Source: Parabacteroides sp. (GTDB lineage Bacteria > Bacteroidota > Bacteroidia > Bacteroidales > Tannerellaceae). Taken from it: 35,490 nucleotides of DNA. A program made the position numbers and the translations under genes. The stretch covers positions 1 to 35,490 of the forward strand of contig JALFJR010000080.1 of assembly GCA_022775005.1 (NCBI GenBank), written 5' to 3'. This document shows positions 1-35,490 of the stretch, in pieces. Within the stretch, counting starts at the first letter, position 1. Each line of letters opens with the position of its first letter. The notes beneath the pieces were generated by a model that saw only the letters and a program-made list of their open reading frames with translations, was not told where the DNA came from and searched no databases.

Positions 1-2018
1 TATCCTCTTCTTTCAGCCCTACAGGAGATCAACCGGAGGCAATCGCAGCCTTGTCGGAAGGGATCAAGCAGGGCATACCTTACCAAACCCTGCTGGGTGT
101 CACTGGATCGGGAAAGACCTTCACGATTGCCAATGTCATCCAGCAGGTGCAGCGGCCTACGTTGATCTTGAGTCATAACAAGACCTTGGCCGCCCAACTC
201 TACAGTGAGTTCAAAGCCTTTTTCCCTAACAATGCTGTGGAGTATTTTGTCTCCTATTATGACTATTACCAGCCTGAGGCCTACCTGCCCCAAACGGACA
301 CATACATCGAGAAGGATTTAGCGATCAATGAGGAGATTGATAAATTGCGGCTGCGTGCGACCGCCTCCTTGTTGTCTGGACGAAAAGATGTAATTGTCGT
401 TTCATCGGTCTCCTGTCTTTACGGTATGGCAGATCCTTCCGCTTTTGCCTCCAAGGTGACCCACATTGAACGGGGTATGCGGATAGATAGAGACGAGTTG
501 CTGCGCCGTTTTGTGGATGCGCTCTACATCAACAACAAATTAGATTTCAACCGAGGTTGTTTTCGGGCAAATGGTGACACCGTAGATATTTTCCCAGCAA
601 TCGAGACATTTGAGGAATTGGCCTATCGTATTGAGTTTTGGGATGATGAGGTGGATCGCATATCTTCGTTCGATCCTACTACAGGCGAGGAATTTGCAGA
701 ACAAGAGGAGTTAAACATTTACCCCACCAACCTATTCGTAACTACTCAGGAACGTATTAACCAAGCAATCAGTCAGATCGACGTTGATTTAGGTACGCAA
801 GTCGATTATCTGAAAGAGATAGGCAAGCCGTATGAAGCCAAACGGCTGTATGAACGAGTCACTTTCGATTTGGAAATGATCAGGGAATTGGGCCATTGCT
901 CCGGCATTGAGAATTACTCCCGCTATTTTGACGGACGAGCAGCCGGCGATCGTCCCTTCTGTCTGTTAGACTACTTTCCTAAAGATTTTCTGTTGGTTGT
1001 AGATGAGAGTCACGTGACTATTCCGCAGATCCGAGCGATGTATGGAGGTGACTATGCCCGCAAAAAGAACTTGGTGGATTATGGCTTCCGACTGCCTGCC
1101 GCCATGGATAACCGCCCCTTGACTTTTGAGGAATTTGAGTCAATGACTCCTTTGGCTATTTATGTAAGCGCGACTCCTGCAGACTTTGAGTTGGCCAAAA
1201 GTGAAGGAGTGGTAGTAGAACAAGTCATTCGTCCAACCGGCTTATTAGACCCACTAATTGAGGTGCGTCCCTCCTTGAATCAGATTGATGATCTACTGGA
1301 AGAGATTACTCAACGAGCTGAACGTGACGAGCGTGTCTTAGTGACAACACTCACCAAACGTATGGCAGAGGAATTAACCCAATATCTGACTCGCATGGGA
1401 GTACGGTGTAATTACATCCATAGCGATGTTGATACCTTAGAACGGGTACAAATCATGGATGACCTACGCAAAGGACTATTCGATGTATTAGTAGGAGTTA
1501 ACCTGTTACGCGAGGGATTAGATCTACCCGAGGTTTCGTTAGTCGCCATCTTGGATGCAGACAAGGAGGGCTTTCTTCGTTCACACCGCTCTTTGACTCA
1601 AACGGCAGGTCGTGCGGCCCGCAACGTCAATGGAAAGGTCATCTTCTATGCAGACAAGATTACCGACAGTATGCGCCTCACCATGGAGGAGACCAATCGA
1701 CGTAGAGAAAAGCAAATGGCATACAATGAGACTCATGGCATCACCCCCAAGCAGGTGATGAAAAACAGCGTATCCCTATTGGCTGAGAAGCAGCAAGCGG
1801 CAGAACCGTATGCGTATGTTGAGCCGGAATGTAGCCAAGTAGCTGATCCGATTGTGCAATACATGACAAAGGCACAATTAGAGAAGACCATTGAGCGCAC
1901 TCGCAAACAGATGACCGAGGCAGCCAAGAAATTGGAATTTATCGAGGCTGCCCAATACCGAGACGAACTGATCAAACTGGAGGATTTATTAAAAAACAAA
2001 CAAATAGAATCAAGATGA
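1..2018 (+). CDS. uvrB: UvrABC system protein B, 5' end outside window
   Basis: UvrB is the damage-verifying helicase-like subunit of nucleotide excision repair in the cytoplasm; it is loaded on DNA by UvrA and recruits UvrC. The frame is open from base 3, and the residues before the TTG at 51 (SSFSPTGDQPEAIAA) match the normal UvrB N-terminus, so the true start lies a few codons upstream and 51 is not the start. Visible are the Walker A motif GVTGSGKT, the YYDYYQPEAYLP region of the DNA-clamping beta-hairpin, the DESH Walker B box, helicase motifs ending in QTAGRAARN, and a C-terminal UVR motif (KKLEFIEAAQYRDELIKLE) that binds UvrC. About 670 residues are present, the usual family length. 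The stop overlaps the next ATG (ATGA, 2015-2018), so the two genes are probably co-transcribed. Confidence 0.98.
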   Translation, partial: SSSFSPTGDQPEAIAALSEGIKQGIPYQTLLGVTGSGKTFTIANVIQQVQRPTLILSHNKTLAAQLYSEFKAFFPNNAVEYFVSYYDYYQPEAYLPQTDTYIEKDLAINEEIDKLRLRATASLLSGRKDVIVVSSVSCLYGMADPSAFASKVTHIERGMRIDRDELLRRFVDALYINNKLDFNRGCFRANGDTVDIFPAIETFEELAYRIEFWDDEVDRISSFDPTTGEEFAEQEELNIYPTNLFVTTQERINQAISQIDVDLGTQVDYLKEIGKPYEAKRLYERVTFDLEMIRELGHCSGIENYSRYFDGRAAGDRPFCLLDYFPKDFLLVVDESHVTIPQIRAMYGGDYARKKNLVDYGFRLPAAMDNRPLTFEEFESMTPLAIYVSATPADFELAKSEGVVVEQVIRPTGLLDPLIEVRPSLNQIDDLLEEITQRAERDERVLVTTLTKRMAEELTQYLTRMGVRCNYIHSDVDTLERVQIMDDLRKGLFDVLVGVNLLREGLDLPEVSLVAILDADKEGFLRSHRSLTQTAGRAARNVNGKVIFYADKITDSMRLTMEETNRRREKQMAYNETHGITPKQVMKNSVSLLAEKQQAAEPYAYVEPECSQVADPIVQYMTKAQLEKTIERTRKQMTEAAKKLEFIEAAQYRDELIKLEDLLKNKQIESR

Positions 2019-2875
2019 AACAGACCGCAAAATGGTTGGGTATATGCCTCATGCTTCTTTGGGCAATCGCCTTAAATGCCCAACAAACCAAACGGATAGC
2101 CTATTACACCGCTGAGGACATAATTCTCTTCCAACGTTATATCGACACCATGCAGCCCAAGCGCACCCTGCCGATGAACGAGTTGATGATTCAAACAGCT
2201 CTCTTCTTTGAAGGCACTCCCTATGTAGCTTCTACCTTAGAGAAAGAACCCGAAGGATTAGTAGTCAATCTCAGGGAGTTGGATTGCACTACCTTTATGG
2301 AGACCGCATTGGCCCTCTGTCGCACTTTGAAAGGCGATCAACACACTTTCGAGGCCTATTGTGATAACTTGCAATACCTCCGTTATCGAAATGGAACTAT
2401 CACAGATTATACCGATCGCTTGCATTATATGGCAGATTGGTTCTATGAGAATGAGCAAAAAGGCATCGTGAAAGATATTGCCCAGTCCATCGGCGGGGAT
2501 ACCCTCTCACTCAACCTCTCTTTCATTTCCACCCATCCAGACAGCTACAAACAGCTGAAAGGACATCCAGAGTTAGTTCAGAAAATGGAAAAGAAAGAGC
2601 AAGAGATCAACCAACGCTCCCACTATTACCTGCCTAAAGCTAATATCAATGCCCTCTCCTATGGCATACAGAATGGAGACATACTCTGTTTCGCCACGAC
2701 AATCAAAGGATTGGATGTAACCCACGTAGCTTTGGCTTATTGGCAAGCCGGAGAATTACGCTTCATCCACGCCTCTTCGTCGGCAAAGAAGGTGATTGTT
2801 CAAAATAGTTCGTTGCAAAACTATGCCAACAACATTAAAAGTTGCAAGGGGCTATTAATAGCTCGTCCTTTATAA
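2015..2875 (+). CDS. Secreted DUF1460 (amidase-like, NlpC/P60-fold) protein
   Basis: This 286-residue protein has an N-terminal signal peptide (MKQT..., hydrophobic core around 8-20, likely cleavage after ALNA) and is therefore exported. The body matches the DUF1460 family, which has a papain/NlpC-P60-like fold and is thought to cut cell-wall peptides. The candidate catalytic cysteine is Cys91 in ELDCTTFMETAL, and the candidate histidine lies in DVTHVALAYW, with a further conserved-looking segment FIHASS. The family assignment is recognition from memory; the exact substrate is not known from the sequence. The start overlaps the uvrB stop by four bases, suggesting translational coupling, although a DNA-repair and an envelope gene have no obvious joint function. 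Confidence 0.85.
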   Translation: MKQTAKWLGICLMLLWAIALNAQQTKRIAYYTAEDIILFQRYIDTMQPKRTLPMNELMIQTALFFEGTPYVASTLEKEPEGLVVNLRELDCTTFMETALALCRTLKGDQHTFEAYCDNLQYLRYRNGTITDYTDRLHYMADWFYENEQKGIVKDIAQSIGGDTLSLNLSFISTHPDSYKQLKGHPELVQKMEKKEQEINQRSHYYLPKANINALSYGIQNGDILCFATTIKGLDVTHVALAYWQAGELRFIHASSSAKKVIVQNSSLQNYANNIKSCKGLLIARPL

Positions 2876-2968
2876 GCCAAAATAGCCATTTAGACCTCAC
2901 TTTTATCTGTTTTGCGCAAACAAAGCTAATTTTTTCTCAGATTGCATGATGTATAACTGAGAAAATTG

Positions 2969-2976
2969 TATATTTG
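2969..2976 (+). promoter_or_regulatory. Putative -7 element of crp/fnr-type gene
   Basis: TATATTTG matches the Bacteroidetes -7 consensus TAnnTTTG and ends about 30 bases before the GTG start at 3005. No convincing -33 TTTG was found at the usual distance. The preceding sequence from 2876 is AT-rich and contains no other gene. Confidence 0.6.
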
Positions 2977-3004
2977 TGCTCGATAAGTATGTTATAGAAC
3001 AGTC

Positions 3005-3706
3005 GTGGTTAAGCAATCAAGAGAAGAGGTCGATTTATCGGCCAGTATATCAGAGGTATGGAGGGTTTTGACCGACAAAGAGCGGGAAATCCTTCGGAAT
3101 AATTCAACGATCCAGCATTTCAAACGTAACGAGTTGATTTACTGTATTGGCGATGAACCAAAGGAAATGATGTGCTTATTAAAAGGAAAGGTAAAAATCT
3201 CGAAAGATGGCGTAGGTGGTAGAAGCCAAATCATCCGAATGATTAAGCCTGTTCAATATTTTGGCTATCGTGCTAGTTTTGCGCAAGAGAACTACCTAAC
3301 AAACGCTTCCGCCTTCGAGGCCTCTACAGTCTGTATGATCCCGATGACGGTCGTGACAAACCTTCTGATGAGCAATCCGAATTTGGCTATGTTCTTCATT
3401 CGTCAACTGTCAGTGGACTTAGGTGTGGCTGACGAACGTACGGTGAACTTAACACAAAAGCATATTCGCGGACGTTTGGCAGAATCTTTGTTGTTTTTAA
3501 AGGACAGCTACGGATTGGAGGAAGATGGAGCTACCTTAAGTATTTATTTGGCACGCGAGGATTTGGCCAACTTGTCAAATATGACAACTTCGAATGCCAT
3601 TCGCACTCTCTCCACTTTCGTGGCAGAGCGCATTATTGCGTTAGATGGTAGAAAAATCAAACTGATCGATGAAGATCGCTTACGCAAAATCAGTAAGATG
3701 GGATAA
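3005..3706 (+). CDS. Crp/Fnr family transcriptional regulator
   Basis: The 233-residue product has an N-terminal cyclic-nucleotide-binding-like beta-roll (about residues 20-130, including GDEPKEMMCLLKGKVKISK) and a C-terminal winged helix (about 165-225, LAREDLANLSNMTTSNAIRTLSTF as the helix-turn-helix). No Fnr-type cysteine cluster for an iron-sulfur centre is present; the only cysteines are scattered in the beta-roll. The ligand and targets cannot be told from the sequence. The GTG at 3005 is the only plausible start upstream of the conserved part, because an in-frame TAG stands close upstream. The gene is monocistronic: it has its own promoter-like box and is followed by a strong terminator. 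Confidence 0.9.
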   Translation: MVKQSREEVDLSASISEVWRVLTDKEREILRNNSTIQHFKRNELIYCIGDEPKEMMCLLKGKVKISKDGVGGRSQIIRMIKPVQYFGYRASFAQENYLTNASAFEASTVCMIPMTVVTNLLMSNPNLAMFFIRQLSVDLGVADERTVNLTQKHIRGRLAESLLFLKDSYGLEEDGATLSIYLAREDLANLSNMTTSNAIRTLSTFVAERIIALDGRKIKLIDEDRLRKISKMG

Positions 3707-3728
3707 GATCCCTTGCCTAAAAGATAAA

Positions 3729-3769
3729 AAAGCGTTCATGCTCTCCTGAAACATGAACGCTTTCTTTTT
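3729..3769. terminator. Bidirectional intrinsic terminator (crp/kdsA)
   Basis: A perfect 12-bp stem (AAAGCGTTCATG at 3729-3740 with CATGAACGCTTT at 3752-3763) encloses an 11-base loop. It has A residues on the left and TTTTT on the right, so it can end both converging transcripts. Confidence 0.9.
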
Positions 3770-4577
3770 ATGCTTTGATCGCCTCTCTGATACGAACCAA
3801 ACGAGTTAGTAACTCTTCCAAAAGATCCAACCGTAACATATTGGCTCCATCTGATTTAGCCGTAGCCGGATCCGAATGCGTCTCAATAAACAAACCATCC
3901 GCTCCTACAGCTATTGCTGCCTTCGCAATCGTACCGATTAAAGCAGGCAGACCACCTGTCACACCTGAAGTTTGATTAGGCTGTTGCAAAGAGTGCGTCA
4001 CGTCCATGACCACAGGTGCACTGGTTAATTGCTGCATCTGAGGAATACCTCGGAAATCAACTACCAAATCTGTATAGCCAAATGTTGTACCTCGCTCCGT
4101 AATCATCACTTGAGGATTACCCGCATCTCTAACCTTCTGCACGGCAAATTGCATCGCTGCCGGAGACAAGAATTGTCCCTTCTTAATATTGACTATCTTT
4201 CCAGTCTGTGCCGCCGCAACCAAAAGATCAGTCTGCCGACAAAGGAAAGCAGGGATCTGCAATACATCCACATACTCAGCAGCCATAGCCGCCTCATGCG
4301 TCTCATGAATATCCGTCACAGTAGGAATATGAAAGGTCTCTCCCACCTTACGCAGGATCTTCAAAGCCTTCTCATCGCCAATGCCGGTAAAAGAATCAAG
4401 CCGCGAACGGTTCGCCTTGCGATAGGAGCCTTTGAATACATACGGAATATGTAATTTCTCCGTGATCGTGACCACCTTCTCTGCAATACGCATTGCCATC
4501 TCCTCGCCCTCTATGGCACAAGGACCTGCCATTAAAAAGAAATTAGCTGTATTTGTTAAATCATTTATTGCCAACAT
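3768..4577 (-). CDS. kdsA: 3-deoxy-8-phosphooctulonate synthase
   Basis: KdsA condenses phosphoenolpyruvate with arabinose 5-phosphate to give KDO 8-phosphate, the first committed step of the inner-core sugar KDO in lipopolysaccharide, in the cytoplasm. The 269-residue length is normal. The N-terminal motif MAGPCAIE places a cysteine (Cys20) where metal-dependent KDO8P synthases carry their metal ligand; metal-independent enzymes have Asn there. The other expected ligands are visible in DVTHSLQQPN (His), FIETHSDP (Glu) and AKSDGANM (Asp). FKGSYRKANRSR is the substrate-binding loop. It lies 40 bases downstream of miaA on the same strand and is the last gene before the terminator. Confidence 0.97.
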   Translation of the reverse strand: MLAINDLTNTANFFLMAGPCAIEGEEMAMRIAEKVVTITEKLHIPYVFKGSYRKANRSRLDSFTGIGDEKALKILRKVGETFHIPTVTDIHETHEAAMAAEYVDVLQIPAFLCRQTDLLVAAAQTGKIVNIKKGQFLSPAAMQFAVQKVRDAGNPQVMITERGTTFGYTDLVVDFRGIPQMQQLTSAPVVMDVTHSLQQPNQTSGVTGGLPALIGTIAKAAIAVGADGLFIETHSDPATAKSDGANMLRLDLLEELLTRLVRIREAIKA

Positions 4578-4617
4578 ATTGAATCAAAATTATATAATGA
4601 CACACTAATCTATCGCC

Positions 4618-5532
4618 TTATCCCAACCAAGCCAGGATCTGATCCACTTTATCTGCCATCGGCAAGGTTGCATCCAACCAATGGATGGTACAGCCTCTGC
4701 GCTCCATACCCCTAAACCAGGTCATCTGCCGTTTCGCAAATTGATGGATAGCGATCTCCAACTGGCTGACCATCTCCTCGTAGGTTAACTGCCCTATTAT
4801 ATATAGGGTAAGGAATTTGTATTCCAATCCATAATAGATCAGATCCTCTGGAGCCACTCCATTGGATAGAATACGGCGAACCTCATCCACCATCCCCTCA
4901 TCCAAACGTGTACGCAATCGCTTAGATATCTTCTCTCGGCGAAGCTCCCGATCAATATCCACGCCCACAATCAAACTATTGAGCGGAGCATACTCTCGTA
5001 TTTCCGGTGCCTGCATGCAGTAGAACTCCTCGATCTCAATCGCCCGAATAGCCCGCTGCACCGAATCCACATCCGTCTTGTTATGCAACACCTTATACCC
5101 AGCCAATATAGACTCCAACTCTTGCAAGCTTTTTCCGCTCAAACGTTCACGCAAGGCAGGATTGGGAGGCACATCCAGTAATTTATACCCTCTCAACACG
5201 GCCTCAATATACAGCCCAGTACCGCCACAAAGGACGGGAAGTATGCCTAGCTCCCTCAAAGAGGTAAACACCCGAAAAAAATCATGTTGATATTCAAACA
5301 CATTGTATTTATAGCCCGGATCGCAAATGTCGATCAAGTGATAGGGAATCAGTTTCCCATCCACCTCATAATCCGCCAAGTCTTTCCCGGTTCCGATGTC
5401 CATTCCCCGATAAAGCTGACGAGAATCGGCACTAATGATCTCCGTATCCAAACGTGCAGCCAAGGTCGCCGCTAAAGAAGTCTTACCGGAAGCTGTAGGC
5501 CCTAATATCGTAATCAGTTCGTAGTTGTTCAT
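4618..5532 (-). CDS. miaA: tRNA dimethylallyltransferase
   Basis: MiaA adds a dimethylallyl group from DMAPP to A37 of tRNAs reading UNN codons. The 304-residue protein starts with the P-loop GPTASGKT (11-18), followed by the DSRQLYRGMDIGTGK tRNA/DMAPP-binding segment. Later it has GGTGLYIEAVLRG and the C-terminal FAKRQMTWFRG motif, all characteristic of the family. It is 30 bases downstream of the DUF2007 gene and 40 bases upstream of kdsA, so the three probably form one operon. A weak promoter-like CGAACTTA (reverse TAAGTTCG, one mismatch to TAnnTTTG) lies just upstream but is not called. Confidence 0.97.
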   Translation of the reverse strand: MNNYELITILGPTASGKTSLAATLAARLDTEIISADSRQLYRGMDIGTGKDLADYEVDGKLIPYHLIDICDPGYKYNVFEYQHDFFRVFTSLRELGILPVLCGGTGLYIEAVLRGYKLLDVPPNPALRERLSGKSLQELESILAGYKVLHNKTDVDSVQRAIRAIEIEEFYCMQAPEIREYAPLNSLIVGVDIDRELRREKISKRLRTRLDEGMVDEVRRILSNGVAPEDLIYYGLEYKFLTLYIIGQLTYEEMVSQLEIAIHQFAKRQMTWFRGMERRGCTIHWLDATLPMADKVDQILAWLG

Positions 5533-5562
5533 ACCGCGAACTTACATATTTTGTAGCGTTTC

Positions 5563-5781
5563 TCAATAGCCTAAATAGGGAAATGCTTGACGCAAACATT
5601 GCAAAGCCTGCGCATAATCCGCCTCATCAACCTCCACCTCTACCTGAAAACCTGGTGTATTGAGCACTGTCGCCATTGCCCCATTTTTTTGCGTCGCAGC
5701 GATTCCCTCGTTCTCTAACAAATCGCACAGCATCTGCGCCTGCATGATATTATCCAATATTGCTAAACGAACTGTTCCCAT
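5563..5781 (-). CDS. Small DUF2007-family protein
   Basis: A 72-residue protein beginning MGTVRLAILDN. Its alternating hydrophobic pattern with DNIMQAQMLCDLLENEGIAA followed by VEVEVDEADYAQALQCL is that of the DUF2007 'putative signal-transducing' family, a ferredoxin-like small domain of unknown role. The frame is open further upstream (ATG at 5847), but the start at 5781 is chosen because a strong AGGAGG (complement of 5790-5795) stands 8 bases before it and the extra residues look non-conserved. It is the first gene of the presumed operon with miaA and kdsA. Confidence 0.75.
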   Translation of the reverse strand: MGTVRLAILDNIMQAQMLCDLLENEGIAATQKNGAMATVLNTPGFQVEVEVDEADYAQALQCLRQAFPYLGY

Positions 5782-5789
5782 AAACTTTT

Positions 5790-5795
5790 CCTCCT
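5790..5795 (-). promoter_or_regulatory. Strong Shine-Dalgarno deciding the DUF2007 start
   Basis: AGGAGG on the minus strand, 8 bases before the ATG at 5781. Such a perfect site is uncommon in this window and supports the shorter start. Confidence 0.7.
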
Positions 5796-5878
5796 CTTTA
5801 TTATTATATATGTTAAAACGATAGTGAAGACAAAATTGTTGCGTCAATTACTAATTAATAAGCCTATGCTTATTGGAT

Positions 5879-5908
5879 AAAAAAAAGCCGCACCCCGAAG
5901 GATGCGGC
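5879..5908 (-). terminator. Intrinsic terminator of gapA
   Basis: On the minus strand a 9-bp GC-rich stem (GCCGCATCC / GGGTGCGGC, with one G-U pair) with a TTCG tetraloop is followed by eight T residues. It begins 30 bases after the gapA stop. Confidence 0.95.
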
Positions 5909-5937
5909 CCTATAAAATAATCTCAAACGTTTACTGA

Positions 5938-6972
<1,035 letters not shown>

Positions 6973-7050
6973 TTAATAATAAATTCGTTTATCTGATTCA
7001 GTCTCACAGGAGAAGCATTACAGCTTTCACCCCCCCGTTTTTCAACGCCG

Positions 7051-7058
7051 CAAATTTA
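7051..7058 (-). promoter_or_regulatory. Putative -7 element of gapA
   Basis: The minus strand reads TAAATTTG, a full match to TAnnTTTG, about 100 bases before the gapA ATG. The leader would contain a run of seven G residues (complement of the C run near 7030-7036). Confidence 0.65.
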
Positions 7059-7133
7059 CTTATGTTTTTTGGATTAGTCCGTATGTTGTATGAGGAAAAA
7101 ACATGCCCTATAACATAAATTAATTGTTGCTGC

Positions 7134-7529
7134 TTACCTTTTTTTAGGGAAAAGAAGGCGAGAAAACCATTTTCTTACTTTTTTGATTCCCCATGTCATA
7201 ATTAATGGCTGCGCCACTTCCCATGCGACAGGCAAAAGACTCTTCCCTATGGCCAAGAAGTCACCCCATCCCAAAGGCTGGGTCGTTGCGGCAGCTGTCG
7301 CTGTTCGATCAGCAGTAGCTTTAGCCTCCTGTTTCTTGTTTCCTCCGAGGAATAACAACGAAGAGAGGCCAGATAGCAACAAGCTACCTGCATGCGCTTG
7401 GATATAAGCACAGTCAGCATTCAATTTAATCTTGCGCAACTCACACTCCACGGTCACACGTTGTTTCTCATGAAGCAACCGTTCCAGCGGTGTCAGCGTC
7501 TGTGGCAGGTTCGTCGTTTGTTGTCTCAT
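7134..7529 (-). CDS. Unknown small protein of the YtxH/Holin-X cluster
   Basis: I do not recognise the family. From the ATG at 7529 the product has about 131 residues: a charged N-terminal helix (LERLLHEKQRVTVECELRKIKLNADCAYIQ), a short hydrophobic stretch (LLLSGLSSLLFLGG), an Ala/Thr-rich linker and a strongly basic C-terminus (IKKVRKWFSRLLFPKKR) that could bind membrane lipids or nucleic acid. The frame stays open to another ATG at 7571. The start at 7529 is preceded directly by AGAGG, and either start overlaps the 3' end of the preceding gene by at least 60 bases, so translation is probably coupled. It is the last gene of a three-gene unit whose other members are membrane-associated, which suggests an envelope role. 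Confidence 0.65.
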   Translation of the reverse strand: MRQQTTNLPQTLTPLERLLHEKQRVTVECELRKIKLNADCAYIQAHAGSLLLSGLSSLLFLGGNKKQEAKATADRTATAAATTQPLGWGDFLAIGKSLLPVAWEVAQPLIMTWGIKKVRKWFSRLLFPKKR

Positions 7530-7884
7530 TCCTCTTTTCGTCGTTAGATAGCAAGGTAGTGATGACCTCATTCAATACTTTTGTCGTAATAATCTCTCGA
7601 TTACGAATGATGAGTCCCATCAGCAGCAGATAGAGTACCGCCACTAATGCGAAGCCCGCACCCGTAAAGCCGATCCACTCTCCCAAGAAAAAGCCTAAAG
7701 CCAAGAAGATGAACAGGATCGCAAAAAAAGCGAGAAACAGAAGTACCAATCCATACGAGAGGACGGCGATCACTTTACCCGTCCGCTCGTATGTATTGAG
7801 TTTGAGGAGCTCCAATTTGAGTTCCACAAAGGCTGATACGTCCTCCCTCAGCTCTTGGATGATCTTATCCGGATCTTTCTCCAT
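7468..7884 (-). CDS. Holin-X-like (phage holin family) membrane protein
   Basis: A 138-residue protein with an amphipathic N-terminal helix (ELREDVSAFVELKLELLKLN), two long hydrophobic segments (about 37-70 and 74-92) and a hydrophilic acidic C-terminal tail. This layout matches the putative Actinobacterial Holin-X / phage holin family found in many non-phage genomes, often beside YtxH-type genes. There is no phage context here, so a lysis role is unlikely; an inner-membrane stress function is an inference. The start is 11 bases after the YtxH-like stop, and its 3' end overlaps the following gene. Confidence 0.75.
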   Translation of the reverse strand: MEKDPDKIIQELREDVSAFVELKLELLKLNTYERTGKVIAVLSYGLVLLFLAFFAILFIFLALGFFLGEWIGFTGAGFALVAVLYLLLMGLIIRNREIITTKVLNEVITTLLSNDEKRNETTNDEPATDADTAGTVAS

Positions 7885-7895
7885 AAATGCGGAGA

Positions 7896-8114
7896 TTATT
7901 CAGCAGCCGCCTCTGTGGCAGTCGCAGCCGCCTCTTTTCCCTCTTTGTACTTCGCCAAAGCAGAGTTGAAACCCTCTTTTACCTTGCCAACTACGCCGTT
8001 CAACTCTTCCAGCAATTGCTCTCTCTTGTCTGTAGCAGCCAAATAACCTACGGCCGCACCCACGGCTGCACCTACTACGAGGCCCAGCAATAACTTAGAA
8101 TCTACGCTTTTCAT
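7896..8114 (-). CDS. YtxH domain-containing protein
   Basis: A 72-residue protein with an N-terminal glycine/alanine-rich membrane segment (LLLGLVVGAAVGAAVGYLAA) followed by a charged helix and an alanine-rich tail (EAAATATEAAAE). This is the typical layout of YtxH-like general-stress proteins. It is the first gene of the three-gene minus-strand unit. No TAnnTTTG element was found in the 97 bases before it (8115-8211), so its promoter is unknown. Confidence 0.75.
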   Translation of the reverse strand: MKSVDSKLLLGLVVGAAVGAAVGYLAATDKREQLLEELNGVVGKVKEGFNSALAKYKEGKEAAATATEAAAE

Positions 8115-8211
8115 GATCGTTCCTGTTTTATAATTAGTAAATTGTATATGGATAACGTTTTTACTTCTTGGATAGTTTATCTGCGACTTCGTTTTTTATC
8201 GTTAAACATTG

Positions 8212-9063
8212 TTACGCCTTCACGACTTTGACCGCCACCCAATTATGGCGCTCCTTGTAACCCTCTACTCGTAAGCCGTTTCGCCGGCACTCCTCCTCGA
8301 TAATCGGGAGATCTTCCAGATAGAAACCACTCATGAAGAGTTGGCCACACGGCTGCAACGCTTCCGCATAATAGTGCATATCCTGCAACAAAATGTTGCG
8401 ATTGATATTGGCGAAAATCACCTCAAACGGGGCGAAAGCCGCAATACGTTCCGCACCGCCCAAGGCCACCTCAATCTCCTCCGTATGGTTGAGCCGGATA
8501 TTCTCCAAGGCATTCTCGTAAGCCCATTCATCGATATCGATAGCCACCACCTTCTTAGCCCCCTTCATACGAGCTAAGATGGCTAACACCGCCGTGCCAC
8601 ACCCCATGTCCAGCAATCGTTTCCCAACCAGCGACTCTTCAAGCATCCAACTGATCATCAGATAGGTTGTTTCGTGATTGCCTGTGCCAAAAGCCATCTT
8701 GGGATCAATAATAATCGTGTAAGCATAGCCCTCTTCTGGCTCATGGAAGGAGGCACGGATCAAGCAGTCGTTGCCGATACGGATCGGTTTGAAGTAATTC
8801 TTCTCCCACTCCTCATTCCAATCCCTGCTCTCCACCGGCGTGCAAACATAGTGAATCGTGGTCTCCTCCAAGGGGAAGGTAGCAAGGGTATCCTTCAAAA
8901 CGGCCTCATCAAACAGCTGATCGGAGATGTAGCCTTGCAGACCTTGCTCATCCTGCGTGAAACTCTCAAAACCAATCTCGCCCAACTCAGCCGCTAAGAC
9001 ATCGTTAAGAATCTCCGTCTCGATGGGAGATTGATAGGTGAAGCGAAGTTCGTAATAGTTCAT
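8212..9063 (-). CDS. prmA: Ribosomal protein L11 methyltransferase
   Basis: PrmA trimethylates lysines and the N-terminus of ribosomal protein L11 using S-adenosylmethionine. The 283-residue product has the N-terminal substrate-recognition domain (about 1-115). It is followed by MAFGTGNHETT, the SAM-binding LLDMGCGTAVLAILA, the acidic loop AIDIDEWA and the catalytic-region motif FANINRN. The frame is open to 9186, but translation from there would add about 41 residues not typical of the family. The ATG pair at 9066/9063 (MMNYYELRF) is the likely start and sits about 100 bases after a good promoter box. It follows the sulfur-relay genes but probably has its own promoter. Confidence 0.95.
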   Translation of the reverse strand: MNYYELRFTYQSPIETEILNDVLAAELGEIGFESFTQDEQGLQGYISDQLFDEAVLKDTLATFPLEETTIHYVCTPVESRDWNEEWEKNYFKPIRIGNDCLIRASFHEPEEGYAYTIIIDPKMAFGTGNHETTYLMISWMLEESLVGKRLLDMGCGTAVLAILARMKGAKKVVAIDIDEWAYENALENIRLNHTEEIEVALGGAERIAAFAPFEVIFANINRNILLQDMHYYAEALQPCGQLFMSGFYLEDLPIIEEECRRNGLRVEGYKERHNWVAVKVVKA

Positions 9064-9173
9064 CATTCGTTGTTTTTTAATAGGAGCAAAAACGGTGCCA
9101 ATCAAGCACAGAATAGCCTCACTTGCTTGAGCCTTCCACCGAGAGGCAGCCCATCTTCGCTGTGTTATTGGGA

Positions 9174-9181
9174 CAAAATTA
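9174..9181 (-). promoter_or_regulatory. Putative -7 element of prmA
   Basis: The minus strand reads TAATTTTG, matching TAnnTTTG. It lies just after the stop of the tusA-like gene and about 110 bases before prmA. Confidence 0.55.
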
Positions 9182-9191
9182 AACAAAAAAA

Positions 9192-9413
9192 CTATTTCTC
9201 AATGAGCACACGATAGGTTTTACCCTCCACATGTTCCACCGCCAAGACCTTAAAGCCCTGCTCTGACGCGCTGCGAGGCACATTATTCAACGGTTCGCCT
9301 TCACTCAATAACACCTCCAAGGTATCCCCCTTGGCCATCTGTGCCAATTTCAACTTCGTCCGTACGAAAGTCATCGGGCAATGCTCTTGCGTAATATCCA
9401 ATTGATGCTTCAT
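9192..9413 (-). CDS. TusA-family sulfurtransferase
   Basis: A 73-residue cytoplasmic sulfur carrier. The signature cysteine lies in EHCPMTFVRTKLKLAQM (Cys12); the more usual CPxP motif is here Cys-Pro-Met-Thr, so the second proline is missing. The rest (KGDTLEVLLSEGEP, VPRSASEQGFKVL) fits the TusA two-layer fold. TusA-type proteins pass a persulfide from a cysteine desulfurase or rhodanese to an acceptor. It is 17 bases downstream of a DsrE-like gene and in the same unit as a ThiF/MoeB-like enzyme, so it probably accepts or delivers sulfur within that relay. Confidence 0.88.
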   Translation of the reverse strand: MKHQLDITQEHCPMTFVRTKLKLAQMAKGDTLEVLLSEGEPLNNVPRSASEQGFKVLAVEHVEGKTYRVLIEK

Positions 9414-9430
9414 ACTGATCGTTTTTATGA

Positions 9431-9937
9431 TTATACAAATAGTGTCTGACCACCCTCTGAGAGGCGCAAGAAAGTTGCCACACCCAACACATCCTCCACC
9501 TCATGCACGAAATCGTCGGCTTGCAAGCCCAACACATGCATCGCCATCTCGCAGGCATAGAGATGAACCCCCAATGCCTTCGCTGCCTCGACCAACTCCT
9601 CTAACGTAGCCACCTGATTCTTCCGCATCAACCAACGGAACAGACGGGGGCCAAGGCCAAACAGGTTGAAACGACTGGTAGGCGTACATCGCAAGCCTCC
9701 CATCAAAAAACCGAACAGCTTTTGCATCGGGCTCTTGCCCAAAAAGGCACGCCCCTCTTTGCGCTTGATCGCGTCCAACCCCCAAAAGGTGAAGAAAATG
9801 TTTACCTCATAGCCTACGGCAGCCGCTCCCGTAGCTAACGTGAAGACAGCTGTCAATTTATCGAAATCGCCACTGAAGGCAATCAGGGAAAGTTTCTTAG
9901 GGCCTCCCTTCGCCTGTATCTCACTTAGTGTTTCCAT
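9431..9937 (-). CDS. DsrE/DsrF/DrsH-like sulfur-relay protein
   Basis: A 168-residue protein of the DsrE/DsrF/DrsH-like family. It has an N-terminal LSLIAFSGDFDKLTAVFTLATGAAA strand-loop-helix, the FFTFWGLDAIK segment and a candidate persulfide-carrying cysteine in LYACEMAMHVLGL. The glycine-rich MGGLRCTP and a hydrophobic FGLGPRLFRWLM stretch are common in the large DsrE-like variants. It stands between the ThiF-like and TusA-like genes, 39 bases after the former. A role in handing sulfur between carriers is inferred from family and context; the final acceptor is not encoded nearby. Confidence 0.85.
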   Translation of the reverse strand: METLSEIQAKGGPKKLSLIAFSGDFDKLTAVFTLATGAAAVGYEVNIFFTFWGLDAIKRKEGRAFLGKSPMQKLFGFLMGGLRCTPTSRFNLFGLGPRLFRWLMRKNQVATLEELVEAAKALGVHLYACEMAMHVLGLQADDFVHEVEDVLGVATFLRLSEGGQTLFV

Positions 9938-9976
9938 ATTTTTCCCTGTCTGTTTCCTAATCCCTAAAAAAGCCTA

Positions 9977-10780
9977 CTACCTCAACGAGCAACTCACCTG
10001 TTCCTCCATCCGTAAAGTCGTGAGGGAAGGATGCTCGCCACAAAGAGGGCAATGATGATTTCGCGGAATCTGAATCTTCTGAAAATCCATCGTCTTGGCA
10101 TCGAATGTCAACAGTTGATTGGTCAGCAACTCACCCACGCCCGTCAAAAATTTCAACGTCTCAGCCGCTTGGATTGTCCCCAGCATGCCTGCGATCGCAC
10201 CCAAGACACCCGCTTGCGAACAGGCCGGCACCTCACCTGGAGGCGGCGGTGCCCCATATAGGCAACGATAACAGGCCGTGCCTGGCAAATGGGTGAAGGT
10301 CTGTCCCTCGAAACGTAGGATGCCCCCATGCGAGAAGGGCTTGCCCGCCATCACGCAAGCATCATTGATCAAGAATTTCACCGGGAAATTATCCGTCCCG
10401 TCCACGATGAAATCATACGGGCGAATCAATTCCAACGCATTCTCTGCCGACAAGAAATCGGCATGTACCTGTACCTGCACACCCGGATTCAGCCTCAACA
10501 ACTTCCCACGGGCCGACTCCACCTTCAGCCGTCCGACATCGGGTGTTGAATGGATTACTTGCCGTTGTAAATTGGAGAGATCCACCGCATCACCATCCAC
10601 CAAGCCAATGGTGCCGACACCTGCTGCTGCCAAATAAAGCGCAACGGGAGAGCCCAAACCTCCTAAACCAACAATCAACACCTTGCCTTGGCGGATGCGC
10701 TCCTGCCCTTCTACCCCCACCTCTTGCAACAAGATATGGCGGCTGTAGCGCAACAAATCCTCTTCACTATAATCGATCAT
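9977..10780 (-). CDS. HesA/MoeB/ThiF-family adenylyltransferase
   Basis: E1-like enzymes of this family adenylate the C-terminal glycine of a ubiquitin-like carrier (ThiS, MoaD) so that sulfur can be loaded. Visible are YSRHILLQEVG, the nucleotide-binding GLGGLGSPVALYLAAAGVG, the arginine-containing DLSNLQRQVIH motif, DGTDNF, and four zinc-ligand cysteines in two pairs (CYRCLYG and CPLCG). The total of about 267 residues is MoeB/ThiF-like without a rhodanese domain. The ATG at 10780 is preferred over 10786 because AAAGGA stands at a suitable distance before it; both are possible. It heads the ThiF-DsrE-TusA unit. Whether it serves thiamine, molybdopterin or another carrier cannot be told, as no ThiS/MoaD gene is adjacent. 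Confidence 0.88.
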   Translation of the reverse strand: MIDYSEEDLLRYSRHILLQEVGVEGQERIRQGKVLIVGLGGLGSPVALYLAAAGVGTIGLVDGDAVDLSNLQRQVIHSTPDVGRLKVESARGKLLRLNPGVQVQVHADFLSAENALELIRPYDFIVDGTDNFPVKFLINDACVMAGKPFSHGGILRFEGQTFTHLPGTACYRCLYGAPPPPGEVPACSQAGVLGAIAGMLGTIQAAETLKFLTGVGELLTNQLLTFDAKTMDFQKIQIPRNHHCPLCGEHPSLTTLRMEEQVSCSLR

Positions 10781-10809
10781 GCCCATCCTTTCTTTCTAAA
10801 TAATGGGCA

Positions 10810-10817
10810 CAAATGTA
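10810..10817 (-). promoter_or_regulatory. Putative -7 element of the ThiF-DsrE-TusA operon
   Basis: The minus strand reads TACATTTG, a full TAnnTTTG match, 30 bases upstream of the ThiF-like start. Confidence 0.65.
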
Positions 10818-10921
10818 AAGAAAAAAACAAAAGATTGCCCACCTAAACTTCGAGATGTCGGCACAAAAAGTAGGTGGATTCCCAACGTAAACTTAACAAT
10901 GCACCCATAAAAACTCAAATC

Positions 10922-11005
10922 CAAGCTTTGGATTATACAGTTCAAAGCTTGGATTATACGATTCAAGCCTTGGATTACAAAATCCAAGACTTGAACTGAA
11001 GTTTA
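10922..11005. repeat. 21-bp imperfect tandem repeat, about four units
   Basis: Units start at 10922, 10943, 10964 and 10985, each 21 bases. The core is CAAGCnTTGGATTATACnATT; the third unit diverges at its end and the fourth is degenerate. The repeat lies in a 400-base stretch (10787-11186) without a recognised gene. It is followed by three copies of AAGTTTATG at 10999, 11021 and 11042, spaced 22 and 21 bases, which continue the same period. Read on the minus strand the units would encode a 7-residue repeat, but no credible gene is present. Confidence 0.8.
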
Positions 11006-11031
11006 TGAAGCCTATTCAACAAGTTTATGTC

Positions 11032-11139
11032 CTAACATTGGAAGTTTATGTACCGGCTCCACAAAGTTTTGTAGCTCGTCTGATAGACGAAATCAGCCGC
11101 ACTTATTGTGTCCTCGTTAGGATTCTTGATTGTTTTCAT
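11032..11139 (-). CDS. Possible 35-residue small protein (uncertain)
   Basis: A short frame from ATG at 11139 to TAG at 11032 starts MKTIKNPNEDTISAADFVYQ and ends in WSRYINFQC. It is AT-balanced, reads like protein rather than random sequence, and begins four bases after an imperfect hairpin. There is no clear Shine-Dalgarno and I recognise no family; it may be a remnant of a larger gene. It lies downstream of lysA on the same strand. Confidence 0.25.
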   Translation of the reverse strand: MKTIKNPNEDTISAADFVYQTSYKTLWSRYINFQC

Positions 11140-11142
11140 TTT

Positions 11143-11172
11143 GTTCTCTATATAACTATGTATAGAGAGAAC
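11143..11172 (-). other. Imperfect hairpin downstream of lysA
   Basis: GTTCTC at the left pairs with GAGAAC at the right, then TATA with TATA after a two-base bulge. It lies 14 bases beyond the lysA stop. No T-run follows on the minus strand, so it is a weak candidate terminator or a 3' stabilising stem. Confidence 0.4.
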
Positions 11173-11186
11173 GGATTATGACGGTA

Positions 11187-12344
11187 TTATAGTTCGTCAG
11201 AATAATAGGCAAAAGGTAACTTTCGGCAGTTGTACTGCGATGCCATCACCTCGCCATAGGCCCCGGCAGAGCGGAGGGCAAGGAAGTCACCCCGGTGTGC
11301 TTTGTTCAGCTCCACCTCTTTACCGAACACGTCGGAAGATTCGCAGATGGGACCTACCACATCATACAGTTCGACCGGCTCATCACTGCTGATGTTCTCG
11401 ATGCGATGATAAGCATCATACATGGCCGGACGGATCAACTCCGTGAAGCCTGCATCGAGGATGGCGAACTTCTTAGTCTCTCCCTCTTTCACATAGAGCA
11501 CACGGGAGATCAGTGTGCCGCACTGTGCGACGATAGAACGACCCGGCTCAAAGTGTACCTGTTGACCCGGACGTAGCTGCAGCAAACTGTGAACAGCAGC
11601 GAAATAATTGTCGAAAGAGGGGATGGAGAGGTGGTTGGGATGGTAGTAGTCGATGCCTAAGCCACCACCAAAGTTCAGGTTCTCCACAACGATGCCCTTA
11701 GCCGCCAAGTCGTCTTGGATCTCGTTGATGCGGATGGTCAAGTTGCGGAAAGCGGACATGTCGGTGATCTGTGAGCCGATGTGGCAATGGATGCCGATCA
11801 ACCGCACATGCTTCATCTCGGCCAAGCGGTCGGTGACGCTCGCTAACTGGCTGAGATTGATACCAAATTTGTTCTCCTTCATGCCGGTCGTGATCTTGGC
11901 GTGGGTGTGCGCATCTACCTCCGGATTGATACGCAAAGCGATGGAGGCCACTTTTTGCTTGGCTGCCGCCAACTCGTTAATCACCTCCAATTCAGCCAAT
12001 GACTCGACGTTAAAGCAGAAGATGTCGTTGTCTAACCCTAAGTTGATCTCCCAATCAGCCTTGCCTACACCAGCAAAGACAATCTTATTGGCAGGGAAAC
12101 CGGCATCGAGCGCAGCACGCACCTCACCGCCACTAACGCAATCGGCTCCTAATCCGTTCTTTGCGATCAGGGCAAGCAGACGAGGATTGGCATTGGCCTT
12201 GATGGCGAAATGCACGTGATAACCATATTTACCGGATTCCGCTTTGACAACATCCAACGTCTGTTGCAACAGCTGCATGTCGTAGTAGTAGAAGGGAGTA
12301 GAAAGTTGCTTGAACTTCTCTACGGGGAATGTACCTTTAAGCAT
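11187..12344 (-). CDS. lysA: Diaminopimelate decarboxylase
   Basis: LysA is a PLP enzyme that decarboxylates meso-diaminopimelate to lysine, the last step of lysine synthesis. The 385-residue protein shows the PLP-binding lysine Lys49 in HFAIKANANP, the histidine-containing GIHCHIGSQ, the glycine-rich phosphate loop FGGGLGIDY, EPGRSIVAQCG, and the active-site cysteine in GPICESSDVFGK, all fold-type III hallmarks. It is immediately downstream of lysC, but an intrinsic terminator lies only about 20 bases before its ATG and no separate promoter was found. Its expression may therefore depend on read-through. Confidence 0.97.
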   Translation of the reverse strand: MLKGTFPVEKFKQLSTPFYYYDMQLLQQTLDVVKAESGKYGYHVHFAIKANANPRLLALIAKNGLGADCVSGGEVRAALDAGFPANKIVFAGVGKADWEINLGLDNDIFCFNVESLAELEVINELAAAKQKVASIALRINPEVDAHTHAKITTGMKENKFGINLSQLASVTDRLAEMKHVRLIGIHCHIGSQITDMSAFRNLTIRINEIQDDLAAKGIVVENLNFGGGLGIDYYHPNHLSIPSFDNYFAAVHSLLQLRPGQQVHFEPGRSIVAQCGTLISRVLYVKEGETKKFAILDAGFTELIRPAMYDAYHRIENISSDEPVELYDVVGPICESSDVFGKEVELNKAHRGDFLALRSAGAYGEVMASQYNCRKLPFAYYSDEL

Positions 12345-12364
12345 AGTAGTATGTGTATCTGTTT

Positions 12365-12396
12365 AAAAATAGGGGCAACCATTAGGCTGCCCCTAT
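12365..12396 (-). terminator. Intrinsic terminator/attenuator between lysC and lysA
   Basis: A perfect 9-bp stem (ATAGGGGCA / TGCCCCTAT) with a 10-base loop is followed on the minus strand by TTTTT, 10 bases after the lysC stop and 20 before the lysA start. Confidence 0.85.
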
Positions 12397-12406
12397 CCTA
12401 AAGAGT

Positions 12407-13723
12407 CTATTTATTGTTGAATAAATGATCGCTTAACGCTTGCAGTGCTCTTCTCTTATCGGCTGCTTTAACCAGCAGCGAGACGTTGAAGTTGCTACCA
12501 CCGTAGGAGATCATGCGAACGGGCACATCTTTCATGGCTTGCACGATGCGCGCCTCGAAGCCGATGTTGTCCCACTCCAGATCGCCCACTACACAGACAA
12601 TGACCATATCTTCGTCCACGGTTACCGTGCCATATTTCTTCAGGTCGTCCACGATCTCATCGAGATGCTTGCGGTTGTCGATCGTGACACTCACGCCAAC
12701 CTCAGAGGTCGTGACCATGTCGATCGGGGTCTGATAGTTCTCGAAAGTCTCGAACACCTTGCGCAAGAACCCTGTCGCCAACAGCATACGTCCACTCTTG
12801 ATCTTGATCGAGGTGATGTTGTCTTTTGCGGCTACAGCCTTAATGCGTCCCTTCTCCATAGCGTTGGAGATCAAGGTGCCCGGAGCCTCCGGCTGCATCG
12901 TGTTGAGCAAACGCACCGGGATGTTGTTCAACTTAGCCGGCAGGATGCAGGTAGGATGCAGGATCTTGGCACCGAAATAGGCCAGTTCTGCAGCCTCCTC
13001 GAAGTTCAATTGACGTACCGGAGAGGTACCTTCCACATAACGCGGGTCATTGTTGTGCATACCGTCGATGTCCGTCCAGATCTGGATCTCCTCGGCGTTG
13101 ATCGCCGCGCCGATCAGCGACGCGCTGTAGTCGCTACCGCCACGCTGCAGGTTGTCGATCTCTCCGTACGCATTGCGGCAGATATAACCCTGCGTGATAA
13201 AGAGGTCTGCCTCCTTATGCTCCTCCAAGAGTTTCAGCAGGTGCTCCTTGATATAGACGGGATCGGGCTCTGCGTTCTTATCCGTACGCATATAATCCAA
13301 CGCAGGAATCAACACGGAATTTACGCCGCACTCGTTGAGGTAAAGATTCATCATGCCGGTGGAGATCAACTCGCCCTGTGCCAAGACCACCTTCTCTTCG
13401 AAGAGGGTAAACAGATCCTTCGTGAAGGAACGAATATATTCGAAATGATGCTTGATGAGTTCTTTGGCCTTCTGCTTATACTCCTCTGTGCTATAGAGCT
13501 CTTCCACATGGGCCATGTATTTCATGGCCAACTGATTGATAATCTCGTTCGCACCGTCTGGATTCTTTTTGTAGAGGTAGTCGGAGATCTCTACCAACGA
13601 GTTGGTTGTCCCTGACATGGCTGACAATACAACGATCTTACGGTCTCCCTTGATGAGTTTCGCTACATCTTTCATTCTCTGTGCAGATCCCACAGAAGTA
13701 CCGCCAAACTTTAAGACTTTCAT
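12407..13723 (-). CDS. lysC: Aspartate kinase (monofunctional)
   Basis: LysC phosphorylates aspartate, the first step of the pathway to diaminopimelate, lysine, threonine and methionine. The 438-residue enzyme starts MKVLKFGGTSVGS (phosphate-binding loop). It has LQRGGSDYSASLIGAA and TDIDGMHNNDPR in the kinase domain, and C-terminal ACT-type sequences (IDMVTTSEVGVSVTID, VRMISYGGSNFNVSLLV) that usually bind the feedback inhibitor. The frame is open upstream to 13768, but the start at 13723 gives the family's normal N-terminus and follows a purine-rich AGAAAGAAAA. No homoserine dehydrogenase domain is fused. It lies 74 bases downstream of the FtsE-like gene. The short leader has no room for a lysine riboswitch. 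Confidence 0.95.
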   Translation of the reverse strand: MKVLKFGGTSVGSAQRMKDVAKLIKGDRKIVVLSAMSGTTNSLVEISDYLYKKNPDGANEIINQLAMKYMAHVEELYSTEEYKQKAKELIKHHFEYIRSFTKDLFTLFEEKVVLAQGELISTGMMNLYLNECGVNSVLIPALDYMRTDKNAEPDPVYIKEHLLKLLEEHKEADLFITQGYICRNAYGEIDNLQRGGSDYSASLIGAAINAEEIQIWTDIDGMHNNDPRYVEGTSPVRQLNFEEAAELAYFGAKILHPTCILPAKLNNIPVRLLNTMQPEAPGTLISNAMEKGRIKAVAAKDNITSIKIKSGRMLLATGFLRKVFETFENYQTPIDMVTTSEVGVSVTIDNRKHLDEIVDDLKKYGTVTVDEDMVIVCVVGDLEWDNIGFEARIVQAMKDVPVRMISYGGSNFNVSLLVKAADKRRALQALSDHLFNNK

Positions 13724-13797
13724 TTTTCTTTCTATGCTACTGTAATTAATTGTTCTCGCTATCTTCAAAATATTGCGACCGCGAAGGTATAAAAAAA

Positions 13798-14475
13798 TTA
13801 TTCTCTCACATCACTTAACCCTGCATTCTCGCATTTTACGATGCGGGCAGGATAGTTGTGTACCAATGTATAATTGTGTGTGGTCATGATCACAGCGGTA
13901 CCTTGCTGGCAGATGTCGTGCAGCAGTTGCACGATCTGTCCGCTGGTCTCCGGATCGAGGTTCCCGGTCGGCTCATCGGCTAAGATCAGCCTCGGATGGT
14001 TGAGTAGGGCACGGGCAATGGAGATGCGTTGTTGCTCACCTCCCGACAGCTCATGGGGCATTTTGTAGCCTTTGTCGGGCATGCCTACCTGACGCAATAC
14101 CTCCTCAATACGTGCCCGGATCTCTGCCTGTTTCTTCCAGCCGGTTGCTTTGAGCACAAACTCCAGGTTCTTCCAGACAGAACGGTCGGTCAACAGTTGG
14201 AAATCTTGGAAGACGATACCTAATTTCCTCCGTAAGAAGGGGATGTGCTTGCGCTTGATCTTGCGCAGGTCATATTCCATCAGCTGTGCCTCCCCGGCCT
14301 GTATAGGTATCTCACAATAGAGCGATTTGAGGAGGCTGCTCTTGCCGGACCCTACCTTTCCAATCACATAGACAAACTCGCCATTGCGCAAGGTGAACGA
14401 GGCTTCATGCAGCACTCGGTTCTCCTCACGGCGGATCTCTACGTTCGTTAGTTGAAGGAGTATCTCTTCTTCCAT
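13798..14475 (-). CDS. ftsE: FtsE-like ABC transporter ATP-binding protein
   Basis: A 225-residue ABC ATPase with Walker [11 protein letters not shown]-loop VFQDFQLL, signature LSGGEQQR, Walker [13 protein letters not shown] and the switch histidine in MTTHNY. The sequence around DEPTGNLD and FQDFQLL is closest to the FtsE/LolD/MacB group; the name FtsE is the usual one for this gene in Bacteroidales but is not proven here. FtsE normally works with the membrane protein FtsX to activate septal peptidoglycan hydrolases. No FtsX gene is adjacent; the gene is embedded in the his-lys operon, 25 bases after hisIE. Confidence 0.75.
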
Positions 14476-14500
14476 GCTTTCCCGTCTGTTATGTTGCGAT

Positions 14501-15097
14501 TTAACCTTTATGTCTCTTTTTCAACTCACGAGCCAAGTCGTCGATGCGCAAGCCTTTGCTGGTGAGCAGCACGATCAGGTGATAGATTAGGTCAGAGGCT
14601 TCATAGATCAAGCGATCTTCCGTGCCATTCGTTGCCTCGATCACGGTCTCAACAGCCTCCTCACCCACCTTCTGTGCCATACGGTTGATACCCTTCTGGA
14701 ACAGGGTAGTGGTGTAGGAGCCTTCCGGCATCTCTTGACGACGGCGCTCGATGAAGTTCTGGAGATACTTCAAGAACATGATGTTCTCCTCATTCTTCTC
14801 ACCAAAGCAGGTGTCTGTACCTTTGTGGCAAACAGGGCCGGCAGGAATGGCTTTGATCAACAATGTATCGTTATCACAATCCGGCGTGATGCTCACGACG
14901 CTCAATGTGTTGCCACTGGTCTCTCCTTTCATCCATAGACGGTTTTTCGTGCGACTAAAGAAGGTCACTTTGCCGCTGCTCAAGGTCTGCTCTAAGGCTT
15001 CCTCATTCATGAAGCCTAACATCAATACTTTATTCGTGTTGTTGTCTTGTATGATGGCAGGAATCAGTCCGCCCATTTTCTCGAAATCTAATGTCAT
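14501..15097 (-). CDS. hisIE: Bifunctional phosphoribosyl-AMP cyclohydrolase / phosphoribosyl-ATP pyrophosphatase
   Basis: The fused enzyme carries out the second and third steps of histidine synthesis. The HisI half (about 1-105) contains GFMNEEALEQT, the metal/substrate segment PDCDNDTLL and GPVCHKGTDTCFG with its cysteines. The HisE half (about 110-198) contains the MazG-like QKVGEEAVETVIEA motif. Length (198) is that of typical HisIE fusions. It starts 18 bases after hisF and is the last histidine gene of this cluster; hisG, hisD, hisC and hisB are not in the window. Confidence 0.97.
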   Translation of the reverse strand: MTLDFEKMGGLIPAIIQDNNTNKVLMLGFMNEEALEQTLSSGKVTFFSRTKNRLWMKGETSGNTLSVVSITPDCDNDTLLIKAIPAGPVCHKGTDTCFGEKNEENIMFLKYLQNFIERRRQEMPEGSYTTTLFQKGINRMAQKVGEEAVETVIEATNGTEDRLIYEASDLIYHLIVLLTSKGLRIDDLARELKKRHKG

Positions 15098-15115
15098 AGT
15101 CTGTATGCTATATGT

Positions 15116-15871
15116 TTATAATCTTACGTTAATGCCCTCCTGACGAAGGTATTGCTTCAACTCACTGATACGTATCTCCCCAAAGTGGAAGACGCTGGCC
15201 GCCAAGGCGGCATCAGCTTTTCCTAAGGCGAAGGTATCTCTGAAATGCACGGGCTCGCCTGCACCACCTGAAGCAATGACGGGGATGTGCAATGCGTCGG
15301 CCAATGCGGCTAATGCCTCGTTGGCATAGCCCTGCTTCACGCCGTCGTGCGTCATGCTGGTGAAGAGGATCTCTCCCGCTCCCCGACTTTCTGCCTCAGC
15401 TGCCCATTGGAAAAGCGAACGTCCGGTAGGTACTCGCCCGCCATTGAGGTAGCAAAGCCAGTCGCCCTGCTCTTGATTGGCATCAATAGCGACCACGCAG
15501 ACCTGACTGCCGAAATGCTTAGCGATTTGCTCGATCAGATCGGGGTTGCGCAGGGCTGCTGAGTTGATCGACACCTTGTCGGCTCCAGCGCTCAACAGGC
15601 GATCTACATCTTGTAGCTCATTGATCCCCCCGCCTACGGTGAAGGGAATGCTGATGTAAGCCGCCACTTTTTTCACCAATTCGGTAAAGGTCTTCCGTCC
15701 CTCATGCGATGCGGTAATATCTAAATAGACCAGTTCGTCGGCTCCCTCTCGGCTATAAAGCGCTCCCAGTTCCACAGGGTCGCCTGCGTCGCGGAAGTTA
15801 ACGAAGTTGACACCCTTGACTGTCTTGCCGTCTTTGATGTCTAAACAGGGAATTATTCGCTTAGCTAACAT
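15116..15871 (-). CDS. hisF: Imidazole glycerol phosphate synthase, cyclase subunit
   Basis: HisF receives ammonia from HisH and converts PRFAR to imidazole glycerol phosphate and AICAR. The 251-residue (beta/alpha)8 barrel starts [15 protein letters not shown] with the catalytic Asp11. It has the second catalytic aspartate in [14 protein letters not shown], and the phosphate-binding loops FTVGGGINE and VIASGGAGE. Gene order hisH-hisA-hisF-hisIE with spacings of -4, 11 and 18 bases indicates one transcript. Confidence 0.98.
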
Positions 15872-15882
15872 ATTGTTGTCGT

Positions 15883-16602
15883 TTATAGGAATGGAAGTAA
15901 ATCTTTCAGCTTAATTCTTCCCTCGTAGAGGGCCTTGCCAAAGATAACAGCTGGAATACCGACCTCTTGCAGGCGCTCGATGTCAGCAACAGAGCTAACA
16001 CCGCCACTGGCAATCAAAGTCAGATTGGGCACCGCATCAAGTATCTCTTGATAAAGCGCTATGGAGGGCCCTTGCAACATACCGTCACGGGCGATGTCGG
16101 TACAAATCACCTGGGTGATACCTTTATTATAATAGGATTCGATAAAAGGAATCAACTCCAAGTCTGTCGTCTCTTTCCAACCGTTAATCGCAATTTTCTT
16201 CTCCTTGGCATCTGCTCCCAAGATGATCCGCTCACTGCCGAATTTAGCTATCCATGCGGTGAAGGTCTCCGGATGCTTCACAGCGATGCTGCCTCCGGTT
16301 ACCTTCTGTGCGCCGCTCTCAAAGGCGATTTCCAAGTCACCCTCCGCTTTTAGTCCACCTCCAAAATCAATCAGTAAGGAGGTACGAGTGGCTATTCGCT
16401 CCAAGATGCGGTAGTTGACGATGTGTCCCTCTCGTGCGCCATCTAAATCGACCACGTGCAAACGGTGTAGACCATTGTCTTCAAATTGTTTGGCTACCTC
16501 TAACGGATCCTCGTTATAGATCTTCTGTGTAGCATAGTCGCCTTGGGTAAGGCGCACGCATTTACCTTCGATCAGATCAATCGCTGGAACTAATTCAATC
16601 AT
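15883..16602 (-). CDS. hisA: ProFAR isomerase
   Basis: HisA isomerises ProFAR to PRFAR by an Amadori rearrangement, the fourth step of histidine synthesis. The 239-residue barrel has the N-terminal catalytic aspartate in [20 protein letters not shown] and the second in [13 protein letters not shown]. The phosphate loops are [11 protein letters not shown] and LIASGGVSS. Its ATG overlaps the hisH stop (ATGA at 16599-16602), so translation is likely coupled. Confidence 0.98.
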
Positions 16603-17189
16603 AGCTGTAGGAAATTTTTGAGGATTTGCTCGCCTACGCTACCGCTCTTTTCAGGATGAAACTGCGTAGCGTAGAAATTATCTTTATGCAGTGAGGCACT
16701 GAATGGCAGGATATAGTCTGTCGTCGCTGCCGTATAGTCGTTGACCGGCACATAATAGCTGTGTACGAAATAGACAAACTGCCCTTCTAAGCCGCCCTCA
16801 AACAGGGCACTTCGTACGTTGGTCAACGTGTTCCAGCCCATGTGGGGCACCTTATCCTCATGCCGAGAAGGTTGAAAACGCTTCACTGTTGTTGGGAAAA
16901 TACCTAAACAATCCGCATCTCCCTCCTCAGAATGTTGGCACATCAACTGCATGCCTAAGCAAATGCCCAAGACGGGCTGTTTCAAATCCTTGATTACTTG
17001 ATCCAATCGATGCGTACGCAGGTGTTCCATTGTGGTGAAGGCCTCACCTACACCCGGGAAGATCACTTTGTCTGCCTTGCGCAGCCGTTCCGGATCAGCC
17101 GTGATAATCGGGGTCACGCCTAACCGCTTCAGTGCGTAATCTACGGAGTAGATATTTCCGGCATTATATTTGATAATCGCAACATCCAT
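16599..17189 (-). CDS. hisH: Imidazole glycerol phosphate synthase, glutaminase subunit
   Basis: HisH hydrolyses glutamine and channels ammonia to HisF. The 196-residue class I amidotransferase starts [12 protein letters not shown], with the nucleophile Cys77 in GICLGMQLM and the His-Glu pair in TQFHPEKSG. The frame is open to 17255, but the start at 17189 gives the correct family N-terminus and is preceded by a promoter box at a suitable distance. The gene is the first of the histidine block. Confidence 0.97.
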
Positions 17190-17214
17190 TGTTGTTTTGT
17201 TTTTATTTGAGCCG

Positions 17215-17222
17215 CAAATGTA
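17215..17222 (-). promoter_or_regulatory. Putative -7 element of the his-lys operon
   Basis: The minus strand reads TACATTTG (full TAnnTTTG match), 26 bases before the hisH ATG. It lies between hisH and tadA, suggesting the his genes start their own transcript. Confidence 0.6.
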
Positions 17223-17263
17223 GCAAATTATCATTACATAGCGGTTGTTTATCAATGAAATTA

Positions 17264-17707
17264 CTATCGGCGACTTTGAAAGAAACGCCGCATTTCGTCA
17301 GCACATTCTGCTTCCATGATGCCTCGCTTGACTTTTGCTTTCGGATGAAAAGCCTGTGGAGCGAAGCGGGAATAACCTCTTTTCTCGTCGGCCGCACCAT
17401 ACACAATTGTGCCCACTTGTGCCCATCCGATCGCTCCAGCGCACATGATGCAAGGCTCTACGGTTACATACAGCGTGCAGTCTGTAAGATATTTAGCACC
17501 TAACGCCTCTGTGGCAGCCGTGATGGCCAACAGCTCAGCATGAGCCGTCACATCGTGCAGTCGCTCTGTTTGGTTATGCGCACGAGCGATGATCCTCCCT
17601 TGACAGGTGATAACCGCCCCTACAGGCACCTCACCTTCTTCAGCGGCGAGGTGTGCCTCATTGAGTGCCTGTCGCATAAAATAGGTATCATCAAATGGCT
17701 GGATCAT
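17264..17707 (-). CDS. tadA: tRNA-adenosine deaminase / nucleoside deaminase
   Basis: The enzyme most likely deaminates A34 to inosine in the wobble position of tRNA-Arg(ACG). The 147-residue protein has the zinc-binding deaminase motifs TAHAEL (His56 ligand, Glu58 proton shuttle) and PCIMC (Cys86, Cys89), with the TadA-like N-terminal FMRQALNEAHLAAEEGEVPVGAV. A guanine-deaminase role cannot be excluded from motifs alone. Its start overlaps the stop of the upstream ribbon-helix-helix-like gene (ATGA), so the two are co-translated. Confidence 0.92.
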   Translation of the reverse strand: MIQPFDDTYFMRQALNEAHLAAEEGEVPVGAVITCQGRIIARAHNQTERLHDVTAHAELLAITAATEALGAKYLTDCTLYVTVEPCIMCAGAIGWAQVGTIVYGAADEKRGYSRFAPQAFHPKAKVKRGIMEAECADEMRRFFQSRR

Positions 17708-17931
17708 CGGCGCATCTCATTTTCGTTGAATAGGGTGGGATAATCCTCATCCAGTACCTTTAAGACATGCGAAAGGATGGTCTCCCTATACCAACGAGAT
17801 TTGTTGACAATCTTATATTTGGATAAGTAACGCTTCACCGCTTTATGCTCCTCATCGTTTAGCATAAAGGTGACTTTGTGAACCCGGGGATGGTTCGGCT
17901 GAGCAGGTGAATATTTGCGTACTAACTTCAT
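17704..17931 (-). CDS. Small ribbon-helix-helix-like protein upstream of tadA
   Basis: A 75-residue protein starting MKLVRKYSPAQPNHPRVHKV. The segment KVTFMLNDEEHKAVKRYLSKYKIVNKSRWYRETI has the strand-helix-helix pattern of a ribbon-helix-helix DNA-binding domain, followed by a short acidic tail. The function is not known to me; DNA binding is an inference. The frame is open to 18066, but the start at 17931 is preferred because the upstream residues look non-coding and overlap the divergent gene. A strong promoter box ends only six bases before this ATG, so the message may be nearly leaderless. It overlaps tadA by four bases. Confidence 0.65.
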   Translation of the reverse strand: MKLVRKYSPAQPNHPRVHKVTFMLNDEEHKAVKRYLSKYKIVNKSRWYRETILSHVLKVLDEDYPTLFNENEMRR

Positions 17932-17936
17932 GTGGA

Positions 17937-17944
17937 CAAAAGTA
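17937..17944 (-). promoter_or_regulatory. Putative -7 element directly before the RHH-like gene
   Basis: The minus strand reads TACTTTTG, matching TAnnTTTG. Its last base is six bases from the ATG at 17931, so transcription would begin at or next to the start codon. Confidence 0.55.
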
Positions 17945-17978
17945 GATAGGATTATGGAGATATGAAAGAAAATAACAC

Positions 17979-17986
17979 TAATTTCG
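17979..17986 (+). promoter_or_regulatory. Weak -7 element for yraN-mmcQ-birA
   Basis: TAATTTCG differs from TAnnTTTG by one base and lies 40 bases upstream of the yraN start, in the short divergent intergenic region. Confidence 0.35.
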
Positions 17987-18025
17987 CGAGTAATGATAGA
18001 AAATCGGGTATAAACAGACGAAAGC

Positions 18026-18391
18026 ATGTCAACCGCATTTGAAATTGGGCGTGAGGGTGAGCGCATTGCTCGCCAGTTCCTGGAACAGAATGGCTATCTG
18101 GTCTTGGAGCAGAACTGGCATTGGCATCACTACGAGCTGGATCTGGTCGCCCGCCAAGGCGAAGAGTTGGTGATCGTGGAGGTCAAGACCCGCGGTGTGG
18201 ACTTTTTGGTCGATCCCGAAGAGGCGGTGGATCAAGGAAAAATCCGACGTATTGTGGCAGCAGCTGATGCTTATGTACGTTATAAAGATTACGACTTGCC
18301 TGTCCGTTTCGACCTGATTTTCGTGACCTTGACAAAGGAGCATTCAGAAGTTGAACATATAGAGGATGCCTTCATGGCTCCTTGTCGCTAA
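18026..18391 (+). CDS. YraN family (UPF0102) putative endonuclease
   Basis: A 121-residue protein of the UPF0102/YraN family, which has a Holliday-junction-resolvase-like PD-(D/E)xK fold. Visible are the N-terminal GREGERIARQFLEQNGY and the core YELDLVARQGEELVIVEVKTR, with the Asp of ELDLVA and the Glu/Lys pair of VEVK as likely catalytic residues. Nuclease activity in this family is predicted rather than firmly shown. It is followed after 13 bases by the mmcQ-like gene on the same strand, and is divergent from the RHH-tadA unit. Confidence 0.92.
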   Translation: MSTAFEIGREGERIARQFLEQNGYLVLEQNWHWHHYELDLVARQGEELVIVEVKTRGVDFLVDPEEAVDQGKIRRIVAAADAYVRYKDYDLPVRFDLIFVTLTKEHSEVEHIEDAFMAPCR

Positions 18392-18404
18392 ATAGAATAA
18401 CAAT

Positions 18405-18761
18405 ATGAATATAGAGGATGTACGAAGCTATTGCCTGACCTTGTGCAACACAACGGAGTGCTTTCCATTCGATGATGTGTCATTAGTGTTTAAAGTAGAG
18501 AATAAAATGTTCCTGCTTCTCCCCTTGGATGTGGCGGAACCTTATGTGGCTGTAAAATGCAGCACGGATTATACGGATGAATTGCGTGATCGTTACCGGG
18601 CGGTAGAGCCGGCCTACCACTTTAATAAGAAGTATTGGAATATGATCTTCTTGGATCAAGACATGAATGACGAGGAGATCAAGCATTGGATTCACCATTC
18701 CTATCGGGAAGTGATAGCCAAGTTGCCTAAAAAAATCAGAGAACAATATGCAGATGCTTGA
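18405..18761 (+). CDS. MmcQ/YjbR family protein
   Basis: A 118-residue protein of the MmcQ/YjbR family (double-wing DNA-binding-like fold). Characteristic are the N-terminal VRSYCLTLCNTTECFPFDD, the VFKVENKMFLLL strand pair, YVAVKCS and the C-terminal HWIHHSYREVIAKLPKK. The biological role of the family is not established. The last 14 bases overlap the start of birA, consistent with coupled translation. Confidence 0.88.
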   Translation: MNIEDVRSYCLTLCNTTECFPFDDVSLVFKVENKMFLLLPLDVAEPYVAVKCSTDYTDELRDRYRAVEPAYHFNKKYWNMIFLDQDMNDEEIKHWIHHSYREVIAKLPKKIREQYADA

Positions 18762-19512
18762 TTCAGTCGTGGAAAAGCCGCGGATAATCCATGTGGAAGA
18801 GACCCTTTCCACCAATAGTTTGTTGCGGGAGTGGTTGAATAAAGAGGCATTACCGACTTATAGTGTGATTGTCGCTGATTTTCAGACGGCTGGTCGTGGA
18901 CAGCTGGGCAATGTTTGGGAGTCGGAGAAAGGCAAAAATTTGACTTTTAGTTTGGTGCTTTACCCGGAAGCACTGCCGGCCAAACAACAATTCGTGATTT
19001 CGCAGATCGCAGCACTGAGTGTCAAGGAGACATTGGATGCTTATACAGAGGGAATCTCCATTAAATGGCCTAATGATGTCTATTGGCAAGATAAGAAAAT
19101 CTGTGGAATGTTGATAGAGAATGATTTATCAGGCCATGACCTCTTTCGTTCAATCATCGGAATTGGCATCAACTTGAATCAAATGGTCTTTCGTGGGGAT
19201 GCGCCTAACCCAGTCTCGTTGTGGCAAATTATCAAGCAAAAGGTGGATAAAGAGGTCGTGCTACGTCAGTTCTTAAGCCATATCGAGGCTTATAATCAAG
19301 CCTTGTTAGCGGGAGAGATGGCTTTGATTCATGCCCGTTATATGGAGGCACTCTATCGACGGGAGAGGTATTATCCTTATCTGGATGCGCAAGGTAAGTT
19401 CTCTGCACAGATCTACGGCATTGAGCCAACCGGCCATCTGTTGCTGCAGGATACGGATGGAACCATTCGCCGTTATGCCTTTAAGGAGGTATCATACTGC
19501 CTATCGAAATGA
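18748..19512 (+). CDS. birA: Biotin--[acetyl-CoA-carboxylase] ligase
   Basis: The enzyme activates biotin with ATP and attaches it to the biotin-carrier protein of acetyl-CoA carboxylase or other carboxylases. The 254-residue product has the ligase core: ETLSTNSLL, the biotin/AMP loop TAGRGQLGN (a variant of GRGRxGR), SIKWPNDVYW, KICGMLIEN and GIGINLN. There is no N-terminal helix-turn-helix, so this is a class I ligase without repressor function. The start at 18748 overlaps the mmcQ stop; an ATG two codons later is equally possible. A strong terminator follows. Confidence 0.95.
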   Translation: MQMLDSVVEKPRIIHVEETLSTNSLLREWLNKEALPTYSVIVADFQTAGRGQLGNVWESEKGKNLTFSLVLYPEALPAKQQFVISQIAALSVKETLDAYTEGISIKWPNDVYWQDKKICGMLIENDLSGHDLFRSIIGIGINLNQMVFRGDAPNPVSLWQIIKQKVDKEVVLRQFLSHIEAYNQALLAGEMALIHARYMEALYRRERYYPYLDAQGKFSAQIYGIEPTGHLLLQDTDGTIRRYAFKEVSYCLSK

Positions 19513-19525
19513 TACGAATAGAAAC

Positions 19526-19558
19526 AAAAACATCTCCCCATATTGAGGAGATGTTTTT
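19526..19558. terminator. Bidirectional terminator between birA and purL
   Basis: AAAAACATCTCC and GGAGATGTTTTT form a perfect 12-bp stem around a 9-base loop, with A- and T-runs on either side, between convergent genes. Confidence 0.9.
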
Positions 19559-19578
19559 GGTAGCTTGAAAAGCGATGC

Positions 19579-22500
19579 TTATCGCTTGTGCGCCTCGATC
19601 CACTTACGGGCATTAACGAAGCCCTCGATCCACGGAGTAACCTCGTCCGCTTGACGGTCAGCGGGATAGTAACCACACTGCCAGGGGAAGAGTGCACGTT
19701 CGGGGTGCGGCATCATCGCCAAATGACGGCCATCCTGTGAGCAAACACCGGCTACTGACCAGGGTGAACCATTCGGATTGGCGGGATAACCCTCGTAGTT
19801 ATACTTCGCTACGATGTGGTAAGCCGACTCCTCATAGGGAAATTGGAACTTACCCTCTCCATGCGCTACCCATACACCTAACTTCGTGCCGCTCAGTGAG
19901 CCGAACATCACGGAGTGGTTCTTCGGAATCTCCAGAGTGACGAAGTTGGACTCGAACTTGTGGGAGTCGTTGTGTACCATCTTGTGCTTCTGCGCATGCT
20001 CCGGATAAACCAAGCCCAACTCTGCCATCAACTGACAGCCGTTGCAGATACCCATACTCAAGGTGTCAGGACGAGCGTAATAATTTTCGATAGCCTTCTT
20101 CGCCTTCTCATTGTAAAGGAAGCCACCTGCCCAACCTTTGGCAGAGCCTAATACGTCGGAGTTGGAGAAACCACCACAGAAAACGATCATGTTGACATCC
20201 TCTAAGGTCTCGCGGCCACTCGCCAAGTCGGTCATGTGTACGTCCTTCACATCAAAGCCGGCCAAATAGAGGGCGTAAGCGGTCTCACGCTCACACTGTG
20301 TACCCTTCTCGCGGATCACAGCCGCCTTCACGCCACTCGGTGTACGACGATCAGCGCTGACACCGTAGTCAGCCAACTTACCAGTGAATGACTTGTGGAA
20401 CTTATACTCTAACGGTTGCATCTTGTAGTTCTCGAAACGATTGCCGGCACAGACGTTACCGCTCTGTTTTACATCCAGTTTATAAGAGGACTCATACCAA
20501 ACATCACGCATGTAATCGATGCCAAAGTGATACTGAATGCCCTCCTTCGAAACTAAGATGTGGCGCTCCTCAGTCGGACGAGCGATAAGGGCGAAGCCTA
20601 CGCCCGCCTCACGCATCAGATGCTCGAACGCCTTCTTTTCCTTCACCTGCAACAGGATACCCGGATTCTCGGCGAAGAGAATCTTCACGATGTCCGCCTC
20701 GTTGATGGCATCGAGATCGACCTCCAAACCGCCCTCTACGTTGGCGAAACACATCTCCAACAGGGCTGTGATCATACCACCGGCAGAAATATCGTGACCA
20801 GCCAATACCAGACGTTGCTCGATAGCGGACTGGACGGCATTGAATGCGTCTCGGAAATACTCGGCATCCTTCACGGTCGGAACCTCATCACCCAACTTGT
20901 TCAAGGCCTGCGCGAAGGCGGAACCTCCTAACTTCAACGTATCGAATGAGAAGTCTATATAATATAGGTAGCTGTTTTTGTCGTGTGCCAAGACCGGAGA
21001 AACGATCTTGCGGATGTCGCTTACCTCACCCGCCGCAGAGATAATCACCGTACCCGGAGCGATGACCTTATCCTCACCATACTTCTGCGTCATGGAGAGC
21101 GAATCCTTACCGGTCGGGATATTGATGCCTAAGCTGCAAGCGAAGTCAGAAGCGGCCTGCACAGCGGTGTAGAGACGTGCGTCCTCACCCTCGTTGCGGC
21201 AAGGCCACATCCAGTTGGCACTCAATGAAATACCGGCTAATTGATCGGTCAGCGGAGCGAAAACGATGTTGGTCAATGCCTCGGCGATAGCCATTACGGA
21301 ACCGGCTGCCGGATCCACCATCGCTACCTGCGGAGCGTGACCGATAGAGGTGGCGATACCTGCCTTGCCTCTGTAATCCAAGGCCACAGCACCCAAATCG
21401 CTCAACGGCAACTGCAACTCACCTTGGCACTGCTGGCGAGCGATCTTACCCGTCACAGAGCGATCGACCTTATTGGTCAACCAGTCTTTACAAGCGACAG
21501 CCTCCAATTGGAGCACATTCTCCAAATAGTGGTGCAACTCAGACTCTTTATACACAACGGGTTGATAGGTTGTCTCTACCGTGTGGTCGGTCATGATCGT
21601 GCGAGGCGGCTTACCAAACATGTACTCCAACTTGATGTCAATCGGCTTCACCCCATCGGCCTGCTCGAAGACAAACTTCATGTCGTTGGTTGTCTCACCT
21701 ACGACATACATCGGCGCACGCTCACGATCGGCGATGCGTTTCACGCGAGCCACATCCTCCTCCTTCATCAAGAGGCCCATACGCTCCTGGCTCTCGTTAC
21801 CGATAATCTCCTTGGCGGAAAGTGTCGGGTCGCCAATCGGCAATTTGCTCATATCAATGTGGCCTCCGGTGGCCTCGACCAACTCTGAGAGACAGTTGAG
21901 GTGTCCGCCAGCGCCGTGATCGTGGATAGAAACAATCGGATTCTCATCGCTCTCCGCGATCGCACGGATCACGTTGGCCGCACGTTTCTGCATCTCCGGG
22001 TTGGCACGCTGCACGGCGTTCAACTCGATACCGCTGGTGTACTGACCGGTGTTCACAGAAGAGACGGCGCCACCGCCCATACCGATGCGATAGTTATCAC
22101 CACCAATCACAACCACCTTCTCGCCCGGCTGCGGATCGCCCTTCAAGGCATCCCGTTTGTTGGCATAACCCACACCACCGGCCAACATAATCACTTTGTC
22201 ATAGGCATATTTCTTGTCATTCTCCGCATGCTCAAAAGTCAGCAACGAACCGCAGATCAGCGGTTGACCAAACTTGTTGCCGAAATCGGAAGCACCGTTG
22301 GAAGCCTTGATCAAGATCTGCTCCGGTGTCTGGTAGAGCCAGGGGCGGGGGTCGAGGATCTTCTCCCAGCTACGTGCGCCCTCTGTGCGCGGATAGGCCG
22401 TCATGTAAACGGCGGTACCTGCGATTGGCAAAGAAGCCTTACCACCACCCAGACGGTCGCGAATCTCACCACCCGTACCGGTTGCCGCACCGTTGAAAGG

Positions 22501-23268
22501 CTCTACGGTTGTCGGGAAGTTGTGTGTCTCCGCTTTCAAGGAGATCACAGTGTCAATATCTTTAATGGCAAAGAAATCGGGTTTGTCTGCCGCTACGGGA
22601 GCGAATTGCTCCACTCTCGGACCCTCGTTGAAAGCTACGTTGTCTTTGTAAGCAGAAACCAACTTATTAGGATTCTCCGCTGAGGTCTTCTTGATCAAGC
22701 CAAAGAGCGAGCTCTCCTTCTCCTCTCCGTCGATGATGAAGGTACCGCCGAAGATCTTGTGACGGCAGTGCTCGGAGTTCACCTGTGAGAAACCAAACAC
22801 CTCGCTGTCGGTCAGCTTGCGGCCTAACTTCTGGCTCACCTCGTTCAAGTAAGCGATCTCCTCCTGGCTCAAGGCCAAACCCTCTTGCTGGTTGTAGGCC
22901 TCCAAATCCTCGATATAGACGATGGGATCGGGTTGCTTGCTGATCGTAAAGATGGCTTGATCCAAGCCGTTGTAGATGCGTTGCAACATCGGGTCGTGCT
23001 CGGCCTCGCCGGATGCGACGGGGAAATACTCCTCGATGCGTGAGATACCCGTGAGACCCATGTTCTGGGTAATTTCCACGGCATTGGTACTCCACGGAGT
23101 GATCATCTCACGACGGGGTCCCACGAACCAGCCTTCCAGTTTCTCAGCCTCCAATGGGGAAGCCTCGCTGAAGAGCCATACCAATTTCTGCGTCTCCTCG
23201 GGGGAGAAGGCATGCTGCGCCTCTACGGCCAACACGGTCTTCGCTGAAGATTGAAAGAATTGAATCAT
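19579..23268 (-). CDS. purL: Phosphoribosylformylglycinamidine synthase (single-chain PurL)
   Basis: This enzyme converts FGAR, ATP and glutamine to FGAM in purine synthesis. At 1229 residues it is the large single-chain type, with an N-terminal PurS-like region, two AIR-synthase-like halves and a C-terminal class I glutaminase. Seen are VNSEHCRHKIF, LKAETHNFPTTVEPFNGAATGTGGEIRD and DHGAGGHLNCLSELVE. The glutaminase nucleophile lies in MGICNGCQLMAEL, and the catalytic histidine in MPHPERALFPWQ. It is a single-gene unit with a promoter box about 55 bases upstream and converges on birA. Its GC content is slightly higher than that of the accessory region that follows. Confidence 0.98.
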   Translation of the reverse strand: MIQFFQSSAKTVLAVEAQHAFSPEETQKLVWLFSEASPLEAEKLEGWFVGPRREMITPWSTNAVEITQNMGLTGISRIEEYFPVASGEAEHDPMLQRIYNGLDQAIFTISKQPDPIVYIEDLEAYNQQEGLALSQEEIAYLNEVSQKLGRKLTDSEVFGFSQVNSEHCRHKIFGGTFIIDGEEKESSLFGLIKKTSAENPNKLVSAYKDNVAFNEGPRVEQFAPVAADKPDFFAIKDIDTVISLKAETHNFPTTVEPFNGAATGTGGEIRDRLGGGKASLPIAGTAVYMTAYPRTEGARSWEKILDPRPWLYQTPEQILIKASNGASDFGNKFGQPLICGSLLTFEHAENDKKYAYDKVIMLAGGVGYANKRDALKGDPQPGEKVVVIGGDNYRIGMGGGAVSSVNTGQYTSGIELNAVQRANPEMQKRAANVIRAIAESDENPIVSIHDHGAGGHLNCLSELVEATGGHIDMSKLPIGDPTLSAKEIIGNESQERMGLLMKEEDVARVKRIADRERAPMYVVGETTNDMKFVFEQADGVKPIDIKLEYMFGKPPRTIMTDHTVETTYQPVVYKESELHHYLENVLQLEAVACKDWLTNKVDRSVTGKIARQQCQGELQLPLSDLGAVALDYRGKAGIATSIGHAPQVAMVDPAAGSVMAIAEALTNIVFAPLTDQLAGISLSANWMWPCRNEGEDARLYTAVQAASDFACSLGINIPTGKDSLSMTQKYGEDKVIAPGTVIISAAGEVSDIRKIVSPVLAHDKNSYLYYIDFSFDTLKLGGSAFAQALNKLGDEVPTVKDAEYFRDAFNAVQSAIEQRLVLAGHDISAGGMITALLEMCFANVEGGLEVDLDAINEADIVKILFAENPGILLQVKEKKAFEHLMREAGVGFALIARPTEERHILVSKEGIQYHFGIDYMRDVWYESSYKLDVKQSGNVCAGNRFENYKMQPLEYKFHKSFTGKLADYGVSADRRTPSGVKAAVIREKGTQCERETAYALYLAGFDVKDVHMTDLASGRETLEDVNMIVFCGGFSNSDVLGSAKGWAGGFLYNEKAKKAIENYYARPDTLSMGICNGCQLMAELGLVYPEHAQKHKMVHNDSHKFESNFVTLEIPKNHSVMFGSLSGTKLGVWVAHGEGKFQFPYEESAYHIVAKYNYEGYPANPNGSPWSVAGVCSQDGRHLAMMPHPERALFPWQCGYYPADRQADEVTPWIEGFVNARKWIEAHKR

Positions 23269-23323
23269 ATCGTTTTAGTTTGTATTATTCTCTGAATAAC
23301 GAATCTCCTTATCTTAGAAAGCG

Positions 23324-23331
23324 CAAATTTA
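23324..23331 (-). promoter_or_regulatory. Putative -7 element of purL
   Basis: The minus strand reads TAAATTTG, a full match to TAnnTTTG, giving a leader of about 50 bases. Confidence 0.6.
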
Positions 23332-23519
23332 GGCAAAAATTCGATTCGCCCATTTAAAAATCATTTCTATATTTATAGGCATATCTTAAACTCTCGTTTC
23401 TATAGGTAAGCCATCGCCTTTCCTCCTTAAAATCATTGAATCAAGCGAATAACCATAGCCGTGAGCAGAGCCGTCGGGATGCTGTTGGGCTCGAGTCCAA
23501 GACGGGACAGCCTTGTATC
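23332..23519. other. Intergenic stretch upstream of purL, no gene seen
   Basis: The right part of the 307-base gap 23269-23575. It starts AT-rich and becomes GC-balanced near 23461-23510. I find no convincing frame, tRNA or riboswitch. The remainder of the gap is the purL promoter and the terminator of the next gene. Confidence 0.5.
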
Positions 23520-23568
23520 AAAAAAAGCAGGAATCAGGAGTGAAAAACACTCAGTCCTAATTCCTGCT
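23520..23568 (-). terminator. Intrinsic terminator of the DUF6261 gene
   Basis: On the minus strand AGCAGGAAT pairs with ATTCCTGCT. An inner GAGTG/CACTC stem sits around TTTTT, and a run of seven T residues follows, directly beyond the stop at 23576. Confidence 0.88.
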
Positions 23569-23575
23569 CCCTCAT

Positions 23576-24412
23576 TTAGACTACATCAGGATTCTCCGGC
23601 TCTGCGGGAGGTTCCGGCTCAGGAGTCGGATCCGATTCCTCCGGTGTGGTTGGCTTGGCCTCCTCACTTGGATTCGGTTTTGCACCCGCTTTTACGCGCG
23701 ACAAGGTCAGTTGCAACTGATAGATAATCGCATTCATCTCGTAGATAATCGCAGCTAATAACTGCTCCTTCTCCGTCGATTTCTCGATCAACGCATTCGT
23801 CTGGTAAAGCGCATTGAGCGCACTGGCCAGGTCCTTAAAGGCCTGATCCACAGACGGCCGTATTTGACTCATCGTCAGGGCTGTCCCCCTTTCGAGCCGA
23901 CAGCGAGAGCGTTGGAGATACAAAGCGTTAAACGCTTGATTATAAAGCTCCAACTGATCGAGCGATGCGGTCAATCGCAAGGTCTCCAGATGAGGCGCAC
24001 AATCCGCTTCACGCATACGCTCGATAAAATCCGTCAAAGCACCCGTCGTGTCCGCATAGCGCATACGCTTACACGCCCGATAGACATTCAACTCGAAAAC
24101 CAGCTCCTTACTGGCTTCCATCATTGACGCATCGGGTGATTTCAACTCATTGTCAATCGCCGTTTCGATGTGCATAAATTGCCCAATCCGAGCCCGATGC
24201 AACGCCTCTATTTGGGGCGTATCTTTTAAGGAGTGATTATAGAGATAGACCTCTTTCTCCTGTTGATACAGAGCGGCATAGCTATCTCTCAGCTCCTGCA
24301 CACCCAAACGTTCTGCCTGTTCCGCGGAGATCGCATTCAGCAAATCTCCATGAACCTGTATATGTCCGGCATTTAAAGCTCGCCGGTAGCTTGTACAAAT
24401 TATTTTTTTCAT
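23576..24412 (-). CDS. DUF6261-family protein with Pro/Glu-rich tail
   Basis: A 278-residue, mostly helical protein starting MKKIICTSYRRALNAGHIQVHGDLL. It resembles the DUF6261 family of Bacteroidales, whose function is unknown. Residues about 1-245 are predicted helical with many charged and Leu/Ala positions. The last 30 or so residues are a low-complexity Pro/Glu tail (PNPSEEAKP, PTPEPEPPAEPE) typical of disordered extensions. No signal peptide or membrane segment is seen. The ATG at 24412 is chosen over one at 24439, which would add hydrophobic residues read through an A/T-rich leader. It has its own promoter box and terminator. Confidence 0.75.
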   Translation of the reverse strand: MKKIICTSYRRALNAGHIQVHGDLLNAISAEQAERLGVQELRDSYAALYQQEKEVYLYNHSLKDTPQIEALHRARIGQFMHIETAIDNELKSPDASMMEASKELVFELNVYRACKRMRYADTTGALTDFIERMREADCAPHLETLRLTASLDQLELYNQAFNALYLQRSRCRLERGTALTMSQIRPSVDQAFKDLASALNALYQTNALIEKSTEKEQLLAAIIYEMNAIIYQLQLTLSRVKAGAKPNPSEEAKPTTPEESDPTPEPEPPAEPENPDVV

Positions 24413-24516
24413 ATCAAAAAAAATAATTATGTTAAACAATACTGATCCTTAGGCAAGCATATACAATGCAAGACTTTCTACTCCATTTACCCCGACAAAA
24501 CCGGGAGCAATATATC

Positions 24517-24524
24517 CAAATTTA
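24517..24524 (-). promoter_or_regulatory. Putative -7 element of the DUF6261 gene
   Basis: The minus strand reads TAAATTTG, about 105 bases before the ATG at 24412. A second match (TACGTTTG) lies further upstream at 24683-24690. Confidence 0.55.
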
Positions 24525-24682
24525 TGTAACCTGAAATTTAATGGCCTCTCTGAAGGGCTTCTCACCATTTATGAAGCTTGATGATGGTCATCAGCCTCTT
24601 TCGAAAAGAAATTTGTGGAAGTTTGCCTCGGTGTTGGTTTGCTCCTCCTGCTGGAGTGCTTCACCTTCTTATTTTCCGAGCG

Positions 24683-24690
24683 CAAACGTA
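24683..24690 (-). promoter_or_regulatory. Second TAnnTTTG match, gene driven unclear
   Basis: TACGTTTG on the minus strand, 270 bases upstream of the DUF6261 start and just downstream of the 41-bp repeat array. It could make a long leader or an unannotated small RNA. Confidence 0.3.
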
Positions 24691-24744
24691 GGAAAGTATT
24701 TCTAATCCACCAAATTTTTCCCTGTTTCTTCTGCGAAATCTTCC

Positions 24745-24891
24745 CGCAGCTCGCGAGAAGCATTTTCACCCCGAAAAAAGATCGCCGCGACTCGCAAGAA
24801 GAATTTTCACCCTGTAAAAAACGCACCGCGACTCGCAAGAAGAATTTTCACCCCTGAAAAATGCTCTCGCAGCTCGCGGGAAGAATTTACA
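24745..24891. repeat. 41-bp tandem repeat, 3.6 units
   Basis: Units begin at 24745, 24786, 24827 and 24868, exactly 41 bases apart. The shared core is CGCnnCTCGCnnGAAGAATT followed by TTCACCC and an A-rich end. Units 2 and 3 are nearly identical; the fourth is cut short. The period is not a multiple of three, which argues against coding. The array lies in the 545-base gap 24413-24958 between the DUF6261 and DUF6140-like genes, in which no other gene is seen. Confidence 0.9.
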
Positions 24892-24902
24892 AGTCCTATT
24901 TC

Positions 24903-24944
24903 AACGAGGGAGCGCGGTTAGAGAGCCGAATCGCCTCCCTCATT
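24903..24944 (-). terminator. Possible terminator stem after the DUF6140-like gene
   Basis: AACGAGGGAGCG and CGCCTCCCTCATT can form a 12-bp stem with one bulge and one mismatch, about 15 bases beyond the stop. The minus strand continues with GAAATAG rather than a T-run, so termination is doubtful. Confidence 0.35.
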
Positions 24945-24958
24945 GAGCCTTCAATCGA

Positions 24959-25180
24959 TTACCTAATCCTTTGCACATCCAAATAGACGGTTGAGAGGAT
25001 ACCCGCTTTCTTGGCATCAATGCCATAGATGCGATAAAAAGCATCGGCCACCGCCTGTCCGCCATTCGTAGTCAACGGATTAGACAAGGAGTTGGTTACC
25101 ACCTCCACACTCATTCCTTTCTCTACCCGAATACCATTCGTATTCTTCATCTGCCTTACTGTTACTCTAAAAAGTGCCAT
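24959..25180 (-). CDS. Small DUF6140-like protein
   Basis: A 73-residue soluble protein starting MALFRVTVRQMKNTNGIRVEKGMSVEV. It resembles the DUF6140 family of small Bacteroidales proteins (from memory, moderate certainty): a beta-rich N-terminal half, then NPLTTNGGQAVADAFYRIYGIDAKKAG and a final strand. There are no cysteines, no signal peptide and no membrane segment. It is the last gene of a minus-strand series, 69 bases after the EF-Tu-domain/zinc-ribbon gene, and no promoter-like box lies between them. Function unknown. Confidence 0.65.
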   Translation of the reverse strand: MALFRVTVRQMKNTNGIRVEKGMSVEVVTNSLSNPLTTNGGQAVADAFYRIYGIDAKKAGILSTVYLDVQRIR

Positions 25181-25249
25181 AATATACTGTTTATAAGTTT
25201 TCTAAATCTTTTGCTCTACTATGGTCTAATAGACATTCATGAGAAGAAA

Positions 25250-26071
25250 TCACGAATGACGCATTCTTTGACCACATTTGGGACATCGAAGAATAGCTTC
25301 ATCATCCGTACCCGGTGGAAACACGACTAAATCATGACAGTTAGGACACCGAATATATTCCTTATTACAAAAAGGACACTTTCCCCAACTATCAGAAGAT
25401 GGCACATCATCTATTAAACGCGGAATTAATCTGAATCCTTTCCATGGATGATTATAATTTTCTATTGCTTTTTCTGCCATGCCAGACAGAATTTCCTTCA
25501 ATGAAGAGTGCTCTAATCCAACTATTTCGTCACATTCCTTACAAAATCCAAATAGACCTATTTTAAAATTTTCTCCACAATTATTACAATGATAGGTAAC
25601 AATTTCATCCAAAAGATCCTCTTCTGGAACAACATAAATCTTGCCACAGTGAGGACATCTAATTTTCCCTTCTAATTTTTCTTCTTTCTCTTCTTGTTCC
25701 CAGTCTTCCCAGTCATAACCTGCTGCAATATCCGTAGTTGACAATATCAGCTGATCACCATTATCCTTAAAGGCATAAGCTTTATAGGGAAGTATGTCTT
25801 TTATCTCTTGTGCAGTTACGCCTTTCAAAAGAAGACCGACATTATCCCCTATCTCACCTTGATCCAATAGTTTTTTAAACATCTCAACACCAACGGCATA
25901 CGCTGCTAATGTAACTTGAGGATCTTCAACAGCAGATATCAGGATCATATCTCCAACTACAACTTTTCCTGAATGAATAAGACCTGTTATAACAGCACCA
26001 TGGCCGGTAATATCAAAAACTTCTTCAATTTTCATTGAAAAATCATCGTTTATAGTAAGTGTCTTTCTCAT
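25250..26071 (-). CDS. EF-Tu domain II fused to zinc ribbons (no GTPase domain)
   Basis: The 273-residue protein begins with a beta-barrel closely resembling domain II of EF-Tu. IEEVFDITGHGAVITGLIHSG corresponds to the [20 protein letters not shown] region, and VGVEMFKKLLDQGEIGDNVG to the VEMFRKLLDEG segment (about residues 11-100). The G domain that normally precedes it is absent, as is domain III. After an acidic linker (about 119-135) come six CxxC pairs: Cys139/142, 162/165, 177/180, 232/235, 242/245 and 263/266. These are enough for three zinc sites or about three zinc ribbons. A helical segment at 186-215 separates the first and last ribbons. Binding to RNA, tRNA or another protein is an inference. 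It lies 35 bases after the DUF697-like gene, probably in one operon. The start could also be the ATG at residue 13. Confidence 0.75.
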   Translation of the reverse strand: MRKTLTINDDFSMKIEEVFDITGHGAVITGLIHSGKVVVGDMILISAVEDPQVTLAAYAVGVEMFKKLLDQGEIGDNVGLLLKGVTAQEIKDILPYKAYAFKDNGDQLILSTTDIAAGYDWEDWEQEEKEEKLEGKIRCPHCGKIYVVPEEDLLDEIVTYHCNNCGENFKIGLFGFCKECDEIVGLEHSSLKEILSGMAEKAIENYNHPWKGFRLIPRLIDDVPSSDSWGKCPFCNKEYIRCPNCHDLVVFPPGTDDEAILRCPKCGQRMRHS

Positions 26072-26106
26072 ACTTTTATTTTTAAAGTTCTGTTATTCAA
26101 TGCATA

Positions 26107-26706
26107 TTAGTTCTCGTTCTTATAGTCCTTCTTTGCCTCTTTGATAAACTCCTTTATTTCAGACTTGTTGTTCTTCAAGAAATCATCAACAGAAGCCTTT
26201 AATTGATTTTCATCCACTACACCGCCCTTTCCAACCAGAGCTGTCAATGCTTTCAGATAAACATAGCCAGACGCCAATGTGACAGCATACAAAGCACCGC
26301 TCATAATGGCAGCACCACCAATCGATCCAATTCCCGGAATAAATTTCATGGCACCGCCTACAGCTAACACTGCCGCATAACTCGCCAAATTAGTAGCTAC
26401 GGCAGAAGCAATGGTTTTCAATGCGCTTTCACCTAACTTCATACCCAACTTGCTGTTTATTCGGAGATACATTGTCCAAATATTCGCAGCTCCAGCTGCT
26501 ACATCAGCTCCCGGCACAGGAATCCATGCCGATCCAACCGCTATTTTCGCATGCAATTTGACAACATCGGCAATTTCTTGAGGCAGAGCCTCTTCCTTCC
26601 CTTTATCCATTGCCTCGACCAACTTCACCGCAATGTGTAACAGATGTGCACTCATGATAGATTTGTTCTTTTCATCGCCTCCCCCTGTCCCCTCCGGCAT
26701 CGGCAT
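26107..26706 (-). CDS. DUF697-like membrane-associated protein
   Basis: About 199 residues. A hydrophilic N-terminus is followed by two hydrophobic blocks (about 53-82 with IPVPGADVAAGAANIW, and about 93-155 with FIPGIGSIGGAAIMSGALYAV). A lysine-rich C-terminal helix ends the chain. The repeated pattern of a proline-glycine turn followed by Gly/Ala-rich helices is that of DUF697, a domain usually attached to the C-terminus of Era-like GTPases; here it stands alone. Membrane association is likely. The start is uncertain: ATG at 26706 or 26700, or TTG at 26724. It is the first gene of the three-gene cluster and lies directly beside a 210-bp foldback sequence. Confidence 0.6.
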   Translation of the reverse strand: MPMPEGTGGGDEKNKSIMSAHLLHIAVKLVEAMDKGKEEALPQEIADVVKLHAKIAVGSAWIPVPGADVAAGAANIWTMYLRINSKLGMKLGESALKTIASAVATNLASYAAVLAVGGAMKFIPGIGSIGGAAIMSGALYAVTLASGYVYLKALTALVGKGGVVDENQLKASVDDFLKNNKSEIKEFIKEAKKDYKNEN

Positions 26707-26730
26707 TATCTTTAAGTCTAACAAAAAACA

Positions 26731-26940
26731 AAGCGGGGAACTATCTTCATTATCGACTTGGGGGCTCTGGAATGCCTGCTATGCTATAATGAATAGATAG
26801 CTCCACGCTTGTAAAATGGTATATGAAACCCATCCCTCAGGAAAGGAATATGCACTTAAACAAGCGTAGAGGCTATTCTTCCATTATCTTGCATAGCGAA
26901 ATTTTCCAGATTTCCAAGTCAAGATAATATCTGAACGCTT
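26731..26940. repeat. 210-bp imperfect foldback (inverted repeat)
   Basis: The two halves match in order when one is reversed and complemented: AAGCG, TTATC, GACTTGG, TCTGGAA, GCTATGC, ATAATG, AATAG, CTC.ACGCTTGT, then TATAT near the centre at about 26836. Small loops and bulges separate these blocks. The element ends 25 bases before the DUF697-like start and lies inside the presumed leader. No flanking target duplication is visible. It may be a miniature foldback element or a structured RNA leader. The remaining bases of the gap 26707-27225 hold promoter boxes and operator-like palindromes. Confidence 0.8.
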
Positions 26941-26985
26941 CTACGTTATGCCACTAATAAGTTAGTAGCCGTTGCTACACAGGAG

Positions 26986-26993
26986 CAAAAGTA
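26986..26993 (-). promoter_or_regulatory. Putative -7 element of the DUF697/EF-Tu-II cluster
   Basis: The minus strand reads TACTTTTG, matching TAnnTTTG. A transcript from here would have a leader of about 270 bases that includes the whole foldback sequence. Confidence 0.45.
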
Positions 26994-27097
26994 ATCGGTC
27001 TGACCGAGAATGCCAAACTTTTCTCCGGTTTGTTTTCATTTTTCTTTGAAATTTGCGATGGATTCTCCTCACCTACTGCTACCTATTTCCCCATTAA

Positions 27098-27178
27098 TCC
27101 CTCAATGAGGGACGAAAACAATCAAAAATATCCCTCAATAAGGGACGTTTTTCAACAAATTAATCCCTCAATGAGGGA
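27098..27178. promoter_or_regulatory. Three 15-bp palindromic operator-like sites, 33-bp period
   Basis: TCCCTCAATGAGGGA occurs at 27098-27112 and 27164-27178, and TCCCTCAATAAGGGA at 27131-27145. The starts are exactly 33 bases apart, about three helical turns, so all sites face the same side of DNA. The last site ends 7 bases before the -7 box of the ATPase gene. Confidence 0.85.
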
Positions 27179-27185
27179 TTTTGAG

Positions 27186-27193
27186 TATATTTG
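27186..27193 (+). promoter_or_regulatory. Putative -7 element of the ATPase gene
   Basis: TATATTTG matches TAnnTTTG and lies 32 bases before the ATG at 27226, next to the third palindrome. Confidence 0.7.
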
Positions 27194-27225
27194 CTGCTCA
27201 TTCATCCACATAATCGCTACATCCT

Positions 27226-28395
27226 ATGATAGACAACAGACTATATGCATACATGTCGGAGCTACTGAAACAAACTCCGATGTCTTTAGTGAGATACAAA
27301 TATGACCAAATCAACTGGGAAGGAAGGCTTGTCGGCATAGTAGGACCAAGAGGTGTCGGCAAATCGACCATGGTGTTACAACGCATTAAGCAAAGCCAAG
27401 GCGGTCACCATCTCTATGTCTCCGCAGACAATATGTATTTCTCAAACCATAATCTGGTGGATTTGGTCGATGACTTCGTGAAAGAGGGAGGCACACATAT
27501 TTACATTGATGAAATCCACAAATATGCCGGCTGGAGCCGAGAATTGAAACAATCTTATGATATGCATCCTAATTTGCACATTGTGTTTACCGGTTCATCG
27601 GTGCTGGACATTAAGCAAGGAGAAATGGATCTCAACCGAAGGACAGTCATCTACGATATGCAAGGACTGTCCTTTCGAGAATACTTGCATCTCTTCCACC
27701 AAATCCAATGCCGTCCATACACGTTAGCAGAGATTCTGCATTGCCAAGTCAGTATCCCTGAGATCGATCACCCTCTACCGCTGTTTCGCGACTATTTGAA
27801 CCGAGGTTATTATCCTTTTGCTCTGGAGAACGATTTTGTACCCAAAATGATTCAGGTCGTGGCACAAACCGTAGAGGTGGATATTCCTCAATATGCTGAC
27901 ATGAAAGCCTCTACAGCACGAAAGCTAAAAAGGATGCTTGCTATCTTAGCCACACTTGCTCCTTTCAAGCCCAGCATGAAGAGCTTAGCGAATGAGATAG
28001 GTGTGAGCAAAAATAACGTACCCGACTATTTGATTTATCTGGAACGAGCCGGCATGATCGGTCTTCTGCGAGATGACACTGGCGGCATCCGCAATTTAGG
28101 CAAAGTGGAAAAGGTGTATATTGACAATCCAAGCCTCATGTCCGCACTCACTTCGGAAGTCAACATCGGCAACTTGCGAGAGACCTTCTTCTACAACCAA
28201 ATGCGTGTAAATCATGATGTCAGAGACTCTAAAGCTTCTGATTTTAGCATAGATGGCTACACGTTCGAAATCGGTGGACGCAAGAAAGGCAAACAACAAA
28301 TCGAAGGCATTCCAAACAGTTTCATCGTCAAAGATGACATTGAAACAGGGCATGGCATTGTCATACCCTTGTGGACGTTTGGTATGAACTATTGA
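27226..28395 (+). CDS. AAA_14/DUF4143 family ATP-binding protein
   Basis: A 389-residue P-loop ATPase with Walker A GPRGVGKST (40-48), Walker B HIYIDEIHKY (91-100) and a sensor-like IVFTGSS near 120. The next part contains a winged-helix-like segment (MKSLANEIGVSKNNVPDYLIYLERAG) and the DUF4143-type C-terminus. There the acidic/lysine pattern (DFSIDGYTFEIGGRKKGK) recalls a PD-(D/E)xK nuclease-like fold. Members of this large family are common in Bacteroidales and their function is unclear; DNA or toxin-antitoxin-like roles have been suggested. It is a single-gene unit with its own operator-like promoter region, and its last seven bases overlap the end of the convergent nucleoside hydrolase gene. 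Confidence 0.85.
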   Translation: MIDNRLYAYMSELLKQTPMSLVRYKYDQINWEGRLVGIVGPRGVGKSTMVLQRIKQSQGGHHLYVSADNMYFSNHNLVDLVDDFVKEGGTHIYIDEIHKYAGWSRELKQSYDMHPNLHIVFTGSSVLDIKQGEMDLNRRTVIYDMQGLSFREYLHLFHQIQCRPYTLAEILHCQVSIPEIDHPLPLFRDYLNRGYYPFALENDFVPKMIQVVAQTVEVDIPQYADMKASTARKLKRMLAILATLAPFKPSMKSLANEIGVSKNNVPDYLIYLERAGMIGLLRDDTGGIRNLGKVEKVYIDNPSLMSALTSEVNIGNLRETFFYNQMRVNHDVRDSKASDFSIDGYTFEIGGRKKGKQQIEGIPNSFIVKDDIETGHGIVIPLWTFGMNY

Positions 28396-29390
28396 GGCAA
28401 GTGCATCATATATCCCTCGATCACGGCTGCGATTTGCGAGGGAGTCATACGAAAAAGCAAGCGGGCATGAGGGCCATTCACATCGGGTTGCCAGCCATTG
28501 CGACCTTCCTCATCCAAGACTTGGAAACGACCACGCTCAATCTCGAAATAGGGTGCATAGCCTTTAATGGCCACCAACACAGCGGTTTGATCCCAGCTCA
28601 TGCGCCCATCGGGATCGCCTTCGGCAAAGCTCATCGCATAGGCCTCTTTGACAGGGCTATGCGCTGTGGACATAGAGACCAATTTCTTACCCGTCAGCAC
28701 CTTATCGCCAATCTCAAAGCCACTAAACAGGATCTCGGTTGGCCATTCGGCGGCAACCTCACGGGATGCCTCTACATCGCAATAGACATTGAACTCCTTA
28801 CCTTCAGGGAAGGCTCCGGCCATCGAAACCAAGCGCTTTACCTTACGAGCGACTAACTCTTTACCGGTCAACGGGCTATAAGCATCTGCCGGACTGTGCA
28901 ACAACTCCTTGAGATTGGTGAAAAAGCCGACCGTGCAGATCACGACGCTACTATCAGGTTGCTGAGCCAGCAGCTGTCGATAGATGGCCACCGCATCCGG
29001 CGCATCGGAAGTCTTAATCGTGGGATGGGGATAATGCGCAGGCAACGCATCCGTCCATTTCTCTTTATGCCAGGTGGTTAAGTTTGCTGCCGTAGGACTT
29101 TTCGTCGCACCCACCGGTATTTCTGGTCGGTTGAAATAGCCATTGATCACCTCCATACAGGGCACTACTCGCTCGTCGGCATTGGAAGAAACTATGGCCA
29201 ATATCTCTACCTGTCCGCTATCGGCCAAAGCATGCATCAAAGCCATCGCGCCTACGTCATCATAATCAGGACCTAAATCTGTATCCAGAATCAATCGTAC
29301 ACTTTCCGCCTCTTCCGATAAAGAGGCTGCAAGTTGGCCTTGACAGGCAACCAACAAGACCCAACCAATCAGCCATACTATCTTTTTCAT
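28389..29390 (-). CDS. Nucleoside hydrolase, probable lipoprotein
   Basis: The 333-residue protein starts MKKIVWLIGWVLLVAC, a signal peptide with lipobox LVAC, so it is probably anchored in the envelope. The mature part begins with the nucleoside-hydrolase calcium motif DTDLGPDYDDVGA, and has further family features such as ICTVGFFTNL. It would cleave the N-glycosidic bond of nucleosides; the specificity cannot be read. The ATG at 29390 is preferred; one at 29402 is possible and lies directly after the upstream stop. It follows the oxidoreductase gene with almost no spacing, so both are likely on one mRNA. Confidence 0.88.
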   Translation of the reverse strand: MKKIVWLIGWVLLVACQGQLAASLSEEAESVRLILDTDLGPDYDDVGAMALMHALADSGQVEILAIVSSNADERVVPCMEVINGYFNRPEIPVGATKSPTAANLTTWHKEKWTDALPAHYPHPTIKTSDAPDAVAIYRQLLAQQPDSSVVICTVGFFTNLKELLHSPADAYSPLTGKELVARKVKRLVSMAGAFPEGKEFNVYCDVEASREVAAEWPTEILFSGFEIGDKVLTGKKLVSMSTAHSPVKEAYAMSFAEGDPDGRMSWDQTAVLVAIKGYAPYFEIERGRFQVLDEEGRNGWQPDVNGPHARLLFRMTPSQIAAVIEGYMMHLPQ

Positions 29391-29406
29391 CGTCAACCGC
29401 ATCCTT

Positions 29407-30426
29407 TTATTTTGCGTCAGCCGGATAAACCACGCCAAGCTGACGACGAATTTCGTCGATAATCTCTATGGAAATCAATGAATTGGCATGACTATTAATC
29501 GTTGATTCCCGCTTGCCGGCCAGTACTAAATTGATAAACTCAGCCACCTCATAATAATACTCATCCTTTTCGGTCAAGGCTGAAATGTCCTCCGGAACAG
29601 GGTCAGGGCCCTTTCCCATCGCCGGAGCTAAACGAGACGTAAAAGTAACTTTCCGAATGATGTTGATGCGATCGAGCGTCAGGTTTCCACTCTCGCCTTG
29701 GATCTCCGTAGGCAACGCCGAATTAGCGATCTTCGAATAGAGGATGGTCGCATTCATGTCATCATAAGTGAAATTAACGGCTCCTTGCCCATCCACCCCG
29801 GTAGAAAGCAAAATACCAGAAGCGTCGATTTTTTTCGGTTTGCCAAACAGCACGACCATCGGATAGAGCGTATAAACACCAATATCCATCATGGCTCCAT
29901 TGGAATATTCTGGCTTAAAGGCATTCAGCACGATACCCTCCTTGAACTTATCGTAACGAGAGGAATATTGGCAATAGCAAGCAAAATAGCGACGAACCTG
30001 GCCAATCCTTTCCAGATTGTTTCGCACAGCCAAGAAATTAGGCGTTAAAGTAGGCTTCATGGCTTCCATCAAGGTAACCCCATACCGCTCAGAGGCCTCA
30101 ATCATGGCTTTAGCCTCTTTTGCGTTGGAAGCCAACGGTTTCTCGCACAGCACATGTTTACCATGACTCATGCAAAGAATGCTCTGCTCCGCATGTTTAA
30201 AGTTTGGCGAAGCGATATAGACCGCATCAATCAGCGGACTCTTCGCCATCTCCTCTAAAGAGGTAAAGGTATAAGGTATCTGATGTTTGGCTGCAAACGT
30301 ATCCGCAGTCTCCTGCTTACGCGAACAAACCGCCACCAACTCAAACCGTTCATCCTGACGAGCACCCGCAATCACCCAGTCGGTAATAAAATTGGTGCCG
30401 ACCACACCAAAACGCACTTTATTCAT
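29407..30426 (-). CDS. Gfo/Idh/MocA family oxidoreductase
   Basis: A 339-residue NAD(P)-dependent sugar-type dehydrogenase. The N-terminal Rossmann segment KVRFGVVGTNFITDW has a Gly-Thr-Asn variant of GxGxxG, followed by the hallmark CEKPLASNAKEAKAMI. The C-terminal alpha/beta domain contains GAMMDIGVYTLYP. The substrate is unknown. The ATG at 30426 is chosen over one four codons upstream because it gives the usual N-terminus. No signal peptide is seen, so it is cytoplasmic. It is followed directly by the nucleoside hydrolase gene, which suggests a joint role in nucleoside or ribose-type sugar use (inference). Confidence 0.88.
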   Translation of the reverse strand: MNKVRFGVVGTNFITDWVIAGARQDERFELVAVCSRKQETADTFAAKHQIPYTFTSLEEMAKSPLIDAVYIASPNFKHAEQSILCMSHGKHVLCEKPLASNAKEAKAMIEASERYGVTLMEAMKPTLTPNFLAVRNNLERIGQVRRYFACYCQYSSRYDKFKEGIVLNAFKPEYSNGAMMDIGVYTLYPMVVLFGKPKKIDASGILLSTGVDGQGAVNFTYDDMNATILYSKIANSALPTEIQGESGNLTLDRINIIRKVTFTSRLAPAMGKGPDPVPEDISALTEKDEYYYEVAEFINLVLAGKRESTINSHANSLISIEIIDEIRRQLGVVYPADAK

Positions 30427-30462
30427 TGACTCTAACAAAGAGGAATTATAAATTATAGGTTA

Positions 30463-30526
30463 TGAATTATGAATTATAGATTAAGAATTAGAGAGATTCT
30501 CAGTTTAATCCATAATTCATAATTCA
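30463..30526. repeat. AT-rich 23-bp inverted repeat
   Basis: TGAATTATGAATTATAGATT (left arm from 30463) is matched by its near-complement at 30504-30526, with an 18-base loop. It lies between gcvT and the oxidoreductase gene. It is built from repeated GAATTAT words and may act as a weak terminator or spacer. Confidence 0.7.
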
Positions 30527-30537
30527 AAATTCTTTAT

Positions 30538-31623
30538 CTATTTCCGGAACGGAGCCTTTACTACATTGGCTTTCAGGCTCTTGTTGCGCACCTTGATATA
30601 GATCTCGCTGCCCACCTTCGAAAACTCGGTCTTGACATAACCCATACCGATGCCCTTCTTCAAGACAGGAGACATCGTACCCGAGGTAACCACACCGATC
30701 ACATAGCCTTCCGCATCAGCGATCTCATAGCCATGACGGGGGATTCCCTTCTCTGCCAGCTCAAAAGCGCAAAGCTTACGGGTAACGCCCTCTTTTTTTT
30801 GACGCTCCAGCTCAGCACGGTTGGTGAACTCCTTACCATCCACAAACTTCGTGATCCAGCCCAAGCCAGCCTCAATCGGAGAGGTGGTATCATCAAGGTC
30901 ATTGCCATAGAGACAGAAGCCCATCTCCAAACGCAAGGTATCACGTGCGCCCAAACCAATCGGCTTAATACCCTCGGGCTTACCAGCCTCGAAAATCGCA
31001 TTCCAGATGGTCATTGCATCTTCTAAATGGAAATAGAGCTCAAAACCTCCCGCTCCGGTATAACCTGTGTTAGAGATGATCACCTCCTTGCAGCCCGCAA
31101 ACTCACCGGTCGTGAAGGCATAGTAGGGAATCGCAGAGAGATCTACCGGAGTAAGACGTTGCAACACTTCGATGGCCTTCGGACCCTGAATAGCCAACTG
31201 GCCTGTCTTGTCGGAAGAGTTCTCCAACTCAGCTCCCATCGGATTGTGGCTGTTGCACCATGCCCAGTCTTTATCGATATTACCAGCATTGACCACCAAC
31301 AGGTATTTCTCCGGCTCGTAGTGATAAACTAACAAGTCATCGACAATTCCCCCCTGCTCATTGGGGAAGCAGGTATATTGTGCCTTACCCAAGGGCAATT
31401 TGGAGGCATCATTCGAGGTAATGCTCTGGATAAAAGCCAACGCATTCGGGCCCTTTACCCAAAACTCACCCATGTGAGAGACATCAAACACGCCCACGCC
31501 ATTAACAACGGTCATGTGCTCATCAATAATTCCTGAATACTCGATCGGCATGTTAAAGCCGGCGAACTCATGCATCTTCGCCCCTAAAGCGATGTGCAAG
31601 TCAGTAAACGGAGTCGTTTTCAT
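30538..31623 (-). CDS. gcvT: Glycine cleavage system aminomethyltransferase (T protein)
   Basis: GcvT transfers the methylene group from the aminomethyl-lipoyl H protein to tetrahydrofolate, releasing ammonia. The 361-residue protein has the N-terminal [20 protein letters not shown] and [12 protein letters not shown]. It also has the folate-binding [15 protein letters not shown] and [19 protein letters not shown], all typical. Length is normal. The genes for GcvP and GcvH are not in the window. It starts 37 bases after pepT, so the two could share a transcript; no glycine riboswitch fits in that gap. Confidence 0.97.
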
Positions 31624-31660
31624 GAATAGAAATAATTTGTATTAATGGTTATTATATGTT

Positions 31661-32878
31661 TTACTTTTGTACTGTTAACTCGATGATCTTCAGAACAGTT
31701 TGCATACTCTTCTCCAAAGAGGGAACCGGCAGGAACTCATAACGCCCATGGAAATTCAGCCCACCCGCAAAGATATTGGGACAAGGCAAGCCCATGAACG
31801 AAAGACGGGCACCATCCGTACCTCCACGGATCGGCTTCACCAAAGGCTGCACACCAACCGCCTGCATCGCCTCGAACGCCAAATCCACCACCTGTTTCTG
31901 CGGTTCTACTACCTCACGCATATTGTAGTATTGATCACGCATCTCCAATGTAGCGCATTCCGGATAAGCCGCATTCATTCGCACTACCAACTGCTGGATC
32001 AGCTGTTTCTTCTCCTCAAACAATTTCCGATCGTGATCGCGGATGATATAGGAGAGCGTCGCCTCCTCCACCGATCCGGTCATGCCGATCAAATGGAAGA
32101 AACCTTCATATCCTTCTGTCGTCTCCGGGCGCATGCTCTCCGGCAACCAAGCCGCAAATTCTGTCGCACGCAACGAGGCATTCAACATCTTGTTCTTCGC
32201 ATAACCGGGATGTACGTTCAATCCCTTGAAAGTGACCTTAGCGACCGCCGCATTGAAGTTCTCATACTCCAACTCGCCGACCTGTCCGCCATCGATAGTA
32301 TAACCCCAAGCACAGCCAAATTTCTCTACATCGAAATGATCTGCACCCGCACCAATCTCCTCATCAGGAGTAAAGGCAATACGTACCTTGCCATGCTTCA
32401 ACTCCGGGTGCTCCTTGAGGTAATGCATAGCCTCGATAATCGCTGCTACACCCGCTTTGTCATCTGCGCCCAACAGTGTCGTTCCATCCGTCACGACCAG
32501 CTCCTGCCCCACATAGTCATTCAATTCAGGGAACATACCCGGAGATAAAACGATCCGTTGTGCCTCGTTCAGCACAATATCACCACCTTCGTAAGAAACG
32601 ATACGAGGCTTCACCTCCATGCCCGACAGATCTGGGCTGGTATCTAAATGCGCAATGAAGCCAATCGCAGGCACCTCCTTCTCAGTATTGGCTGGCAAGG
32701 TAGCCATCAAATAGCTATTCTCGTCTAAGGAGATCTCCTCCAAGCCGATAGCTTGAAGCTCAGCGACCAATGCCTCCGCAAAACGACGTTGGCCAGGCGT
32801 ACTGGGTGTGACTCCGGTGGTCTCACTCGACTGTGTATCGAAGGTCACGTAGTGTAAGAAACGATCTAAAACTGCCAT
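31661..32878 (-). CDS. pepT: Peptidase T (tripeptide aminopeptidase)
   Basis: PepT is a di-zinc M20 exopeptidase that removes N-terminal residues from tripeptides in the cytoplasm. The 405-residue protein has the metal motifs [12 protein letters not shown] (His and nearby Asp), [11 protein letters not shown] (bridging Asp), [14 protein letters not shown] (catalytic Glu and ligand Glu) and the C-terminal [13 protein letters not shown]. Length matches the family. A promoter-like TACTTTTA (one mismatch) lies on the minus strand at 32915-32922. Confidence 0.96.
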
Positions 32879-32942
32879 ATCGGTATCTCTTTATTTACGT
32901 TGTTGATTTTCGCGTAAAAGTAGGCAATGCCCGCTAAACCAC

Positions 32943-32975
32943 AAAAAAAATAGCGAGACAAAACGCCTCGCTATT
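32943..32975 (-). terminator. Intrinsic terminator of the PurF-like gene
   Basis: AATAGCGAG and CTCGCTATT form a stem around a 9-base loop, followed on the minus strand by eight T residues, 24 bases after the stop. Confidence 0.92.
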
Positions 32976-32998
32976 CGTTATATTTAAAAAAAGCGGTA

Positions 32999-34405
32999 TC
33001 AATAATGGCTGCTACCATCAAAACAATGGGTGCAGACCTTACATTTCGGCAATCCGATCGCCTCCACTAATGTCTCCAGCGTATTAAACTTCAATGAGCT
33101 GAGACCGAAACGTTCGGCAATGATGCTGACCATTTTCTTGTATTCCGGCGAGTCTGTCTTCGCATACTTCTCTAAGTTCTTGTTCTCATCACCCTCTAAC
33201 TCCTTGATGATCCGACGGGTGATCAACTCCAACGGACTCTTCGAAGAGGTGAAGCCAATAAAGGGACAGGCATAGATCAACGGCGGACAAGCGATACGCA
33301 TGTGTACCTCTTTTGCACCATAATCATACAAGATCTTCACGTTATCACGCAACTGCGTTCCTCGCACGATGGAGTCATCACAGAACAGGATACGCTTACC
33401 CTCCAACATGGCACGGTTCGGGATCAGCTTCATCTTGGCCACCAACGAGCGCATCTCTTGGTTAGCCGGCGTGAAACTACGTGGCCATGTCGGGGTATAT
33501 TTCGCGATAGCCCGGTGATAAGGCACACCCTTACCCTCGGCATAACCCAAAGCCATACCTACACCGGAATCAGGAATACCACAAGCGCAATCCACCTCCG
33601 ACTCATCCTTCTGTCCCATCTTGAAGCCGCTCATGAAGCGAACCTCCTCTACGTTTTTACCCTCGTAGCAAGAGACAGGGAAACCGTAATAAACCCAGAG
33701 GAAAGAGCATATCTGCATTCCCTCTTGCGGCTTACGCATCTGCTCCATGCCATCGGCCCGCAAGCGGATGATCTCACCCGGGCCCACATATTTTTCAATC
33801 TCATAATCCAAGTTGGGCAAACTGCTCGACTCGCTGGTAGCCGCATAAGCGCCCTCCTTCTTACCAATCACGATCGGTGTACGTCCCCACTTATCACGAG
33901 CTACGATGATGCCGTCTTCGGTCAACAGCAGCATGGAACAAGAGCCCTTAACCTTCTCATAGACATTCTCAATGCCCTCCACGAAGTCCTTGCCCTGCGT
34001 GATCAGTAAAGCAACCAGCTCCGTTTGGTTCGTCTTGCCTGAGCTCAACTCTGAGAAGTGCATGTTAGCCGCAAGCAAATCCTGTTCCAACTCATTGATG
34101 TTATTGATCTTAGCTACTGTGACAATCGCAAACTTACCTAAATGAGAATTGATCACAATCGGCTGTGCATCCGTGTCGCTGATGATACCTACACCGGCGT
34201 TTCCCTTGAACTTGCCTAACTGTGCCTCAAACTTTGTCCGGAAATAGGAACTCTCCAAATTGTGGATGGAGCGCATGAAACCCTCTTCCTTGTCGTATGT
34301 AGCCATACCACCCCTGCGGGTACCGAGATGGGAATTGTAGTCCGTTCCGTAAAACAGATCCGTCACACAAGCCCCTTTAGAAATAGTGCCAAAAAAGCCA
34401 CCCAT
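32999..34405 (-). CDS. PurF-family protein lacking the N-terminal Cys nucleophile
   Basis: The 468-residue protein aligns by motif with amidophosphoribosyltransferase (PurF), which makes phosphoribosylamine from PRPP and glutamine. The PRPP loop is intact (RILFCDDSIVRGTQ), as are AIAKYTPTWPRSF and IPDSGVGMALGYAEG. In active PurF the chain begins, after Met removal or propeptide cleavage, with Cys-Gly; here it begins MGGFFGTISKG, so the nucleophile is Gly. The usual RGQE of the glutaminase pocket reads RGGM. An in-frame stop upstream excludes a longer form. The C-terminal CKVCTHCFDG and ACPPLIYACPFIG resemble the iron-sulfur ligand regions of Bacillus-type PurF. It may be an ammonia-dependent or regulatory paralogue; such Cys-less copies seem conserved in Bacteroidales (memory). 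It has its own promoter and terminator. Confidence 0.85.
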   Translation of the reverse strand: MGGFFGTISKGACVTDLFYGTDYNSHLGTRRGGMATYDKEEGFMRSIHNLESSYFRTKFEAQLGKFKGNAGVGIISDTDAQPIVINSHLGKFAIVTVAKINNINELEQDLLAANMHFSELSSGKTNQTELVALLITQGKDFVEGIENVYEKVKGSCSMLLLTEDGIIVARDKWGRTPIVIGKKEGAYAATSESSSLPNLDYEIEKYVGPGEIIRLRADGMEQMRKPQEGMQICSFLWVYYGFPVSCYEGKNVEEVRFMSGFKMGQKDESEVDCACGIPDSGVGMALGYAEGKGVPYHRAIAKYTPTWPRSFTPANQEMRSLVAKMKLIPNRAMLEGKRILFCDDSIVRGTQLRDNVKILYDYGAKEVHMRIACPPLIYACPFIGFTSSKSPLELITRRIIKELEGDENKNLEKYAKTDSPEYKKMVSIIAERFGLSSLKFNTLETLVEAIGLPKCKVCTHCFDGSSHY

Positions 34406-34438
34406 TGTTGTTCTGTTTGATTATTATTTATTTGGACG

Positions 34439-34446
34439 CAAAGTTA
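34439..34446 (-). promoter_or_regulatory. Putative -7 element of the PurF-like gene
   Basis: The minus strand reads TAACTTTG, a full TAnnTTTG match, 33 bases before the ATG at 34405. Confidence 0.65.
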
Positions 34447-34479
34447 CTACAAAAAAGTGAAATGCGGAAAGATATAGTG

Positions 34480-34767
34480 ATAGAATTGAGTTACAAGGGT
34501 TTTAGTTAAAGTGGCGATAATTCGTGAAGCCATTACAATCCTTGCCGAAGCCAAATCTTGACGCCGCAACGTTACTTGTTCGTAACCATGTCCGAAAATG
34601 CGACAAACGGGTACGAATGGCGAAACAAGACACTATGTTATAGTGAGTTACCCACAACTCACGTAACAAATACGGTTACGGAAAAAAGATTGCGCCGTTC
34701 CTCCCCGTTTTGCGTACCGACACCGGACTCTTCACCAACTAATTTTGAAATCCAAAAATTAAGAACG
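34480..34767. other. Leader of the integrase gene, probable mobile-element end
   Basis: This gene-free stretch contains GTTAC/GTAAC words at 34571, 34582, 34647, 34663 and 34675, and a perfect 7-bp inverted repeat GTGAGTT/AACTCAC at 34643-34662. Such clustered short sites upstream of a tyrosine recombinase are typical of arm-type binding sites near an attachment site. The exact crossover site and boundary cannot be placed without the other end of the element. Confidence 0.5.
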
Positions 34768-35490
34768 ATGAAGAGTACATTTTCAGTAATCTACTACCTC
34801 AAGCGTCAGGTAGTGAAAAAGGACGGGACGGTTCCCGTCATGGGACGCATCACGGTGGACGGCAGCCAGACGCAGTTCAGTTGCAAGTTGAGTGTCGATC
34901 CGAAGCTGTGGGACACCAAAGGGGGACGTGTCACGGGCAGAAGCGCGGCGGCACTCGAAACGAACCGTATGCTTGACAAGATGCGGGTGCGCATCAACAG
35001 ACACTATCAGGAAATCATGGAGCGTGACAACTTCGTCACGGCGGAGAAGGTAAAGAACGCCTTTCTCGGACTGGAACACCGCTACCACACGCTGATGCAG
35101 GTGTTCCGTCGGCACAACGAGAACTATGAGAAACAGGTGGAAGCAGGCATGAAAGCAAAAGGTACACTGGAAAAGTACCGTGTCGTTTACAAGCACCTGC
35201 AAGAGTTCCTCGACATCCGCTACCATGTGAAGGACATCGCCCTAAAAGAGCTTACTCCCGCTTTCATCTCCGACTTCGAGATGTTCCTGCGCACGGACAA
35301 GCACTGCTGCACCAATACCGTGTGGCTGTACGTCTGCCCGCTACGGACAATGGTGTTCATAGCCATCAACAACGAGTGGCTGACACGCGACCCGTTCCGC
35401 GAGTATGAAATCAAGAAGGAGGAAACGACACGCAGTTTCCTGACCAAAGACGAAATACGCCTGCTGATGGAGGGGAAACTGAAAAACGCC
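34768..35490 (+). CDS. Tyrosine-type site-specific recombinase, 3' end outside window
   Basis: The frame is open from ATG at 34768 to the window edge (241 codons). It reads MKSTFSVIYYLKRQVVKKDG, then MGRITVDGSQTQFSCKLSVDP, the layout of the N-terminal arm-binding domain of Bacteroidales integrases (about 1-95). A SAM-like core-binding domain follows (about 115-205, with LEKYRVVYKHLQEFLDIRY and LTPAFISDFEMFLR). The next piece, TRSFLTKDEIRLLMEG, leads into the catalytic domain, whose Arg/His/Tyr residues lie beyond the edge. Family members have about 400 residues. The coding sequence is clearly GC-richer than the neighbouring chromosome, a sign of transfer. It probably belongs to a conjugative or mobilisable transposon inserted next to the PurF-like gene. 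Confidence 0.93.
   Translation, partial: MKSTFSVIYYLKRQVVKKDGTVPVMGRITVDGSQTQFSCKLSVDPKLWDTKGGRVTGRSAAALETNRMLDKMRVRINRHYQEIMERDNFVTAEKVKNAFLGLEHRYHTLMQVFRRHNENYEKQVEAGMKAKGTLEKYRVVYKHLQEFLDIRYHVKDIALKELTPAFISDFEMFLRTDKHCCTNTVWLYVCPLRTMVFIAINNEWLTRDPFREYEIKKEETTRSFLTKDEIRLLMEGKLKNA

Follow-up and report, generated by a model that had tools for sequence, protein, structure and literature searches.

Plant immune receptors have integrated decoys, and EF-Tu is the target of some antibiotics. Some toxins of rival bacteria likewise act through EF-Tu, according to the part of PMC9086364 available to us, and a place for EF-Tu domains in conflict systems has itself already been published: Kaur et al. 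(2020), in the accessible text of their paper, list them among up to 50 variable modules that lie behind a caspase, and read them as effectors (PMC7159879). The EACC1/caspase two-gene conflict system (System 4) is described in the same text from actinobacteria and, sporadically, proteobacteria (PMC7159879). Beyond one sentence in the available portion of PMC7159879, no paper was found that describes EF-Tu domain II standing alone and combined with zinc ribbons, and nothing on EF-Tu was found in the accessible sections of PMC11237479.

Here we describe a protein encoded at 25250-26071 in a 35,490-nucleotide stretch of Parabacteroides sp. DNA (contig JALFJR010000080.1; “the window” below denotes this whole stretch). 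It resembles EF-Tu in its domain II, but differs from it in having neither a G domain nor domain III, in the loss of several basic positions, in its six CxxC pairs, and in the placement of its gene within a swappable cassette. Unlike the modules of the EACC1/caspase system, it is free-standing and cysteine-rich, belongs to Bacteroidales, and is followed by a DUF6140 gene; no caspase-superfamily (or cyclase) N-terminus was found in this protein (among the best 25 of 27 Pfam rows) or in the neighbouring frame 26107-26724 (1 of 1 row). A relative in another Parabacteroides genome (G033) follows three Dynamin_N proteins matching the PADLOC LeoA/LeoBC models (E down to 8.5e-21), which recalls the LeoABC bacterial dynamins as presented in the available part of PMC4159319. 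The window cassette, however, has no dynamin-like GTPase genes, which among the module-bearing loci were seen only in this relative (locus L017), and of the three such dynamin operons in the genus two have no EF-Tu module. A Streptomyces kinase/EF-Tu domain II/WD40 protein on plasmid NZ_CP108746.1 likewise joins domain II to a non-translational protein; it differs in grouping with EF-Tu in our tree, with weak support, and in keeping 8 of 12 pocket contacts but 16 of 18 other positions. In the literature searched we found neither the free-standing cysteine-rich form, nor the Bacteroidales DUF6140 cassette, nor the preferential retention of the pocket, and to that extent these appear new.

The protein and its parts are as follows.
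25250 to 26071, minus strand: stand-alone EF-Tu domain II/cysteine-rich protein of 273 aa (window, Parabacteroides sp.)
25757 to 26050, minus strand: EF-Tu domain II barrel (PF03144), residues 8-105
25667 to 25753, minus strand: acidic linker, residues 107-135, with a net charge of -8 over 110-135 and pLDDT below 50 for 107-134
25577 to 25657, minus strand: first zinc-ribbon-like pair, C139/C142 and C162/C165; Zn_ribbon_4 just below its cut-off
25367 to 25543, minus strand: CxxC at 177 and CxxC at 232, tentatively one split zinc site by presumed pairing
25274 to 25348, minus strand: third zinc-ribbon-like pair, C242/C245 and C263/C266, with weak zinc-ribbon matches

A sequence-only reading of this stretch had proposed that the N-terminal part is specifically EF-Tu domain II rather than a generic translation-factor barrel, and this was borne out by Pfam and NCBIfam matches, by the predicted structure and by a fold search. 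The same reading held that the G domain and domain III are missing. Consistent with this, PF00009 was not among the best 25 of 27 Pfam families (E up to 1), the NCBIfam EF-Tu models align at model positions 206-290 only, so that the matches stop short of domain III, and the frame is open for 280 aa, about 7 codons upstream of the start, leaving no room for a G domain. The acidic linker and 12 paired cysteines that it had noted are likewise present: inspection of residues 107-273, which include the linker and form the low-confidence part of the predicted structure, gives six CxxC motifs, and Zn_ribbon_4 scores 29.7 bits against a cut-off of 30.3. A truncated tuf gene was ruled out because the frame contains no G domain and because a DFSM signature at the barrel start is common to relatives that also lack one. 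A FourU thermometer hint at 26007-26070 was dismissed (it scored 23.3 bits, where the gathering score is 60).

The relatives without a G domain lie at L017 6721-7539 (G033) and, in two copies, at L016 7773-8159 and 10932-11630 (G023), so that homologues do not always carry one. With the window they make four stand-alone domain II modules in 3 of 38 Parabacteroides genomes, and all four share the DFSM motif. In the genus search every module scored at E 7.1e-46 or better, with EF-Tu near 1e-22. The partners of the barrel vary. The G033 module sits in a 272-aa protein in which the CxxC pairs are N-terminal, followed at the C-terminus by repeats that match TerB weakly (E 0.022) and PADLOC model PDC-S48 (E 6.9e-10). 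In G023, one copy is fused after two CxxC pairs that flank a glycine-rich segment, and the other is preceded by a frameshifted version of this CxxC/glycine-rich N-terminal part; the two copies (L016a and L016b) are 88% alike, with dN 0.056 and dS 0.142.

The module is rare in the genomes sampled. With the threshold set at E 5e-24, hits came from 5 of 393 Bacteroidales genomes: that of the window, and four whose open frames, at 397-402 aa, are as long as EF-Tu; in the class sample 2 of 345 genomes matched, the window and one with a 403-aa open frame. At this strict cut-off no modules were therefore found outside the genus in the order (393 genomes) and class (345 genomes) samples, a result to be read with the fact that G023 and G033 hold modules yet are absent among the order-sample matches, so that these samples leave out members, and that the cut-off would miss diverged modules such as those at L096. 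At 1e-9, 252 of the 296 genomes sampled across the phylum gave a match, mostly through EF-Tu, and among the matches listed the window alone scored above EF-Tu level. No close full-length relatives were found in GTDB contigs (14 stretches fitted the pattern and 0 were confirmed), and when the N-terminal half alone served as query, 3 of 78 stretches in these contigs were confirmed, at two loci, one of them that of G023. The other, L096, comes from a Bacteroidales MAG of yak omasum and encodes two adjacent proteins (7533-8252 and 8273-8899) with tandem, diverged domain-II-like barrels. Each protein reads as two barrels; the first protein scores 39.4 bits over two stretches, which passes the Pfam cut-off, and the second protein 16.3, which is below it. 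Two of the barrels are clear and two weaker. A ResIII/HNH protein adjoins them.

In a tree built on 86 columns the stand-alone modules fall outside EF-Tu, with long branches and weak support, and the joins among modules are not trusted. The Streptomyces kinase-EF-Tu domain II-WD40 fusion (L107 3948-6602) falls among the EF-Tu sequences, also with weak support, and because of this position it is probably a separate, younger capture of domain II.

The module gene in the window lies in a cassette with the following further features.
26107 to 26655, minus strand: membrane-type protein resembling DUF697, 182 aa if read from the ATG that follows the leader
26666 to 26757, minus strand: repeated leader of about 90 nt, which recurs in L017, L110, L117, L119, L120 and L121
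24959 to 25180, minus strand: DUF6140 (PF19637), 73 aa, the last cassette gene, E 3e-40
25183 to 26665, minus strand: 1.48-kb block replaced in sister genome G028, holding the genes for the EF-Tu module and the DUF697-like protein

The DUF697-like frame matches PF05128 at E 1.6e-4 with 21.9 bits, below the cut-off of 27.7, which makes this a resemblance. Its longest ORF begins with a TTG at 26724; since the shared leader covers this beginning, translation probably begins at the ATG at 26655. Copies of the leader precede unrelated cassettes in several Parabacteroides genomes; it may be a regulatory element that the cassettes have in common, or it may mark a boundary for recombination. Between the leader (upstream) and DUF6140 (downstream) lies the replaced block: the flanks of G028 and the window share 88-89% nucleotide identity on both sides of 25183-26665, and in its place G028 carries a 1.68-kb segment whose 549-aa product matches no Pfam family. 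GC content is 35% in the module gene against 39-53% in its surroundings. No GTPase and no recognisable effector was found by Pfam in the window cassette, and PADLOC returned 0 families for the module protein or its DUF697-like neighbour (E 0.01). Also in this region, an AAA_14/DUF4143 ATPase gene at 27226-28395 (PADLOC PDC-S01, E 8.2e-24) is missing almost entirely from the syntenic position in G028, and beside it, at 27093-27178, three copies of a 20-nt repeat containing a palindrome are spaced 33 nt apart.

A comparable exchange is seen at the G033 locus. There, three dynamin-family GTPases and a coiled-coil protein precede the module, and DUF6140 follows 8 nt later. G028 has the same dynamin operon, with 91.6% nucleotide identity over 6.7 kb, and in the corresponding slot carries a Sel1 gene where G033 has the EF-Tu module, with DUF6140 next in both; in G001 the dynamin genes are followed by DUF6140 directly. 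The last dynamin of the operon was found in 3 of 38 genus genomes at 1e-40, and at the same threshold the genome of the window had no match to this 684-aa protein.

DUF6140, on which no paper was found in a literature search by name, occurs in 10 of 38 genus genomes and in 20 of 393 Bacteroidales genomes. It stands directly after the module in all three genomes that have one, although the G023 gene is broken into two frames. Taking as near-family those sites with E 3e-25 or better, and setting aside 6 further rows (diverged copies and fragments), the gene upstream of DUF6140 was an EF-Tu module at three of nine sites, Sel1 at two, a member of the 549/553-aa family at two, a dynamin at one and a 250-aa protein without Pfam match at one, so that at 6 of 9 sites something other than the EF-Tu module precedes it. 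Run against the ORFs of 39 DUF6140 loci, the module profile was found in 4, two of them the same G023 gene. A motif-based script placed the DUF6140 ORF in 26 of the 39 loci, and in 24 of these 26 another ORF on the same strand lies no more than 250 nt upstream; some of these upstream ORFs are short and perhaps spurious. Ten ORFs beside DUF6140 in other Bacteroidales, hand-picked from 24 loci (L140-L163) with longer ones favoured and one (L150) lying downstream, were compared with PADLOC: six matched at E 1e-4 or better (IetA, PDC-S26 twice, LmuA, SspE-like and mad8-like) and four had no match, and Pfam adds PDDEXK_4 and GmrSD_C. By association, DUF6140 is a recurrent small gene that closes variable, often defence-like cargo in Bacteroidales; together with the repeated leader it appears to mark a family of swappable cassettes, and hence offers a handle for finding new systems. 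Loci with very different cargo include the window (24959-25180), L118, L119, L120, L122, L123 and L140-L163. One of them, on contig C59 of the window's own genome (L118 148-6515), is a second DUF6140 site, which follows a gene for an Arf-like GTPase; an IetA-like AAA ATPase is encoded further downstream.

This setting, with its swappable cassette, leader, DUF6140, and a DUF697-like partner or, in a relative, dynamins, is why an accessory of a conflict system is more likely than a translation regulator. Our preferred reading, held tentatively, is that the 25250-26071 protein is an accessory recognition subunit, a bait or sensor of a swappable defence-like cassette, coupled to a membrane-acting partner. 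A copy of EF-Tu domain II would have been separated from the rest of the factor and fused to zinc ribbons; its kept A76 pocket would present the surface of EF-Tu to an invader protein that docks there, or to the aminoacylated tRNA end, and the zinc-ribbon part would link the barrel to the membrane-acting partner and pass the signal on. Each cassette pairs the module with something membrane-linked in appearance, and the candidate partners are accordingly the DUF697-like protein in the window (a weak match), the dynamin GTPases in G033 and the glycine-rich segment in G023. Zinc binding, protein-protein contact, a pocket ligand and a role in defence are all putative here. The protein would then serve as a bait or sensor for whatever uses the pocket rather than as a competitor at the ribosome, and of the three options raised by the sequence-only reading (tRNA, ribosome or an EF-Tu-targeting effector) the last would fit best. 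As a precedent for docking, the available text of PMC9086364 has the CdiA-CT NC101 toxin contacting EF-Tu domain 2.

As contacts we took the 14 domain II positions that hold A76 and the aminoacyl group according to the accessible parts of PMC4236685 and PMC4329189, converting Thermus to E. coli numbering by motif with offsets of 11 and 12. The EF-Tu comparison set comprised 55 distinct domain II sequences from 77 ORFs, mostly Bacteroidota; R262 (95%) and position 283 (85%) drop from the invariant test because EF-Tu varies there, and positions from 288 onwards were left out, since the alignment is unreliable. Of the positions invariant in EF-Tu, 10 of the 12 contacts but 6 of the 18 non-contacts are conserved across all four modules (Fisher p 0.009), in a test with little independence because the modules are few and related. 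The positions kept in all four are E215, F218, V226, T228, G257, E259, F261, N273, G275 and L277; of the remaining contacts, D216 is E in the window protein and I220 is hydrophobic throughout. At a 90% conservation threshold the counts are 10 of 13 against 9 of 28 (p 0.009), while the window protein alone keeps 11 of 12 against 10 of 18 (p 0.04 for invariant positions, p 0.12 at the 90% threshold). R223, which faces the ribosome, is lost in all four, and a basic residue remains at 279 in one of four, at 283 in one and at 230 in two; every module has K or R at 262 and K at 263. The modules carry a net charge of -5 to -8, an acidity that overlaps EF-Tu (median -1, range -7 to 1), since EF-Tu itself reaches -7. 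Judged from these alignments, the pocket for the aminoacyl-tRNA end is largely kept and several basic positions elsewhere have been given up. The mimicry of tRNA or ribosome binding earlier proposed for this protein thus gains on the side of the aminoacyl-A76 pocket (10 of 12 against 6 of 18) and loses where the ribosome and the whole tRNA are concerned, given the loss of R223, the basic residues lost at 279 and 283 in three of four modules and at 230 in two, and the net charge of -5 to -8.

It is also possible, though on balance somewhat unlikely, that the barrel has been reused as a stable protein-protein module in a generic adaptor, in which case its EF-Tu ancestry would be uninformative about any ligand. 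Zinc ribbons and TerB-like repeats are often adaptors, and both surround the barrel in this family. Other fused domain IIs have lost pocket residues, the Streptomyces kinase-WD40 protein keeping 8 of 12 contacts against 16 of 18 others, the opposite pattern to the modules, and three of the L096 barrels only 1-3 of 12 (in order, the four L096 barrels keep 2, 3, 1 and 7 of 12 contacts and 8, 7, 5 and 6 of 18 others). What speaks against a generic adaptor is that, among positions invariant in EF-Tu, those of the pocket have been retained in the four Parabacteroides modules at a higher rate than the rest, although the pocket residues may have been kept for structure. 

A further reading, which we regard as rather unlikely, is an integrated decoy: a domain captured with its pocket intact, other surface residues invariant in EF-Tu having been given up, and carried on zinc ribbons as bait, through which a membrane-acting cassette would detect attackers of EF-Tu, and which could be swapped within the DUF6140 cassette. 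If true, this would give bacteria an equivalent of the integrated decoys of plants, in the form of an EF-Tu domain taken over together with the pocket under attack.

Alternatively, the protein could be the effector itself, binding the aminoacylated CCA end in competition with EF-Tu and slowing translation when the cassette fires. The largely kept A76/aminoacyl pocket and the K or R at 262 and K263 in all four modules would suit this, as would the published reading of variable domains, EF-Tu domains among them, as effectors (Kaur et al., in the available text of PMC7159879). We nevertheless consider it unlikely, given the net charge of -5 to -8, the loss of R223 in all four modules and of the basic residues at 279 and 283 in three of four, and the absence of the G domain, which supplies the rest of the site, His67 included (PMC4329189, in its accessible part).

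It is very improbable that the protein is a functionless relic, either a decaying tuf fragment or a piece of a larger cassette protein. Its rarity (3 of 38 genus genomes), the G023 copy that follows a frameshifted N-terminal part, and the broken DUF6140 beside the other copy are what decay might look like; against it stand the intact ORF, the cysteine pairs, the DFSM motif in all four modules, a place outside EF-Tu in the tree (on long, weakly supported branches) and the dN of 0.056 against a dS of 0.142 between L016a and L016b. Least credible of all is an antibiotic sponge, in which the kept pocket, which overlaps the binding site of drugs such as GE2270, would soak up EF-Tu-binding antibiotics: EF-Tu complexes with GE2270A and thiopeptides do appear in the fold-match lists, as any EF-Tu structure would, but GE2270-type drugs use the EF-Tu G domain too, and the context is of conflict type rather than resistance type.

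A phage origin was rejected, as all 14 of 14 viral-contig matches are EF-Tu or pieces of it, one of them within a chimeric ORF; 15 matches in phage records are, by annotation, EF-Tu or without a named gene; and the 11 BFVD matches at E 0.001 or better are all translation-factor-type GTPases of giant viruses. PHROGs gave the window protein weak matches alone, all outside the barrel. Plasmid searches matched 85, 82 and 27 records, and the three plasmid records examined hold two real EF-Tu genes and the Streptomyces kinase fusion. Among the viral contigs, the frame at L080 2984-4078 (IMGVR_UViG_3300022555_002045) joins a non-EF-Tu N-terminal part to the tail of a G domain and EF-Tu domains II-III, and is probably an assembly chimera.
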